Origin: Methanosarcina sp. MTP4
GTDB taxonomy: Archaea; Halobacteriota; Methanosarcinia; Methanosarcinales; Methanosarcinaceae
Assembly (NCBI RefSeq): GCF_000970045.1
Contig: NZ_CP009505.1
Coordinates: 2,232,001-2,296,000, forward strand
DNA: 64,000 nucleotides
Direction: 5' to 3'
The first letter of the stretch is position 1, and each line of letters begins with the position of its first letter. Below the pieces are notes generated by a model. It was given only the letters and a program-made list of their open reading frames with translations. It was not told the origin of the DNA and searched no databases. A program made the translations under genes and the position numbers. Below, one piece after another: positions 1 to 64,000 of this stretch.

Positions 1-600
1 AATCCAAAAACGGATTACTGGTTCTAATTGCCAGACAGGATTTCCCCAAATACAGGCAAAAAGACGGAAAGGTAAAAACGGAAAGGTAAAAACGGAAAGG
101 TAAAAACGGAACAGACAAAAACGGAAAGGTAAAAACGGAACAGACAAAAACGGAAAGGATCTCAGGGCAAGGCGAAGAGAGTATGTCCTCAGGTACAGCT
201 GGCCATCTGTATGCTCCGTGGATCAAATATATCTTTCTTCTGCCATGTCCGGGACTTGATGTTTAATTTCAACAAATTCCAGAAAATTATTTGCCTGTAT
301 AATTAAAGTCTTTTTTCACTTACTTTAATATTTCGATTTCGTTTTACTTTTCCCGGAATATTGTAGAAACTGGTGCGTTTTTTCCTGTAAATGCCCTGTT
401 TTAGTTCATAAGTAGAGAAATCCGGCAAAAAAGCCAACTGTCGAAAGAAAGGATAATTTACTGCTTTTTGAGCCTGAAAGGCCTGGAAAATAAGGAGATT
501 GGAACTGATAACAGTAAATATATATAAAAATTGACATGGCCGTATAGCTTCCAGACCTTGAGGGAATCTTTATTCTATCATCCATGATTGTTGTACTCTT
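1..600. other. Non-coding region upstream of the hydrolase, with short tandem repeats
   Basis: No convincing gene is visible. Positions about 60-160 hold a degenerate tandem repeat built on AAAACGGAAAGGTA and AAAACGGAACAGAC units. From about 290 to 600 the sequence is AT-rich and is the likely promoter region of the gene starting at 601; ATATATATAAAAATTG near 518-533 could be its TATA box. The first 27 bases read as a few codons ending in TAA and could be the tail of a gene outside the window, but this cannot be supported. Confidence 0.4.
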
Positions 601-672
601 ATGAATCTTAAGACGTTTATGAATCTTAAGACGTTTATGAATCTTAAGACGTTCATGAATTTTAAGACTTTC
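601..672 (+). repeat. 18-bp tandem repeat supplying four in-frame ATG codons
   Basis: Four head-to-tail copies of ATGAATCTTAAGACGTTT, the last two slightly changed. Each copy starts with an in-frame ATG, so copy number changes the length of the n-region of the signal peptide without breaking the frame. No clear ribosome binding site precedes the first ATG. Confidence 0.85.
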
Positions 673-1407
673 ATCATTCTCTCGCTGGTCCTCACAGTTC
701 TTGCAAGTTCAGGATGTTCTGGGTTTTATTCGGAAGGAGCCCAAAAGGAATCTACCGATTTTTCCCTCAATTCCTCCCCTGTAAAGTACGCCTCCGTTAA
801 CGGCGTAGAGCTCGGGTACAGGGAGTTCGGTTCAGGAGAGCCCCTTCTGCTTATCATGGGGTTCGGAGGGACTATGGACATGTGGAATGCAACTTTTGTC
901 GAGTGTCTGGCACAGGACTACAGGGTTATAAGCTACGATAACAGGGGGATAGGGTACTCTTCCGACAACGAGGAACCTTATTCCACGGAACTGATGGCAG
1001 GGGATGCTGCAGGCCTGCTTGATGCCCTCGAAATTCCGCAAGCCCATGTTTTAGGCACGTCTATGGGTGCCTCAATTGCCCAGGAAATGGCAATCAACCA
1101 TCCGGAAAAAGTGGATAAACTTATCCTCTCCTCGGCAGCTTACAGCGTAAGCGTCCCTGAAACATTCCTCCTGGAAAACCTGCTTCGGTCCTGTGCCGTA
1201 AATTCCGACCTGGACCCGGCAGTCCGGAAACAGGCAGATGCAAACCTGAAATGGAACGGCACTTACGAACACCTGCCTGAAATAAGGAGCAAGACCCTGC
1301 TTTTAGTCGGGACGGACGACGAATTCACACCTCCCTCAATCACTCTTGAGATTGCAGAAAAGCTGCCAGAGGCAGATTATATTGTATTCGAAGGAGCAAA
1401 GCACTGA
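601..1407 (+). CDS. Alpha/beta hydrolase, lipoprotein-like, C-terminally truncated by TGA
   Basis: Alpha/beta-hydrolase fold enzyme, probably an exported membrane-attached esterase or lipase-like hydrolase; the substrate is unknown. After a hydrophobic segment there is a Cys at residue 39 in an SSGC context, a loose lipobox. The fold is clear: oxyanion region LLIMGFGG (83-90), nucleophile elbow LGTSMG with Ser154, acid Asp239/240 in VGTDDEF, and His268. His268 is the last residue before the TGA stop. Reading on in the same frame gives 30 more sense codons (RFLPAEYSKAVLDFLRKG and on) to TGA at 1498, exactly the helix expected at the end of this family, so the stop looks like a TGG-to-TGA change. 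The N-terminus carries four tandem copies of an 18-bp unit encoding MN(L/F)KTF; the start nearest the signal segment is 655. The catalytic triad is complete, so residual function is possible. Confidence 0.8.
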   Translation: MNLKTFMNLKTFMNLKTFMNFKTFIILSLVLTVLASSGCSGFYSEGAQKESTDFSLNSSPVKYASVNGVELGYREFGSGEPLLLIMGFGGTMDMWNATFVECLAQDYRVISYDNRGIGYSSDNEEPYSTELMAGDAAGLLDALEIPQAHVLGTSMGASIAQEMAINHPEKVDKLILSSAAYSVSVPETFLLENLLRSCAVNSDLDPAVRKQADANLKWNGTYEHLPEIRSKTLLLVGTDDEFTPPSITLEIAEKLPEADYIVFEGAKH

Positions 1408-1500
1408 GGTGAGCGGTTTTTGCCAGCCGAATATTCGAAGGCTGTCCTGGACTTCCTGCGCAAGGGCGAACCCTCGGAACTGGCGGGAAACGCCCCCTGA
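1408..1500 (+). pseudogene. In-frame C-terminal remnant of the hydrolase after the TGA
   Basis: Directly after the TGA at 1405 the same frame stays open for 30 codons to the next TGA (1498-1500). It encodes an amphipathic helix (LPAEYSKAVLDFL) typical of the last helix of alpha/beta hydrolases. This is what remains of the original C-terminus if the stop is a mutation, or a readthrough extension. Confidence 0.7.
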
Positions 1501-1631
1501 TAATACCATCCATTTTTATGTGAGAAGCTCCTTTACGTTTTAAACCGGTTCTGAAATGATTTGCGTAAGCCCTTTTTCTTCAAATTTGCCAAAACTTTCA
1601 GCTGCCTGAAAACAACAAACGCTGATCCGAC

Positions 1632-4211
1632 ATGTCTGACAAAAATTTCACCTGCACTCCTCCGGAAATCCTTGCCCCTGCCGGCGACTACGACGCCCTG
1701 CTCGCCGCTATAAAAGGAAAAGCTGATGCCGTCTACCTGGGGGTAGGCGAATTCAATGCCCGCCAGGGGGCAAAGAACTTCACACCCGAAGACCTGGAAG
1801 CCGCCGTTGACCTTGCCCATTCCCACGGGGTCAAGGTCTACGTAGCCCTGAACATCCCAATCAAGCAAAAGGAAATGCAGGCAGCCCTGGAAATAATAGA
1901 CAGGGCTTATGCCGCCGGGATCGACGCGGTTATCCTGCAGGACCTGGGGCTCCTCCGGCTTCTTAGAGAAATCTACCCTGACCTGGCCCTGCATGCCAGC
2001 ACCCAGATGACGATCCACAGCAAAGCGGGAGTCGATTTTGCTTCAGGGCTCGGGACAAAAAGGGTCATAGTCTCAAGGGAACTTAGCACCGCCGAACTCA
2101 AGGACATCGTGGACCACTCGGACGTCGGGATCGAGGTCTTCGTGCACGGGGCTCTTTGTTACTCCTACTCCGGCAAGTGCCTCTTCAGCAGCTTTCTCCA
2201 TGACCGGAGTGCAAACCGGGGAGCCTGTGCCCAGCCCTGCCGCCGGCGCTACAGCTTTCTTGTAAACGGCAGGGACATTGACGAAAAATATATAGGGGGC
2301 AGCTACCCGATCAGCTGTGCCGAACTCTGTACCCTCCCCGGCCTGGACGAGATAGTTAAAACCGGGGTTGAAAGCCTCAAGATCGAAGGTCGGATGAAAA
2401 AATCCGAGTACGTGACCGGCAGTTCAGCAGCCTACAAAGCCGCAGTCGAACAGATCTGCAGGACCGGGGAACACTTAAGCAAGGAAGAAATTGAAGCAAA
2501 GGAATCCGAACTTGCAAAACTCTTCTACAGGGGCTATACAAAAGGCTTTATCCTCGGGGAAAAAGGTGTCTCCCACCCGAAGTACAGCTCCAACTACGGA
2601 GCCTTCCTCGGCAGGGTAGTGGATATTGGCCGTTCAAAAAGCGCTACCAAACTCACTGTTCAACTGAACGAAGACATCCACATAAAAGACGGGATCAGCC
2701 TTTTTGCCAGGGAACGGATGATAGGCTCGGCAATAAACGGCATAATCACTCTCCGTGGGGAACGTGTTAAGAGCGCAAAGAAAGGCGAAAAAGTGGGCCT
2801 TGAAATCAGTCCCAAAACTGGCAGGGCAGTGCGCATCAGGGACGAATTGTATATTACAACTGACAACGAACTCCTTAATACCCTGCAAAAAACCGAAATG
2901 AAGCTTATCCCCGTAAGCCTGAAAGCAAAAGCCAGGAAAGGGGAAAGGTTTACAGTCGAAATTAAAACAGCAAATGAGGCCGGAAACGAAACCGGAATTG
3001 AAGCCGGAAACGAAACCGAATATGGCAAAACTGCCGAATTTACCGGTGATTACGTCGTCCAGGAAGCCCAGAAAGCTCCCACCACGGAAGAACAGGTAAG
3101 GAGGGCAATGGAAAGCCTTGGTGGCACTCCCTTTGAAGCCGTAGGCGTCGAGATCGAAGCCGACGAGAACATCTTCATCCCGGTCGGGGTACTGAAGGGC
3201 ACAAGGCGCCAGGCTTCAGACCTCCTGCTTGAAAAAATCCTCAAAGCAAATAAAAAAGAGCAAAAAAAACCCGATGTTTCAGATTTCACCGCTCTGTGCA
3301 GTACACAGGCAAGTTCGAAAATCGGTGGAGGCTCGGAAAAAGCTGCAGCAAATGTTACAGTAAAGGAATCCGGAAAGCCTCTCCTGAGCGTTGAAGTAGG
3401 CAAAGTTTCTTCCCTGCTCCGGGCAGCCGAAGCGGGTGCAGATATTATCTATATCCCGATTTCCACCTTCGAGGAGCTAAAAAGCTCCGAAAACGAAGGA
3501 AAACTGGAAGACCTGAAAGCCGGAGGCTTGGAACTCGTCTTCATCCTCCCCATAGTAAACCACGACAGGGAACTGGAAGCCCTTATCCCCCTAATCGAAA
3601 AAGTCCGGGACGCAGGCTTCAGCATCGCATGTTCCAGCCTGGGTACGGTGCAGCTTGCAAAAACTCTGGGAATTCCTTTTGTCGCCCAGAAGGAGTTCAA
3701 CACCTTCAACGCCTTTACCGCAAGCACTTTCTACCAGGCAGGAGCGTACAGGGCAACCCTCTCAAGCGAACTGAACCTGAGCGAGGTAAAGAACGTCTGC
3801 GAAGCGCTGGAGACCTGCGAAGGGGCAGGCCAGACCGAAATCGCAGTCTATGGCCGGGAATTGATGCTGATTACGGAAAACGACCTCCTGAAACCCCTGG
3901 TTGACCGGAAGCTGGTAAATAAAAACAGTGATGTGCTCCTTTCCGGCCAGGACGGTTCCGATTATCCGGTCAAGCGAGAAGGGACCCGGACCCTGATCTA
4001 CAACTCAAAAGTGCTTGACATGTTGAAATATGTCGATAAACTGAAAAAATACGGGGCTGACGTGTTCCGCCTGAACCTGTCCCTGAACAGCGACAGGGAG
4101 GTTGTGGAAATCACGGAAGCATACAAAAAAGCCCTTTCCGGAAAAGAAGCCATGTTGAAGGCAGCAAGAAATGTGGAGTATACGACAGGGCACTATTTCA
4201 AGGGGATTTGA
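1632..4211 (+). CDS. Peptidase U32 family protein (RlhA/TrhP-like)
   Basis: 859-aa member of the U32 family, whose characterised bacterial relatives (RlhA, TrhP, UbiU/V) are prephenate-dependent RNA hydroxylases or hydroxylation factors with an Fe-S cluster rather than true peptidases. The N-terminal TIM-barrel part (about 10-330) has the family start EILAPAGD and the signature EVFVHGALCYSYSGKC (168-183). Cys176, Cys183, Cys199/203 and Cys229/233 are the likely 4Fe-4S ligands. Residues about 325-400 look like the beta-rich domain of the long RlhA-type proteins. A Glu/Asn-rich linker near 430-460 separates a second half (about 590-855) with a repeat of the barrel-like fold. The length fits the long, two-part family form. 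The start is the only sensible ATG for the motif; the upstream ribosome binding site is weak. It follows the truncated hydrolase by 131 bp. Substrate in this organism is unknown. Confidence 0.88.
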   Translation: MSDKNFTCTPPEILAPAGDYDALLAAIKGKADAVYLGVGEFNARQGAKNFTPEDLEAAVDLAHSHGVKVYVALNIPIKQKEMQAALEIIDRAYAAGIDAVILQDLGLLRLLREIYPDLALHASTQMTIHSKAGVDFASGLGTKRVIVSRELSTAELKDIVDHSDVGIEVFVHGALCYSYSGKCLFSSFLHDRSANRGACAQPCRRRYSFLVNGRDIDEKYIGGSYPISCAELCTLPGLDEIVKTGVESLKIEGRMKKSEYVTGSSAAYKAAVEQICRTGEHLSKEEIEAKESELAKLFYRGYTKGFILGEKGVSHPKYSSNYGAFLGRVVDIGRSKSATKLTVQLNEDIHIKDGISLFARERMIGSAINGIITLRGERVKSAKKGEKVGLEISPKTGRAVRIRDELYITTDNELLNTLQKTEMKLIPVSLKAKARKGERFTVEIKTANEAGNETGIEAGNETEYGKTAEFTGDYVVQEAQKAPTTEEQVRRAMESLGGTPFEAVGVEIEADENIFIPVGVLKGTRRQASDLLLEKILKANKKEQKKPDVSDFTALCSTQASSKIGGGSEKAAANVTVKESGKPLLSVEVGKVSSLLRAAEAGADIIYIPISTFEELKSSENEGKLEDLKAGGLELVFILPIVNHDRELEALIPLIEKVRDAGFSIACSSLGTVQLAKTLGIPFVAQKEFNTFNAFTASTFYQAGAYRATLSSELNLSEVKNVCEALETCEGAGQTEIAVYGRELMLITENDLLKPLVDRKLVNKNSDVLLSGQDGSDYPVKREGTRTLIYNSKVLDMLKYVDKLKKYGADVFRLNLSLNSDREVVEITEAYKKALSGKEAMLKAARNVEYTTGHYFKGI

Positions 4212-4339
4212 GAAAAGAATCCGTTAATACCCTTTCTCTGTAAGTACCCTCTATCAGGAATTTGCCCCCCTGAGGGCACAATTCCATCTTTTTTTCCACT
4301 TTACTTTTATAGTCAAGTGCCCAAATTCTTTCACCAATC

Positions 4340-4475
4340 TCAAGTGAAAGTTTAACCACAGAAAGCACGGAAAACACGGAATAAAGGAGATAGAGGCACA
4401 ATCCTTCCGTGCTTTCTGTGTCTTCCATGGTTATAAAGCAAGTGTAAATACTTACGTTCGAGACTATAATTGTGT
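4340..4475. repeat. Dispersed repeat, copy 1 (second copy near 40878-40975)
   Basis: Shares AAAGTTTAACCACA, AAGCAC, CGGAATAAAGGA, GGCGCAATCCTTCCGTG and GGTTATAA with 40878-40975, with small substitutions and indels. The inner part is an imperfect palindrome (ACAGAAAGCACGGA against TCCGTGCTTTCTGT), so it can fold. Copy 1 keeps the longer palindrome arm; copy 2 has lost part of it. No coding content. Confidence 0.8.
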
Positions 4476-4512
4476 AACCTTAAGTCGCGTGCAATCATAC
4501 TTCGGGTTCTCA

Positions 4513-4533
4513 CCACCCGCCTGAGACGGGTGG
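4513..4533 (+). repeat. Hairpin of the CTCACC-stem-GGCTTTT family
   Basis: CCACCCG pairs with CGGGTGG around a short loop; it is preceded by TTCTCA and followed by CTTTTGC. The same framing sequences (CTCACC before, GGCTTT or GGCCTTTCC after) surround stems of different sequence at 18903, 51453 and 59868. It lies about 300 bp downstream of the U32 gene. Confidence 0.7.
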
Positions 4534-4605
4534 CTTTTGCATGAAAAAAAGTGGAAAACAGAGCAGAAGCAATAGAGACCGGGAGAGATTTTAGTAGTGC
4601 ACAAA

Positions 4606-4815
4606 GGCACTGCAATAACTTTAAAAAGCACTGTAATAACCTCAATAGGCACTGCAATAACTTTAAAAGGTACTGCAATAACTTTAAAAGGTACTGTAAT
4701 AACTTTAAAAGGTACTGTAATAATTTTAAAAGGTACTGTAATAATTTTAAAAGGTAGTGTAATAACTTTAAAAGGTACTGTAATAACTTTAATAGGTACT
4801 GCAATAACTTTAATG
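4606..4815. repeat. 21-bp tandem repeat, about 10 units
   Basis: Units of the form GTACTGTAATAACTTTAAAAG repeat head to tail with a few base changes (TGCAATAAC, TAATTTT variants). Because 21 is a multiple of three and the unit lacks stops in several frames, several overlapping open frames are produced on both strands. Confidence 0.9.
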
Positions 4816-4957
4816 AATACTTCATTGAAGTTAAGATTCCATACTGACTTTTACGGCATGATACTAATTTTACTGAGCACCTTAATGAAGTTAGCAGGCA
4901 CACTGCTGACATATAAAATCTTGAAAAAAAGAAAAACCGCAAACCGGCTTTCCCTAT

Positions 4958-5932
4958 TCAGTGGGCCGGAATTGCACCAGATGATTTCTCAGGCTGTTTT
5001 TCGTATGAAGGAAGCCTGAATGCTTCAATATCCCAATTTGCCCTTTTTGCCCCGGCAAGATACACGCTTTCCAGGAAGTCCAGCACCTTCTGCCCCGGAG
5101 ACTCCGCCTCCCTTATGCTGTTGTACATGAGAAGTGCCATCCCGGCTTCAGGGTTCCAGAAAGCTTCTTTCGGGCGGAGCGGTTCTTCCATAAGCCCTTC
5201 AGGCTGCGGGGCCGCATAGGCATAAAAAGCAGGTTCCCTCACATTTTTATCTCCTGCCCAGAACCCGAAGCTGATCACCTCATGGGAGTAGGCTTCCCGT
5301 TCAACTGGACCTGCCCCTTCCCTTACCCTGGCAGGTCTTCCCGAAAACAGGGTCAGAGCCAGGTCCCCGTGATGCCAGAAAACATGTGCCGGAGAACATT
5401 TCCCTATGAACTGCCCCCTGAATACCTGGAAGATCGAATCGACCTGCAAAAGGATTTGCCAGTACCTCTTTACGTACTCTCTGTCATATGCAGCATGCTT
5501 TTCATCCGTTTCGAAAGGTTCCGTGCTGACATCCGGGGCATCATACGGGACTGCCAGGATGCTGGTCTCTATTCCAAATTCAGAGAGACCAGAGAATACG
5601 GCTTTATAAAACCGGGCGACTGAAAGCCCTTCAAGCTCAATGTTCCTGGAATCCCCGCTGCTTGAATCAATCCTCAGCACATGTTCCCTGAAATCAAACT
5701 CCATCTCGAAAATGAAATTCTTATAGGGAATGGGTCCGGTAGTAAGCCCCCGCGTTGAGACATAGAAAGGCACATGCCACCAGTGGTTCTTTTTCGGAAA
5801 TAAGCCAAGCCTGATTTTCCCCACAATTTGCATAAACAGGTGCAGAGTATCCTTTGTGTCTTCCCACTCTTCAATGGGCAAAGACGGAAATCGTACATTC
5901 CGGATATTATTGTCCATGATATTGCTGTTCAT
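4958..5932 (-). CDS. DUF5996 family protein
   Basis: 324-aa soluble protein of the DUF5996 family, which has no established function. Recognisable features are the start FPSLPIEEWEDTKDTLHLF, the segment KNHWWHVPFYVSTRGLTT and the conserved FWHHGDLALTLFSGR stretch in the C-terminal half. There is no signal peptide or membrane segment. The start is supported by a strong ribosome binding site (GGGGGGAAG) just upstream. It is divergent from the ABC exporter at 6177, with AT-rich promoter sequence between. The role is unknown. Confidence 0.85.
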   Translation of the reverse strand: MNSNIMDNNIRNVRFPSLPIEEWEDTKDTLHLFMQIVGKIRLGLFPKKNHWWHVPFYVSTRGLTTGPIPYKNFIFEMEFDFREHVLRIDSSSGDSRNIELEGLSVARFYKAVFSGLSEFGIETSILAVPYDAPDVSTEPFETDEKHAAYDREYVKRYWQILLQVDSIFQVFRGQFIGKCSPAHVFWHHGDLALTLFSGRPARVREGAGPVEREAYSHEVISFGFWAGDKNVREPAFYAYAAPQPEGLMEEPLRPKEAFWNPEAGMALLMYNSIREAESPGQKVLDFLESVYLAGAKRANWDIEAFRLPSYEKQPEKSSGAIPAH

Positions 5933-6176
5933 GATAATACTTCCCCCCTTTCAATAATTTCTCCAGAAGTCAAACTTATTGAAGAATCCAGTCAGGATAC
6001 AACAGTCTGGATTATATGGCTTGTTATATATAAGTCCGCAAATATATAATGACCGGACAAAACGAAAATAGTAAAAATAGCTATTTATCACTGGATGCTT
6101 AATATTCCTGTGGGAAGAACTTTGGGGACTAACATTGAAGTTTGAAATTGAAGTTTTGGGTATCGGGGTCTGAGCT
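5933..6176. promoter_or_regulatory. Divergent promoter region
   Basis: The 244-bp gap separates the DUF5996 gene (minus) from the ABC operon (plus). It contains TTATATATAAG (about 6024) and AAATATATAATG (about 6041), good TATA-box candidates; the first is nearly palindromic and could serve either strand. Positions are estimated by eye. Confidence 0.5.
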
Positions 6177-7163
6177 TTGGATAGCAATATAATCGAAGTG
6201 GAAAATCTCGAACACTCTTTTGGAGACGTAAAAGCTGTAGATAAGATCAGTTTCAACGTCCGGAAAGGCGAGATCTTCTCTTTTCTTGGCCCGAACGGGG
6301 CGGGAAAGAGCACGGTTATCAACATCCTGACCACCCTCCTGAAGCTCCAGAAAGGGACTGCGAAAGTTGCCGGATATGACGTGGCAAAAGAGCCAGAAAA
6401 GGTCCGGGAATCCATCGGCATTGTCTTTCAGGAACTGACTCTGGACCGGGACATGACCGTGCGGGAGACCCTGGAATACCACGGCAGGCTCTATTCCATG
6501 CCAAAGGAAGAACGGAGGAGGCGGACCGAAGAACTGCTCCGGCTTGTCCAGCTTGAGGGAAAAGGGGACACCCGGACAAAGTACCTGAGCGGGGGGATGA
6601 AAAGAAGGCTCGAAATTGCCCGGGGGCTTATGACACGCCCGAAAGTGCTTTTCATGGACGAGCCGACAATCGGCCTCGACCCCCAGACCAGGATCAGGAT
6701 CTGGGAATACGTGAGGGAGATTAACCGGGAGGGGACCACCATTTTCCTTACCACCCACTACATGGACGAAGCCGACCAGCTCAGCAACAGGATAAGCATT
6801 ATCGACCACGGGAAAATCATAATCACAGGCAGGTCCTGGGAACTGAAAAACAAACTTGGTCAGGACCTTATTTATCTGGAAAGCAGCGATAACCGGGCGG
6901 CTGCAGAACTCCTGATGGAGCTTGGCAGTGTAAGGGAAATCACCGAAAAACCAAAGGGCCTGGTGCTCATGCTCAGCGGGGACGGGACCCACCTGCTCCC
7001 GAAGCTCATGGAAATGCTTACCGGAAAGGGAATAGCGATTACAACCGTAAACCTGAAAAAGCCATCAATGGATGACGTTTTTGTCCATTATACAGGCAGG
7101 GAATTAAGGGATGAGGGGGCAGAAAAGATGTCCTCGGCGATCATAAGGGCAGGGAAGCGCTGA
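6177..7163 (+). CDS. ABC transporter ATP-binding protein, DrrA-like
   Basis: ATPase subunit of an ABC-2 type exporter, of the daunorubicin-resistance (DrrA) family. It has Walker A GPNGAGKST (38-46), Q-loop FQ at 83-84, signature LSGGM (136-140), Walker B VLFMDE (156-161) and H-loop His193. The C-terminal roughly 100 residues are the usual DrrA extension. The start is TTG at 6177: an in-frame TGA at 6171 excludes any upstream start, and GGGG lies about 10 bases upstream. It pairs with the permease at 7282. Cargo is not predictable; drug, lipid or polysaccharide export are all seen in the family. Confidence 0.92.
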   Translation: MDSNIIEVENLEHSFGDVKAVDKISFNVRKGEIFSFLGPNGAGKSTVINILTTLLKLQKGTAKVAGYDVAKEPEKVRESIGIVFQELTLDRDMTVRETLEYHGRLYSMPKEERRRRTEELLRLVQLEGKGDTRTKYLSGGMKRRLEIARGLMTRPKVLFMDEPTIGLDPQTRIRIWEYVREINREGTTIFLTTHYMDEADQLSNRISIIDHGKIIITGRSWELKNKLGQDLIYLESSDNRAAAELLMELGSVREITEKPKGLVLMLSGDGTHLLPKLMEMLTGKGIAITTVNLKKPSMDDVFVHYTGRELRDEGAEKMSSAIIRAGKR

Positions 7164-7213
7164 AAGTCAACTACCCCTGAGACAAAGACTCAGGGGGTTC
7201 CGGCTGAGGTATT

Positions 7214-7285
7214 ATGAAAATGGAAAAAGAATTGAGAACAGGGCTTATAGTGATAGCTGAGGGCGGGGGAGGCTGCAGGCTGTGA
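7214..7285 (+). CDS. Possible 23-aa ORF overlapping the permease start
   Basis: ATG at 7214, preceded by GCTGAGGT (a plausible ribosome binding site), opens a 23-codon frame whose TGA at 7283-7285 overlaps the GTG start of the permease (GTGA). Such an overlap would couple translation of the permease to the short frame. The peptide (start MKMEKELRTG, end GGGGCRL) is not recognised. It could be a chance frame. Confidence 0.25.
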   Translation: MKMEKELRTGLIVIAEGGGGCRL

Positions 7286-8118
7286 ACACGGGCTTTCTTA
7301 CCATCTACTGGCGGGATATGTTAAGGTTTGTCAGGTTCAGGACCCTCCTCTTCACCTCCCTTGTGCAGCCGGCTCTCTGGCTGGCTTTTTTCGGGGTTGC
7401 GATGTCCAATAACTTTGACAGGTTGACTGCTACCCTCCCAACAATCCCCGGCGTCCCGACGGTCGGCTACCTTACCTTCATAGGGGCAGGGGTTATTGCC
7501 ATGACCACACTTTTTACAAGCCTTTTCGGAGGAACGGTGCTGCTCTTTGACAAGAACTGGGGGCTTATGCGAGAAACCCTCTCAAGCCCGCTTCCAAGGA
7601 TCCACATCATAATAGGCATCGGGCTTTCCGGGATGACGAAGTCCTTCATCCAGGCTACGGTCATCATGCTCTTCGGGCTTTTGATCGGGGTCCGGTTTTT
7701 TGACGGGTATACCCTATCCCGGACCCTTGTCTCGGTACTCGGGATCATGCTCTTTGTCGGGGTTTTTTCTCTGGGTTTTCTCTTTCTTTCCGGAGCCATT
7801 GCCATCAGCATGGAAAGCCCGGAAGGGATGCAGGCAGTGATAACCCTCCTCACCATGCCCTTCTTTTTCACCAGCAATGCACTTTACCCGGTGGACTCCT
7901 TTCCCCCGCTGCTTCGGGTTCTCTCAACGGTCAACCCTTTGACCCACCTGGTCAGCGGGATCAGATATTTTGCCATAGGGAATAACTTCTCAGCTATCGG
8001 GATTCAATATGTGTATACCCCAAACGACATCCTTGTTTCCTTCCTGTCCCTGCTAACTTTTGCCTCAATAATGTTTCTTATTGCAAGGTGGAGGTTCAGT
8101 AAGGTGACCGTGACATGA
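7282..8118 (+). CDS. ABC-2 type transporter permease, DrrB-like
   Basis: 278-aa membrane subunit that partners the ATPase encoded just upstream. About six membrane segments are visible: after the amphipathic start (LTIYWRDMLRFVRFRTLLF), then LVQPALWLAFFGVAM, the segment around IGAGVIAMTTLF, ATVIMLFGLLIGV, a segment from VLGIMLFVGVFSLGF, AVITLLTMPFFFTS and a last one near ILVSFLSLLTFASIMF. The motif PLTHLVSGIRY near 215-225 is typical of ABC2_membrane permeases. The start is GTG with GGGGGAGG upstream. Function: export of an unknown substrate across the cytoplasmic membrane. Confidence 0.9.
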   Translation: MNTGFLTIYWRDMLRFVRFRTLLFTSLVQPALWLAFFGVAMSNNFDRLTATLPTIPGVPTVGYLTFIGAGVIAMTTLFTSLFGGTVLLFDKNWGLMRETLSSPLPRIHIIIGIGLSGMTKSFIQATVIMLFGLLIGVRFFDGYTLSRTLVSVLGIMLFVGVFSLGFLFLSGAIAISMESPEGMQAVITLLTMPFFFTSNALYPVDSFPPLLRVLSTVNPLTHLVSGIRYFAIGNNFSAIGIQYVYTPNDILVSFLSLLTFASIMFLIARWRFSKVTVT

Positions 8119-8125
8119 GGAGGGA

Positions 8126-8212
8126 GATTGAAAAAGGAAACTGAAAAAGGAAACTGAAAAAGGAAACTGAAAAAGGAAACTGAAAAAGGAAACTGAAAAA
8201 GGAAACTGAAGA
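8126..8212. repeat. 14-bp tandem repeat, about 6 units
   Basis: GGAAACTGAAAAAG-type units repeat directly after the stop codon of the permease gene. Confidence 0.85.
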
Positions 8213-8234
8213 AATCGCTTTTCTAACTGCGGGA

Positions 8235-8531
8235 TCAGGCAAGCCCACCTAAAACCTTCAATTGCTCCTCAGCCAGTTTTTTCAGTGTCCCTGACTCTAT
8301 TACGGGGAAAACCTCAACCTCACATAAATCCATAAACGGGAAATTGTAAGCCATGTAGGCTTCAATGGATTCGACATCGTAAAGGGTAAAAACCCGGCTC
8401 CCCCCGGAATCGATCCACTGGTTGATGACCTTCGCCCCTTCCGGACATTCCATACATTCCATTTCTTCCCAGCGTTTCAAAGCTTCAAGACTGTGCTCAG
8501 GACTGATTCTGGCTATGTTTAACAACAGCAT
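8235..8531 (-). CDS. DUF3303 family protein
   Basis: 98-aa protein with the ferredoxin-like fold expected for DUF3303 (small alpha-beta proteins of unknown function). It starts MLLLNIARISPEHS, has the central GGSRVFTLYDVESIEAYM and ends with an acidic and charged helix. No membrane segment. It is convergent with the exporter operon. GGGGAAT lies upstream of the ATG on the minus strand. A Cys pair (MECMECPEG, 24-32) is present; this might bind a metal but is not a known family feature. Confidence 0.8.
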   Translation of the reverse strand: MLLLNIARISPEHSLEALKRWEEMECMECPEGAKVINQWIDSGGSRVFTLYDVESIEAYMAYNFPFMDLCEVEVFPVIESGTLKKLAEEQLKVLGGLA

Positions 8532-9179
8532 TTCTACTATTCCCCACTGGCACTTAATAATATCTGCTAGAATTTATATTTGGTGGCTCTTCGCTACTTT
8601 GTGTGTATTGGAAATAATTGTTTAGTTAGAAAGTATCCAGACCAAAAATAGAAACATCAAGCATGGATGTGATTTTCAACAGCAAATGTCCCTAAATCTT
8701 ATAAATGTTAGTTCAATATTTAGGAAATGAACTTAAGTTACCCACTTAAAACAGCGAAGCGCCTATTTGGTAATGCATAATAGTATGTGGGAAATTAAGT
8801 TCGAACCAGGACATAAGGCCTGACAGGGCAACCTTTTGCCTTAAAAGGTTGCTGTCATATTCCGTAGGATCAGGACCAGAACAATAATTGAGAATGATAA
8901 CGTTTTTTATACAGGCCTCCCATGTTCTTAAGGATCATGATATCCCTGATAGATCAAAGAGCTGCCAGGGCACCAAAAGGCCTTCCGGATCATAGATGCA
9001 AGACCTTAAAGACCTTCATGACCATGACAGGCCTGATAGACCGAGACTGTAAATAGAATAATTTCAAAAGCTAAATCCTGAAGAGCAGAAGATATCTTTC
9101 TAACATAGTAATGTTTATTTTAGTTCACAATCGATAAAAGGTAAACAAAAATTTTGTGGTAAATGAAAGAGGTTAAGGT
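8532..9179. other. Gap with two strong inverted repeats
   Basis: 648 bp without a credible gene. It holds the imperfect inverted repeat at 8730-8801 and the hairpin at 8821-8857. Sequence 8890-9120 shows nothing recognisable except AT-rich promoter-like sequence before the gene at 9180. Confidence 0.5.
8730..8857. ncRNA. Candidate structured RNA or decayed element: two consecutive stem-loops
   Basis: AACTTAAGTTACCCAC (8730-8745) pairs with GTGGGAAATTAAGTT (8787-8801), with one bulge and one mismatch, enclosing a smaller GCGAAGCGC stem. Nineteen bases later TGACAG-GGCAACCTTTT pairs with AAAAGGTTGCTGTCA (8821-8857) with a two-base bulge. Two long stems in a row without a gene suggest a structured transcript, a terminator pair, or the ends of a decayed mobile element. 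No family is recognised. Confidence 0.35.
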
Positions 9180-10094
9180 ATGTCTGACCTTAAAGAAGCT
9201 AACCTTAAAGCGGGTAACCTTAAAGGAGCTAACCTTAGAGGAGCTGACCTTATAGAGGCTAACCTTGAAAGGGCTAACCTTGAAAGGGCTAACCTTGAAG
9301 AGGCTAATCTTGAGGGGGCTAACCTTAAAGGAGCTAACCTTGAGTGGGCTAAGATTGAAAAGGCTAACCTTGAAAAGGCCAACCTTGAAAGGGCTAACCT
9401 TGAAAAGGCTCACCTTGAGTGGGCTAAGCTTGAGGGAGCTAACCTTAGAGGGGCTAACCTTAAAGAAGCTAACCTTGAGTGGGCTAAGATTGAAAAGGCT
9501 AACCTTGAAAAGGCCAACCTTGAAAGGGCTAACCTTGAAAAGGCTCACCTTGAGTGGGCTAAGCTTGAGGGAGCTAACCTTGAGTGGGCTAAGCTTGAAA
9601 AGGCTAGCCTTGAGGGGGCTAAGCTTGAAAAAGCTAACCTTAAAGGAGCTGACCTTAAAGGAGCTAACCTCAAAGGAGCTAACCTTGAAGGAGCTGACCT
9701 TAAAGGAGTTGACCTTAAAGGAGCTAATCTTGAAGGGGCTAACCTTGAAGGGGCTGACCTTAAAGGAGCTAGTCTTGAAGGAGCTAACCTTGAAGGAGCT
9801 GACCTTAAAGGAGTTGACCTTAAAGGAGCTAACCTTGATGGGGCTAACCTTGATGGGGCTGACCTTTTTATGGCTAACCTTAATGGAGCTAACCTTAAAG
9901 GAACCATCCTTTTAGCGGCTAACCTTGAGGGGACTAACCTTAAAGGAGCTAACCTTAAAAGGGCTTACCATTTATCACTTGACCAGCTTTCTAAAGTGAA
10001 AACACTTTATGATACAAAATTAGACGAAGAACTCTTCATACCACTAAAAGAGAAATACCCTGCCCTTTTTGAAGTACCTGATTACGATGAATGA
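9180..10094 (+). CDS. Pentapeptide-repeat protein
   Basis: 304-aa protein made almost entirely of A(N/D)LxG/E pentapeptides (about residues 5-265), which fold as a right-handed quadrilateral beta-helix. The C-terminal tail (LDQLSKVKTLYDTKLDEELF and on) is a non-repeat cap often seen after such solenoids. No signal peptide; some members bind DNA gyrase, but most have no known role and none can be assigned here. The start has GAGGTTAAGGT just upstream. The coding DNA contains a 114-bp exact direct repeat (9333-9446 and 9468-9581, offset 135 bp), evidence of a recent internal duplication. Long open frames in other phases are by-products of the 15-bp period. Confidence 0.88.
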   Translation: MSDLKEANLKAGNLKGANLRGADLIEANLERANLERANLEEANLEGANLKGANLEWAKIEKANLEKANLERANLEKAHLEWAKLEGANLRGANLKEANLEWAKIEKANLEKANLERANLEKAHLEWAKLEGANLEWAKLEKASLEGAKLEKANLKGADLKGANLKGANLEGADLKGVDLKGANLEGANLEGADLKGASLEGANLEGADLKGVDLKGANLDGANLDGADLFMANLNGANLKGTILLAANLEGTNLKGANLKRAYHLSLDQLSKVKTLYDTKLDEELFIPLKEKYPALFEVPDYDE

Positions 10095-10457
10095 CCGGAT
10101 ATTTCCAAAACTTCCAAATGGTATAGATATCAACCGTTTTAAGACGCGTTTAAAATATCTCTAATGTTGATAGCCATATTTTAAACGTTCAACAGAGAGC
10201 CTGAGAATAAGCTTGTACTTTCTTCAGAGAACTTAGGTTTTGCCATTTCCCATAAAATTCCTTATTTTCCAATAATATTTGGTAATAAAGTTTATTTTGC
10301 AAAAAAGTCCCGTTATTTTCATTCATTTTTAATGAGTGATTTTGTACGACAAGATACAATATTACTTTATGTTATATATATTAAAAAGTAAATTAGTAAT
10401 AGAATTTCTACAGAGCCGATACATCATTTACCACTACAAATAATGGGGGAGAAATAA
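10095..10457. other. AT-rich gap, nothing recognised
   Basis: Between convergent genes. An imperfect inverted repeat (CCGTTTTAAGACGCG and the ATTTTAAACG stretch near 10134-10187) is visible; otherwise AT-rich sequence only. Confidence 0.4.
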
Positions 10458-10883
10458 TTAATTGGGTGTATATTTGACATCTAGAGCCCTTATTATACCC
10501 AATGTAAACAGCAATATTGATAGGCCTAAAATAAATTGATAATCAAATCTTTGGGCATATACCCCTGCCGCAATTTCGCGCATGACTATTAAAATCGTAG
10601 CATCGGTTACATATGTAATTCTAATTTCTTCATGTTCACGATAATCAACAAAAGTCTTGAAAAGGTCAATAAGAATAAAAATTGTAAGGACACTGGATAC
10701 TATCTGACCAAAACCGCCCCCAAGAGTCCCGAATAGAATTGATTTTATATCCAGGAGGATATTTATCACCCCCACAAGTAGTGCCAGTAGCAGTATATAA
10801 AGGATGATAATGGTGACTAAATCAATTGTCATCTTAAATATTTTATTCTGAGATATCATAAATATTTTATAATGAGCTCTCAT
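10458..10883 (-). CDS. PsiE-like phosphate-starvation-inducible membrane protein
   Basis: 141-aa integral membrane protein resembling the PsiE family. Four hydrophobic segments are visible: LVTIIILYILLLALLVGV, the stretch GGGFGQIVSSVLTIFILIDL, the segment around VTDATILIVMREIAAGV, and FILGLSILLFTLGIIRAL. The family traits are the motif FVDYREHEEIR after the second helix and an Arg-Glu in the third. The biochemical role of PsiE proteins is not established. GGAGGGGG lies just upstream of the ATG. No other phosphate gene is adjacent; the PiT operon is 44 kb away. Confidence 0.75.
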   Translation of the reverse strand: MRAHYKIFMISQNKIFKMTIDLVTIIILYILLLALLVGVINILLDIKSILFGTLGGGFGQIVSSVLTIFILIDLFKTFVDYREHEEIRITYVTDATILIVMREIAAGVYAQRFDYQFILGLSILLFTLGIIRALDVKYTPN

Positions 10884-11254
10884 TTAACTCCCCCTCCATA
10901 AGGATTATGATTTCTTAAATTCCAGTTTGATATATTGGTGCTCCTATAAATTGAGTTGATATTATATAATGAGCTGGTTTCAAAATTCCGACTATTCTTG
11001 AGGGGGAAAAGAGGAACAAAACCAAAGTTCTCAGACCTCTCAAAACATCAACTTCTTAATAAAGGAGCACCTAAATTATCTGCTAGAGATATCATCTATT
11101 AGTCCTTTTTGAAAAATTCAAAGGATTTCATCTATTGTTATGAGTTCAAACTTATCCTAAATCGTGCATATAAACCTGGCGGCGATCCATCCCCGAGTAC
11201 GTATACGGAAGGCATTACACCGATTCAGGTTCAGGCATGAAAGGATGCGATAAT
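10884..11254. other. Upstream region of the CheB-CheR fusion
   Basis: 371 bp. AT-rich up to about 11150 with no gene seen. Promoter elements for both divergent genes must lie here; TTATATAATG near 10960 is a TATA candidate. Confidence 0.4.
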
Positions 11255-14200
11255 ATGATCAAAAAAAAGGAAGTCACAGGCAAAGAGGAAAAGCTGCATA
11301 CTACAGAAGAAACTTCCATTAGTGAACCCCCTGCTCCGGATGCAGACTCAAATAAATCCCCAAAAGAGGACTTTCCCATCGTGGGCATCGGCGCATCGGC
11401 TGGTGGGCTGGCTGCGTTCGGAAATTTCTTTTCAGCTATTCCCGACGACACCAATCCCGGCATGGCGTTTATCCTGGTGCAGCACCTGGACCCTAACCAC
11501 AAGAGCATCCTCACCGACCTGATAGGGCGCTATACAAGGATGCCGGTTTACGAGGTCAGGGACGGGGTGGTTGTCCAGCCTGACTGTGTCTACGTCATCC
11601 CGCCTAACCACGACATGATTTTTCAGGATGGCACACTGCAGTTGCTGGAACCGGCCAAACCGCGCGGCCATCGTCTTCCGATTGATTTATTCTTCCGGTC
11701 CCTGGCTCAGGGCAAGCAAGAGCTGGCCATTGGCATCGTACTCTCGGGTACCGGCAGCGACGGCACACTGGGAGTGCGGGCAATCAAGGCCGAGGGCGGC
11801 ATGTTGATGGTGCAAACCCCCGAATCCAGCGAGTACGACGGCATGCCCCGAAGCGCCATTGCCACAGGCCTGGTAGATTACATCCTGGAGCCTGCCGAGA
11901 TGCCAGCCCAGCTCATTGCCTATGTCACCCAGGCCTTTGGAAAAAGACCCCACGCGGTTTTCAAGGCCGAAGACGCGATGAAAAAGATATTCACCCTGCT
12001 GCGCACCCAGACCGAACACGACTTTTCCCATTACAAGCAGAACACCATCAGCCGCCGCATCGAACGGCGTATGGCCATCCAGAATATCAAGAGTGTGGAT
12101 GAGTATGTGCGTTATTTAGAGCAAAAACCTGCCGAAGTGAAGGCACTCTTCCACGACCTTTTAATCGGCGTCACCAGTTTCTTCCGCAATCCAACGGCGT
12201 TCGAGGCACTCCAGGAGAAAGTCATCCCGCATCTCTTTTCCGACAAGCACCCGGACTCAGCGATACGGGTCTGGGTGCCCGGTTGCTCCACAGGTGAGGA
12301 AGCTTATTCTATCGGCATCCTGCTCCAGGAGCAGATGGAAATGTTGAAGCAAATATTCAAGGTACAAATCTTTGCAACCGATATTGACAGCAGGGCCATC
12401 GGAGAAGCCCGCAGCGGCGTCTATCCCGCCAGCATCTCCATCGACATCTCACCGGAAAGGCTGGAGCGCTTCTTTACCCAGGATTCAAGTGGCAGCTACC
12501 GCATCCGAAAAAGTATCCGTGACATGGTAGTCTTCTCCGAGCAGGATATTATCAAGGACCCTCCTTTCTCCAAACTTGACCTGCTCAGTTGTCGCAACTT
12601 GCTGATCTATATGGACAGGGAACTGCAGAAGAAGCTCATCCCCCTCTTCCACTACGCATTGAACCCGGGCGGATTTCTCTTCCTTGGCCCCTCCGAGACC
12701 GTGGGTGATTTCGAGAACCTTTTTGGCACGCTGGACCGCAAGTCGAAGCTCTATCACAAAAAGGATGTTAGCAGTGGACGCCCCCCCATAGGGACATTTA
12801 TCCCATCAAGACCGGAAAGCAGGGAGACAAAAAGACCGCACGGCAAGGCTCCTATCGAAAGCAAACCTCAGCTGCGCGAGCTGACCGAACAGACGATGCT
12901 GCAACATTACGCCCCGGTCGGTGCGCTCGTCAACCAGCGAGGCGACATCCTCTATCTTCACGGCCGTACCGGCATGTACCTGGAACCGGCTCCGGGTGAG
13001 GCTGGCCTGAATATCCTGAAGATGGCTCGCGAGGGATTGCGGCAGGAGTTGGCCACGGACCTGTACAGAGCCGCGGTCAATAAAGAGCCGGTATTCCACC
13101 CCGGGCTGCGGGTCAAAACCAACGGTGACTTCACTACAGTCAATCTGGCGTTACGACCTGTGGCAGCAGGCCCTGACGCCGCCTCCGGGCCAAGCCTGTT
13201 CCTGGTTACCTTTGAGGAACCGCCGAAGGGGGAGCAGAACAAAACCGGGAAAGCCACCGCCATAGGTGCCGGTGAAGGAGCCTTTGAGAGCGCAATGGAA
13301 AATGACGCGCGCATCTTAGAGCTGAAGCGGGAACTGCAGGTTAAGGAAGAACATCTCAAAGCTTCCAATGAAGAACTTGAGACCTCCAATGAAGAACTCA
13401 AATCTTCCAACGAAGAGATGCAGTCAATTAACGAGGAACTGCAATCCACCAACGAAGAGCTGGAGACCTCTAAGGAGGAACTGCAGTCCGTAAACGAGGA
13501 ATTGGCTACTGTCAATACCGAACTGCAGAACAAGGTGACTGATCTGTCGCAGGCAATTAACGACATGAACAACCTTTTGGGTGGCACGGGAATAGGTACT
13601 ATCTTTGTAGACCATCAACTGCGCATCCTGCGCTTCACTCCTGCCGTTACACAGGTAATCAATCTGATCCCGACCGATGTGGGACGGCCGGTTGGGCACA
13701 TTGTCTCAAACCTGTTGGGCTATGCCCGTCTGGTAGAAGATATAAAGGAGGTGCTGGATAGCCTTATACCCAAAGATATTGAAGTCCAGACTCAGGATGG
13801 CTTGTGGTACCTGCTGCGCATCCGGCCCTATCGCACCCTTGAAAACGTTATCAAGGGAGCGGTGATTACCTTTACTGATATTACCGAGATGAAGCGGGCA
13901 AGGGAGATTCTGAAGGAATCCGAGGCCATGCGACGTCTGGCCGCGGTAGTGCACGACGCGGGCGATGCTATAACGTTGCAGGATATGGAAGGCCACATCC
14001 TGACCTGGAATCCGAAGGCTGAGAAGATTTACGGCTGGAGCGAAGCCGAGGCACTGACGATGAACATTAGCAGCCTGATCCCGGCGAACCGGAAAGAAGG
14101 AGAGTTGGCCACATTGAAGAAGCTTAGCAGGGCTGAGTTTCTGGAACCTTACCGCACCCAGCGGCTTACCAAAGACGGCCGAATAATGGAGGTGTGGCTG

Positions 14201-14302
14201 ACCGCCACCTCATTGGTGAATGAAGCCGGGGAGGTATATGCCATTGCAACTACGGAGAGGGAAATCAAACCAGAAAATACGAAGAAGGAAGACCAGGAAT
14301 AA
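11255..14302 (+). CDS. CheB-CheR fusion with PAS domains
   Basis: 1015-aa signalling protein. Domains in order: CheB methylesterase (about 40-225) with GASAGGL Ser, LVQHLDPNH His and GTGSDGTLG Asp; CheR N-terminal helical part (about 240-300) and CheR methyltransferase with SAM motif GCSTGEEAYS (to about 495); a PAS-like region (about 560-640); a long coiled coil of near-repeating ELETSNEELKSSNEE units (about 685-765); and two PAS domains (about 775-885 and 900-1005). No receiver and no kinase domain is present. Such orphan fusions are common in bacteria and are thought to act in signalling without chemotaxis. The start ATG 11255 follows AAAGGATG; an upstream ATG at 11237 has no clear site. 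The richer-GC codon use and few close archaeal traits suggest acquisition from bacteria. Reading on after the TAA gives kinase-linker-like residues (see next entry). Confidence 0.9.
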   Translation: MIKKKEVTGKEEKLHTTEETSISEPPAPDADSNKSPKEDFPIVGIGASAGGLAAFGNFFSAIPDDTNPGMAFILVQHLDPNHKSILTDLIGRYTRMPVYEVRDGVVVQPDCVYVIPPNHDMIFQDGTLQLLEPAKPRGHRLPIDLFFRSLAQGKQELAIGIVLSGTGSDGTLGVRAIKAEGGMLMVQTPESSEYDGMPRSAIATGLVDYILEPAEMPAQLIAYVTQAFGKRPHAVFKAEDAMKKIFTLLRTQTEHDFSHYKQNTISRRIERRMAIQNIKSVDEYVRYLEQKPAEVKALFHDLLIGVTSFFRNPTAFEALQEKVIPHLFSDKHPDSAIRVWVPGCSTGEEAYSIGILLQEQMEMLKQIFKVQIFATDIDSRAIGEARSGVYPASISIDISPERLERFFTQDSSGSYRIRKSIRDMVVFSEQDIIKDPPFSKLDLLSCRNLLIYMDRELQKKLIPLFHYALNPGGFLFLGPSETVGDFENLFGTLDRKSKLYHKKDVSSGRPPIGTFIPSRPESRETKRPHGKAPIESKPQLRELTEQTMLQHYAPVGALVNQRGDILYLHGRTGMYLEPAPGEAGLNILKMAREGLRQELATDLYRAAVNKEPVFHPGLRVKTNGDFTTVNLALRPVAAGPDAASGPSLFLVTFEEPPKGEQNKTGKATAIGAGEGAFESAMENDARILELKRELQVKEEHLKASNEELETSNEELKSSNEEMQSINEELQSTNEELETSKEELQSVNEELATVNTELQNKVTDLSQAINDMNNLLGGTGIGTIFVDHQLRILRFTPAVTQVINLIPTDVGRPVGHIVSNLLGYARLVEDIKEVLDSLIPKDIEVQTQDGLWYLLRIRPYRTLENVIKGAVITFTDITEMKRAREILKESEAMRRLAAVVHDAGDAITLQDMEGHILTWNPKAEKIYGWSEAEALTMNISSLIPANRKEGELATLKKLSRAEFLEPYRTQRLTKDGRIMEVWLTATSLVNEAGEVYAIATTEREIKPENTKKEDQE

Positions 14303-14461
14303 AAAAGGTATCTGTTCGGACAGGAGGCTGACCTTCGCAAGAGGGTAGAGGAGATAGCCCGAATAAAAACAACTCAGGTGCCGGAAAATCTGGATTCGCT
14401 GTCTTTGAATAAGAAACAAATTTTGAGTTTTGGGATCGGTTCATTAATATCTTATGAATGA
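14303..14461 (+). pseudogene. In-frame remnant of a signalling protein after the fusion stop
   Basis: Same frame as the CheB-CheR gene, past its TAA. It encodes ADLRKRVEEIARIKTTQVPE followed by NLDSLSLNKKQIL, which resembles the segment that opens many Methanosarcina PAS-sensor kinases (charged helix, then PE-xLxxLS and an L-x-Q-L motif). It then ends at TGA 14459. This suggests a longer ancestral protein or a fusion to a decayed kinase. Confidence 0.5.
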
Positions 14462-14804
14462 ACTGTTATATGTTAAATAAGAGTAAACTTACGATTAAGT
14501 ATGCTTTTAAACACAAACTATGCACCTTGTTCAGTTTATGAAGTGTTGATTTTTGTTGCGCGAAATATAATATACAAAATAGGGTCGGGGGGTGAGTCGT
14601 TGATCAAATCTGAAAAACAAGCACATTCCCCCCGCTTTTGGAAAAAATTAGAGAGATTCTTAGACTTACGGTTTTCGGTAACTGACTCCCATGACCCAAA
14701 ACCGCGAAGAGCCTAAATTCTGAAATGTGGAGAGAGGCAGGGACCACATACCATGGGGCAAAGAAATTTTTGCCTTTACATCCTCAAGTAGGAGAAGGTG
14801 TGAA
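14462..14804. other. Upstream region of the histidine kinase
   Basis: No supported gene. A 71-codon frame at 14501-14716 has no recognised features. The kinase could also start at GTG 14727, but ATG 14805 is better supported. Confidence 0.4.
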
Positions 14805-17252
14805 ATGATAGAAAGCCTGAGAAAGTCTGGCATTGATATTATTGGAGATGTGTCCTGGGGAACCCATTTCTGCCAATTTTTCCAGACAAAAGAAGATTTG
14901 ATGGACATACTGGTCCCATATTTCAAGGCAGGGCTGGAAAATAACGAATTTTGTATGTGGATCGTATCACAACCCTCTGAAGCGGAAGAGGCAAAAGAAG
15001 CCCTGAAAAGGGCAATTTCTGATTTTGATACTTATCTGGAGAATGGGCAAATAGAATTCATTCCCTACACACAATGGTATTTAAAAGAGGGTAATTTCGA
15101 TTCGGAGAGAGTCTTAAATGGCTGGGTTGAAAAACTCAACCAGGCCCTGACTAATGGCTGTGACGGTCTGAGGTTGGGAAATTCTTTCCGGCTGGAAAAT
15201 GAGGATTGGAATGATTTTGCTGATTATGAGGGACAGGTAGACGATGTAATTGGCAATTACCAGATGATTGCTCTCTGTACCTATCCTCTCGACAGGTGCA
15301 ACGCAGCCGGGATAATAGATGTGGTCATCAACCATCAATTTGCTTTGGTCAAAAGGGATGGAAAGTGGGAACAGATAGAAAGTTCCAGGCGCAAGAAGGC
15401 AGAAGAGAAAATTCAGAATCTGGCGAATATTGTGGAATATTCAAAAGATGCCATTATAAGCAAATCCCTTGATGGCATCATTACTAGCTGGAATAAAGGT
15501 GCAGAGCAAATTTATGGTTATTCAGCTGGAGAAGTTCTGAGAAAGCCCATATCCATTCTGGAGCCATCCATATTAGTTGAAGAAGCAGAAGAATTGGCTG
15601 AACTGATTAAACAGGGAGATAAAATCCACAATTATGAGACTTTACGGTTAAGAAAGGATGGTAGGATAATAAATGTCTCACTAACTCTTTCTCCGGTTTT
15701 TGATGCATCCGGAAAGCTGACTGATATCTCGGTTATTGCTAGAGATATAACCAAAAGTAAAATAGCAGAAGAAAAACTTCGGAAAAACGAGGAAAGATAC
15801 AGGATTGCCACAGAGCAGACAGGACAGGTGGTATATGAGTATGATTTAAGAACAGATCAGAGCAGCTGGGCAGGTGCCATAGAAGAAGTTACAGGGTATA
15901 GTTTTGAAGAAATCCAGAAGCTTGGCAAGGAAGTCTGGATTAAAAATATCCATCTCACAGATATGAATCGTGGGGACGAAAAACTTCAGAGAGTGAGAAA
16001 GGCCGGAGGCAGATTTAAGGAAGAATTAAGGTTGAGAAGAAAAGATGGAACCTGTATTTATATAGAAAACCACGGAGTCTGGCTCACGGATCATGAGGGT
16101 CAGCCTTACGGGGCTATAGGAGTACTGAAAGATATTTCAGAGAGGAAACTTTCCAGTAAAAATCTTCAAGAAAGTGAGAGGAAATACCGCTTTTTCATAC
16201 ATAATTTCCATGGGATCGCTTTCCAGGCAGATGAAAATTTTGTTCCTGTATTTATACATGGTGCTATTGAAGAGATCACCGGGTATAGTGAAGAGGATTT
16301 TATTTCCCGGATTAAGTGGGATGACATAATCCATCCGGAGGACCTGCCTCTCTTGATCAAAGAAAGGGAAAAGATCCGAAGTTCTCAATCCACTGATTAC
16401 GAAAAATTCGAAGTTCGTATAAAGCACAGGGACGGAGGAATCAGATGGGTTGATGAAATCTACCAGAAAATTCAGGGAGGGGATGGAAAGCCGGAATTCT
16501 ACCAGGGTACTATTTATGATGTGACCGAAAGAAAAGAGACAGAAAAGTTCCTTGCGAATATCGAAGCTGCCCGTAAAAAAGAAATTCACCATCGGATCAA
16601 GAATAACCTGCAGGTAGTCTCCTCCCTTCTGGATCTACAGGCTGAAATATTCAACAACAGAGGATGTATTAAGGATTCAGAGGTTCGTGAAGCCTTCGGG
16701 GAAAGTCAGGACAGAGTGATGTCCATGGCTCTTATCCATGAGGAATTGTACAAGGGTGGAGAGCTCGACACACTGAACTTTTCGTCGTATGTTGAGGAAC
16801 TCACTAAGAATCTTTTCCAGACATACAGGCTTGGAAATGCTAGTGCCAGCTTAAATCTGAATCTGGAAGAAAACATTTTCCTTGACATGGATACTGCAGT
16901 CCCATTAGGTATAATCATCAACGAACTTGTTTCAAACTCTCTCAAACATGCATTTGCCAACAGAGATAATGGTAAAATTCAAATCAAACTTTGTAGAGAA
17001 GAATCCCCGGAAAGCAAAGACAATAGAGCAGGAAACAATAATGAGGGCTTAAAGGGCAGCAGTTATATTCTGACAGTATCAGATAATGGTGTAGGTGTGC
17101 CTGAAAGTTTTGATCTGGAAAATCCTGACGGTCTTGGCATACAACTGGTAACTATCCTTGTAGACCAGTTAGACGGTGAACTTGGACTGAAACGAGACGA
17201 TGAGACAGAATTCACTATAAGGTTTACAGTAGTGCAAAAGAAGCAAGGATGA
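14805..17252 (+). CDS. MEDS-PAS sensor histidine kinase (HisKA_2 type)
   Basis: 815-aa soluble sensor kinase. Domains: MEDS (about 1-170, with GTHFCQFFQTKEDLMDIL), a domain proposed to sense small methyl or hydrocarbon compounds in methylotroph regulators; PAS 1 (about 175-315); PAS 2 (about 330-455); PAS 3 (about 460-585); HisKA_2 dimerisation and phosphoacceptor region with EIHHRIKNNLQVVSSLLD (His595 or His596); and a HATPase domain with NELVSNSLKHAF, VSDNGVGVP and GLGIQLV. There is no membrane segment and no receiver. The start at 14805 is chosen for GGAGAAGGTG just upstream; a GTG 26 codons earlier lacks one. No response regulator is adjacent, so the partner is unknown. It may act with the CheB-CheR protein upstream, but this is only inferred from position. 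Confidence 0.9.
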   Translation: MIESLRKSGIDIIGDVSWGTHFCQFFQTKEDLMDILVPYFKAGLENNEFCMWIVSQPSEAEEAKEALKRAISDFDTYLENGQIEFIPYTQWYLKEGNFDSERVLNGWVEKLNQALTNGCDGLRLGNSFRLENEDWNDFADYEGQVDDVIGNYQMIALCTYPLDRCNAAGIIDVVINHQFALVKRDGKWEQIESSRRKKAEEKIQNLANIVEYSKDAIISKSLDGIITSWNKGAEQIYGYSAGEVLRKPISILEPSILVEEAEELAELIKQGDKIHNYETLRLRKDGRIINVSLTLSPVFDASGKLTDISVIARDITKSKIAEEKLRKNEERYRIATEQTGQVVYEYDLRTDQSSWAGAIEEVTGYSFEEIQKLGKEVWIKNIHLTDMNRGDEKLQRVRKAGGRFKEELRLRRKDGTCIYIENHGVWLTDHEGQPYGAIGVLKDISERKLSSKNLQESERKYRFFIHNFHGIAFQADENFVPVFIHGAIEEITGYSEEDFISRIKWDDIIHPEDLPLLIKEREKIRSSQSTDYEKFEVRIKHRDGGIRWVDEIYQKIQGGDGKPEFYQGTIYDVTERKETEKFLANIEAARKKEIHHRIKNNLQVVSSLLDLQAEIFNNRGCIKDSEVREAFGESQDRVMSMALIHEELYKGGELDTLNFSSYVEELTKNLFQTYRLGNASASLNLNLEENIFLDMDTAVPLGIIINELVSNSLKHAFANRDNGKIQIKLCREESPESKDNRAGNNNEGLKGSSYILTVSDNGVGVPESFDLENPDGLGIQLVTILVDQLDGELGLKRDDETEFTIRFTVVQKKQG

Positions 17253-17351
17253 TAAGCATTTCAAGGGTCTTTCCCGGATGAACTTCTTAAGCTCCAGGTG
17301 TTTTGCCATTCTCTTTGCAGCGACTTTCTCTCCCCAGCTATTCCTTTCCAA
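17169..17351 (-). other. Coding-looking extension of the permease frame beyond its TAG stop
   Basis: After the TAG at 17354-17352 the permease frame stays open to about 17169. The 33 codons that lie in the intergenic stretch encode a charged tail (ERNSWGEKVAAKRMAKHLEL, then KKFIRERP) that looks like real protein, not random sequence. The remaining codons run antisense into the end of the kinase gene. It could be a pyrrolysine (TAG) readthrough tail, or the fossil of a longer C-terminus cut by a nonsense mutation. Confidence 0.45.
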
Positions 17352-18683
17352 CTATTTATCCACGACTTCGATTACCTCTACATAGCACATAATTTCTCTC
17401 TGTTTCAGTGTCCGCTTTGAAAGCTTCCTGTAGGTCCATTCCACCAAAAAGCAGCCTGCAATAACGCCTGCGAGTAAAACAAGGGTCCCGGGAGAATGTC
17501 CCAGTTCATAGTATACCAGGACAGCAAAAAAACCCGCACTGCTGAGCAAGGAAGCCCATATCAAAAGGGGTTTGGCGTGGGTTTCCCCGTACAGGCGCAG
17601 GTGGGCGATATTCACGGCTACATATATTAAAAGCAGGGACGCGCTTGCCAGCATGCCAATGCGTTCCAGGTTCAGGAAATTCGCGCAGAAGATTACAAGG
17701 CCCGATGTGATAAACAGGCCTTCGGTGCTTCTTTTCCAGACCTTCCTTTCGAAGAATTCGGGCAGTTCCCCTTCCTTTGCAATGATATAACATGTGTTTG
17801 CCCCTCCGTAAAGCGAAGCATTGATCGCCGACGCTGTTGAGAACAAAGCCGCCAATGCCATGATCTTGAAGCCCGCAGCCCCCAGGAAAGGTTTTGCGGC
17901 TGCTGCGAGAGCATAGTCTTTGCTCTGCTCGATCTCGGGAATAGAGAGGTTTCCAACTACGGCCAGGCTCACAAGCACGTAGATAAATATGACCAGGACC
18001 ACGCTCAGATACAGGGCCCGGGGGAGAGTTTTTTCGGGATTTACCATATCTTCGGCCGCATTGGTAATCAAACCGAAGCCCTGATACGCGAGAAAAACCA
18101 TGCCCGCCCCGTAGAGGATATTTGAAGGGGCCGGAAAATTCGAAAGGGCAAGGTTTCCGGGGGTGATGTAGAACAGCCCGGCAAGCCCGAAGAGGATGAG
18201 TATTCCAACCTTTATGGAAACAATAAAAAGCTCGGATTTGCCCACAGCCTTTGCCCCTATAAAGTTCACCCCCGTAAAAAGCAGGACGATTCCAGTGGCA
18301 AAAACCGCATCCCAGCCCTGGCCTGAGCCTGCAGGCAAAAAGGTAACCGCATAAGAAGAAAACCCCTTAGCATAGAGGGCGAGCCCGAATATGTACCCGA
18401 CCCAGAGCAAAACATTCAACCCCCCGCTAAGGACCCCGTCCCCGAACCCCCTTACCAGGAACTCGACCGGCCCTCCTGCCGAAGGGTACTTCGCCCCCAG
18501 TTTTGCATAGGAATACGTGCTTAAAAGCGCAACCAGCCCCGCAATGACAAACGAAACGTACACGGCATTTCCCGAAATCGCGGCAGCCATGCCGAAAATC
18601 GAGAAAATCCCAGCCCCCACCATTGCTCCCACCCCGATCGAAGCGGAAGCCCACAACCCCATCGACTTAGTTTCCTGCCCCAT
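17352..18683 (-). CDS. APC family amino acid permease
   Basis: 443-aa secondary transporter of the amino acid-polyamine-organocation family. TM1 carries the family signature GVGAMVGAGIFS, followed by about eleven further hydrophobic segments, with AYQGFGLITNAAEDM (the region around TM6) well conserved. The substrate is probably an amino acid or amine taken up with a cation. ATG at 18683 (MGQETKSMGLW) fits the family N-terminus; an upstream ATG would add 54 residues rich in Cys, Lys and Arg that do not look like part of the protein. The stop is TAG, a rare stop in this window, followed by coding-looking sequence in frame. Convergent with the kinase. Confidence 0.85.
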   Translation of the reverse strand: MGQETKSMGLWASASIGVGAMVGAGIFSIFGMAAAISGNAVYVSFVIAGLVALLSTYSYAKLGAKYPSAGGPVEFLVRGFGDGVLSGGLNVLLWVGYIFGLALYAKGFSSYAVTFLPAGSGQGWDAVFATGIVLLFTGVNFIGAKAVGKSELFIVSIKVGILILFGLAGLFYITPGNLALSNFPAPSNILYGAGMVFLAYQGFGLITNAAEDMVNPEKTLPRALYLSVVLVIFIYVLVSLAVVGNLSIPEIEQSKDYALAAAAKPFLGAAGFKIMALAALFSTASAINASLYGGANTCYIIAKEGELPEFFERKVWKRSTEGLFITSGLVIFCANFLNLERIGMLASASLLLIYVAVNIAHLRLYGETHAKPLLIWASLLSSAGFFAVLVYYELGHSPGTLVLLAGVIAGCFLVEWTYRKLSKRTLKQREIMCYVEVIEVVDK

Positions 18684-18984
18684 CCGAAAAAGCCCTGCCG
18701 TAAATCCCTTAAAAATTAAACTTAGAGAAGCCCCAACTCTTCCCGGTTTAATTTTGTCCTTTAAGGGAAATAACTTTTTGCCAGCTTTCCGGATTGGCTT
18801 TAATGGACAGCAACAGATTTGGGACGAAAAACAACAGTAATCCAATCGTTCAGCAGCCCTGAAAACCGTTTTCGATCTGCTTTTCAGTTACCAACGCTCT
18901 CACCGGCTGCGAAGCAGGCGGCTTTTCCTGAACTCCAGAAAATTGGAATTTTTCGACTCAGGTCGGAACCCTGGATTCCCGGAA
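18684..18984. other. Gap between permease and TPR gene, contains a family hairpin
   Basis: Includes the hairpin at 18903-18921 with its CTCTCACC and GGCTTTTCC flanks, plus weaker similarity (GAAAACCGTTTTCGATCTGC) to the part upstream of the hairpin in the 51356 and 59775 elements. This suggests a partial, decayed copy of that element. Confidence 0.5.
18903..18921 (+). repeat. Hairpin of the CTCACC-stem-GGCTTTT family
   Basis: CCGGCTGC-GAA-GCAGGCGG, one internal mismatch, with CTCTCA before and CTTTTCC after. Same loop (GAA) and flanks as 51453-51471 but a different stem sequence. Confidence 0.7.
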
Positions 18985-20274
18985 TCAATCCATTTTCTCG
19001 AACCTGTTGATGTTATTCCTGACATCGGTATACGTGGGATTTATACGGACTGCATTTTCAAAAGCCTCGGCAGCCTTTTCATGTTCATCGACTTTGGAAA
19101 GAACACAACCTTTGCAGTTCCAGGCATAGGCATCATCCGGATTGATTTCAAGGGCTTTATCAAAAGCCTGGATAGCTTCGGCATAAGCTTCGATTTTTTC
19201 ATGAGCAAGCCCTTTGTTGTTCCAGGCAAAGTTATACCTCGGATTAATTGCTGTGGCTCTATCAAAAGCCTCGAGAGCTTCATCATACTTCCCAAGTTCC
19301 AGCAAGGAGAGCCCTTTGTTGTTCCAGATCTCAGCATCCTCGTCAAGCTCCAGGCCCCGGTCAAAAGCCTGGATTGAAGACTCGTACTGCTTCAGGCGAT
19401 AGTGGACAAAACCCCTGTGCCCCCACGCCTTTGCAGAGTCGGGATTTATATTCGTAGCCCTTTTGAAAACTTTCAACGCGTCTTCATATTTCCCTTGCTT
19501 GCAAAACCCGTTACCCTCTTTACAGCACCCACCTTCGGAATACTTTTCCGGGTTGCATTCTCCTGCTTTTGCAAAAGCCTCCCTGGCATCCTCAAACTTT
19601 CCAAGCCTGCTTAACACAAGCCCGAGCCCGTAGTGTGCGGAAGATGCCTCCGGCATTATGTCAAGTGTCCTTTCAAAGGCTTCCCGGGCCTTTTCGTAAA
19701 TTTCCAGCTTATAGAGAGCAAATCCTCTGCAGCAAAGAACCTTGCCGTCGTTTCCCCGACTTAGCTCAAGCTCTTTCTCGAAAGCCTGCGCTGCCCCTTC
19801 ATACTTCCCCTGCCTGTAGAAGACCCGACCTTTGTGATAAGAAGCTCCCAGGAACTCCGGGTTAAGCTCAAGCACCCCGTCAAAAGCCTCAACCGAAGCC
19901 GCATACGCCCCGAGTTCTAGCAACGCAAGTCCTTTCCCGTACAGGTTCTGGGCATACCCCGGGTTGAGAGAAATGGCTTTTTCAAAAACCTCAAGGGCCT
20001 CTTCAGGCCTACCAAGCCTTCGGAGCACATTCCCTTCATTATACAGAGCTTCTTCATAAAGCGGATTTATCTCAAAAGCCTCCTCGAAAGCCTCCCTGGC
20101 TTCCTCATACCTCCCAAGCCTTTCAAGGGCAATTCCCTTATTGTTCCAAGCAGGAGCATATTTTTGATTAAGTTCAAGGGCCCTGTCAAAACATTCCATC
20201 GCTTCTTCGGGCTTTTCGTCACGTAAACGTTCGAGGCCCTTAAAATTTAAGTTAATGAAATCTTCAGTTGTCAT
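18985..20274 (-). CDS. TPR protein (429 aa)
   Basis: Soluble protein made almost wholly of tetratricopeptide repeats, about twelve 34-residue units of the form A-W-NKG-AL-LG-Y-EAL-AF-KA-INP. Such solenoids mediate protein-protein contacts; no catalytic domain is present. No signal peptide is seen. ATG 20274 (MTTEDFINL) is chosen because GAGGGGG lies just upstream; an ATG 26 codons earlier has none. It is the last of three consecutive minus-strand TPR genes, 61 bp after the previous one, so co-transcription is likely. Its GC-rich codon use differs from the AT-rich gene before it. Partner proteins are unknown. Confidence 0.85.
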   Translation of the reverse strand: MTTEDFINLNFKGLERLRDEKPEEAMECFDRALELNQKYAPAWNNKGIALERLGRYEEAREAFEEAFEINPLYEEALYNEGNVLRRLGRPEEALEVFEKAISLNPGYAQNLYGKGLALLELGAYAASVEAFDGVLELNPEFLGASYHKGRVFYRQGKYEGAAQAFEKELELSRGNDGKVLCCRGFALYKLEIYEKAREAFERTLDIMPEASSAHYGLGLVLSRLGKFEDAREAFAKAGECNPEKYSEGGCCKEGNGFCKQGKYEDALKVFKRATNINPDSAKAWGHRGFVHYRLKQYESSIQAFDRGLELDEDAEIWNNKGLSLLELGKYDEALEAFDRATAINPRYNFAWNNKGLAHEKIEAYAEAIQAFDKALEINPDDAYAWNCKGCVLSKVDEHEKAAEAFENAVRINPTYTDVRNNINRFEKMD

Positions 20275-20335
20275 ATAGTCCCCCTCATTAAAAGTTTTAA
20301 AAATTTTTATGCAATCCAAAGTTTCTGTACATTTA

Positions 20336-23206
20336 TTAAGTAGATTTATCAAATACCTTCAACGCACCCTCCATAGCTGGTGGAGAAGGTTCTTTTTTTG
20401 GAGGCGTGACAGGATATAATTCGAATTTTAATTCTTGAGGTGAATTCATTTTTATTTCGAAGTCTTTTCCTTTGATGCGTTCTATACAAGGAAATAACAA
20501 AACAAATATCAGAAATAGAACAGCAAGGAGATACAGAGTCCAGTTTATAGATACATTAGAGGCCCCCGCCGACAACACCGAATAAATATTATTTGATACT
20601 GGAAGTACAGGGCCTATAATTAAATAAAGACTACCTATTAATGGTGCAAATAACATCAATAAAATGATGGAAAAAAGACCATAAAATGTATATTTTTTAT
20701 TTCTTGAATGTACCGGATAATCCAACCACCATTTCCACCATGGGGGTTTAATCTGATAGGTCCAGATATTTTCTAGTAATTCACATGCTGATGTATGAAC
20801 TTTGAGCAATTCAGGAGTTAAAGTTTTATTCTGATCTTCTGAGGTTTCACATAATTCTACGCATTGTTTTAGTTTTTCTTTTGCTGAAAAGAGATCATTG
20901 ATTTTATAATAAAAACAACCAATGAAATATAGAGAACATTCTCCAATGCAACCTTTTTCGTTCAAGAAAGCTCTTTCTAAATCTTTTATAATAGAATGAA
21001 TACATTCCATATATTTTATATTATCTTTTGATGTAAAATAAAACTCTATTTTAAGGTATTTGGCGTAGGCTTTCCATAGGAGAAACAGTGGATCTATCGA
21101 ACAATCCATTTTTGCATTAAATAAAATCGCCTTATTAAAATAATCAATAGCATCGCCATATTCTTTTCTTTCAATATGAATTAATCCTTTAAGTTTCCAA
21201 ACAGCAGAGTTTTCATACCCTATTTCAAGCGCCGCATTTATGCTTGTATAAGCATCATCAAGGTTGCCCAAGTCTAAATAAATATTTGAAAGAACTGTAT
21301 ACAACAAACCATTATTAGCGTTAATTTTTGTGGCTTCATTAAGGCAATCTATAGCTTCTTTATGACGCTTTAATTCATAAAGAGTTCTTGCTTCATGAAC
21401 CCATGCATTTACATGATATGGTTCTATTTCGAGAACTTTTTCAAAATATTCTAACGATTTGCTCAAATAGAAATTTTTCAGTATTTTAATATCTCTATCT
21501 TTATTAATTGACATTAATTCACTTTCACTTAAAAGCTTGGGTAAATTTTCAAGGTAGCTTATATCCGCCAACTTAGTATTCAATCCCCGATTATAGCAAG
21601 CAAGACCAGTGTAATAGTATGCATTTATTAACGAATTTTGAGATTCAGATTTCTCTTTTTCAGATTTCTCTTTAGAAGTAAGATATGCATTTATAGCATC
21701 CTCAAAATGACCAGCTTTTTCATAGGCGATACCTTCATTGCACAATGCATAGGAATCGTTTTCAGACTTGTTAACAGACTTTTTAAAATACTCTATTGCT
21801 TCATCATAATTCCCAATACACGTGTAGGCAAGTCCAATGTTGTTCCACGCATGATTTTCAATCTCACACCCCTTGAAAAAATTATCTTTAAAGAGCTTGT
21901 TATATAAATTAATAGCTTCCTTGTATTTTGGATATTTTCCGTATTGGGTAAGAATATAACCCTTTAAATCTAACGTACTATAATAAAATAATAGTTGTTT
22001 TTCCTTATTAAGAGAATTTACAACTTTATCTAAATAATCAATGGCATCATCAAAATTCTTAATTACCTCATCGTACTTCCCAGCATCACGAAGAGCAAGA
22101 CCTTTGTAAAAACATACAAGACCTTTGTCATACCATACATAAATGTGATCTAATCCAAAATCTACAGCGTTATCAAGGGCCTTGATTGCTTCATCGTATT
22201 TTTCAAACTTTACTTTGTATTCTTTTTCATTATCAGCAAGTTCACGAAGAGCAATACCTTTTAAATACCAAGCATCTTGGTAATTAGGGTTAATTTTCGT
22301 AGCTTTGTCGAAAGCATCAATGGCTTCATTGTATTTTGTAAGTTTCACTTCATCTTCTTTCTCAATCTGCCCAAGTTCACGAAGAGTAAGACCTTTATCG
22401 TACCAAGCCTCTGGAGAATCATTCTTAATTCCTATAGCTTTGTCAAAAGCTTCAATGGCTTCATTGTATTTTGTAAGTTTCACTTCGTTTTCTTGCTCAA
22501 TTTCGCCAAGTTCACGAAGAGCAATACCTTTAAAATGCCAGGAATCTGAATAATCATTTTTAAATCCTATAGCTTTGGAGAAAGCATCAATGGCTTCATT
22601 GTATTTTGTAAGTTTCACTTCATCTTCTTTCTCAATTTTCCCAAGTTCACGAAGAGTAAGACCTTTATCATACCAAGCCTTTGAAGAATCATTCTTTATT
22701 TCTATAGCTTTATCGAAAGCTTCAATGGCTTTGTTGTATTTTGTAAGTTTCACTTCGTTTTCTTGCTCAATTTCGCCAAGTTCACGAAGAGCAATACCTT
22801 TAAAATACCAAGCATCTTGGTAATTAGGGTTAATTTCCGTAGCTTTGTCGAAAGCATCAATGGTTTCATTGTATTTTGTAAGTTTCACTTCATCTTCTTT
22901 CTCAATTTTTCCAAGTTCACGAAGAGTAAGACCTTTATCGTACCAAGCCTTTGAAGAATCATTCTTAATTTCTATAGCTTTATCGAAAGCATCAATGGCT
23001 TCATTGTATTTTGTAAGTTTCACTTTATCTTTTATCTCAATTTTCCCAAGTTCACAAAGAGCAATACCTTTAAAATACCAAGCATTTAGATAATTAGGGT
23101 TAATTTCTGTAGCTTTATCAAAGGCCTCGATAGCTTCTCCAAGATTTCCATCTTTGCATAGAGCAAGACCTTTTTTATACCAGACCTAGCCTTCCTCGTC
23201 ATTCAT
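20336..23206 (-). CDS. TPR protein with C-terminal membrane segments; TAG at codon 7
   Basis: Long TPR protein (about 956 codons from ATG 23206, of which 895 after GTG 23023). ATG 23206 is followed by MNDEEG, then TAG (23188-23186), then VWYKKGLAL, a perfect TPR helix A. All 55 codons between TAG and GTG 23023 encode two further TPR units, so the true gene clearly begins upstream of the TAG. The first 270 residues after GTG 23023 are 45-residue extended TPRs in an alternating two-type pattern (about 270-bp period). Two membrane helices lie near the end (about 790-860 of the 895-residue numbering: GLFSIILLMLFAPLIGSLYL and LYLLAVLFLIFVLLF), so the repeats probably sit on a membrane. The gene is much more AT-rich than its neighbours. 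Either TAG is read as pyrrolysine or the gene is disrupted. Confidence 0.7.
22230..23020 (-). repeat. Higher-order 270-bp repeats inside the TPR gene
   Basis: Alternating unit types (AWYDKGLTLRELGKIEKED and AWYFKGIALRELGEIEQEN) each span about 45 codons, so pairs recur every 270 bp about three times with near-identical DNA. This points to recent unequal recombination. Confidence 0.7.
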
Positions 23207-23364
23207 GACATGATCGCCTACCGAATTCAGAGAACAATGGTTAATATAATAATATAATATTTAATATTATAAAAAACAAAATTCAGAATTAGAGATCAGA
23301 ACATGTTTTTCATGTCGTAAAAAAGAACGAAAAAAATACCTTCGCAAAATGAATTTTAAAATAT

Positions 23365-26064
23365 CTACCTTACATCATTGAAGGCCGAGTAAGCGGGTAG
23401 AGCCTTATCTAACACTTCGAGCCCCTCAGTCTGTCTATTGGAATTAACAAGTGCAAGGCCTTTGAGATACAGGGCCGGAACGTATTCATTATCGAGTTCC
23501 AGGGCTTTATCCAGGGCTCGGATGGAATCCTCGTAATTTTTAAACGCGTAAAAGACAGACCCTTTACCGTACCAGGCCCAAATATCTTCAGAATTGAGTT
23601 CCAGGGCTTTTTCAAAAGAGCTCAAACCATCATCGTATTTTTGAATGTTACAGCATGTGATCCCTTTTTCACACCACACACAGGCATCCTCCGGATTTAT
23701 TTTAAGGGCTCGGTCAAAAACTTCAATGGCTTCAGCATATTTACCAAGTTCCCGGAGAGTTTGAGCCTTATTCATGAGTGCTTCATGATGTTCGGGAAAG
23801 ATCATTAAAGCCTTTTCAAAGGAATTTATGGCATTTTCAAAAAGTTCCCTGCCTTCATGTTCCTTTCCACTTTTGCAAAATACGGCGGCCAGATAACGGG
23901 AGGCAAGACCCCGGTTGTACCAGGCATGGGGATTGTCCGGGTCAAACCCCAGGGACTGCTCAAAAGCAGCTATTGATTCCTCATACCTTTCAAGTTCGAC
24001 AAGCCCCAGCCCTTTATAGTACCATACGTTTGCATTTTCAGGGGAAATTTCAAGAGCCCTGCTAAAAGAGTTCACTGCGTTTTCAAGAAATTCCCGGGAA
24101 CTTTGCCCGATCCCAAGTTTATAAAGGGTAATCCCCCTGTCATTCCATACAAAGGAACTGCTGGGGTCACAGCGGGCGGCTTCATCAAAAGCCGGGACTG
24201 CTTCTTCCAATAAGCCGGCTTCGCGGAGGGAGAGGGCCTTGTGGTACCATGCTGACTTATAGTCCGGGTTAATCTCAAGAGCCTTTTCAAAGGAGTTTAC
24301 CGCAGCATCAAAAATCGTGCCAGCTTCATCCCCATTTCCGGAGTTAAGCAAACCAAGGGCCATCTGCCGAAAAGCAAGCCCTTTGTCATACCATACATGG
24401 GCATCTATAGGTTTTATCTCGAGGGCCTTATCAAAAGCAAGGATGGATTGGTCATACTTGCCCGACTCTCGAAAAGCAAGCCCGAGGTAATACCAGGCCT
24501 TCTGGAATTCTGGTTTAAATTTGAGGAATTGCTGAAAAGCCGAAACTGCCTGCTCAAGGGTCTTTATTCCTTCCCGGTCTTTTTTATTTTCCAGAAGTTT
24601 AAGGCCTTTATCTCGCCGGAGTAAACCGAGGTAGTACCAGGCAAAGGGATATTCGGAACTCATTTCGACAACTTTTTCAAAAGCCAGTATTGCATCATCA
24701 CATTTTTTGAGTTCGCGGAGGATTAGAGCCCTGTAGTAATATACCTCTTCAGAACCTGCTCCAGAGCCATATCCAAAGTTATCACCAGAGCCTGTCCCAG
24801 AGCCTGTTCCAGACTCTTCAGAACCGGAGTTAAGCTCAAGAACTTTATCAAAGGCTTCCAGGGCATTCTTATAGGTCAGGTCCGCCTCTTTGTTTTTCTG
24901 CAAATCCCGGAGAATAAAGGCCCTGCGGTAAAAAGTTATGCCTTTTTCGTGCCAGGCAGCAGCATTTTCAGGTTCCAGGGTTATTACCTCGTCAAAGGCT
25001 TCGAGAGCTTCATCGAATATTCCCAGTTTGGAAAAAGCAAGACCTTTGTGATACCATGCAGCGGCGTTTTCGGGGTCAAGTTTGAGCACCTCTTCAAAAG
25101 CCTTCGCAGCAGCGTCATAGTTTTTGACCTTTAGAAGGGCGAGCCCCTTTGAACTCCAGGCTCCGGTATACCTCGCCCAGGCCTCGGCATATTTTTGCTC
25201 GAGATCAATGGTTTTTTCAAATGATTTTATGGCATCATCATAAATTTCAAGTTCGTGAAGAGCAAGCCCCCTGCCATTCCAGGCAAAGGTATCTTCGGGG
25301 TCGAGGTCCAGAGCCTCGTCAAAAGCTTTCACAGCACCTTCATGTCTTCCAAGAGCCGATAGGGCCATACCTTTGTTGACCCATGCCGAAACCGATTTCC
25401 GGTCATTTTTTACTGCATTTTCAAAAGTGTCCAGGGCCTCACCATATCTGCTCAGCCCGTAAAAGGCAAGCCCTTTACTATTCCACGCATGCGTATATTC
25501 CGGGTAAATTTCAACTACCCGGTCGAAAGCTTCCCGTGACTGCTTAAACTTCCTAAGTTCCTCAAGAGCCAGACCCTTGTAATACCATAAGGAAGCATCT
25601 GCAGGGGTATTGCCAAGATCTTTTTCAAAGATATCAATTACCTTTTCAAAGGCTGTGAGGGCTTCTTCATATCTCTCAAGTTTTTGAAGCAAAAAACCCT
25701 TTTTACAGTACCATCCAAGAGCAAAATCAGGTTTATTTTCAAGTTCTTTTTCGAGCTTCCCTATTGCTTTTTCAAAATTCCCAAGTTCAAGAAATGCAAG
25801 TCCCTTGTAATAGAGGGCTTCCCTGTAATCCGGTTTGAGATCCAGTACCCTATCAAAATCTGCTATTGCCTCATTATATTCTCCCAGATGGAAATGTGCA
25901 AGCCCCCTGTAAAACCAGGATTCCTCATCCTTAGAATGAATCCCCATATAAATTTCAAAAGACTCCACTGCCTTTTTGAAATTTGATTTGGCTTCATTGA
26001 ATTTTCCAAAATCAAGTAACGAAAGCCCTAAAAGGCAAAACGATTTAGCAGACAGCAGGTGCAT
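23365..26064 (-). CDS. Large TPR protein (899 aa)
   Basis: Solenoid of about 22 tetratricopeptide repeats from near residue 5 to the end, with typical signatures such as AWYYKGLA, AWYHKGLAFSKLG and INPEDA. A Ser/Gly-rich break lies near 415-435 (GSEESGTGSGTGSG). There is no membrane segment or enzymatic domain. It probably acts as a scaffold. GAGGTT precedes the ATG. The stop is TAG (23367-23365), followed after two codons by TAA, so readthrough would add almost nothing. First of the three-gene TPR run; a 158-bp AT-rich gap with TATA-like sequence separates it from the next gene, which may have its own promoter. Confidence 0.88.
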   Translation of the reverse strand: MHLLSAKSFCLLGLSLLDFGKFNEAKSNFKKAVESFEIYMGIHSKDEESWFYRGLAHFHLGEYNEAIADFDRVLDLKPDYREALYYKGLAFLELGNFEKAIGKLEKELENKPDFALGWYCKKGFLLQKLERYEEALTAFEKVIDIFEKDLGNTPADASLWYYKGLALEELRKFKQSREAFDRVVEIYPEYTHAWNSKGLAFYGLSRYGEALDTFENAVKNDRKSVSAWVNKGMALSALGRHEGAVKAFDEALDLDPEDTFAWNGRGLALHELEIYDDAIKSFEKTIDLEQKYAEAWARYTGAWSSKGLALLKVKNYDAAAKAFEEVLKLDPENAAAWYHKGLAFSKLGIFDEALEAFDEVITLEPENAAAWHEKGITFYRRAFILRDLQKNKEADLTYKNALEAFDKVLELNSGSEESGTGSGTGSGDNFGYGSGAGSEEVYYYRALILRELKKCDDAILAFEKVVEMSSEYPFAWYYLGLLRRDKGLKLLENKKDREGIKTLEQAVSAFQQFLKFKPEFQKAWYYLGLAFRESGKYDQSILAFDKALEIKPIDAHVWYDKGLAFRQMALGLLNSGNGDEAGTIFDAAVNSFEKALEINPDYKSAWYHKALSLREAGLLEEAVPAFDEAARCDPSSSFVWNDRGITLYKLGIGQSSREFLENAVNSFSRALEISPENANVWYYKGLGLVELERYEESIAAFEQSLGFDPDNPHAWYNRGLASRYLAAVFCKSGKEHEGRELFENAINSFEKALMIFPEHHEALMNKAQTLRELGKYAEAIEVFDRALKINPEDACVWCEKGITCCNIQKYDDGLSSFEKALELNSEDIWAWYGKGSVFYAFKNYEDSIRALDKALELDNEYVPALYLKGLALVNSNRQTEGLEVLDKALPAYSAFNDVR

Positions 26065-26478
26065 AAAAACCTCACAAATAATAATTGACCCCGGTTGAGT
26101 GATATATAATAACGAAAATATAAAAGGAATTAGAAAAAATAGTTCCTGATTTCAGATCTGCCGCATTATAAACCATAAAGTAAAGAACTCCTCTCAACCC
26201 GGGTTTTCAATGGATATACAGGCGTGAAAGCCCGGATCGCAGTGCTTCCCGGAAAACAGATGACCTGTTTGACCTGTTTGACCTGTTTGACGTGCTTGAC
26301 CTGCTAGAAGCTACCCTGGCTTTTACTTCGTTTTCATAGAAGGTTCTCAGTTGTTCCTGCTTTATTAGAATGGAATCAATGGAATTAAAAAATCAATGGA
26401 ATCAATGGAATTAAAAAATCAAAAAATCAAAAAAGAGGTAAAAATAGCTCGGAATCGACAAGCTTTAAGCCTTAAACT
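26065..26478. other. Gap with short tandem repeats
   Basis: 26262-26305 has a 10-bp repeat (GACCTGTTTG units). 26371-26436 has repeats built on TGGAATCAA and TTAAAAAATCAA. TATA-like AT-rich sequence near 26098-26125 is the likely promoter of the minus-strand TPR gene. No gene seen. Confidence 0.5.
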
Positions 26479-26784
26479 TTAAGCCTCCACCTTCCACTTC
26501 TTCATCTGTTCTTCCCTCCACTGCTCGATCGCTCTCCAGATGGGCAGAGGATCTATGCCGTGAACTTTGATATACTCCTCCCGTGTGTACTCATGCATAC
26601 TGCCGTCCACAAAATGCAACGTAGCCTGGTCCGCCTGCAGCCTCGCACCTGCCGGTATTGCCGAAGGATTTACGCAGACCTCTGCACAGTAGCGCCACCC
26701 GTCTCCACCTGTTGATTCTATCCTGAACGGCTTTCCGCAGTTAGGACAGACTCCGATCATTGACTCTTCTTCCTGTTTATCCAT
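26479..26784 (-). CDS. Small zinc-ribbon-like protein of unknown function
   Basis: 101-aa soluble protein. CPNC at 13-16 and Cys33 and Cys37 (YCAEVC) could form a four-Cys zinc site. The rest is a mixed region ending in an amphipathic helix rich in Trp, Glu and Lys. Not a family I recognise by name. ATG 26784 is chosen for GGGGGA upstream; an upstream ATG 21 codons earlier has no such site. Confidence 0.65.
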   Translation of the reverse strand: MDKQEEESMIGVCPNCGKPFRIESTGGDGWRYCAEVCVNPSAIPAGARLQADQATLHFVDGSMHEYTREEYIKVHGIDPLPIWRAIEQWREEQMKKWKVEA

Positions 26785-26911
26785 AATTTTCCCCCAGTAT
26801 GGCTGAAAAAACGTCAGCTTAAATTGATATTGTGCAGGATAATACATAACAGTATTTTTATAAATTTATTTTAATGCATTGTCGAATCTTTTTTAGCAAA
26901 TCCTCAAAAGC

Positions 26912-27058
26912 TTCCCATAGGGATGATGCTGACAAAAAAATTCATGCCAAACCAGACATTCTCGTGAAAAATCTCATACTGGTAAGAGTTATTGGCAAAG
27001 ATCATTGGAAAGTGCCAGAGTGACCAGAGTATGCTGAAAATCAGCGATGCCTTAAAAT
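26912..27058 (-). pseudogene. Fragment of a CPBP (CAAX) protease gene
   Basis: The minus strand encodes a stretch (FSILWSLWHFPMIF, then YQYEIFHEN) that closely matches part of the intact CPBP protease at 42928-43758, and the DNA also matches 43145-43290 at most positions. Neither the start nor the catalytic EE motif is present, so this is a broken copy. Confidence 0.85.
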
Positions 27059-27075
27059 TCTCGAAAATAACTCCG

Positions 27076-27145
27076 TTCTGAAAAAAATGACAACTTCTTT
27101 ATACGTTGACATTTTATAAACTATAATAGGGTTGGTGGCATAGCT
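27076..27145 (+). promoter_or_regulatory. Conserved promoter of surface module 1
   Basis: CTGAAAAAAATGACAAC, an AT-rich stretch with CTTTATAC and TTTTATAAACTATAATAG, and the ribosome binding site GGTTGGTGG are shared almost base for base with 34074-34138 upstream of module 2. Which TATA-like box is used cannot be decided. Confidence 0.6.
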
Positions 27146-30100
27146 TTGCGAAGTTGTAGACCTTATAACCTGGTGATCGTTTTTATCTTATTAGCTGCCC
27201 AGTTCTACCCGGCAGCCGCATCAAGTAGCCAGGAATCAGTTCAAGAACCTTCTTACATTTCGACAGGTACTGCTGCTACTCTGGCAATGGTATCTCAACT
27301 TAGTGTTCAGAACCAGGTCAACACCGATCTGGACGTGGTCGGACTTATAGGCGTTTCCGAGAACAAAACAGATACAGATAGTGACGGGCTGCCCGATTCT
27401 GTTGAAGCTGTTCTCGGAACTGATTTTAATAACACAGATTCTGATTTTGACATGCTTGACGACTATAATGAATCGGTTTTCTATGGGTCAGACCCGCTTG
27501 AACCGGATTCAAATCATGACGGGCTGTCGGATTACTTTGAAGTTACAGACGTCGACTCCCTTGATGCTGATGGGGACGGTTTTTCAAATGTATGGGACCT
27601 TGACAACGATGACGACGGAGTGGCGGACTCAATAGACCTGTCCCCATACTCCCATTCCGGTTTTAATGACAGTTTCTTTTTTGATATAAGAACAAATGGA
27701 AACCCGACATATCTCACGTTCCAGATAAAGCCTCAGAATCCTGACAATTTGAAGTTAGCATTACAGGATTGGGACTGGCCGTACGATGACAAAGGCCAGA
27801 TGAAGGACCTGGATCATTCAACTGATGATCTCAAGTTCATTCCCATGCTTGAATTAAAATCAAACGTGATCCCTGAGCAGTCTGACCTGCTGGAATATGG
27901 TATTGCGGTTTCCTCTGACAGCCTGTACATTCCCCTGACAGTCGTAGAGGACTATGGTGCCAACGTTGCTTTTGGAGGCAGGATGTTCTTCCCGGCATCA
28001 GATCCTTTAGATGTTTCAATTAATGCGAGCCTTATCTGGTTGGTGCAGGGAAAGACCGATAATGAGACCGCAGGGGGGATAGAATCCGAAACAGTCACTC
28101 TTGCCAAATACAACGAAGGGTGTATGCTCACAGGCTTTGAGGTTGAGGAGAACTATGGTACTGACGTTGGTATGTTCTACGGCGACAGTGTGAACCAGAC
28201 ATTGCTGGCAGGCTTTTTAATGGCTTTTTCATATCTCAGGGACGACCAGACAACGTTATACAATATGCCTGCCGAGCTTGTGGGTGCGAATCTGACCGTA
28301 AATTCCGAGATCGAATCGGTCTCGCACCGGGATGTGGCAGTGTTTAACACTACATCAGGAATGAAAGAACAGGCACTCAGTTCATTACCTGAAAACAGGA
28401 TACTGCCATTACTTGCCGCTTATCAATTCAACTTTACCAGTAAGGATATCGATGACCTTGTTTCCGGCGGCGTGTGCGTCAACGGAAAAGCATTTGATTT
28501 CGACCTGACGGCGTCCCCGGCTCCTGCCATTACCATGAAAACAATCAAGATGAGCTGGTATGACACCAGCACAAACGAAAGTGTTGACATGGAATCCTTT
28601 TTGCCTGAAGTGGAAAATTGGGGACAGGGAAGCGGGCTTGATGAAAACACAATTACTTCCATGATGGGCATGGCGCTTGTATGGAATATAGGTGAATCAG
28701 TTGTAACCAGGCTAAACGGGGCAGGTACCATTTTCCAAGATGCAATGGAAGTGAAATCTCAAATTAAAGAATATGGCTTCAGGTATCTTACGCCCACATT
28801 AAAGCTCGGCATTTTTGGGGTATATCTGTTCACCTCGATCAAGCTGGTCGGATTCGGAAAAGCCCTATGGGGTGCTATCAAAGTAACGCTTGGAGCAAGT
28901 GTAAAAGCAGCTTCACAGGCAGCCACTAAAACAATAGAAGCCCTGAAAGTCGCAGGTAAGGTCGTTACTTTTGCAGCACTTGTACTTGAAGCCGCGTTTG
29001 CAATTGTCGGTTTCATAGCATTATTGGACAACGGTACATCCTTTCAGGCAACCGTTTATCTTACTGCGATGACCATCTATCTTGTAATCCTTACAGTTCT
29101 TTTACTGGCAGGACCCATAGGTGAGGTGATTGCTGCTATAATAATGATAGCTGATGCCATAGCCAGCATATTCGGATATGCTTTTTCAGATTTTATCGGC
29201 TGGCTTGTGAGCCTTTTCCATAAGACATACCAGGATACCACCGTTGAACTTAATGTAATAAGCACCTCGATAGACATTCATGATGAAAAAGAGAACGGCC
29301 TGAATGTGGGAGACACTATCAGCTTCAGCAGCCTGATAAACGGGACCGTATCGAAAACCTCACATGGTACCTGGAATGATGTTCTGGAAAGCTACGTAGT
29401 TCCACACTATGCAATTAAGGTATGGTATCTGCCATCACAAGCCTGGTCATCTCCTGTGGGCAGTTATACCAGGAAAATATCATATTTTGAATATCCCGAC
29501 CATAAAAACACAACATACGATACCGGAGCATGGATAAAACCCAATGTGGGTGCGGTCAACTTCCCGATACCCATCCGATTATTGGCAGATTATAAAATAA
29601 TCTATACTGAGAAAAAATTAGAATGGTTTACATGGCATTCTTATCGAAAGAGTTCCGAAGGCACCTCAGCAACGGACCTCGATACAATATATTTCGACAT
29701 ACTTCCCGAAAGTATCAACGATTTTGCAAATTGGTATCCAATTTCCCCCCTGGACAAAGATGGGGACGGAATTTGCAACAGTGAAGACCCTTACCCCTGG
29801 AGCTGGGATCGCGATGGGGATGGGTTGAGTGACAAATTTGAACTGGACATTGGAACCGACCCTGGAAATTCTGACATGGATGGGGACGGGTTGAATGATA
29901 GAATAGAACTTATCCACGGTACGAACCTGACAGAATGGGATACTGACGGGGACAACCTATCGGATTACAAAGAAATAAACGGTTGGTCGATATCCTTCAA
30001 CTACAGCAACCGGACGTTCAACATGTCCGTCCACTCCGATCCTCTGGTGCAGGATACTGATGGGGACGGCGTGGATGACCAGATGGAATACTGGAGTTCC

Positions 30101-32995
30101 CTCAATCCCGGATCAAAGGACACTGACGGTGATGGGGTTATTGATGTGCCAAAACCCGGATACATAACTTATGTTCATTTTGAAAAAAAATGGGGTCGTT
30201 ATGGTTCAGGAGATGGACAATTTAATGAACCAATTGCAGTTGCAGTTGATTCCGAGGGGTTCGTATATGTTGCCGACGTTTATAACCACCGCATCCAGAA
30301 GTTCGATTCCAATGGGAACTTCATCACTAAATGGGGACGGCACGGATCGGGAAACGGAGAGTTTAGAACAATAGGTGACATGGTGGTTGATGCAAATCGC
30401 GGCTATGTTTATGTGAGTGATGTTTACTGGTATGATCCGCCATATGAACGCATTCAAAAGTTTACAACAAACGGAAACTTCGTAACATCATGGTATTGTA
30501 ACTATTCTTATGCTTTAGCCGTTGATTCGGACGGTTATGTTTATGCTCCCTCCGTGTTGGAAGTTAACGGCTCAGCTCTCAAATGTATTCAAAAGTTCGA
30601 TCCCAGTGGAAGCCTCATCACAACATCCTGGTTCGAAAGTGATGAGGTCATTCTTAATGGCATTACTGCACTGACTGTTGATTTAGATGGAAATGTCTAT
30701 GTGACAGATGGGGCAGATCATGTCAATCACGGGATTTATAAGTTCGATTCCAATGGAACTTTCATTTTGAAATGGGAAAGTGAAGGTTATCCAGACAGGC
30801 TTTTTTTATGGCCTGAAGGTATGACGGTAGACAAAAAGGGATTTGTATACATTGCCAACACAGCTGACAACCATATTCAGAAGTTCGACTCCACCGGCTG
30901 GTTCATCACCAGATGGGGCAGCGAAGGTGAAAATGATGGCGAGTTTAAATACCCATCGGGAATAGCGGTTGACGCAAATGAATATGTCTATGTCAGTGAA
31001 GGAGCTGGATATGGTGGATCTGGCAATGAGCCCGGAAACCGTATCCAGAAATTCTCCCAGATAACAGAACTTCAAGTGCCCGGCACTTCCAATCTTACCG
31101 ATACCGATGGTGACGGGCTGATGGACATAAACGAGACCAATGGCTGGAATGTGACCTTCACAAACCTAACCGGCACTTTCACGGTTCATGTCAGCAGCGA
31201 ACCCTTTGCAAATGACACGGATTTCGAGGGACTTGCAGACCTTGATGAATACAATATTCCTTCAAACCCCGGGGATCTGGATACCGACGATGATGGGCTT
31301 AATGATTTTGTAGAGATGATGCTGGGAACGAACATCACCCACTTTGATACGGACGGGGATGGGCTTGATGACGGGACCGAGCTAACTTTTGGCAGCGACC
31401 CTGCAAAAGCGGATAGCGACGGGGATGGCCTTTCTGACCTTGATGAGTTCAATTACCTATCCAACCCGAGAAATAAAGACACTGACGGCGACGGGCTGAA
31501 CGATTCCGAGGAGGCAGACTTCAATTCAAGCCTGAAAAACCCGGATTCTGATGGGGATTTGATGTTTGACGGGGAGGAGAAAAATAATAGTGCAGATCCC
31601 TGGGACCCGGATTCTGACGGCGACGGCTTACAGGACGGCTATGAACTGTTTTATAATACCAGTGCAGTGAACAACGATACCGATAAAGACGGGGTTTTTG
31701 ACGGAGAGGAAGTTGAGAACAGGATGGACCCATCAAACAATGACACCGATGGGGACGGACTGGATGACTTCAGGGAACTCAGCAACGGCACAAATCCACT
31801 GGACAGTGATACGTACGGAAACGGCTTGAACGATTCCGAAGACCCCTACTCCTTTGCACCTAATGTGGACAGGATCTGGGCGGCATATGACCCTGATGAT
31901 GACACGGTGCAGCTTATTGAAAACCTTGAAAAATACACCAACGTCACTGTATTCAAGCCGGAGGAAATAGGGAATTATTCCGGCAAGCAATGTATTCTGC
32001 TTATCGGAAGACCCGGACAGGAAAATAACACTGCCGGTAACATAACCCGGAGCATCCTGAACGCCTCTTCACCGGATGCCCTTGCCAGAATGCAGGAATC
32101 CGATTATGAAAGGTTCTATGTTGACCACGACCTATGGAACACAACCCAGACAGTTGTCATGCTTTCACACCCGTATCCATCGGACCATTTCAGAGTGCTG
32201 GAAATGTTCAAGACCCTTTCCCAGGAAATAGAATATCCGGATCTTGTAAGCGATTTCAAAGCAGATGCCATAGCCGAGATGGGGTCATTCGTCAGGGTCG
32301 AACTGAAAAACCCCGTGAAACCGACAATAGAAATGAAACCCTATGATGAAACAAACGTCCCTCATAGCCTTACGTACACTTTATCCGGAAATGAAAAAGC
32401 TGTGAAATACCTTGACATAAATGTCAGTGAAAACGTCATCAACGAAAGCTCCAATAACATCAGGCAGGCTATCATAGTTATTTACTATACTGCCGAAGAC
32501 CTTGACAGGACCGGGGATGGGGATGCGAATGACCCGGGGGATATCGATGAGAAATCCATAGGCATTTCCTGGTTCAATGAATCATCAGGAGAATGGGAGA
32601 AACTGTCAACTGATATGGACTGGGTAAACGATCTTGGGGTAAATACCACAAATGATGTCATTTACGGCAGGGAATACGAGGGGTCTGTCTGGGCAAACGT
32701 CTCTCATCTCAGCCTCTACGGGCTTTCCGGTAATGAAATAAAGCAGCCTCCGGTCGATCCTGCACCCCATGACGGACACCGCAGAATCCCGTTAATCACG
32801 GATGAAGAAAGCCAAGATGAGAATATCACGCTTGAAGATCAGGAACCCTTACAAGGTCCGGAAAACCTTGCTAACGAAACTGCAGGGACAGCAGAAACAG
32901 GTACACTCCCTGAAATATGGTTCTATCTGGCAGCAGCCATGATAATCTTACTGACGGGCCTGGGAGCTGCATATGTATTAAGAAAAAAAATGTGA
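27146..32995 (+). CDS. Giant surface protein with Ca-binding repeats and NHL propeller (module 1)
   Basis: 1949-aa exported, cell-surface protein. Order: signal peptide (about 1-26); DxDxDGLxD thrombospondin type 3-like Ca-binding repeats (about 74-165); a large region with no recognised family (about 170-550); a long hydrophobic stretch (about 551-690) of several potential membrane helices; a beta-rich region (about 695-870); Ca-binding repeats (870-998); NHL repeats forming a beta-propeller (about 1008-1311, e.g. GFVYVADVYNHRIQKFD); more Ca-binding repeats (about 1318-1568); an unassigned region; and a C-terminal TM anchor (about 1920-1943) ending in Arg-Lys-Lys. TTG start with GGTTGGTGG upstream. 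Likely adhesion or envelope role; ligand unknown. Confidence 0.8.
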   Translation: MRSCRPYNLVIVFILLAAQFYPAAASSSQESVQEPSYISTGTAATLAMVSQLSVQNQVNTDLDVVGLIGVSENKTDTDSDGLPDSVEAVLGTDFNNTDSDFDMLDDYNESVFYGSDPLEPDSNHDGLSDYFEVTDVDSLDADGDGFSNVWDLDNDDDGVADSIDLSPYSHSGFNDSFFFDIRTNGNPTYLTFQIKPQNPDNLKLALQDWDWPYDDKGQMKDLDHSTDDLKFIPMLELKSNVIPEQSDLLEYGIAVSSDSLYIPLTVVEDYGANVAFGGRMFFPASDPLDVSINASLIWLVQGKTDNETAGGIESETVTLAKYNEGCMLTGFEVEENYGTDVGMFYGDSVNQTLLAGFLMAFSYLRDDQTTLYNMPAELVGANLTVNSEIESVSHRDVAVFNTTSGMKEQALSSLPENRILPLLAAYQFNFTSKDIDDLVSGGVCVNGKAFDFDLTASPAPAITMKTIKMSWYDTSTNESVDMESFLPEVENWGQGSGLDENTITSMMGMALVWNIGESVVTRLNGAGTIFQDAMEVKSQIKEYGFRYLTPTLKLGIFGVYLFTSIKLVGFGKALWGAIKVTLGASVKAASQAATKTIEALKVAGKVVTFAALVLEAAFAIVGFIALLDNGTSFQATVYLTAMTIYLVILTVLLLAGPIGEVIAAIIMIADAIASIFGYAFSDFIGWLVSLFHKTYQDTTVELNVISTSIDIHDEKENGLNVGDTISFSSLINGTVSKTSHGTWNDVLESYVVPHYAIKVWYLPSQAWSSPVGSYTRKISYFEYPDHKNTTYDTGAWIKPNVGAVNFPIPIRLLADYKIIYTEKKLEWFTWHSYRKSSEGTSATDLDTIYFDILPESINDFANWYPISPLDKDGDGICNSEDPYPWSWDRDGDGLSDKFELDIGTDPGNSDMDGDGLNDRIELIHGTNLTEWDTDGDNLSDYKEINGWSISFNYSNRTFNMSVHSDPLVQDTDGDGVDDQMEYWSSLNPGSKDTDGDGVIDVPKPGYITYVHFEKKWGRYGSGDGQFNEPIAVAVDSEGFVYVADVYNHRIQKFDSNGNFITKWGRHGSGNGEFRTIGDMVVDANRGYVYVSDVYWYDPPYERIQKFTTNGNFVTSWYCNYSYALAVDSDGYVYAPSVLEVNGSALKCIQKFDPSGSLITTSWFESDEVILNGITALTVDLDGNVYVTDGADHVNHGIYKFDSNGTFILKWESEGYPDRLFLWPEGMTVDKKGFVYIANTADNHIQKFDSTGWFITRWGSEGENDGEFKYPSGIAVDANEYVYVSEGAGYGGSGNEPGNRIQKFSQITELQVPGTSNLTDTDGDGLMDINETNGWNVTFTNLTGTFTVHVSSEPFANDTDFEGLADLDEYNIPSNPGDLDTDDDGLNDFVEMMLGTNITHFDTDGDGLDDGTELTFGSDPAKADSDGDGLSDLDEFNYLSNPRNKDTDGDGLNDSEEADFNSSLKNPDSDGDLMFDGEEKNNSADPWDPDSDGDGLQDGYELFYNTSAVNNDTDKDGVFDGEEVENRMDPSNNDTDGDGLDDFRELSNGTNPLDSDTYGNGLNDSEDPYSFAPNVDRIWAAYDPDDDTVQLIENLEKYTNVTVFKPEEIGNYSGKQCILLIGRPGQENNTAGNITRSILNASSPDALARMQESDYERFYVDHDLWNTTQTVVMLSHPYPSDHFRVLEMFKTLSQEIEYPDLVSDFKADAIAEMGSFVRVELKNPVKPTIEMKPYDETNVPHSLTYTLSGNEKAVKYLDINVSENVINESSNNIRQAIIVIYYTAEDLDRTGDGDANDPGDIDEKSIGISWFNESSGEWEKLSTDMDWVNDLGVNTTNDVIYGREYEGSVWANVSHLSLYGLSGNEIKQPPVDPAPHDGHRRIPLITDEESQDENITLEDQEPLQGPENLANETAGTAETGTLPEIWFYLAAAMIILLTGLGAAYVLRKKM

Positions 32996-33123
32996 ATAAA
33001 GAAAGGGAAAGTGAACGAAGGAGAACGTGAACGAAGAGAAAGAATGTAAACAAAGAAAGGGAACGTGAACGAAGAGAGAACGTGAATAAAAAGAGATTGT
33101 GAACGAAGAGAGAGAATGTGAAC

Positions 33124-33840
33124 ATGAGAAAAATTACGCAAAACGGTCTTTCAGGCAGATTCACGATAACTCTTGTAATAATAATCCTTATCTCTGCTTT
33201 TTTGATTTATTCGTATTCTAATGGACAGGTTAAAAATGAGGAGGATTTGATATCCAAAACCTCCGATGCTTTAGAAAAAACCAGATTTTATCGCTTTGAG
33301 ATGTACTCCAACCTTTCAATGATGAATGAGAATTTCCAGGTCATAAATTCGGAAGGGCAGGTTGACGTATTTAAGAACAAAATGTACCAGACGATGACCC
33401 TCCAAAACCACTCTATCGAGATAATTGTCATCGATGACCAGGCATACTACCGTGAAAACAAAGGTCTATGGCAGACTAAAAAGCTGGAAGATACCGAAGA
33501 ATTAAATGCGATATTATCCGAACAACAGCTGATATTATCCAGTGCTGAAAATTCGACCATGTCCAGAGAAGAGGATGTCTGGCTGCTTGAGGTCATTCCG
33601 GAACAGGAAAATGTGCTTGAGCAAATGCAATCCATGGGAGTCGATACTTCAGGAATTGAGCTGAAAAGCTTTGTTACAAGATACTGGATAGAAGCGGACA
33701 CATATCATATAATTGAGATCGAGAGTGTCACAAACGCTGAAATGAATATCATGGGACTCAAGACCCCTGTAGAAATGAAGAACACTATTCTTTTGAGCGA
33801 TTATAATAAAAAAGTATCAATTGAAGCACCTGTCACTTAA
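33124..33840 (+). CDS. Membrane-anchored LolA/LppX-like protein (module 1)
   Basis: About 238-240 aa; one N-terminal membrane segment (FTITLVIIILISAFLIYSYS) and an external domain of alternating beta strands and helices, resembling the LolA/LppX or DUF6612 lipoprotein fold (matches such as FRFEMYSNLSMM, VDVFKNKMYQTM, and the ending STxTVNAEMNIMGLKTPVEM style strand). Assignment to a family is tentative. It may chaperone or hold the giant protein, as it is encoded 128 bp after it and both are duplicated together. ATG 33124 is used; a GTG two codons earlier is also possible. Confidence 0.7.
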   Translation: MRKITQNGLSGRFTITLVIIILISAFLIYSYSNGQVKNEEDLISKTSDALEKTRFYRFEMYSNLSMMNENFQVINSEGQVDVFKNKMYQTMTLQNHSIEIIVIDDQAYYRENKGLWQTKKLEDTEELNAILSEQQLILSSAENSTMSREEDVWLLEVIPEQENVLEQMQSMGVDTSGIELKSFVTRYWIEADTYHIIEIESVTNAEMNIMGLKTPVEMKNTILLSDYNKKVSIEAPVT

Positions 33841-34138
33841 AGTAAGAGCCTTCATGCACCTTGCTCAGGAATTCCGTCTTGTTCCCTGCTGTATTTGTAG
33901 TCATGAACCATTTTTCCTCCAGTTTATTCTATATCAAAAGGCAGCATTTGACCCAGTACATCCCACAAAGCAAACGCAATGGCAGGATAGGAGATGTTTT
34001 TTGCAGCAAATAAACTGAAAACTCCGTAACATTTTAGCCTCGAATATAACTCAGCGAATATAACTCAGTTCTGAAAAAAATGACAACTCTTTTATACATT
34101 GACATTTTGTAAACTATAATAGGGTTGGTGATATAGAT
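33841..34138. other. Gap between modules with decayed minus-strand coding remnant
   Basis: The minus strand from about 34025 to 33924 reads as protein (FSLFAAKNISYPAIAFALWD, then VLGQMLPFDIE) ending in TAA. 12 bases later a strong GGAGG and ATG (33911) start another frame (MVHDYKYSREQDG) that stops at 33852. This looks like the end of one gene and the start of the next from an old operon. The module 2 promoter follows (34074-34138). Confidence 0.45.
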
Positions 34139-37100
34139 TTGCGTAGTTGTAGACCTTATAACCTGGTGATCATTCTTATTTTATTGGCTGCCCAGTTCTA
34201 CCCGGCAGCCGCATCAAGCAGCCAGGAATCAGTTCAAGAACCTTCTTACATTTCAAAAGGTACTGTTGCTGCTCTGGCAATGGTATCTCAACTTAGTGTT
34301 CAGAACCAGGTCAACACCGATCTGGACGTGGTCGGACTTATAGGCGCTTCCGAGAACAAAACAGATACTGATGGCGACGGACTGCCCGATTCTGTTGAAG
34401 CTGTTCTCGGAACTGATTTTAATAACACAGATTCTGATTTTGACAGGCTGGACGACTACAATGAATCGGTTTTCTATAGGTCAGACCCGCTTGAACCGGA
34501 TTCAAATCATGACGGGCTATCGGATTACTTTGAAGTGATGGATGTTTACTCCCTTGATGTCGATGGGGATGGTTACCCAAACATCTGGGATTTTGATAAT
34601 GATGGCGATTGCGTTGAAGATAACATCGATTCATCCCCTTTTGCTCTTTCTGCAGCCAGAGAAAGCTTCAATTTTAATCTTAAAACAAATGGAAATCCCA
34701 CCTATGTAGACTTCCAGTTGCTCCCACAAAATCCTAATAATGTGAACATAGCTTTGCAAAAATGGGACTGGCCGTATGACAATAAAAGTACGATGCAGGA
34801 CCTGGATAATTCCGAAGATGATGTGCAAGTTATCCCCATGCTTGAACTCACAATGAGTTCTGTTCCTGATCAAGCAGATGTGAAGGATTATGGGATTGGA
34901 ATCTTTTCGAATACTGCGTATGTACCTCTTGTTCAGGTTCAAGGGCTTGGAGCAAATGTTGCCCTGGCCGGTAAGATGTTCTTTCCTGAATCTGAACCCC
35001 TTGACAGTCAGGTAAATGCGAGTCTTATCTGGCTGGTGATGGCAAAGACCGATTCTATGGAAAATGGAACTGTAATATCCGAAAACACAACCCTGATAAA
35101 ATACCAGGAAAACTTCACGCTCACTGGATTTAGTATTGAGGAAAGTTATGGCAGTGATATCGGCCTTTTCTACAGTGATGAAATAAACCAGACAATTGCA
35201 GCTAACTTTGTAATGGCATATTCGTTTTTAAGAAATAATCAGACCACTGTATATGATATGCCCTCTAAACTTGCCGAGCATAACGTGAGTGTGTCCTCTA
35301 CAATTAATAGCTCATCTCATCGTGATAAGGCATTATTGAATGTTACTACCAGGATGACCCCGGGAGTTTTGAATTCGCTTCCAGAGGACATGGTTCTTCC
35401 AGTCATTTCCGCAATTGAAAGTAATTTCGCAAAAAAAGATCTGTCAGAGCTTGATTCAAGCTCTTACATGGTGGGAAATGGGCTTTCCATTAACCTAAGG
35501 AGTGAGCCTGTAATAACCCTTAAAACCTTGAAAACAAGCTGGTATAATACTACTGATCAAAAACCCCTTGTAATCGATTCAATTTTACCAGTCATCAGGG
35601 ATTGGGGGCAACTAATGAATCTGGATGATAATTCCCTTGCATCCATGATGGTTCTGGTAATAGCATGGAATATAGGTGAATCAACAGTAACAAGAATCGG
35701 GAACGATAGTACTAGTTTTGTGAATGAAGTCCTGGATGTGCTAGAGGTAATTGAAACAGGGATTGGGGGTTATCTTTTATCGTATTCTTCTTTGATTGAT
35801 GTAATAAGTATCGCTACAGAAGGTACATATCGAGTTTTTTTTGCATTAAATTATGTAGGTGAATTTATTCAGGGCGTATTAGGCCTTGTCATGTACACAT
35901 CCAAAATTGTAGATAAAGTTGTGGATGTTATCAGCACTGTGGCTAAATTTGCAGAAGGATTGGGGAAGGTTCTTGGTATAATAGGTGCGATCACGCTGGT
36001 AGTAGGATTCGTTTTTGATATAGGTTTTGCAATATGGGGTTTCTTTAAAATTGCAATGAGTGAGGGATGGTCATCAACCGGCACTTTCCAGGGAGCTGTT
36101 TATGCTACTATTATGGGTGTATATGCAATCAGTCTTTTTGTCATTGGAGTAATTTTGCTGGCAGTGGCATTAATTCCTTATGTGGGTTGGATAATTGCCC
36201 TGGTTGGAGGGATTATATTGGGAGTTATTGCACTGACCGACTTTATACTGGGATTCTTTGATATTGGTATTTCGAATCTGGTGGAAAAGTTAGTAGGTAC
36301 ATTCCATCAAACTTACATGAATACCGAATTTTCCCTCGGCCTGATTAATTCCTCGATTGACATTAAAGATTACAATGAAAATGGATTCGACATCGGGGAC
36401 AGGATAACATTTAGTAGTTTTGTTAACGGGACCGTTTTAAGAACGTCTGACGGTACATGGGAAGATGTTAAAGAAAGTTACGTTATCCCTCATTATGAGG
36501 TCAAGAGGTGGATGACTGAAGATACACCATATGCATATTGGGTTTCACCATATGGCAGTTTTACCAACAATGTATCATACTCTGAAATAAACCCTGAATC
36601 CAAGAATACCACATACGAGATCGGTGCATGGATTGAACCAAAATTGGGTACCATTAACTTCCCTCTAGCAGTCCTATTTACAGCGGACTATAAAATAATC
36701 TATACGGACAGGAAAATTGAATGGGATTTCTGGAACGGCTATAAATATACACGCCTGAACCAAACAGGAACGATCCAAAACGAGCTAGATACACTCTATT
36801 TCGATGTACTTCCAGGAAATGTCAATGATTTCACAACATGGTATCCGTTAACGTCACAGGATAAAGATAACGACGGGCTTGGTAATAATGTAGATCCCTA
36901 CCCATGGGCATGGGATGGGGACGGGGACGGGTTAAGCGATAAATTTGAACTGGACATCATAGGCTCTGACCCTGGAAGTAGGGATAAGGATGGGGATGGG
37001 TTGAGCGATCGAATGGAACTTATCTATGGGACGAACCTGACAGAATGGGATACTGATAATGATAATCTGTCAGATTACAAAGAGATCAATGGCTGGGATA

Positions 37101-40087
37101 TCAATTTCAATTACAGTGGTCAATCCTTTAATATGACTGTTAAATCCGATCCCCTTATGCCAGATACTGACAAGGACGGGGTAGATGACCAGATGGAATA
37201 CTGGAGCTCCCTCAATCCAAGATCGAAGGATTCAAATGGCGACGGTGTTGTTGATGTTCCAAATCCAAAGACTTTTACCTATGTTAATTTTGAAACAAAA
37301 TGGGGAAAAGACGGCGTATCCGGATATCCGCGGTTTGACTGCCCATCAGCAGTAGCGGTTGATGCGGATGGATATGTATATGTTGCCGATTCAGGAGACG
37401 ATTCTCACAGTGTCCAGACTTTCGATTCCAATGGTGGATGCATAAGAACAATCATACGGGGCTCAAAAGGCTCTGGAAATGGACAGTTTGGAGAGCTATC
37501 TGATATGGCTATAGATACAGCTAATGGTTATATCTATATTGCTGATTATATTTCTGGTACTGGTGGACGTATTCAGAAGTTCGATTCAGAAGGTAATTTC
37601 CTCACATCATGGAATACCGGTTCCGGATGGGGTCCAGAAATAGCAGTTGATGAAGAGGGCTATGTCTATGCTAACATAAATCACTGCATTCAAAAATTCA
37701 ATTCAAACGGGACCCTAATATCAAATCCTTATTTTAGTACTTATGAGGGTGTTACTAATGTGGCAGTTGACCTGGATGGGAACGTATATTATACAGATGT
37801 ATACAATGTTTACAAGGCTTATTCTAATTGGACATTCATAACACAATTTTATAGTGAAGGAGACTCAACCAAAGCTTTCGGTTCACCCCGGGGGTTGGCA
37901 GTAGACGATAGAGGTTTTGTCTACATTGCTGATCAGAGTAAAAACCACATTCAGAAGTTTGACCCTACTGGCTGGTTCATCACCAGATGGGGGAGCTATG
38001 GTTCTGGAGATGAGGAATTTATAAGCCCAATGGATATAGCAGTTGATGCAAATAAAAATGTATATGTCCTTGAAGCCCCCCTCGTCGCTATGTATAAGGA
38101 TACTGCTGGAAACCGCATTCAGAAATTCTCCCAGATAACTGATCTTCCTCCCCGTAATGTCTCTGAGTTCCTTGATTCCGATGGGGATGGATTGAGTGAC
38201 ATGAACGAGACCAGAGGCTGGGATGTGACCTTTAGCGACAGGTTATTGGGCACTTCAACCTGCCATGTAACAAGCGAGTTTCTGGCAAATGATACGGATT
38301 TCGATGGACTCTCTGATTTTGATGAGTACAGCTATTCATCAAATCCCAGAGATGTAGATACCGATGGGGATGGGCTAAATGATTATGTTGAGAGTGTGCT
38401 TGGGACAAACATAAATCATTATGATACCGATAATGACGGGCTGGATGATGGCACTGAGATCACTTTTGGAAGTGACCCTACAAAAGTGGATACGGATTTC
38501 GATGGACTCTCAGATCTTGAAGAATATAACCCGGATGAACCGTTCGTTTATTTCTCTGACCCATGGAATAATGACACGGATGGAGACGGATTGAATGATA
38601 AGGATGAAAGGGAATTTAATTCAAGTGCCCGTAATCCGGATTCTGATGGTGACCTCATGTTCGATGGGACTGAGAAGGAGAAGGGTACAGACCCATGGGA
38701 CCCGGATTCTGACAGGGACGGTTTGCAGGACGGGTATGAACTTCTATACAGGACGAATGCTTCGAACAATGATACCGATAATGATGGTGTGCCTGATGGT
38801 AAAGAAGTAAATAACAGGATGAACCCATTGAACAATGATACTGATGGAGATGGGCTGAGCGACTTTGAAGAGCTTGCAAATGGTACAGATCCGAGCAATG
38901 GGGATACAAAGGGTAACGGATTAAACGATTCTGAAGATCCCTACTCATTTGCACCCAACGTGGACAGGATATGGGTTGCTTATGACCCGGATGATGACAC
39001 TCAGCAACTTATTGAAAACCTAGAAAAATATACCAATGTAACCGTTTTCCGTCCGGATGAAATCCAAAACTATTCCGGTAAATCCAATATTCTACTTGTT
39101 GGGAGACCCGGACTGGAAAATAATACTGCCGGGAACATAAGCTACAGCATCCTGAAAAACAAACCAGCTATCCTTTCCAGAATGCAGGGCTCAGACTATG
39201 CAAGGTTCTATGTTGATTACGATATATGGAAATCATCCCAGACCGTTGTCATGCTTTCCCACCCATATCCTTCGGACCATTACAAGGTACTGGATCTGTT
39301 CAAGACCCTTAATCAGACAATACAATATCCAGATGTCGTCAGTGATTTCAAAGCCGATGCCATTGAAGAGATGGGGTCATTCATCCGGGTCGAATTGAAA
39401 AACCCTGTAAAGCCGTCAATAGAATTGAAATCATACAATGGAACAAATGTCCCGGAGAACTTTACCTGTGAATTATCTGCAGATGAAAAGGGTGTAAAAT
39501 TTCTGGATATCAATGTCAGTGAAAATGTCCTGAACGAAAGCTCCAATAATGTCGAACGGGCTCTGATAGTCATTTATTATACTGCTGAGGACCTTGACAG
39601 AACAGGTGATGGGGATGCTGACGATCCGGGAGATATAGATGAGAATACAATAGGCTTTAACTGGTTCAATATGTCTGCCAATAGATGGGAGAAACTAACT
39701 ACGGACATGGACTGGGTAAATGATGTCGGAATAAATACTACAAATGATATCATCTACGGCAGGGAATACGAGGGATACGTCTGGGCAAACGTCTCACATC
39801 TGAGCATGTATGGACTTTCCGGTACTGAAATAACGCAGCCTGTGCATCCTGCACCCCATGACGGACACCGCAGAATCCCGATAATCACGGAAGAAGAAAG
39901 CCAGGATGAGAATATCACGCTTGAAGATGTTCAGGCAGCCCCGGAAAGCACGGAAAACACTTCTAGAGAAACTCCTGTGGCAAAAGAAACAGGTACACTC
40001 CCTGAAATATGGTTCTATCTGGCAGCAGCCATGATAATCTTACTGACGGGGCTGGGAGCTGTATATCTATTAAGAAAGAGAACGTGA
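34139..40087 (+). CDS. Giant surface protein with Ca-binding repeats and NHL propeller (module 2)
   Basis: 1982-aa paralogue of the module 1 protein with the same architecture: signal peptide, Ca-binding repeats (about 74-165), unassigned region, hydrophobic stretch (about 544-717), beta-rich region, Ca-binding repeats (about 904-1039), NHL repeats (about 1041-1334), Ca-binding repeats (about 1341-1604), unassigned region, and TM anchor (about 1950-1976). The first about 130 residues and the last 100 are nearly the same as in module 1, while the region between about 180 and 720 has diverged strongly. TTG start with the same ribosome site. Confidence 0.8.
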   Translation: MRSCRPYNLVIILILLAAQFYPAAASSSQESVQEPSYISKGTVAALAMVSQLSVQNQVNTDLDVVGLIGASENKTDTDGDGLPDSVEAVLGTDFNNTDSDFDRLDDYNESVFYRSDPLEPDSNHDGLSDYFEVMDVYSLDVDGDGYPNIWDFDNDGDCVEDNIDSSPFALSAARESFNFNLKTNGNPTYVDFQLLPQNPNNVNIALQKWDWPYDNKSTMQDLDNSEDDVQVIPMLELTMSSVPDQADVKDYGIGIFSNTAYVPLVQVQGLGANVALAGKMFFPESEPLDSQVNASLIWLVMAKTDSMENGTVISENTTLIKYQENFTLTGFSIEESYGSDIGLFYSDEINQTIAANFVMAYSFLRNNQTTVYDMPSKLAEHNVSVSSTINSSSHRDKALLNVTTRMTPGVLNSLPEDMVLPVISAIESNFAKKDLSELDSSSYMVGNGLSINLRSEPVITLKTLKTSWYNTTDQKPLVIDSILPVIRDWGQLMNLDDNSLASMMVLVIAWNIGESTVTRIGNDSTSFVNEVLDVLEVIETGIGGYLLSYSSLIDVISIATEGTYRVFFALNYVGEFIQGVLGLVMYTSKIVDKVVDVISTVAKFAEGLGKVLGIIGAITLVVGFVFDIGFAIWGFFKIAMSEGWSSTGTFQGAVYATIMGVYAISLFVIGVILLAVALIPYVGWIIALVGGIILGVIALTDFILGFFDIGISNLVEKLVGTFHQTYMNTEFSLGLINSSIDIKDYNENGFDIGDRITFSSFVNGTVLRTSDGTWEDVKESYVIPHYEVKRWMTEDTPYAYWVSPYGSFTNNVSYSEINPESKNTTYEIGAWIEPKLGTINFPLAVLFTADYKIIYTDRKIEWDFWNGYKYTRLNQTGTIQNELDTLYFDVLPGNVNDFTTWYPLTSQDKDNDGLGNNVDPYPWAWDGDGDGLSDKFELDIIGSDPGSRDKDGDGLSDRMELIYGTNLTEWDTDNDNLSDYKEINGWDINFNYSGQSFNMTVKSDPLMPDTDKDGVDDQMEYWSSLNPRSKDSNGDGVVDVPNPKTFTYVNFETKWGKDGVSGYPRFDCPSAVAVDADGYVYVADSGDDSHSVQTFDSNGGCIRTIIRGSKGSGNGQFGELSDMAIDTANGYIYIADYISGTGGRIQKFDSEGNFLTSWNTGSGWGPEIAVDEEGYVYANINHCIQKFNSNGTLISNPYFSTYEGVTNVAVDLDGNVYYTDVYNVYKAYSNWTFITQFYSEGDSTKAFGSPRGLAVDDRGFVYIADQSKNHIQKFDPTGWFITRWGSYGSGDEEFISPMDIAVDANKNVYVLEAPLVAMYKDTAGNRIQKFSQITDLPPRNVSEFLDSDGDGLSDMNETRGWDVTFSDRLLGTSTCHVTSEFLANDTDFDGLSDFDEYSYSSNPRDVDTDGDGLNDYVESVLGTNINHYDTDNDGLDDGTEITFGSDPTKVDTDFDGLSDLEEYNPDEPFVYFSDPWNNDTDGDGLNDKDEREFNSSARNPDSDGDLMFDGTEKEKGTDPWDPDSDRDGLQDGYELLYRTNASNNDTDNDGVPDGKEVNNRMNPLNNDTDGDGLSDFEELANGTDPSNGDTKGNGLNDSEDPYSFAPNVDRIWVAYDPDDDTQQLIENLEKYTNVTVFRPDEIQNYSGKSNILLVGRPGLENNTAGNISYSILKNKPAILSRMQGSDYARFYVDYDIWKSSQTVVMLSHPYPSDHYKVLDLFKTLNQTIQYPDVVSDFKADAIEEMGSFIRVELKNPVKPSIELKSYNGTNVPENFTCELSADEKGVKFLDINVSENVLNESSNNVERALIVIYYTAEDLDRTGDGDADDPGDIDENTIGFNWFNMSANRWEKLTTDMDWVNDVGINTTNDIIYGREYEGYVWANVSHLSMYGLSGTEITQPVHPAPHDGHRRIPIITEEESQDENITLEDVQAAPESTENTSRETPVAKETGTLPEIWFYLAAAMIILLTGLGAVYLLRKRT

Positions 40088-40121
40088 ACGAAGAGAAAGA
40101 ACGTGAACGAAGAGAGAGAAC

Positions 40122-40844
40122 GTGAACATGAGAAAAATTACGCAAAACGGGCTTTCAGGCAGATTCACGATAACTCTTGTAATAATATTCATGATCTCTG
40201 TTTTTCTGATTTATTCTTATTCCAATGGGCAGGTCAGGAACGAGGAGGATTTAATATCCAAAACCTCCGATGCTCTGGAAAAAACCAGATTTTATCGCTT
40301 TGAGATGTACTCCAACCTTTCAATGATGAATGAGAATTTCCAGGTCATAAATTCGGAAGGGCAGGTTGACGTATTCAAGAATAAAATGTACCAATCGATG
40401 ACCCTTCAAAACCGCTCTATCGAGATAGTGGTCATCGATGACCAGGCATACTATCGTGAAAACAAAGGTCTATGGCAGAGTAAAAAGCTGGAAGATACCG
40501 AAGAATTAAATGCGATATTATCTGAACAACAGCTGATATTGTCCAGTGCTGAAAATTCGACCATGTCCAGAGAAGGAGATTTATGGCTGCTTGAGGTCAT
40601 TCCGGAACAGGAAAATGTGCTGGAGCAAATGCAATCCATGGGAGTCGATACTTCGGGAATCGAGCTGAAAAGCTTTGTTACAAGATACCGGATAGAAGCG
40701 GACACATATCATATAATTGAGATCGAGAGTGTCACAAACGCTGAAATGAATATCATGGGACTCAAGACACCTGTAGAACTGAAGAGCACTATTCTTTTAA
40801 GCGATTATAATAAAAAAGTATCACTGGAAGCACCGCTCACTTAA
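40122..40844 (+). CDS. Membrane-anchored LolA/LppX-like protein (module 2)
   Basis: 240-aa paralogue of the protein at 33124. Counting by eye, 15 of 240 residues differ (about 94 % identity). One N-terminal membrane segment and the same beta-rich external domain. The intact duplicate pairing with the giant protein supports a joint function. ATG is at 40128, GTG at 40122. Confidence 0.7.
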   Translation: MNMRKITQNGLSGRFTITLVIIFMISVFLIYSYSNGQVRNEEDLISKTSDALEKTRFYRFEMYSNLSMMNENFQVINSEGQVDVFKNKMYQSMTLQNRSIEIVVIDDQAYYRENKGLWQSKKLEDTEELNAILSEQQLILSSAENSTMSREGDLWLLEVIPEQENVLEQMQSMGVDTSGIELKSFVTRYRIEADTYHIIEIESVTNAEMNIMGLKTPVELKSTILLSDYNKKVSLEAPLT

Positions 40845-40877
40845 AATATAGTCAAAGACTCAAATTCCTTTCCCAGT

Positions 40878-40975
40878 CTCAGGTAAAAGTTTAACCACAT
40901 AAAGCACTGAAAACGCGGAATAAAGGAAATAAGGCGCAATCCTTCCGTGGTTATAATAAAGTAAGTGTAAATTTT
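40878..40975. repeat. Dispersed repeat, copy 2
   Basis: Matches 4340-4475 (AAAGTTTAACCACA, CGGAATAAAGGA, CAATCCTTCCGTGGTTATA, GTAAGTGTAAAT) with small changes. It has lost most of the palindromic arm seen in copy 1. Confidence 0.8.
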
Positions 40976-41245
40976 ATGTGCTCCCTCACTTATCAGTTGA
41001 TATTTTTTTTGTTAGTACAGGTGCCGGTTAGTCCGGGAAACCTTTAATTTGACCTATCTCACCTGACCCGGTAAACCGTTTTTTCCCGCGAAGAGATTCG
41101 AAAGCCTCCGCCAGCTTGCCTGGCGGCCCTCACAAAAAAGTAAAAAAGTAAAAAAGTAATAAAAACTAATGTTCTTTTATTTGTGTTTAAAATTCTCGTT
41201 TTTGTCTTTTCTTCTTTTTATCTTTTAAATTTTTATAGTGTAAAT

Positions 41246-41320
41246 GCCGGGCTCCTTCGTCGCCCGTGGACAAGAACGACATGATACGGCTACTTATGGT
41301 TGTACGGGGACATAGTTCAG
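41246..41320 (+). repeat. Second-family hairpin element (partial copy)
   Basis: Contains a CGGGC...GCCCG stem then GTGGACAAGAACGACATG, ATACGGCTACTTATGG and TTGTACGGGGAC. The same downstream block (ACAAGAACGACAT, GGCTA, GGTTGTATGGGGAC) occurs at 60178-60223 after a different stem. Confidence 0.7.
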
Positions 41321-41514
41321 GACTTTTTTCCGGTTGTACGGGGTCCTGGTCCGAAATTTAGAGCCAGCCATTGCTTTAATTCGACTTAACAACATCAACT
41401 GAATAATGCAGGACTATCAAATTTTACGTTCGGGACTTATTTACGTTCGGGACTATAAATGAAATTTTGCACAACTCAGCACATCAAAATAACTGATATT
41501 ACTAAACATAAAAG

Positions 41515-42927
41515 TTAAAAATCACCTGCATTCACCAGGTTTACGTTGCTATCCTGAACTTCAACATCTTCCAATATTCTTATCTTTTTATTTCTCCAGA
41601 TCACCAGAGCTATCACGGAAATCATTAATCCTGAAATTACGAAGATTAAGGCAATTCCCCTGCCTTCTCCTACACCGACAATAAAACCGGCTGTTTCAAC
41701 CAGCAAACCGTCCGGTTCCAGAAGCGGGTTGAAAATATGATCCGCAAGAAATCCTGCGACTGCAAAGGCTATGATGGAGCCGAGATAGGTAACCATTGAA
41801 ATTATGGACCACACACGCCCCTGCTTTCTGTTGTCGATATTCTTTCGAATTAAAACCTCAATAGAGGTGTTAATGAAAGGCAGGGTGGCAAAAAACGTAA
41901 ATCCTGCCAGAGTAATCAGGATTATATTTGTTGAGAGCCCGAGGTTGGCAAAAAATATTCCTGACATGAATAGCGAGACAGATAATACATTTACCTGTTT
42001 GCTTTTGCTGCCGAATACTCCGATAAACAGGCTTCCGATAAGTATACCTGTTGCGCAGACGGATTGAGAGATTCCCACTGTTTTTACTGTTGTTAAACCC
42101 AGCAGCATCGGAATAAGAAGCGATTGGAGAAGCCCGACAAAAAAGAGGACAAGCGTGATAGTAAGGACCAGGTTAACCACGCCCTTATTTTTCGAAAATT
42201 CCTGGATACCCTCCCTGAGTTCAGCCATGATGTTTTGTTCCGCATGTTTTACTGAAATTCCGCCTATTGCATTTCTTACCCAGATAACAATGGAACTAGC
42301 AATTATGAGAGTGCTGATATCGATTAAGAAAATATATTCGATATCAATCAGTGTTAGCAAAATCCCGGCCAAAAAAGGGGAAATTAAATACTGAGCCGAA
42401 CCTGCCAGCTGCACCAGCCCGCTTGCCTTATCATACTGGGCTTCGGGCAGGAGGTCGGTAATCAGGGCTTTATAAGCCGGTTCCTGGAAAGCTGAAAAAA
42501 TCGAACTGGCTGCAATCCCGAGATAAATCTGCCAGAGTTCGATATCCCCTCTAACCATCATAAAAAATATGAAGAGAAGCCCGAGCGATGCCCCCATGTC
42601 CCCGAGAACCATCATCAAGCGCCTATCATGACGGTCTGCCAGGACCCCACCGTAGGGCTTTAGCAGGAAGGGAGGCAAAAACACACACATCAGTATAAAG
42701 ACGTAGCTTGAAGCCGAACCGGTCTGCTGGTATACGTATATCCCTAAGGAAAAGATGGTGAGCCCGGTACCGATTACTGAGATGAACTGCCCGAACCAGA
42801 TAAAAAGGAATTTGGAATAAAGGTCTTCGGATCCGGAGGGCATTTTTTCAGATCCGGAGGGCATTTTTCCGGATTCCCCGGGCGTTTTTTCGGACCCATA
42901 TGCCATTTTTCCGGATTTATCTGTCAT
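41515..42927 (-). CDS. MFS transporter (exporter-like, MFS_3 type)
   Basis: 470-aa, 12-helix major facilitator of the group that includes macrolide and enterobactin exporters. The loop motif KPYGGVLADRHDRR after TM2 is the A-motif. The first 36 residues are low-complexity repeats of SEKMPSG, coded by direct DNA repeats (about 42830-42915) and probably disordered. Its ATG follows directly after the stop of the protease gene (TAA then ATG, no gap on the minus strand), with GGAG upstream, so the two are co-translated. Substrate unknown. Confidence 0.88.
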   Translation of the reverse strand: MTDKSGKMAYGSEKTPGESGKMPSGSEKMPSGSEDLYSKFLFIWFGQFISVIGTGLTIFSLGIYVYQQTGSASSYVFILMCVFLPPFLLKPYGGVLADRHDRRLMMVLGDMGASLGLLFIFFMMVRGDIELWQIYLGIAASSIFSAFQEPAYKALITDLLPEAQYDKASGLVQLAGSAQYLISPFLAGILLTLIDIEYIFLIDISTLIIASSIVIWVRNAIGGISVKHAEQNIMAELREGIQEFSKNKGVVNLVLTITLVLFFVGLLQSLLIPMLLGLTTVKTVGISQSVCATGILIGSLFIGVFGSKSKQVNVLSVSLFMSGIFFANLGLSTNIILITLAGFTFFATLPFINTSIEVLIRKNIDNRKQGRVWSIISMVTYLGSIIAFAVAGFLADHIFNPLLEPDGLLVETAGFIVGVGEGRGIALIFVISGLMISVIALVIWRNKKIRILEDVEVQDSNVNLVNAGDF

Positions 42928-43758
42928 TTAGTTAGCTCCGCCAGCAAGGTGCTTTTCGGAAAAAAACAGCTCTTTGTCATATGCGATGATAGCGGCTGCA
43001 AAAACTATGAGGACAAAAGTTTGAATGCACTTTGTGGTCTGGGTCATATCCAGTGCCTCCTGCGAGATATTGATAATAAAGTGAAAGAGAATCGCCGCAG
43101 GAATGCTTTTTCCATTTTTTATGCAGATCCAGCTGATGATCATTCCCAGAGGGATGATGCTGACGAAAAAGTTCACCCCATACCAGATATTCTCGTGAAA
43201 AATCTCGTACTGGTAGGATTCATTGACAAATATCAGCGGAAAGTGCCAGAGGGACCAGAGTATGCTGAAAATAAGCGATGCCTTAAAGTAAGTGTGCCGG
43301 CTCTGCAGACTGTCAAAAGCATATCCCCTCCATCCAAGCTCTTCAAAACCCGCGGCAAGCATGAGAACAAGCAGCACAGGGACAAAGCCCGTTGAAAAAG
43401 AGAAACCTTCGGCGAGTTGGAACTGCGAAACCGATTCCCCGAACGGAAGCGAAAGAAGGATGGATATCAGAACGGAAAACGGCGCTATTAAGAAAAATAC
43501 CGGCAGCATTTTAGGCGCTATCAGCCTTAGATTGATAAGCCGATTGATAAAATCTTTTACTAAGTCCGAGTTCTTTGACGCAAAGATCATGACAAGTGAG
43601 ATCAAAAACGGTGCCAACAGCCCGGGCAGCATAATCAACATGTACAGCCCGCTATCGTCCTTAAAACTTAAATATGCCCCTGCAAACCAGAGAACATAGG
43701 TCGCTATAAAGGTCGCAGCATAATAGATTCCGGGTTTGTATTTGTAATTAGGAATCAT
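42928..43758 (-). CDS. CPBP family intramembrane metalloprotease
   Basis: 276-aa, multi-spanning (about eight helices) membrane protein of the CAAX prenyl protease-like / bacteriocin-processing (CPBP) family. Motif 1 is GFEELGWRGYAF with the Glu-Glu and Arg; motif 2 is SLWHFPLIF with His; motif 3 is FHFIINIS with His. All predicted catalytic residues are present. Members cleave or modify membrane-associated substrates, and some confer self-immunity to bacteriocins. GGAG precedes the ATG. It is the first gene of an operon with the MFS exporter. Confidence 0.85.
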   Translation of the reverse strand: MIPNYKYKPGIYYAATFIATYVLWFAGAYLSFKDDSGLYMLIMLPGLLAPFLISLVMIFASKNSDLVKDFINRLINLRLIAPKMLPVFFLIAPFSVLISILLSLPFGESVSQFQLAEGFSFSTGFVPVLLVLMLAAGFEELGWRGYAFDSLQSRHTYFKASLIFSILWSLWHFPLIFVNESYQYEIFHENIWYGVNFFVSIIPLGMIISWICIKNGKSIPAAILFHFIINISQEALDMTQTTKCIQTFVLIVFAAAIIAYDKELFFSEKHLAGGAN

Positions 43759-44288
43759 TTTATTCTCCAGGTTTTAACTGCCACGCCCCGTTTTTATTTT
43801 TTTAACTTAACCCGGCTCTGACAGCAAAAAACAATAAGATTGCTTCAGGAATTCTCCTGATTTTCCTGCCTCCGACAAAAATACAAGCAATCATGAAACC
43901 CATGTAAATAATTTCTAATATATATACATTCCCATTTGATACTCATACTGTTTTCGGAAGCAGGAGGAGGAAATCTCACAGGGCGGCGCTATATAGAATA
44001 TAGAGTTATTCGAGGGAATTAGTTAACAATGAGAAGATGAAAATTAGTAAGCTGCTGAAATTGTTTAGCTGTTTTCAACCCTCATTTTAGTGGAAGCTAC
44101 TTATCGACTCTATATGAAAAGGTTGTATCAAAAAGAAATCCACCATGTATCAACTGTGTCTGTAAAATCCTGCTCAGGAATTTTGTTGCCTGCTTTTCCT
44201 CGCCTGCCGGTTCCAGAGCGTTTCAATCCTTGTTTTAGCGAAAGCTACGCCTGTATTCAGGTCACACAAGCGTAAATGTGAGAAATGA
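43759..44288. other. Gap with promoter and fossil CRISPR units
   Basis: 43759-44060 is AT-rich with TATATATAC near 43920, a likely promoter for the minus-strand operon. 44071-44256 holds three decayed CRISPR repeats (own entry). No gene. Confidence 0.5.
44071..44256 (-). CRISPR. Decayed CRISPR units beyond the TPR gene
   Basis: Three degenerate repeats with 38-base spacing between each: 44071-44108 (first-type repeat, ends GGAAGCTACTTATCGAC), 44147-44181 (weaker, ends ATCCTGCTCAGGAAT, near the later repeat type), and 44220-44256 (begins GTTTCAATCCTTGTTTTAG). They are separated from the live array by a 1.3-kb TPR gene. The even spacing supports a fossil array rather than chance matches. Confidence 0.7.
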
Positions 44289-45581
44289 TCACTCCGAAAT
44301 AAAAGCACCTTTGTATTTCGAAGGATCAAAGTCAGGTTTTAATTCCAGTACCCGCTGGTATGCTTCATCTGCATCTTTGTTCCTTCCAAGTTCGGACAAG
44401 ACACAACTCAACTTATACCACGATTTTACATAATCAGGTTTTATTTCTACTGCCCTGTAGTAATGTTGTAATGCTTCATCGTAATTCCGGAGTTTGTAAA
44501 GAACGTCAGCCTTATTGGACCATGCCATAGGAAATTCCGGATCGATTTTTAGGGCTTTGTCATAAATGCTGAGCGCCACTTTGGGCTGGTCCAGGAAATC
44601 CAGGCAGCTTCCGATATTAATCAAGGCTCTCATATCTTTTGGATTTAATTTGATAACTTTGTTGTTTGCGATAAGGGCGTCATTATACATTCCAAGCAAT
44701 AAAAAAGAATTGCCCAGACTATACCAGCCTTCGGCAAAATCAGGGGAGATTTTCAAAGATATTTCATAGCACTGGACCGCTTCTTCCTCTCTTCCAAGCT
44801 TGTGAAAAGTAGATGCTCTGTTGTACCATAAATAAGAAATATAAGTTACTCTTTCAGGACTGACTTCCTCTTCCACTCCCTCTTTCACTCCCCCTTCCAC
44901 TCCCTCTTTCCCGAAACTTTTTGAACCGACTTCAAATTCAGAAAGGGCTTTTTCATAGTCCTGCAGAGCTCTTTCATAATCTCCAATGCTCAAAAACTCA
45001 TCAGCTCTCGCAGCAAATGCTTCAAAAAAATCAGGTTTTACTTCTATTGCCTTCCCAAAATAGAACAGTTTTTCATTCAAATCAGTTGCTTTAAGCCCCA
45101 TTTTAAGAGATTCCCTGGCCCGGTGCAATAATTCATCCAGATAAAAAGACTCGATACAGGAATCAAATATGCTTTCAAAAACCGGAAATAATTTCGCTTT
45201 TACGGAAGTGCATGTAATCAAAAACTCTGTTCCATACCTGGCAAACGCAACCTTTTTTGTTTCAGCTCCAAAGTAAGAATAGAGAAATTCCAGTGCAGGA
45301 ATACCCTTAACAATTATGCGCTTTCTGGATTTGACATTGCGGAATTTTAAAGCCCTTTCTGAATATATTTCGATCTCTTCTATGGATTCACAAATTCCAT
45401 AGGTGGGTCCGACTACTAAATTGATCGCAGCCATATCAGGACCTGTAAAAATTACCATTGCATCCCTGGAGTCTTTCTGACTTTTGGGATGAGCCTTCCA
45501 CCCCTCCGGACATTGAATAGAACAGGCATAATCCTCACAATAATACGTCCTTCCATCTTCCTGAACCCTGAAATCAGCCAT
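44289..45581 (-). CDS. TPR protein with N-terminal DcrB/PsbP-like domain
   Basis: 430 aa. The N-terminal part (about 1-150) has the pattern of a small alpha-beta DcrB/PsbP-like domain (CSIQCPEGWKAH, INLVVGPTYG); this call is tentative. Then come about seven TPR units (about 155-420), with an acidic low-complexity loop near 220-245 (KEGVEGGVKEGVEEE). No signal peptide or TM. It lies between the fossil CRISPR units and the old end of the array, in the direction of array transcription. Its start region (GAGGGATTGAAATG) is strikingly similar to the conserved repeat end AAGGATTGAAAC, so the ribosome site may derive from a repeat. No Cas-like motif is seen. Confidence 0.75.
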   Translation of the reverse strand: MADFRVQEDGRTYYCEDYACSIQCPEGWKAHPKSQKDSRDAMVIFTGPDMAAINLVVGPTYGICESIEEIEIYSERALKFRNVKSRKRIIVKGIPALEFLYSYFGAETKKVAFARYGTEFLITCTSVKAKLFPVFESIFDSCIESFYLDELLHRARESLKMGLKATDLNEKLFYFGKAIEVKPDFFEAFAARADEFLSIGDYERALQDYEKALSEFEVGSKSFGKEGVEGGVKEGVEEEVSPERVTYISYLWYNRASTFHKLGREEEAVQCYEISLKISPDFAEGWYSLGNSFLLLGMYNDALIANNKVIKLNPKDMRALINIGSCLDFLDQPKVALSIYDKALKIDPEFPMAWSNKADVLYKLRNYDEALQHYYRAVEIKPDYVKSWYKLSCVLSELGRNKDADEAYQRVLELKPDFDPSKYKGAFISE

Positions 45582-45759
45582 TTCAATCCCTCTAAATTAG
45601 TATCAACAGCAAATCAGAAAAACCTATTCATTTTGCAACTACTAAACTGAAACACAATTCCATAATTTAGTATGTCGATCCCAGAGGCTCTGTTTCATCC
45701 CAAAATGATTTCCTTGATCTGCCTGAACTTCATATCCAGTTCTAATCCTTGTTATAAAG

Positions 45760-48700
45760 TTTCAATCATTGTTTTAGTGGAAGCTACTTCTCGACAAATA
45801 ATAGATGGGATCAATTACCGATAAGAGTAATGTTTCAATCCTTGTTTTAGTGGAAGCTACTTCTCGACAAATATGGCTGACGCTCTTCAGGCAGTTGTAG
45901 GAAGGTTTCAATCCTTGTTTTAGTGGAAGCTACTTCTCGACTATATTAACACATACGAGCATGTAAAGAGAATGAAGTTTCAATCCTTGTTTTAGTGGAT
46001 CTTGCTCACGAATCTTGTAATCGGGTCAACATCTCACACTAATTGTTATAGTTTCAATCCTTGTTTTAGTGGATCTTGCTAACGAATCAGTGATAATATG
46101 TACAACAAAAATACACAACTATGTTTCAATCCTTGTTTTAGTGGATCTTGCTCACGAATTCCCATGCTTACTCGTGCTGCAGGTCAGACTACTCAAGTTT
46201 CAATCCTTGTTTTAGTGGATCTTGCTAACGAATCTGACCAAAATATCAGGATTACCAATAGATTACCGTAGTTTCAATCCTTGTTTTAGTGGATCTTGCT
46301 CACGAATACTGCCTTATGGACAACTGGTGACGGCATTTGGTATTGTTTCAATCCTTGTTTTAGTGGATCTTGCTCACGAATGAGCTGAACGAACCTGACA
46401 GGACAGACGCGAAGATGTTTCAATCCTTGTTTTAGTGGATCTTGCTCAAGAATTTCCTGGTATCCGTCTTTCTCTCCCTCGTAACCGAAAGTTTCAATCC
46501 TTGTTTTAGTGGATCTTGCTCAAGAATTTCATACACTGTTTGTTCCTCCGTTTATCATCGTTTCAATCCTTGTTTTAGTGGATCTTGCTCAAGAATACGC
46601 GTTACAAGGTCCCAAGCTTCAGGCAGTGTTAAGTTTCAATCCTTGTTTTAGTGGATCTTGCTCAAGAATAAATTCACGGAGGGCGCTCAGGCTCTCGTCG
46701 GGTAGTTTCAATCCTTGTTTTAGTGGATCTTGCTCAAGAATACCGCACTCACTGAGGTAGCCATGAGTCAGGACGTGTTTCAATCCTTGTTTTAGTGGAT
46801 CTTGCTCAAGAATGGGTGTGAGTTGGAACCTTCTTTTGCATTGAAATGTGTTTCAATCCTTGTTTTAGTGGATCTTGCTCAAGAATAAATTAGAGTTGTA
46901 TCGACAAGAGAAGAATTACATCGTTTCAATCCTTGTTTTAGTGGATCTTGCTCAAGAATGCCATTCTAGGTGTGGCGATTATTGGAAAGGAACTGAGTTT
47001 CAATCCTTGTTTTAGTGGATCTTGCTCAAGAATGCCATTCTAGGTGTGGCGATTATTGGAAAGGAACTGAGTTTCAATCCTTGTTTTAGTGGATCTTGCT
47101 CAAGAATTTATTCCAATGTCAAAGGCCACTTTGATGGAGGATGAGTTTCAATCCTTGTTTTAGTGGATCTTGCTCAAGAATCCGGGGATTTCTCGGGAGG
47201 AAAGGGAGAAGTTGGAGTTTCAATCCTTGTTTTAGTGGATCTTGCTCAAGAATATAGGCGGTTGCATAGGCATTATAATCTTTGTACCTCGTTTCAATCC
47301 TTGTTTTAGTGGATCTTGCTCAAGAATCGGTGTTAAACAGTTAGAGAGATGATGGGATACTCCAGTTTCAATCCTTGTTTTAGTGGATCTTGCTCAAGAA
47401 TTCATACGCGGTTGCGGGGGATAGTGCGTATTTGCGGTGTTTCAATCCTTGTTTTAGTGGATCTTGCTCAAGAATCTGAATCCGGCATACCGTCTACAAA
47501 ATGGACCGATGGTTTCAATCCTTGTTTTAGTGGATCTTGCTCAAGAATCTGCCGTCTGGCATGGTTTCCACGTGCTCGAAATCTTGTTTCAATCCTTGTT
47601 TTAGTGGATCTTGCTCAAGAATGGGGGTGTGTTGTTCGGGGTCATGTCGTATCCTGAAGTTTCAATCCTTGTTTTAGTGGATCTTGCTCAAGAATTACAG
47701 CAGCACCTACGCCTGCGGCGATTACACCGGCAGGCCCAAATTTAGTTTCAATCCTTGTTTTAGTGGATCTTGCTCAAGAATCGGTCGGGAAGCCTGCCCC
47801 AAACTTGATTTTTTGGGTTTCAATCCTTGTTTTAGTGGATCTTGCTCAAGAATCTCTCCGTTTCCCGTCCCCGCTTAATAGCTGCTGGAGTTTCAATCCT
47901 TGTTTTAGTGGATCTTGCTCAAGAATGTTCTCAGTGCGTTTGTCACGGGATAACCTGATTCTGTTTCAATCCTTGTTTTAGTGGATCTTGCTCAAGAATT
48001 CTTACTGTATACTCTACTATGCAACCTAAACTAGTTTCAATCCTTGTTTTAGTGGATCTTGCTCAAGAATTTATACATACATATACATATACATATACAA
48101 TACTTACTCTCTAGTTTCAATCCTTGTTTTAGTGGATCTTGCTCAAGAATGATCTCCCTGCAGTCTTCCAAAAATTGCAGGATTTTGTTTCAATCCTTGT
48201 TTTAGTGGATCTTGCTCAAGAATACGTGGACCTCGGGGCCACATATTCAAATCCAACTAGTTTCAATCCTTGTTTTAGTGGATCTTGCTCAAGAATTCAG
48301 CCCCCTACCCTGCAGTCGTGGAATGAGAGTGTGTTTCAATCCTTGTTTTAGTGGATCTTGCTCAAGAATCTGAATAAAATCTGTGATACTTTTCACGATG
48401 AATGTTTCAATCCTTGTTTTAGTGGATCTTGCTCAAGAATTTAGCCCCTTTTGAGTACCCGAAGCCGCCGACTGCGTTTCAATCCTTGTTTTAGTGGATC
48501 TTGCTCAAGAATCTCAGCCGACTACGCCACCACACCAGTACAATACAGGTTTCAATCCTTGTTTTAGTGGATCTTGCTCAAGAATAGGATATTTGACCAA
48601 TAGTTCACCCTCCAATATTTTGTTTCAATCCTTGTTTTAGTGGATCTTGCTCAAGAATCCGTTTTCGAAGTTTTATATGAACCGTGGTATAAAGTTTCAA

Positions 48701-49756
48701 TCCTTGTTTTAGTGGATCTTGCTCAAGAATTCATTGATTTTTGGGTCCGTGTCCGGTTGCCATGCTGTTTCAATCCTTGTTTTAGTGGATCTTGCTCAAG
48801 AATCCGGGATCATTGACAGAATAGACTGTGGAGTATATGTTTCAATCCTTGTTTTAGTGGATCTTGCTCAAGAATTTTTATAATCCTGATATTTCCGGAA
48901 AATTGAAGGCTGTTTCAATCCTTGTTTTAGTGGATCTTGCTCAAGAATACGCATCCGAATGGACCGACGTGGCCACCAAGTGGAGTTTCAATCCTTGTTT
49001 TAGTGGATCTTGCTCAAGAATCCTATTGAAATATGTCTCAGGCAGGGACACACAGAACGTTTCAATCCTTGTTTTAGTGGATCTTGCTCAAGAATACCAA
49101 CATCCGGAAGAATGGCATAACCCGGATTTCAAGTTTCAATCCTTGTTTTAGTGGATCTTGCTCAAGAATATCACAAATGGGTTAAACTATGAATCTCTCA
49201 AAAGAGTTTCAATCCTTGTTTTAGTGGATCTTGCTCAAGAATTGTATGAATTTATGAGAGAAAAAGGGGAATTTTGACGTTTCAATCCTTGTTTTAGTGG
49301 ATCTTGCTCAAGAATATTTCGGGTCGATGGTCCTGAAAGTAGGCGGGACAAGTTTCAATCCTTGTTTTAGTGGATCTTGCTCAAGAATAAATCGTTATTA
49401 TTTCCCGTGGGAAAATAGACCCTCTATGTTTCAATCCTTGTTTTAGTGGATCTTGCTCAAGAATGGCCAAAATCCCTAAATGCCTACTCCCGGAAGTGAT
49501 CGTTTCAATCCTTGTTTTAGTGGATCTTGCTCAAGAATATAGATAGCTCGGGCAACGGAAACAACGGGACGAGTTTCAATCCTTGTTTTAGTGGATCTTG
49601 CTCAAGAATGCCTTTGTCCCGTCCGATGTGTATATACCATTCCGGGTTTCAATCCTTGTTTTAGTGGATCTTGCTCAAGAATAAAAGGCACTCATGCTGC
49701 AGGGGACCGGATCAAACGGGTTTCAATCCTTGTTTTAGTGGATCTTGCTCAAGAAT
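45760..49756 (-). CRISPR. CRISPR array, 55 repeats and 54 spacers
   Basis: 37-nt repeats with 34-43-nt spacers, mostly 36-37. On the plus strand each begins GTTTCAATCCTTGTTTTAGT; the transcribed strand is minus, where repeats end in GGATTGAAAC, the standard crRNA handle. Three repeat classes occur in order from low to high coordinate: A (repeats 1-3, ends GGAAGCTACTTCTCGAC), B (repeats 4-9, ends GGATCTTGCTCACGAAT or the CTAACGAAT variant) and C (repeats 10-55, ends GGATCTTGCTCAAGAAT). Repeat 1 has one base change and repeat 2 lacks one C. The spacer between repeats 17 and 18 (46960-46996) is duplicated between 18 and 19 (47034-47070). One spacer (48071-48113) is a 43-nt ATATAC repeat. The apparent open frames inside the array are artefacts. 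No cas genes are in the window. Confidence 0.98.
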
Positions 49757-49870
49757 ACCGCGAATTTTTGCCTGTTTTTAGCCAAAGGAGGCCTGAAAAG
49801 GGTCCTTTTTTAGAGCTAAATTTCTTGATGGTAATTTATCAAACCCTTTATATAGACAAGAAAATCCGGG
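49757..49870 (-). promoter_or_regulatory. CRISPR leader and promoter
   Basis: Sequence next to the youngest repeat. On the minus strand TCTATATAAAGGG (49844-49856) is a good archaeal TATA box; transcription would start near 49820 and run into the array. The leader also has the pair AAAGGA/TCCTTT around the GGCCTGAAAAGGG stretch. The handle orientation and the degenerate far end both agree with this side being the leader. Confidence 0.65.
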
Positions 49871-50061
49871 TTTTTGATTGTTTGAAAAACTTTAATTATA
49901 TCTGAGTAACTTTCTATTAAATTTTCGTATATAAAACTGTTTTGCAAGAATAAAACAGGGGTGCTTTTAAGGCCTCAGTATTCCGCAATAAATATTACCA
50001 ACCTCCCCCATTATCCGCCTCATAACACCCAACCCAAAATCCCCCAAAAAAGGAATAAAAA
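49871..50061. other. Gap between leader and ATP-grasp gene
   Basis: AT-rich; no gene. It probably contains the promoter of the plus-strand ATP-grasp gene. Confidence 0.4.
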
Positions 50062-51237
50062 ATGATAATCCTCGACCACCCCTACGTCTCCGAATTTTTA
50101 ATGGATACCGTTGCCGAAATGCAGGTCCCTGTTTTGAAAAACGAAATGTCAGCCGGAATAAGCACGGAAAATGCAGGAAAAAAGTTCAGGCTCCTTGAGG
50201 AAGCCGAATTTATCGAAAGCGTAAAAGAGCAGGGCATCTGCCCGCTTTATTCCAATTCCGAAAACTCCATTGACTGGATAGCTGAAAACCTGGCTTTTAC
50301 GGGGCTTCCGGAGAAGATTGAGTTTTTCAAGAACAAGGTAAGGTTCAGGGAACTGCTCGAAAGAATTTATCCAGAGTTCCGCTTCCAGGCTGTGGACTTT
50401 GACAGGCTCGACGAGCTCCGGGTTGAGGAGATAAAAAAGCCCTTCATCATAAAGCCCGCAGTCGGGTTTTTCAGCCTCGGGGTGCATAAGGTCTCAAGCG
50501 ATCAGGAATGGGCTTCCGTCCTGCAGAGCATAAAGGCAGAGGTGGAAGAGATAAGAGACCTCTATCCGGTGCAGGTCCTCAATGTGGGGCAGTTCATTAT
50601 CGAGGAGTGCATCGAAGGCGAGGAATTTGCGGTTGACGCCTATTATTCAGGCGAAGGAAAGCCTGTTATCCTCAATATCTTCAAGCACATCTTTTCTTCG
50701 GAAAGCGACGTCAGCGACAGGGTCTACTTTACTTCGAAAGAGGTGATCGAAACTTACCGGGAAGCTGTTGAAGACCTTTTGAAGGAAATTGGGAAGCTGG
50801 CAGACCTGAGGTATTTCCCCCTGCACATCGAACTAAGGATTGGAGAAGACCGCCGGATCCAGCCAATCGAGCTTAACCCCATGCGTTTTGCGGGCTGGTG
50901 CACCACGGACATCGCGCACTTCGCCTACGGAATAAACACCTACAGGTACTTCCTGGAACAGCTTGAGCCCGACTGGGAGAAGATTCTCGAAGGCAGGGAA
51001 GGGAAAAACTACTGCCTGATCGTGCTGGACAAACCGGCTGGCCTTGATTTGAAGGACGTGAAAGCCTTCGATTACGAAAAGCTGCTTTCCGATTTCGAAA
51101 AGCCCCTGGAGCTCAGGAAAGTCGATTATGGGAAATTCGGTTTCTTCGGGTTCCTCTTTGCGGAAAACCGTGCGGAGAAATGGGGAGAGATCGAGAGGAT
51201 TCTGAACTCGGATTTGAGGGAATATATCCGGAAATGA
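50062..51237 (+). CDS. ATP-grasp domain protein
   Basis: 391-aa soluble protein with the ATP-grasp fold, which joins a carboxylate to an amine or other nucleophile via an acyl-phosphate. The pieces seen are KPFIIKPAVGFFSLGVHKV (about 134-152, nucleotide-binding lysine and glycine loop), FIIEECIEGEEFAVDAYY (about 180-197), HIELRIGEDRRIQPIELNP (about 258-276, with the Mg-binding Glu and Asn). The C-terminal about 110 residues are unassigned. Substrate unknown. The gene begins 305 bp beyond the CRISPR array with no other link to it. Confidence 0.85.
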   Translation: MIILDHPYVSEFLMDTVAEMQVPVLKNEMSAGISTENAGKKFRLLEEAEFIESVKEQGICPLYSNSENSIDWIAENLAFTGLPEKIEFFKNKVRFRELLERIYPEFRFQAVDFDRLDELRVEEIKKPFIIKPAVGFFSLGVHKVSSDQEWASVLQSIKAEVEEIRDLYPVQVLNVGQFIIEECIEGEEFAVDAYYSGEGKPVILNIFKHIFSSESDVSDRVYFTSKEVIETYREAVEDLLKEIGKLADLRYFPLHIELRIGEDRRIQPIELNPMRFAGWCTTDIAHFAYGINTYRYFLEQLEPDWEKILEGREGKNYCLIVLDKPAGLDLKDVKAFDYEKLLSDFEKPLELRKVDYGKFGFFGFLFAENRAEKWGEIERILNSDLREYIRK

Positions 51238-51290
51238 ATGAAATGAATGAAATGAATGAAATGAATGAAATGAATGGAATGAATGAAATA
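51235..51290. repeat. 10-bp-type tandem repeat after the ATP-grasp gene
   Basis: GAATGAAATG-type units repeat about five times over the stop codon and beyond. Confidence 0.8.
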
Positions 51291-51355
51291 ACTGGGGCCG
51301 AAATCCCCCTTAAAAACTACTTTTTTCTTTTTTTCAGGTCTGTAGAAATCCTGTC

Positions 51356-51830
51356 ATATTGCTTGAAACAGCCCTGATTTTTTATGATAGGGTTTAATGC
51401 TGATCCAGATTCGGGGGATTTTTCCGCTTCGTATCGATAACAAGGGCTCTCACCGTTTGCGAAGCAAACGGCCTTTCCCGAAATTTTTGAAAAGAAGTGA
51501 TTGCACAATAAACTACCATTATTTGCTGTAATTATTTGCTGTAACTATTTGCTGTAATTATTAGCTGGCATAATTAACTGGCATCATTAGCTGGCATTAT
51601 TAGCTGTAATTATTTGCTGTAATTATTTGCTGTAATTATTAGCTGGCATCATTAGCTTCGATTATTGAATGGCGTTATTAGCTCCTTCTTTTATTCGACT
51701 CACATTACGCAAATATTCTGATATTAAAATTGTCCGGACATCCTTTTTGAAAACTTAACAATTATTTTTAGTAATTTAATTATACTTCCTGGAAAAGCCG
51801 GTCGTCTTCGACGACCGGTGAGAGCGTCGG
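51356..51830 (+). repeat. Dispersed structured element, copy 1
   Basis: Matches 59775-60223 along most of its length: TATTGCTTGAAAC, AGGGTTTAATGCTGAT, the first hairpin (51453-51471, CCGTTTGC-GAA-GCAAACGG between CTCACC flank and GGCCTTTCCCGAAAT), AAAAGAAGTGATTGCA, then CTTTTATTCGACTCACATTACG and AATATTCTGAT, and finally the second hairpin (51798-51818, CCGGTCGTC-TTC-GACGACCGG). A 13-bp tandem repeat (about 51515-51690) interrupts this copy. Confidence 0.85.
51515..51690. repeat. 13-bp tandem repeat inside element copy 1
   Basis: TTATTTGCTGTAA and TTATTAGCTGGCA units repeat about 13 times with small changes. Absent from element copy 2. Confidence 0.85.
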
Positions 51831-51987
51831 TACCTATAAAGCAGATCGAAACTTTTTTCCTTTCTTTCTTTCCCTCTTTAAACCGATCCTATTTTTTCAA
51901 AATCAGAACCTCTTTTCCTTAACTTTGTTTCAAAAATTATATCCTTCTTCCAACGTGAGATTAATTCTGATTTAAAATATAAAACCA

Positions 51988-52005
51988 CTGGATAAAAATA
52001 TCCAG
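51988..52005. promoter_or_regulatory. Palindrome between TATA box and ribosome site of the SDR gene
   Basis: CTGGATA-AAAA-TATCCAG, a 7-bp inverted repeat placed just after TTTAAAATATAAAA and before GGGGAGATAAAATG. A position where a repressor dimer could block transcription; it could equally be a chance palindrome. Confidence 0.4.
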
Positions 52006-52020
52006 AAAAGGGGAGATAAA

Positions 52021-52734
52021 ATGATGAGGTTAAAAGGTCAAACTGCCCTAATAACCGGCGGGGGGAGAGGTATCGGAAGGGCTGTAGCCCTTGAGCTGGC
52101 AAAGGAGGGGGCAAACATTGTCGTTACTGCCAGGCACGAGAGTGAAATCCGGGAAACAGTCCGGATGGTGAAGCAGGCCGGAGTTAAAGCAATGGCTGTC
52201 CAGGCCGATATCAGAAATGAGGAGGACGTCTGGAATCTGGTCTCAAAGACCATAGAAAAGTGCGGAAGGCTCGATATCCTTGTGAACAATGCGGGGATAG
52301 CTCACAGGAAAGCTATTGAGGAAACCTCCATTGAAGAATACGAAGAGATAATGGACACAAACGTGAAGGGGCTTTTCCTTTGCACCAAGCACGCAATCCC
52401 CCACATATCAAAGAGCAGGAACGGGAAGATCATCAATATCTCGTCCGGTGCGGGGCAGCACGGGATCTCAGAGCTTTCGGTTTACAGCGCCTCTAAGTTT
52501 GCGGTAAACGGCTTCACGGAAGCTCTGGCTTCGGAACTAAGCGGGAGGGCTATGGTCTACTGCGTCTGCCCGGGTGCGGTGGACACTGAGATGTACAGGT
52601 CCATGTTTATGGACATCCCGGTACTCAAACCGGAACACGTTGCAGAAAAGGTCCTGAAGCTTTCCCTGCCGGAATCGAATGTGCTCTCGGGGTCCGTAAT
52701 CGAGGTATATGCGCCGCCGATTCCGCAGCTATAA
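52021..52734 (+). CDS. SDR family oxidoreductase
   Basis: 237-aa NAD(P)-dependent short-chain dehydrogenase/reductase. It has TGGGRGIG (12-19), NNAG (89-92), Asn114, Ser141/142 and the YxxxK pair Tyr155-Lys159; all catalytic tetrad residues are present. The C-terminus (GSVIEVYAPP) is that of FabG-like classical SDRs. It probably reduces a keto group; substrate unknown. A strong GGGGAG ribosome site precedes ATG-ATG. A paralogue follows 257 bp downstream. Confidence 0.9.
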   Translation: MMRLKGQTALITGGGRGIGRAVALELAKEGANIVVTARHESEIRETVRMVKQAGVKAMAVQADIRNEEDVWNLVSKTIEKCGRLDILVNNAGIAHRKAIEETSIEEYEEIMDTNVKGLFLCTKHAIPHISKSRNGKIINISSGAGQHGISELSVYSASKFAVNGFTEALASELSGRAMVYCVCPGAVDTEMYRSMFMDIPVLKPEHVAEKVLKLSLPESNVLSGSVIEVYAPPIPQL

Positions 52735-52991
52735 AGTGAATGTACACACATTCCCTACATTCCCCACATTCCCCACATCAAACTTTTTTTTATTTGCCAC
52801 AAAAACCTGAGTAAACCAGGAATCTTTTAATTGAACGTTAATGGAAAACGAAGTACTCTTTTTAATCAGCCTTTTTAATCAGCTTCGATTTCTCGGATTA
52901 GAAACTCTATTCAGAAACCCTGTTTCCAAAAGCATTTGACTCCTGCACCCCAGTTTTCAAAGAAGAATGATCGAAAAAAAGGGGGACATGT

Positions 52992-53708
52992 ATGCGCCTT
53001 GAAGGCCAAACAGCAATCGTTACGGGGGGAGGCAGAGGTATCGGAAGAGCCATCTGCCTGGCGCTTGCAAGAGAAGGAGCAAATGTTGTAATTGCGGCAA
53101 GGACCTGGAGGGAAATTCAGGTAGCTGAAAGGCTGGTTGAAAGAGTCGGGAGTTCGAGCAGGGCCCTTGCTATAAGGACTGATGTGCGGGATGAAGCCGA
53201 TGTCCTGCACCTTATCGAAAAAACCATAGAAGTTTTTGGAAGGCTGGACATTCTTGTGAACAATGCGGGAGTTGCTTACAGGAAGTTTCTTGCGGATACT
53301 TCTCCCGAAGAATACGAAGAGATAATGGATACGAACGTGAAGGGCATATTTCTCTGCACTAAATACGCTCTTCCCCACCTGCTGAAAAGGGGGAACGGCA
53401 GGATCATAAACATTGCTTCAGCGGAAGGAAAACACGGGGTTCCGAAGCTCTCCGTGTACGGAGCCTCAAAATTCGCGGTAATCGGACTCACCGAAGCCCT
53501 GGCTTATGAAGTAGGGGGAGGGCTGCAAGTGTATGCGGTTTGCCCGGCCGGGGTGGATACGGAGATGTACAGCTCCATGTTCATGGTCGAACCGGCTCTA
53601 AAACCGAACAATGTGGCGAAACAGGTCACTGAACTCTGCCTGCCTGGAACGGAAATTCCATCGGGGTCTACTATAGAGGTCTGCAAGAGTCCTGTCCGGC
53701 TGGTCTGA
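52992..53708 (+). CDS. SDR family oxidoreductase (paralogue)
   Basis: 238-aa classical SDR closely related to the gene just upstream: TGGGRGIG (11-18), NNAG (90-93), Asn115, Ser143, Tyr156 and Lys160. It differs in active-site loops and in the C-terminus, so substrate may differ. GGGGG lies upstream of the ATG. It is separated from its paralogue by a gap containing CATTCCC(A/T)A repeats and is probably transcribed on its own. Confidence 0.9.
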   Translation: MRLEGQTAIVTGGGRGIGRAICLALAREGANVVIAARTWREIQVAERLVERVGSSSRALAIRTDVRDEADVLHLIEKTIEVFGRLDILVNNAGVAYRKFLADTSPEEYEEIMDTNVKGIFLCTKYALPHLLKRGNGRIINIASAEGKHGVPKLSVYGASKFAVIGLTEALAYEVGGGLQVYAVCPAGVDTEMYSSMFMVEPALKPNNVAKQVTELCLPGTEIPSGSTIEVCKSPVRLV

Positions 53709-54597
53709 GGGACCTAGCCTGAGGAAGTTTGGCTTGTCTAAGGAGCTTAGGCTGACCTGGGGAGGCAGGGCTGCCCTGAACCTGCTTCTAAACTGAACCG
53801 GGATTTAAAGTAAAAACCGGGGATAGGGCAACAAATAGTTGGGAAAGCCTTTATCCTTGTCAATGACGGGATAGCCATAAGCTTCACAATACGAGCGGTA
53901 ATCTGGTTCTGTAAAAACAGGGAAGCAACAGGGAAGCTGGAAAAATAGTTGCTGCCGTTACCTTAGCAATTTTTTATAATCAAAGACAGACAGACAGAGG
54001 AGTTGCAGAAAAAAAATAGGAAGAGAGGGGATGCGAGCGTCTTGCTTGAAACCCCTGCTCATTTTCCCAGGTCTATTAAAACTGGCATGACGTTCAGGAT
54101 AAGGAAGCGTTGGGCCTGCTTGGGATGAAAGAACAGGAATAAAGGGGCGAAAAAAAGGTATAGTGAGAAGCGAGAAAAAACGTAAACTCATCTAATAAAA
54201 ACCTTTCGATCTTAAACCGGGCTAAACTCGGGGGTACTTTCTGAGATAATTAAAGAATAAATACAAAATATGTGATGAATTTTTGTGAATTCGGTCCAAA
54301 TGAGGAGGGGGAGACCAGATTTAAAATATATACAAAAGCTGGAAGTATATAAAAAATATAGGGCATATAGACATATGATGAGTATTAGGAGACGATATCT
54401 ATACGAAAAGGATAAAATATAATGAAATCTCAGGAAACCCATAAAAGACCCTATATATATAAAAAAATCTTTATCGCTATAATATTTATAAGATCAATTG
54501 AACAAAATTTGAAACATTTCACAAAGTCTACAAAGATTCAGTGTTCCTGATCATCATGAAATCCTGGAAAACATAAAGTTCTGGAGAAAAGAAAAAA
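53709..54597. other. 889-bp gap upstream of the phosphate operon
   Basis: No gene is supported. Small frames on the minus strand have no recognisable features. CTAAGGAGCTTAG (about 53740) is a small palindrome. 54440-54500 is very AT-rich with TATATATATAAAAAAATC and CTATAATATTTATAAG, likely promoter of the PiT gene. Confidence 0.5.
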
Positions 54598-55626
54598 ATG
54601 GACTTACTTGTCATTGCACTCATCCTCGCCGGCCTGTACATGGCCTGGAACATAGGAGCAAATGACCTTGCCAACGCTATGGGGACCTCGGTTGGGACCG
54701 GCGCGTTATCAATAAGGCAGGTTATTATTATTGCCGCAATCTTCGAGTTTTTAGGGGCGGTCTTTTTCGGAAAAAGAGTAACTTCAACGATTGCCAAAGG
54801 AATCGTTCCCATCGATATGATCAGCGAGGTCCACCCGAACATCGTGGTGCTCGGGATGCTTGCCGCAATCCTCGCGGCAGGCTTCTGGATTACCCTTGCA
54901 ACTTTCTATAACCTTCCTGTTTCTACCAGCCACTCTATTGTCGGCTCCGTACTAGGCTTCGGACTCATTGCAGCTTTCAACGGCACAATCGCTTTTTCGG
55001 ACATCCACTGGCTCGTTCTTGTCAAAATCGTTGCCAGCTGGTTCATATCTCCAATTCTTGGAGCGATTCTTGCTTACCTGACTTTTTCTCTGGTCCGCAG
55101 TTTGTTCCTCCACAGAGCAGCAGACCTCCCTCTCGTTGAGAAAAAATTCATATCCTTACAGGTCGTAACTGCATGCTACATTGCATTTGCGCACGGGTCC
55201 AACGACGTGGCAAACGCCGTCGGTCCTCTCACAGCCGGGCTTAAGGTACTTGGGATGGCAGGAAATGAGGTCCCTATCTGGGTGCTTATCCTTGGTGGTA
55301 TCGGGATGGTAGTCGGGCTTGCCACATGGGGCTACAAGGTCATCGAAACCATCGGGTCAAAAATTACGGAACTCACGCCGACCCGCGGTTTTTCCGCACA
55401 GTTTGCGACCGCCACAGTGGTTCTGCTCCACAGTTACAGTTCCCTTCCCATCTCCACTACCCACACCCTCGTGGGCTCCGTCATAGGAGTCGGACTGGCA
55501 GGCGGGATTGCAGCCGTAGACCTGGGCGTTATCTGGAAGATAATTTCTTCCTGGATAGCAACCGTCCCCATAGCAGCACTTACATCAGCGCTGATCTATG
55601 TGGGGCTTGAGGTGATCTGGTTATGA
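54598..55626 (+). CDS. pit: PiT family inorganic phosphate transporter
   Basis: 342-aa inner-membrane transporter importing phosphate with a cation. The two halves each have the family signature: [11 protein letters not shown] (about 17-27) and [12 protein letters not shown] (about 198-209), each followed by a TSTTHxxVG-like stretch ([11 protein letters not shown] and [11 protein letters not shown]). About ten hydrophobic segments are seen. GGAGA lies upstream of the ATG. The last codons overlap the start of the next gene (ATGA), so translation is coupled. Confidence 0.92.
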
Positions 55627-56312
55627 AAGATTACATTCGTTCCGTCCTCGACGTGGTCGTAGATTCTCCCTTTGTCCCCCTTGAAATACACGCCAAAAAA
55701 GGAGTTCTTGCAGTAGAGAAGCTGGCTGAAGCCATGGATGCCTACTGTGCCGGGGATACAAAACGCCTGGAAGAGCTAACCGCCGAAATTGACAAACTGG
55801 AACATGAAGCCGATATTATAAAACAAAAAATCCGGGCAAGTATCCCGTCCTCGGTGAAGCTTCCGGTTGACAAAAAAGACCTCCTGTCCTTCTTAAAACA
55901 GCAGGATTCCATTGCCGACTACGCCCAGACCTCAGCTTACTGGATGACCCTGAGACCCTGCAAAAACCTTCCCGATGAAGTAAAAGAGGGTTTTTTAGAA
56001 CTGACAGCAGGCGCACTTAAAACTGCTGAGCTGTATAACGATGTCATCGATGAGCTGTACAAGCTGCTTGCCACCTCTTTCAGCAAGGAAGAGGTCAAGG
56101 AAACTCTGACCATTGTCCCGGAAGTAGAGAAACTTGAACATGAAGTGGATGTGCTGGAAACCGCCCTTTTAAAGAAGATATTCGAAAACGAAGATGTCAT
56201 AGGAGGCCCGGGCGTCTGCCACCTTATAGGCCTCGTCGGAAGGATAGGCACAATTGCTGACAAGTCCGCCAACTCCGCCGACCGCCTGAGGACAATGATC
56301 CTCAAAAGGTAA
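55623..56312 (+). CDS. DUF47 (PhoU-like) protein
   Basis: 229-aa helical protein of the DUF47/PhoU-like family, commonly coded next to PiT and proposed to regulate it. It has a typical helical pattern with acidic clusters such as [17 protein letters not shown] (about 54-70) and [13 protein letters not shown] (about 165-177), which resemble the metal-binding E-x-x-x-D motifs of PhoU. The start overlaps the PiT stop by four bases, a common archaeal operon arrangement. Confidence 0.9.
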
Positions 56313-56317
56313 AAACC

Positions 56318-56348
56318 TGAGGCATCCAGGCCTCAAATTACTTTTTTT
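56318..56348 (+). terminator. Terminator after the PiT/DUF47 operon
   Basis: TGAGG...CCTCA stem followed by a seven-T run (56342-56348). Confidence 0.55.
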
Positions 56349-56421
56349 GTATTCTCCGTAAATTATTCCGTGCCTTTATCCTCAGCCGATTTTCGCGACC
56401 ATGCAAACCTTATAAGCTTAA

Positions 56422-57348
56422 TTAACAGGATTCCACCTTTTCGGCAGAATCGGACTGTACCCCACCAAACTCCGAGGAATCCCTGAAACTGACGATTAAG
56501 GATGCTATAAGGACCAGAAGACATCCGGAAAGTGTTGTTGAGGATAAGGAAATTCCCAGGATCACAACATCGAAAAAGACCCCTGCAACCGGTTCGATCA
56601 GGGCAAGCAGGCTCCCGGTCTGGGATTCCAGGTTAGCGAAGCCGATGGTGGTAAGGATCCCTCCAAGCCCCACGGAAGCCATCCCGAACGACATAAGGGC
56701 TGGCATATTTTCCACAATAAGGGAAAGAGGGGACTCAAAAGCAAAAGGTATCATAAAAAGGCAGCTGATTGCAGTTCCCCAAAAGGCGATGGGAAACTCG
56801 GAGTATTCGGTTTTCAGGATCCGCACGTTCATGATGATAGCCGCAAGGATCATCCCCGCAAAAAGCCCTGAAGCAATCCCGATAAAGTGGCTGCCTGAAA
56901 GCTCAAACTCCGAAAACCCGCCCTCGGGCCTGATTACCAGGAAAACTCCCGTAACCGCAACGAAGAGGGCAGCGATGTTTTCCTTTCCAATTTTTTCCTT
57001 TAGCAAGAAGGGAGATGCAAGCATCACGTAAATGGGAGCCGTGTATTCAAGTAAAATGGCTATGGAAACACAGGTCTCTTTCACACAGATAAAGTAGAAA
57101 AACATGTTCACGACGACAAAAATGCCCTGCATGAGGAGGGACATCTTCTTTTTCCCGGGTTTAAGTTCCCTGACCCTGCCTGTTCCCAGGACGAAGAGCA
57201 TGATAAGGAGCAGACCGAAGAATAACCTGTAAAATATAATGGAAGTTATGGGCATGTCCCGGATGTGCACCAGGAAAAGCCCGGTCATCCCGTAGAAGGT
57301 GCAGCCGAGAAGCACTGCCAGGTGAGGTCCTTTTTTCGCAAAAAACAT
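56422..57348 (-). CDS. EamA/DMT family exporter
   Basis: 308-aa drug/metabolite superfamily transporter with ten predicted membrane helices in two EamA halves (about 8-138 and 150-290). The second half has the sequence GSLLALIEPVAGVFFDV, typical of the family (an E-P pair in the ninth helix). It probably exports a small metabolite or amino acid; substrate is unknown. It is convergent with the PiT operon. Weak ribosome site, so the ATG is chosen by family length. Confidence 0.88.
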   Translation of the reverse strand: MFFAKKGPHLAVLLGCTFYGMTGLFLVHIRDMPITSIIFYRLFFGLLLIMLFVLGTGRVRELKPGKKKMSLLMQGIFVVVNMFFYFICVKETCVSIAILLEYTAPIYVMLASPFLLKEKIGKENIAALFVAVTGVFLVIRPEGGFSEFELSGSHFIGIASGLFAGMILAAIIMNVRILKTEYSEFPIAFWGTAISCLFMIPFAFESPLSLIVENMPALMSFGMASVGLGGILTTIGFANLESQTGSLLALIEPVAGVFFDVVILGISLSSTTLSGCLLVLIASLIVSFRDSSEFGGVQSDSAEKVESC

Positions 57349-57513
57349 ATGGCAGGTAAAAAGGATTTATGCTTAAAAATATGCCGGATCACTTACATAA
57401 TATTTTCATAAGTTTAGTATTAAAAAGGATCTGGTTTCAGGAAATGGACCGGAGTTCGAAAGAGAAAAACTTTAGTTAGAAAGAGAAATTTATTACGCGA
57501 TCAGGGGATCAAA

Positions 57514-58104
57514 ATGAAAACAAAGTGGATCAAGGACAACATATCTTTTAGTTATTGCGTGGAGGCAGACCTGATGAATATAGCATCAATGCTTTCAAAG
57601 GAAAGTGTGTGCAAATACATGTTTTTTGGGCCAAACAAAGAAGAGGATACAATGGCTTACTTTTCTCCGCTGGTCAGGTCAATAGAAGACTCTTTAAAGG
57701 AAGATAAAATACCGGATTGTCATGTTTTCACTATCAGGGGAAATAGTACCGGCGAATTTATAGGCCAGTGTGCACTGCTTCCAATAGAATTCACCAATGG
57801 GAATTATCTGATCGGGTACCAGATCGATGATACTCAGTGGAGAAAAGGATATGGTACTGCTGCCTGTGATTTTTTAGTGCATTACGCTTTCAATGTTACA
57901 GATGCATTCAGGCTCACAGGCGATTGTGCCCGGGGCAATTCAGGATCAGAGAAGGTGATGATGAGATCAGGTTTTCAGTCTGAGGGCAGACAAAGAAAAT
58001 ACTGGTCTGTTGGTGAAAAATATTTTGATAGAATGCTTTTCTCACTTCTGAAAGAAGACGTTCCTGAAAGCAGGTTAGAAGAATTGAATAATATGTATAG
58101 GTGA
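57514..58104 (+). CDS. GNAT family acetyltransferase
   Basis: 196-aa, RimJ/RimL-type GNAT acetyltransferase. The acetyl-CoA-binding motif A is QWRKGYGTAACDFLVHYAF (about 109-127, R-x-x-G-x-G/A) and motif B follows (GNSGSEKVMMRSGFQSEG). It transfers acetyl from acetyl-CoA to an amine, probably a protein N-terminus or antibiotic; target unknown. AGGGGATC precedes the ATG. Confidence 0.88.
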   Translation: MKTKWIKDNISFSYCVEADLMNIASMLSKESVCKYMFFGPNKEEDTMAYFSPLVRSIEDSLKEDKIPDCHVFTIRGNSTGEFIGQCALLPIEFTNGNYLIGYQIDDTQWRKGYGTAACDFLVHYAFNVTDAFRLTGDCARGNSGSEKVMMRSGFQSEGRQRKYWSVGEKYFDRMLFSLLKEDVPESRLEELNNMYR

Positions 58105-58269
58105 ACTAACCAGAGATTTTGGGATGTGCGAAATCATTTTGGGATGCAACAGTTAGAAAATGCAATAACAAACACTGAAAAAAAGGATAGCGTACTTTTC
58201 AATACAATCAAATAAGAGACCACTCCTTTATGGAAATAAGAAAAAAGAAACAAACAAAGGAGTTCTTTT

Positions 58270-59739
58270 ATGAATCATAAAATCTTAGTTTGCTTTTTTT
58301 TGTTGATTGTGATTGTGACTGCAGCCGGTTCCGGATGCATCTCAGAAAGCGATAACATGCCTGAAGAGGAAATCGAAAACATCGAAGACATCGAAGGCCT
58401 CTGGATGGGAAGCCTGGAGGTCCAGGGCGGACAGGAATTGAGAATTTTATTCAATATCTCTACCGGACCCGAGGGTTCCCCGACCGCCACCATGGACAGC
58501 CTTGACCAGGGGGTAAGCGGCATACCTGTAGAGAAGCTTACTTACAAAGACGGGAACCTGCGCCTTGAAGTGACATCCACAGGTGTTTTCGAAGGGGTGC
58601 TGAAAGAGGACGGCACAGCCCTTGAAGGAGAGTGGAAACAGTCAGGATTAGTTTTGCCACTTGTGCTTACCCGCATTGAGGAAAAACCTGAAATGAGTAG
58701 AGAGCAGGACCCCGTAAAACCCTATCCTTATGACGAAGAAGAAGTCGTTTATGAAAACAAAGAGGCAGGGATCCAGCTGGCTGGCACATTAACCACGCCG
58801 AAGACTGAGGGGCCTTTCCCCGCCGTGCTGCTCATAACCGGGTCCGGAAAGCAAGACCGTAATGAAGAGGTTTTCGGGCACCGCCCCTTCCTTGTACTCT
58901 CGGATTACCTGACACGCCAGGGCATTGCCGTCCTCAGGGTCGATGACCGGGGCGTCGGGGGTTCAACCGGGAACTTCTCCAATGTCACCACCGAAGATTT
59001 CGCAGAAGACGTAGTTGCAGGCGTTGAGTACCTCAAGAGCCGCGAAGATATAGACCCGGATAGGATAGGGCTGGTCGGGCACAGTGAAGGCGGTTTGGTT
59101 GCCCCTATGGCGGCAGTCCGGTCCCCGGATGTCGCATTCATCGTGCTCATGGCAGGCCCGGGCGTGACGGGAGAGGAAATTGTCCTGGCACAGAGCAGGC
59201 TGGTTGCCGAGGCTGACGGAGTGCCTGAAGAGACTATCACCAAAAATGAAGCTCTTCTAAAAGACATATTCACCGTGATCAAAGAGGAAGAGAACGACAC
59301 AATTGCCGGGGAGGAAATCCACGGACTTATAACGGATATGGTGGAAAACCTGAGTGAAGAAGAAAAACAGTATTCCAGCTACACCGAAGAATCCCTGGAT
59401 ACCGAAATAAAGCTGCTGGTATCGCCCTGGACTCGCTATTTCCTGACCTACGACCCCAAAACGACCCTGATGGAAGTGGAATGTCCGGTCCTGGCAATAA
59501 ACGGGGAAAAAGACCTCCAGGTGCCACCTGAAGAGAACCTCGCTGCCATCGAGGAAGCTCTCGAAGCAGGAGGCAACGAGGACTATACCGTAAAAGAGCT
59601 GCCAGGCCTTAACCACCTGTTCCAGACCGCAGAAACCGGGTCCCCCTCCGAGTACGCAGCAATTGAAGAAACCATGTCACCTGCTGCTATGGAACTAATA
59701 GGAGACTGGATTCTGGAACGCACCCGGATGGAAGAGTAA
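58270..59739 (+). CDS. Secreted alpha/beta hydrolase lipoprotein
   Basis: 489 aa. Signal segment with Cys23 (AGSGC), a probable lipid attachment site. Residues about 45-130 form a beta-rich domain of unknown function (GLWMGSLEV, LEGEWKQSG); then comes an alpha/beta hydrolase domain of the DUF1749/Xaa-Pro-dipeptidyl-like type with nucleophile elbow GHSEGG (Ser272), acid Asp415 (NGEKDLQVP) and His449 (GLNHLFQ). It probably hydrolyses an ester or peptide at the membrane outer face. AAAGGAG precedes the ATG. Unrelated in detail to the truncated hydrolase at 601. Confidence 0.9.
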   Translation: MNHKILVCFFLLIVIVTAAGSGCISESDNMPEEEIENIEDIEGLWMGSLEVQGGQELRILFNISTGPEGSPTATMDSLDQGVSGIPVEKLTYKDGNLRLEVTSTGVFEGVLKEDGTALEGEWKQSGLVLPLVLTRIEEKPEMSREQDPVKPYPYDEEEVVYENKEAGIQLAGTLTTPKTEGPFPAVLLITGSGKQDRNEEVFGHRPFLVLSDYLTRQGIAVLRVDDRGVGGSTGNFSNVTTEDFAEDVVAGVEYLKSREDIDPDRIGLVGHSEGGLVAPMAAVRSPDVAFIVLMAGPGVTGEEIVLAQSRLVAEADGVPEETITKNEALLKDIFTVIKEEENDTIAGEEIHGLITDMVENLSEEEKQYSSYTEESLDTEIKLLVSPWTRYFLTYDPKTTLMEVECPVLAINGEKDLQVPPEENLAAIEEALEAGGNEDYTVKELPGLNHLFQTAETGSPSEYAAIEETMSPAAMELIGDWILERTRMEE

Positions 59740-60491
59740 ACAAATGAGGTTTGGGAGCGAAGCGGTGAGCTAAGTATTGCTTGAAACGGCCCTGATTTTG
59801 TGACAGGGTTTAATGCTGATTCCAATTCTGGGATTTTCCTTCCTCGTGTCGATTCCAGGGGCCCTCACCGCCCGCTTTGCGGGCGGCCTTTCCCGAAATG
59901 TCTGAAAAGAAGAGATTGCAAACTAAACTGCCATTAATGGTTTTTACTTTTATTCAACCCACTTCACGTCAATATTCTGATTTCATTCCTAATTTCCGAC
60001 TTATATCTAATTTTAATTTATTCAGAATAACTTTCATTGATTGAGGGTTTCTACCGAGCAAATTTGATTTGTTCTGCTTGCTTTCAATCATCTAATTTTT
60101 TGATGAGGAATTTACTTTTTGACATGTCCCTTCTTTATTCATATCTATCCGGAAAAAGCCGGTCACCTTCGGTGACCGTGAACAAGAACGACATAAGATG
60201 GCTAATAAGGTTGTATGGGGACTAACCTAAAGATTCAGAACCGGGCACTTTTCCTTTTTGGCTAAAAATATCAAATGAATATCAACTGACTACCGGAATA
60301 TATTGACTGACTAACTGCTGACTAGCTGCTGACCACAGGAAGACTGCCAGAGGATGCAATTTACTTATATAATAATTCAACAATCTTTCTTCCACAATAA
60401 TTCAATACCATCTGTTTAATTAACTATGCCCGCACTCAAAAAATATTTGCTCTGAAAGACACTGATCTTACATAACGGACCTGGGAAAAAA
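59740..60491. other. Gap with dispersed element copy 2
   Basis: The structured element (59775-60223) fills most of it. The last 270 bp are AT-rich, without a gene, and probably carry the promoter of the next gene. Confidence 0.6.
59775..60223 (+). repeat. Dispersed structured element, copy 2
   Basis: Nearly complete copy of the 51356 element. First hairpin CCGCCCGC-TTT-GCGGGCGG (59868-59886); second hairpin GGTCACC-TTC-GGTGACC (60161-60177); followed by ACAAGAACGACAT and GGTTGTATGGGGAC shared with 41246-41320. Stem sequences differ from copy 1 but remain paired. Confidence 0.85.
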
Positions 60492-63400
60492 ATGGATGAA
60501 AACCGGCTTGCATCAAAGTTTCAACCCTTCTTTTTAATTGTTTTACAGATCCTCATTGGTGCATACCTCATCATCTACATGTTCAAGCTTTCGGATGCAC
60601 TGGATGTGGATGAAAAACCGGTTCAAAGTATTTCTATTATTTTTAACACGCTTATTGTAGTTATGCTGCCTGTATCTTTTTACTTTATCCACATCGAATT
60701 TTCAGCTAATTACTCCGAAGTTACGGGGAGCCATGACATATGTACTCTCATATTCAGGTATTCCCAATTAGCTGTGGTTGTTCTATTGGGCTTGATTGTT
60801 TTAGGAGATATTGTTTTCAGGGTTGAGATAGCCCGGGAATTGAAAATATTGATCACTGATCAAACTGCAGGGTCGGGTACTCATTTTTTAGAGCTATTCA
60901 GGTCAATTATTGCATACTTTAATACTGCCATATATTTGTTTATAATTGCTGCTTTCTTCCTGTTGATCCTTCTGATATACCTCCTGGGGAGGTACCACGA
61001 TACCCTGTCCCTTTCACTGAAATCGGTTAAGTATATAAAAATGGGAGAATGGGAACAGGCCAAAAAATGTGAGATGAGGAAACTGGCGCTTCTGGAAAAT
61101 AAATATGTTTTCATGGGCCTCAAAGATTTCTTCCATAAATTGACAGAATACGATTGCCATTATAACCTGTCCCTATGCCACCTCATGCTGGGCGAATACC
61201 AGGAATCGATAAAAGAGATTAGGAAAATTTTTAAAATCGACGGGCACACCCTGGAAAGCATCTACAAAGGGGAACTTGACATACTCAAATTGCTGCAGGA
61301 CAGATACCCGCAAAAGCAGCCCGAAAACAGGCTTCTTCAATCTTATACCCGTCTCAAAAACAGGATTGTCAACTTTGCAATTCCCGGAACCTTAAAAGGA
61401 AAGTACCCTTTACTAACCCTTTTTTCAGCATTTTTTGCCATCTATGCTCTTGTGATTTTAATCTGCGGGCTGGACGGGACTTCATATTATTTCAAAAAAG
61501 ATTACACAACCGGCATTCAGTTTATCAGCATGTGGATATTTTTTGGCATTTTGCTATTTCTACCGTATTTCATCACCCGATTTTCAAGTTCCGAAGTTGA
61601 GCGGGAATACTCAAGGAATGCCTTCGACCATCCCGAAAGCAACGAAAACTGGAACCCTTCCTCGAGCTTACCCGGCTTGCTAAAAGCATACAAGCTCTTT
61701 ATGCTCACCCTCCCGGTATGCAGCCTTTTCTATGCAGTGCAGTGTACCGAGTGGTTTAATGTACTGGTTCCGCTTATGTTTGCAGAGTTAAACGCTGATT
61801 ACCTTTACATTGCAGGCATGATATTTCTCTCATTTTCTTTTTTTGTCCACTTCTTGCTAGTACTCTCAATTATGGATTACCTGGCATATTTTATAACCAG
61901 GCCGCTGAATGAAAACCTGGCCCTTAAGTGGTTAGTGGAACTGTCTTTTCTGATAATGGCATTCCTGCCCGGGCTCATCTTCCTATTTTTAACCGTTTTT
62001 TTAACAACTTTCCTGGAAGGCGCTTCTTACTCCTACAATTCCGTGCTGGCTTTTTCGATATTTGACCTGGCCGAATACGGTCCGAATAACCCTGTGCACA
62101 TACTGCCCCATTTTTTCCTGACAATCCTCGTATATCTTATATTCTCAGGGTTCCTTTATGAGCAGTTAAAGTTTATGGCAAACAAACAGGCGGGAGACTA
62201 TTATTATGGAGCAGGCAAATATGCCGAAGCAAGTGAACGCTACGGACTTGTGGAAAATCAGTTAAGCGGGAAGCTATATACGAAAATTCATCCTTTTCCC
62301 CCACCATTTTTTTTAAGGTATTACCTGGCCTACGGGGACAGTAAGTTCAGGGCAGGGAAGCCCGAAAGCCAGAGAATATCCGAAAACCGGAGAATACTCG
62401 AAGCCTCCGCACTTCTGGATAAGGCCTTAAGCTATGCACAGGAGTTTCCCAATTCATACCTGTGGAAAATATTTTACACAAAGGGCCTTCTCGAAGCGGA
62501 GACGCAAAACCTCCGGAGAAGCTATGAAAATTACAAAAAGGCGATAGATGCGATCGAAAACCTTCGGGGAAGCATAAAAATCCCCGAAAGGAGAGGAGAC
62601 TTTTTCGAAAACAAGATCGAAGTTTACAAAAAAATGGTTTCCACCTGCCTGGAACTGGAAAAATACGAAGAGGCTTTCGAGTATGCGGAAAAAGCCAAAG
62701 GAAGGGTCTTTCTCGACATGCTGGATTCTGCCAAACTCAACCTGAAAGCCAGTCCCGAACTGAAAGAAAAAGAAGCCGAGTACGTCAGAAAAATAAAGGA
62801 GCTCCAGCTAAAAGGCGGGACAAGGACCAGAATGGGCGCCCTGGATTCCGAACTGGAAGGAGTCTGCAAGGAATACGATGAATTCCTTCTAAAAATAAAG
62901 GAAGAAGACCCGGAGTATTATGCCATAAAAACAAGCGGAGTAACAAACATTGAAACAGTACAGCGCTGCCTGGAGGAAAACGAAGTTGTACTGGAATTCT
63001 TCATTGCGGAAAAAGCAATCCTGTTCATAATCCAGAAGGAAAACTTTAAGGTAAAGGTCCTCCCGACAGCTGTGGACACCCTCCATGAAAAAATAGTGGA
63101 TTTCCGGAAAAGGATCGAAGCCGAAAGGATGGAACTCAGAAAACATGAGGCAGAGAAAGAGGAAGAGAGCAAAACCGATTCAACGGGATCAGGGAGCGAA
63201 ACAGGGTCAAAAGAAGGCCAGGAAAAGAAAAAGCTAAGGCGCCTGAAATTTGTAGCCCGGGACCTTTACCGGGATCTGGTGAAACCCTGGGAGGATGAAT
63301 TACAATCCGGACCCTGTGATGACTTAGCCTGCGTGGAATCTGTCTGCGATGAATCAGTCTACGATGAATTAGCCAGCAATGAATTAGCCTGTAGTGAATT

Positions 63401-64000
63401 AGCCAGCAGAGAATTGATCATTATTCCTCACGGCATTTTGCACTATCTTCCTTTCAATGCCCTGCACGATGGGAAGAAATGGTTCATCGAAAAGTACGAA
63501 ATAAGGTTTTTGCAAAATGCTTCGATCCTTGAACTGCTGGCAAAAAAGAAGGTTAACAGCCAGAAAGCTCTTGTTGTCGGGAACCCCACTTCAAACCTGG
63601 AGTACGCCGAAAGCGAGGCTTTGAGCATTGCCGAAAAATTGAATACAAAAGCCCTTATTCGGGACGAAGCTACAAAAACTTCGGTCCTGGAAGAGTTAGG
63701 GAAAAAGGGTATAATCCATCTTGCATGCCATGCAAAGTTTATCGAAAAAGCTTCCAGGCTATCCCACCTGGTCTTTGCCGACGGCAATCTCTTTGTGACG
63801 GAGATCTACAACCTCGAACTTGAAACGGACCTTGTTGCCCTGTCGGCCTGCGAATCCGGCCTTGGAAGCCTTGATAACGGAGATGAAGTCGAAAGTATGA
63901 CCCGCGCCTTCATGCGTGCCGGGGCTCAGACTGTTATTTCATCCCTCTGGAGCGCTTATGATAAAAGTACAGAGAGCCTGTTTTTAATATTTTATGAAAA
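60492..64000 (+). CDS. Membrane protein with TPR-like region and CHAT protease domain (partial)
   Basis: At least 1169 residues, open to the window edge; start ATG 60492. About eight membrane helices in two groups (first within about 1-175, second about 300-570), separated by a soluble helical region; then a TPR-like helical stretch (about 570-760) and a long charged linker containing a short repeat (DELASN, SELASR type). The C-terminal CHAT domain (about 800 on) has the His-Cys dyad: HLACHAKF with His1080 and LSACESGLG with Cys1120, both of which are hallmarks of this caspase-like peptidase family. CHAT proteins with TPRs act in regulated proteolysis and in some immune systems. The C-terminus is missing. 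Confidence 0.85.
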   Translation, partial: MDENRLASKFQPFFLIVLQILIGAYLIIYMFKLSDALDVDEKPVQSISIIFNTLIVVMLPVSFYFIHIEFSANYSEVTGSHDICTLIFRYSQLAVVVLLGLIVLGDIVFRVEIARELKILITDQTAGSGTHFLELFRSIIAYFNTAIYLFIIAAFFLLILLIYLLGRYHDTLSLSLKSVKYIKMGEWEQAKKCEMRKLALLENKYVFMGLKDFFHKLTEYDCHYNLSLCHLMLGEYQESIKEIRKIFKIDGHTLESIYKGELDILKLLQDRYPQKQPENRLLQSYTRLKNRIVNFAIPGTLKGKYPLLTLFSAFFAIYALVILICGLDGTSYYFKKDYTTGIQFISMWIFFGILLFLPYFITRFSSSEVEREYSRNAFDHPESNENWNPSSSLPGLLKAYKLFMLTLPVCSLFYAVQCTEWFNVLVPLMFAELNADYLYIAGMIFLSFSFFVHFLLVLSIMDYLAYFITRPLNENLALKWLVELSFLIMAFLPGLIFLFLTVFLTTFLEGASYSYNSVLAFSIFDLAEYGPNNPVHILPHFFLTILVYLIFSGFLYEQLKFMANKQAGDYYYGAGKYAEASERYGLVENQLSGKLYTKIHPFPPPFFLRYYLAYGDSKFRAGKPESQRISENRRILEASALLDKALSYAQEFPNSYLWKIFYTKGLLEAETQNLRRSYENYKKAIDAIENLRGSIKIPERRGDFFENKIEVYKKMVSTCLELEKYEEAFEYAEKAKGRVFLDMLDSAKLNLKASPELKEKEAEYVRKIKELQLKGGTRTRMGALDSELEGVCKEYDEFLLKIKEEDPEYYAIKTSGVTNIETVQRCLEENEVVLEFFIAEKAILFIIQKENFKVKVLPTAVDTLHEKIVDFRKRIEAERMELRKHEAEKEEESKTDSTGSGSETGSKEGQEKKKLRRLKFVARDLYRDLVKPWEDELQSGPCDDLACVESVCDESVYDELASNELACSELASRELIIIPHGILHYLPFNALHDGKKWFIEKYEIRFLQNASILELLAKKKVNSQKALVVGNPTSNLEYAESEALSIAEKLNTKALIRDEATKTSVLEELGKKGIIHLACHAKFIEKASRLSHLVFADGNLFVTEIYNLELETDLVALSACESGLGSLDNGDEVESMTRAFMRAGAQTVISSLWSAYDKSTESLFLIFYE

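What the first reader, a model, noticed from the sequence alone, without database searches (positions are those of the whole stretch)
45760..49756. CRISPR array whose repeat changes class twice from old to young end
Repeats 1-3 end GGAAGCTACTTCTCGAC (class A), repeats 4-9 end GGATCTTGCTCACGAAT or CTAACGAAT (class B), repeats 10-55 end GGATCTTGCTCAAGAAT (class C). The 20 bases at the other end, including the ATTGAAAC handle, never change. B to C is one base, fitting mutation of the leader-next repeat that is then copied. A to B replaces a block of about 15 bases, which fits recombination between arrays or a swap of the acquisition source. The array therefore records three generations of repeats.
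Basis: partly seen in the sequence, partly recalled or inferred. Interest (0 to 1): 0.75.

Follow-up and report, generated by a model that had tools for sequence, protein, structure and literature searches.

The report
Fused type III and I-B CRISPR array
In this methane-producing archaeon, a CRISPR immune-memory array turns out to be a splice: its three oldest units come from a different (type III-linked) array than the other 52, most likely joined by recombination through the half of the repeat that both kinds share, so the array is a mosaic and not a simple timeline of one repeat changing.

Summary
Window 45759-49756 is a 55-repeat array read A x3, B/B' x6, C x46 from trailer to leader; the leader is on the right. 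The interpretation needs changing. Class A is not an older generation of B/C. It is the repeat of a separate type III-linked array family. In three Methanosarcina genomes a class-A-type array with its own leader and cas1-cas2-CARF genes lies directly upstream, in the same orientation, of a separate class-B-type array with its own leader; a fourth has both arrays but no longer the cas1-cas2-CARF genes. Here the A repeats abut the B repeats, and leader A and those genes are absent. The first 23 nt of the repeats are identical and 10 of the last 14 differ, which fits recombination in the shared half that fused two neighbouring arrays. Mirror-image fusions (old B, young A, leader A) occur in at least two relatives, and a D-to-B fusion in the nearest one. 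B to C is one base and fits mutation of the leader-next repeat. B and B' alternate, which simple copying does not explain. Composite arrays are known in outline; this cross-type case is a variant.

The parts
   Evidence: 32/37 identities to class A; background maximum 22/37 in 57.8 kb
44220..44256 (+). decayed class A repeat, 148 nt (two units) after the previous one
   Evidence: 30/37 identities
44289..45581 (-). TPR-repeat protein gene (430 aa) lying between decayed and intact class A repeats
   Evidence: Pfam TPR hits; ORF
45739..45756 (+). truncated repeat half directly before repeat 1
   Evidence: 15/18 identities to the conserved half
45759..45941 (+). class A block, repeats 1-3 (trailer end), type III-linked repeat
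45942..45976 (+). spacer 3; the A/B junction lies between it and repeat 4
   Evidence: junction pattern found in no other of 112 family genomes
45977..46381 (+). class B/B' block, repeats 4-9, order B,B',B,B',B,B
46417..49756 (+). class C block, repeats 10-55 (leader end)
46960..47070 (+). spacers 17 and 18, an exact tandem duplication of one spacer-repeat unit
49757..49943 (-). leader core (transcription into the array runs right to left)
   Evidence: 75-83% identity to leaders of B-type arrays in other Methanosarcina; no match to leader A
44016..50019 (.). segment absent from the syntenic locus of the nearest relative (BL5_bin6, L203), i.e. the extent of the variable CRISPR segment
   Evidence: flanks align at 91-93%

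Best explanation
The array is a composite made by recombination between two neighbouring CRISPR arrays that share the first 23 nt of their repeats. The trailer end (decayed repeats at 44072 and 44220, repeats 1-3) is what remains of a type III-linked 'class A' array. The leader end (repeats 4-55 plus leader) is a I-B-type orphan array. In an ancestor laid out as [A array - leader A - cas1 - cas2 - CARF gene - B array - leader B], a crossover between an A repeat and a B repeat removed leader A and the adaptation genes and fused the arrays in register. At some point a TPR gene came to lie within the A remnant, and a one-base change in the leader-next repeat (B to C) was copied with each of about 46 acquisitions. 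The fused array is presumably transcribed from the single remaining leader, so the three A spacers would depend on that promoter and on a Cas6 able to cut at the shared ATTGAAAC end. Shown: the composition, the homologous unfused layouts, the absence of leader A and cas1A from the locus, and the homology of the leader. Inferred: the deletion event, the order of events, and transcription and use of the A spacers.
For: Unfused tandem layout A array - leader A - cas1 - cas2 - CARF - B-type array, all in one orientation, in STD2_179 (L054; 6 repeats identical to the window's class A), Ant1 (L083/L232) and a complete genome G099. G082 (complete) keeps the A array, leader A and the B array but lacks cas1-cas2-CARF between them. 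Leaders A are homologous to each other (72-81% over 500-650 nt) and unrelated to leaders B. Class A arrays lie with type III effectors: Cmr in Ant1, Cmr1/Cmr6 in G082, III-D in G099. The window has no cas gene homologues. The A/B difference is 10 of 14 in one block with no intermediates. The own genome has the parallel layout E array - leader - cas1 - cas2 - B array (8), with a decayed E-type repeat sitting inside the B array. Tandem spacer duplications in the window array and in the D and E arrays show that repeat-mediated recombination occurs in this genome. Other fusions: D'(47)->B''(44) in BL5_bin6; old-B/young-A arrays with leader A in G097 and G105. The literature attributes array rearrangement to homologous recombination between repeats (PMC8047081).
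Against: No genome with the unfused A-B pair at this exact chromosomal site was found; the nearest relative has no array there, although it carries SEC-C and pRiA4b genes like those beside A/B arrays elsewhere. A crossover between unlinked arrays, or import of an already fused array, would look the same. No spacer is shared with any compared array, so the event cannot be dated. The B,B',B,B',B,B alternation is not predicted by simple fusion plus copying. The literature finds recombination between arrays rare (Kupczok et al. 2015, cited in PMC11472070).
Confidence: 0.72

Rival explanations
1. Leader-side replacement from elsewhere: a B-type array with its leader was brought in by horizontal transfer or by crossover with an unlinked array, replacing the leader end of a class A array. 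No local tandem ancestor existed.
For: In BL5_bin6 the leader core (first 107 nt) is B-type while sequence beyond it is D-type, so leader and leader-end repeats can be exchanged together. A leaderless B array exists elsewhere in this genome (3725626-3726178).
Against: The tandem A-B layout recurs in at least three genomes, which makes a local deletion the shorter path. No remnant of leader A or cas1A lies to the right of the array.
Confidence: 0.2
2. Stepwise evolution of one repeat lineage: A mutated to B and B to C in the leader-next repeat, each copied onward.
For: Polarised leader-end addition with copying of the first repeat is established; B->C is one base and gives a clean block of 46.
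Against: A->B needs 10 changes in 14 nt with no intermediate; class A exists as a separate array family with another leader and cas1; B and B' alternate.
Confidence: 0.05
3. Trailer decay: repeats 1-3 are degenerate terminal repeats, as in many arrays (PMC8047081, PMC4466440), not a separate class.
For: Terminal repeats often diverge at one end; repeat 1 has a substitution.
Against: Repeats 2-3 are identical to each other and to 6 repeats in STD2_179, and near-identical repeats form a 20-repeat array in G099. Decay would not converge on a consensus.
Confidence: 0.02
4. Assembly artefact at the class boundary.
For: Repeat arrays are misassembly-prone; reads were not available.
Against: Single-contig genome; junction units have normal length (72 nt); comparable junctions occur in independent assemblies.
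Confidence: 0.03

Closest known systems
Array rearrangement by recombination between repeats (review PMC8047081; Kupczok et al. 2015 and Held et al. 2013, known here only as citations in PMC11472070 and PMC6452263)
   Same: Repeat homology drives deletion, duplication and exchange of spacer-repeat units.
   Different: Here the two partners belong to different CRISPR types and leaders, and the junction is marked by the repeats themselves.
Terminal (trailer) repeat polymorphism, e.g. Streptococcus agalactiae CRISPR1 (PMC4466440)
   Same: Divergence is at the oldest end and in one half of the repeat.
   Different: Here it is a block of several repeats identical to the consensus of another array family, not degeneracy.
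Methanosarcina mazei Go1 subtype I-B and III-C systems (PMC7465815)
   Same: Related genome with co-resident I-B and type III systems, and a CARF regulator that binds both leaders.
   Different: That paper describes separate arrays; no fused array is reported in the passages read.
Composite array of BL5_bin6 (L119/L234): 47 D'-type then 44 B''-type repeats
   Same: Abrupt class change inside one continuous array, young repeats matching the leader.
   Different: Both classes are I-B-like and the array sits beside its I-B cas operon.

Membership tests
Type I-B-type (class B) array, leader part | Leader homologous to leaders of B-type arrays | tested here: met
   75-83% identity over 72-173 nt to leaders in STD2_179, DH2, 2.H.T.1A.6, MSH10X1 and UBA293
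Type I-B-type (class B) array, leader part | Repeat equal to, or within one base of, B-type arrays in relatives | tested here: met
   Class B is exact in UBA293, MSH10X1, M. spelaei and G082; C is one base away
Type I-B-type (class B) array, leader part | I-B cas operon adjacent | tested here: not met
   No cas homologue in the window; two I-B Cas8b loci elsewhere in the genome flank class D arrays. Orphan array.
Type I-B-type (class B) array, leader part | Served in trans by the I-B machinery | not testable with these tools
   Needs crRNA sequencing or acquisition assays
Type III-linked class A array | Class A repeat | tested here: met
   Exact match to repeats of L054; one base from most of the G099 array
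Type III-linked class A array | Leader A followed by cas1-cas2-CARF | tested here: not met
   Absent between A and B repeats and from the window; only a fragment of such an array
Type III-linked class A array | Matching type III effector in the genome | tested here: inconclusive
   Cmr4 (III-B) not found in the own genome; a III-A Csm locus with class E arrays is present; III-C and III-D not searched
Degenerate terminal repeat | Divergence by decay, without an independent consensus | tested here: not met
   Class A is an independent consensus elsewhere

The most novel reading that the evidence does not exclude
In Methanosarcinaceae, arrays of type III and I-B repeatedly splice into each other in both directions through the conserved repeat half. 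Spacers gathered by one CRISPR type thereby come under the leader, and possibly the effectors, of another: a transfer of immune memory between types that outlives the loss of the first system.
Probability: 0.2. Interest if true: 0.65.

Novelty: new variant of a known kind. Interest (0 to 1): 0.42.

Why it matters
CRISPR arrays are read as timelines, and repeat variants within an array are usually put down to mutation or trailer decay. This locus and its relatives show that a class change can instead mark a join between arrays of different types. Such joins are recognisable, recur within one family, occur in both directions and can preserve spacers of a system whose adaptation genes are gone. 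The locus is a ready test of whether I-B processing and effectors can use spacers framed by type III-linked repeats that keep only the shared ATTGAAAC half.

Tried and rejected
Spacer targets: the array's spacers (one low-complexity spacer left out, the duplicate given once) against 50,697 phage records gave no match. Class A core in IMG/VR: none. Shared spacers between this array and arrays of relatives, to date the switch: none. Synteny with the unfused A-B loci of STD2_179 and Ant1: only array and leader sequence aligned. Array relics at the syntenic locus of BL5_bin6: only one 25/37 candidate (L203:9285), suggestive at best. A decayed repeat midway between 44072 and 44220: no convincing match. 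The first idea that class A marks III-B only was dropped, because class A arrays accompany III-B, Cmr1/Cmr6-type and III-D effectors in different species. Hairpins predicted for the repeat classes are weak and uninformative.

Full report
WHAT IS THERE. The window lies at G000:C1:2232001-2296000 of a single-contig 4.21 Mb methanosarcinal genome. All 55 repeats were extracted. Repeats 1-3 end ...GGAAGCTACTTCTCGAC (A). Repeats 4-9 run B,B',B,B',B,B (B ...GGATCTTGCTCACGAAT; B' ...GGATCTTGCTAACGAAT). Repeats 10-55 are all C (...GGATCTTGCTCAAGAAT). Spacers are 32-49 nt, mostly 35-37. The first 23 nt are shared; A and B differ at 10 of the remaining 14 positions. Repeat 1 has one change in the shared half, so 'never change' is slightly wrong. 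Spacers 17 and 18 are identical. The leader is on the right: 49757-49943 is homologous to the leaders of B-type arrays in other Methanosarcina.

The class A part is longer than listed. At 44072 and 44220 lie decayed class A repeats (32/37 and 30/37 identities; background maximum 22/37 in 57.8 kb), 148 nt (two units) apart, and a truncated repeat half sits at 45739 just before repeat 1. A TPR gene (44289-45581, minus strand) lies between the decayed and intact A repeats. Compared with the nearest relative (BL5_bin6, L203), the segment from about 44016 to 50019 is a replacement: both flanks align at 91-93%, and the relative carries other genes there.

OTHER ARRAYS IN THE SAME GENOME. Class D arrays (...GGATTTTGCTCACGGAC) flank two I-B loci with Cas8b/Csh1. 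Class E arrays (...CTGGAAGCTGTTTTGCAAC) flank a III-A Csm locus. Class A occurs only at this locus. Class B occurs here and in a leaderless array of 8 at 3725626-3726178, which follows an E array, its leader, cas1 and cas2, and which contains a decayed E-type repeat. Tandem spacer duplications occur in this array and in the D and E arrays, so recombination between repeats happens in this genome.

WHAT CLASS A IS. The scan of genome contigs shows that the constant half is common to many repeat families. Class A is the consensus of a distinct array family. In STD2_179 (L054) a 13-repeat class A array, six repeats identical to the window's A, is followed by leader A, cas1, cas2 and a CARF-HTH gene, and then by a separate 36-repeat B-type array in the same orientation. 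Ant1 has the same layout with a variant A repeat, preceded by a Cmr operon, cas6 and a group II-type RT. The complete genome G099 has the same order. G082 keeps the A array, leader A and a 54-repeat class B array but no cas1-cas2-CARF between them. Leaders A align with each other at 72-81% over 500-650 nt and not with leaders B. The type III effector varies: Cmr in Ant1, Cmr1/Cmr6 in G082, Cas10d/Csx10 (III-D) in G099. So class A is type III-linked, not strictly III-B. The own genome lacks Cmr4, and its closest relative of the class A cas1 is the E-locus cas1 at 67%; III-C and III-D effectors were not searched for.

MECHANISM. In the window, A and B repeats adjoin with one 35-nt spacer between them, and no leader A, cas1, cas2 or CARF gene is left. 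A crossover within the shared 23 nt of an A repeat and a B repeat of a tandem A-B locus would produce exactly this: a junction repeat with a B tail, preceded by an A spacer, and loss of everything in between. G082 may show a partial step, with the genes gone and the arrays still apart. The step from tandem to fused locus is inferred, because no strain with the unfused form at this chromosomal site was available.

GENERALITY. The A->B junction is found only in this genome among 112 family genomes (exact pattern). The reverse order, B repeats at the old end and A repeats next to leader A, occurs in G097 and at two remnants in G105 (one of the two matched the exact pattern), and a similar pair lies in G071. 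G043 has an A-like terminal repeat before an E array. BL5_bin6 has 47 D'-type repeats followed directly by 44 B''-type repeats beside its I-B operon, with a leader that is B-type for 107 nt and D-type beyond. Among 102 sampled arrays of four or more repeats only a handful have such junctions. In the junctions where a leader could be identified, the young repeats match it and the foreign ones lie at the trailer end.

B TO C. One base, a clean block of 46, the same leader: mutation of the leader-next repeat followed by copying is the simplest account and was not tested further. The B,B',B,B',B,B alternation needs more than copying (recombination between sister arrays, or recurrent change) and stays unexplained.

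VERDICT. Observation confirmed with corrections; interpretation partly supported. The A->B step is a join between two array families, not a generation change. Rearrangement of arrays through their repeats is known (PMC8047081), recombination between arrays is reported as rare (PMC11472070), and trailer-repeat divergence is known (PMC4466440). The cross-type, two-way mosaicism seen here is a variant of that.

Noticed in passing
L203:12148-13677 (BL5_bin6, syntenic with window 44016-50019): Where the window has its CRISPR array, the nearest relative carries a prokaryotic viperin (PADLOC pVip, 7.5e-76) with a VakA-type kinase gene, and a Csa3-like gene nearby. The site looks like a defence hotspot.
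   Followed up: partly
L203:8598-11058; L231:1450-3013; L249 and L247/L248 inter-array gaps; L233; L029: SEC-C and pRiA4b-like genes (62-79% identity) recur beside or between class A and B arrays in several Methanosarcina, and also at the array-free syntenic site of BL5_bin6. Possible CRISPR-neighbourhood companions of unknown role.
   Followed up: partly
window 46051 and 46197 (repeats 5 and 7): B' repeats alternate with B repeats; simple copying of the leader-next repeat does not give this pattern.
   Followed up: no
L158:14863-16179; L232:13052-14215; L247:11283-12416; L249:13176-14351; L054:77-802: A group II intron-type reverse transcriptase/maturase gene sits next to the class A or E array in these type III loci (family assignment tested for L158 only; the others by similarity).
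   Followed up: partly
G000:C1:3725555-3725590: A decayed class E repeat lies inside a leaderless class B array, another sign of exchange between arrays in this genome.
   Followed up: partly
L020 (M. spelaei), minus strand about 3895 and 4776: Two isolated repeats identical to class C, 881 nt apart and outside any array.
   Followed up: no
window 34139-40844: A 1982-aa protein with TSP3 and NHL/beta-propeller repeats; part of the next gene (40122-40844) appears to recur beside a class D array at about G000:C1:2805300.
   Followed up: no
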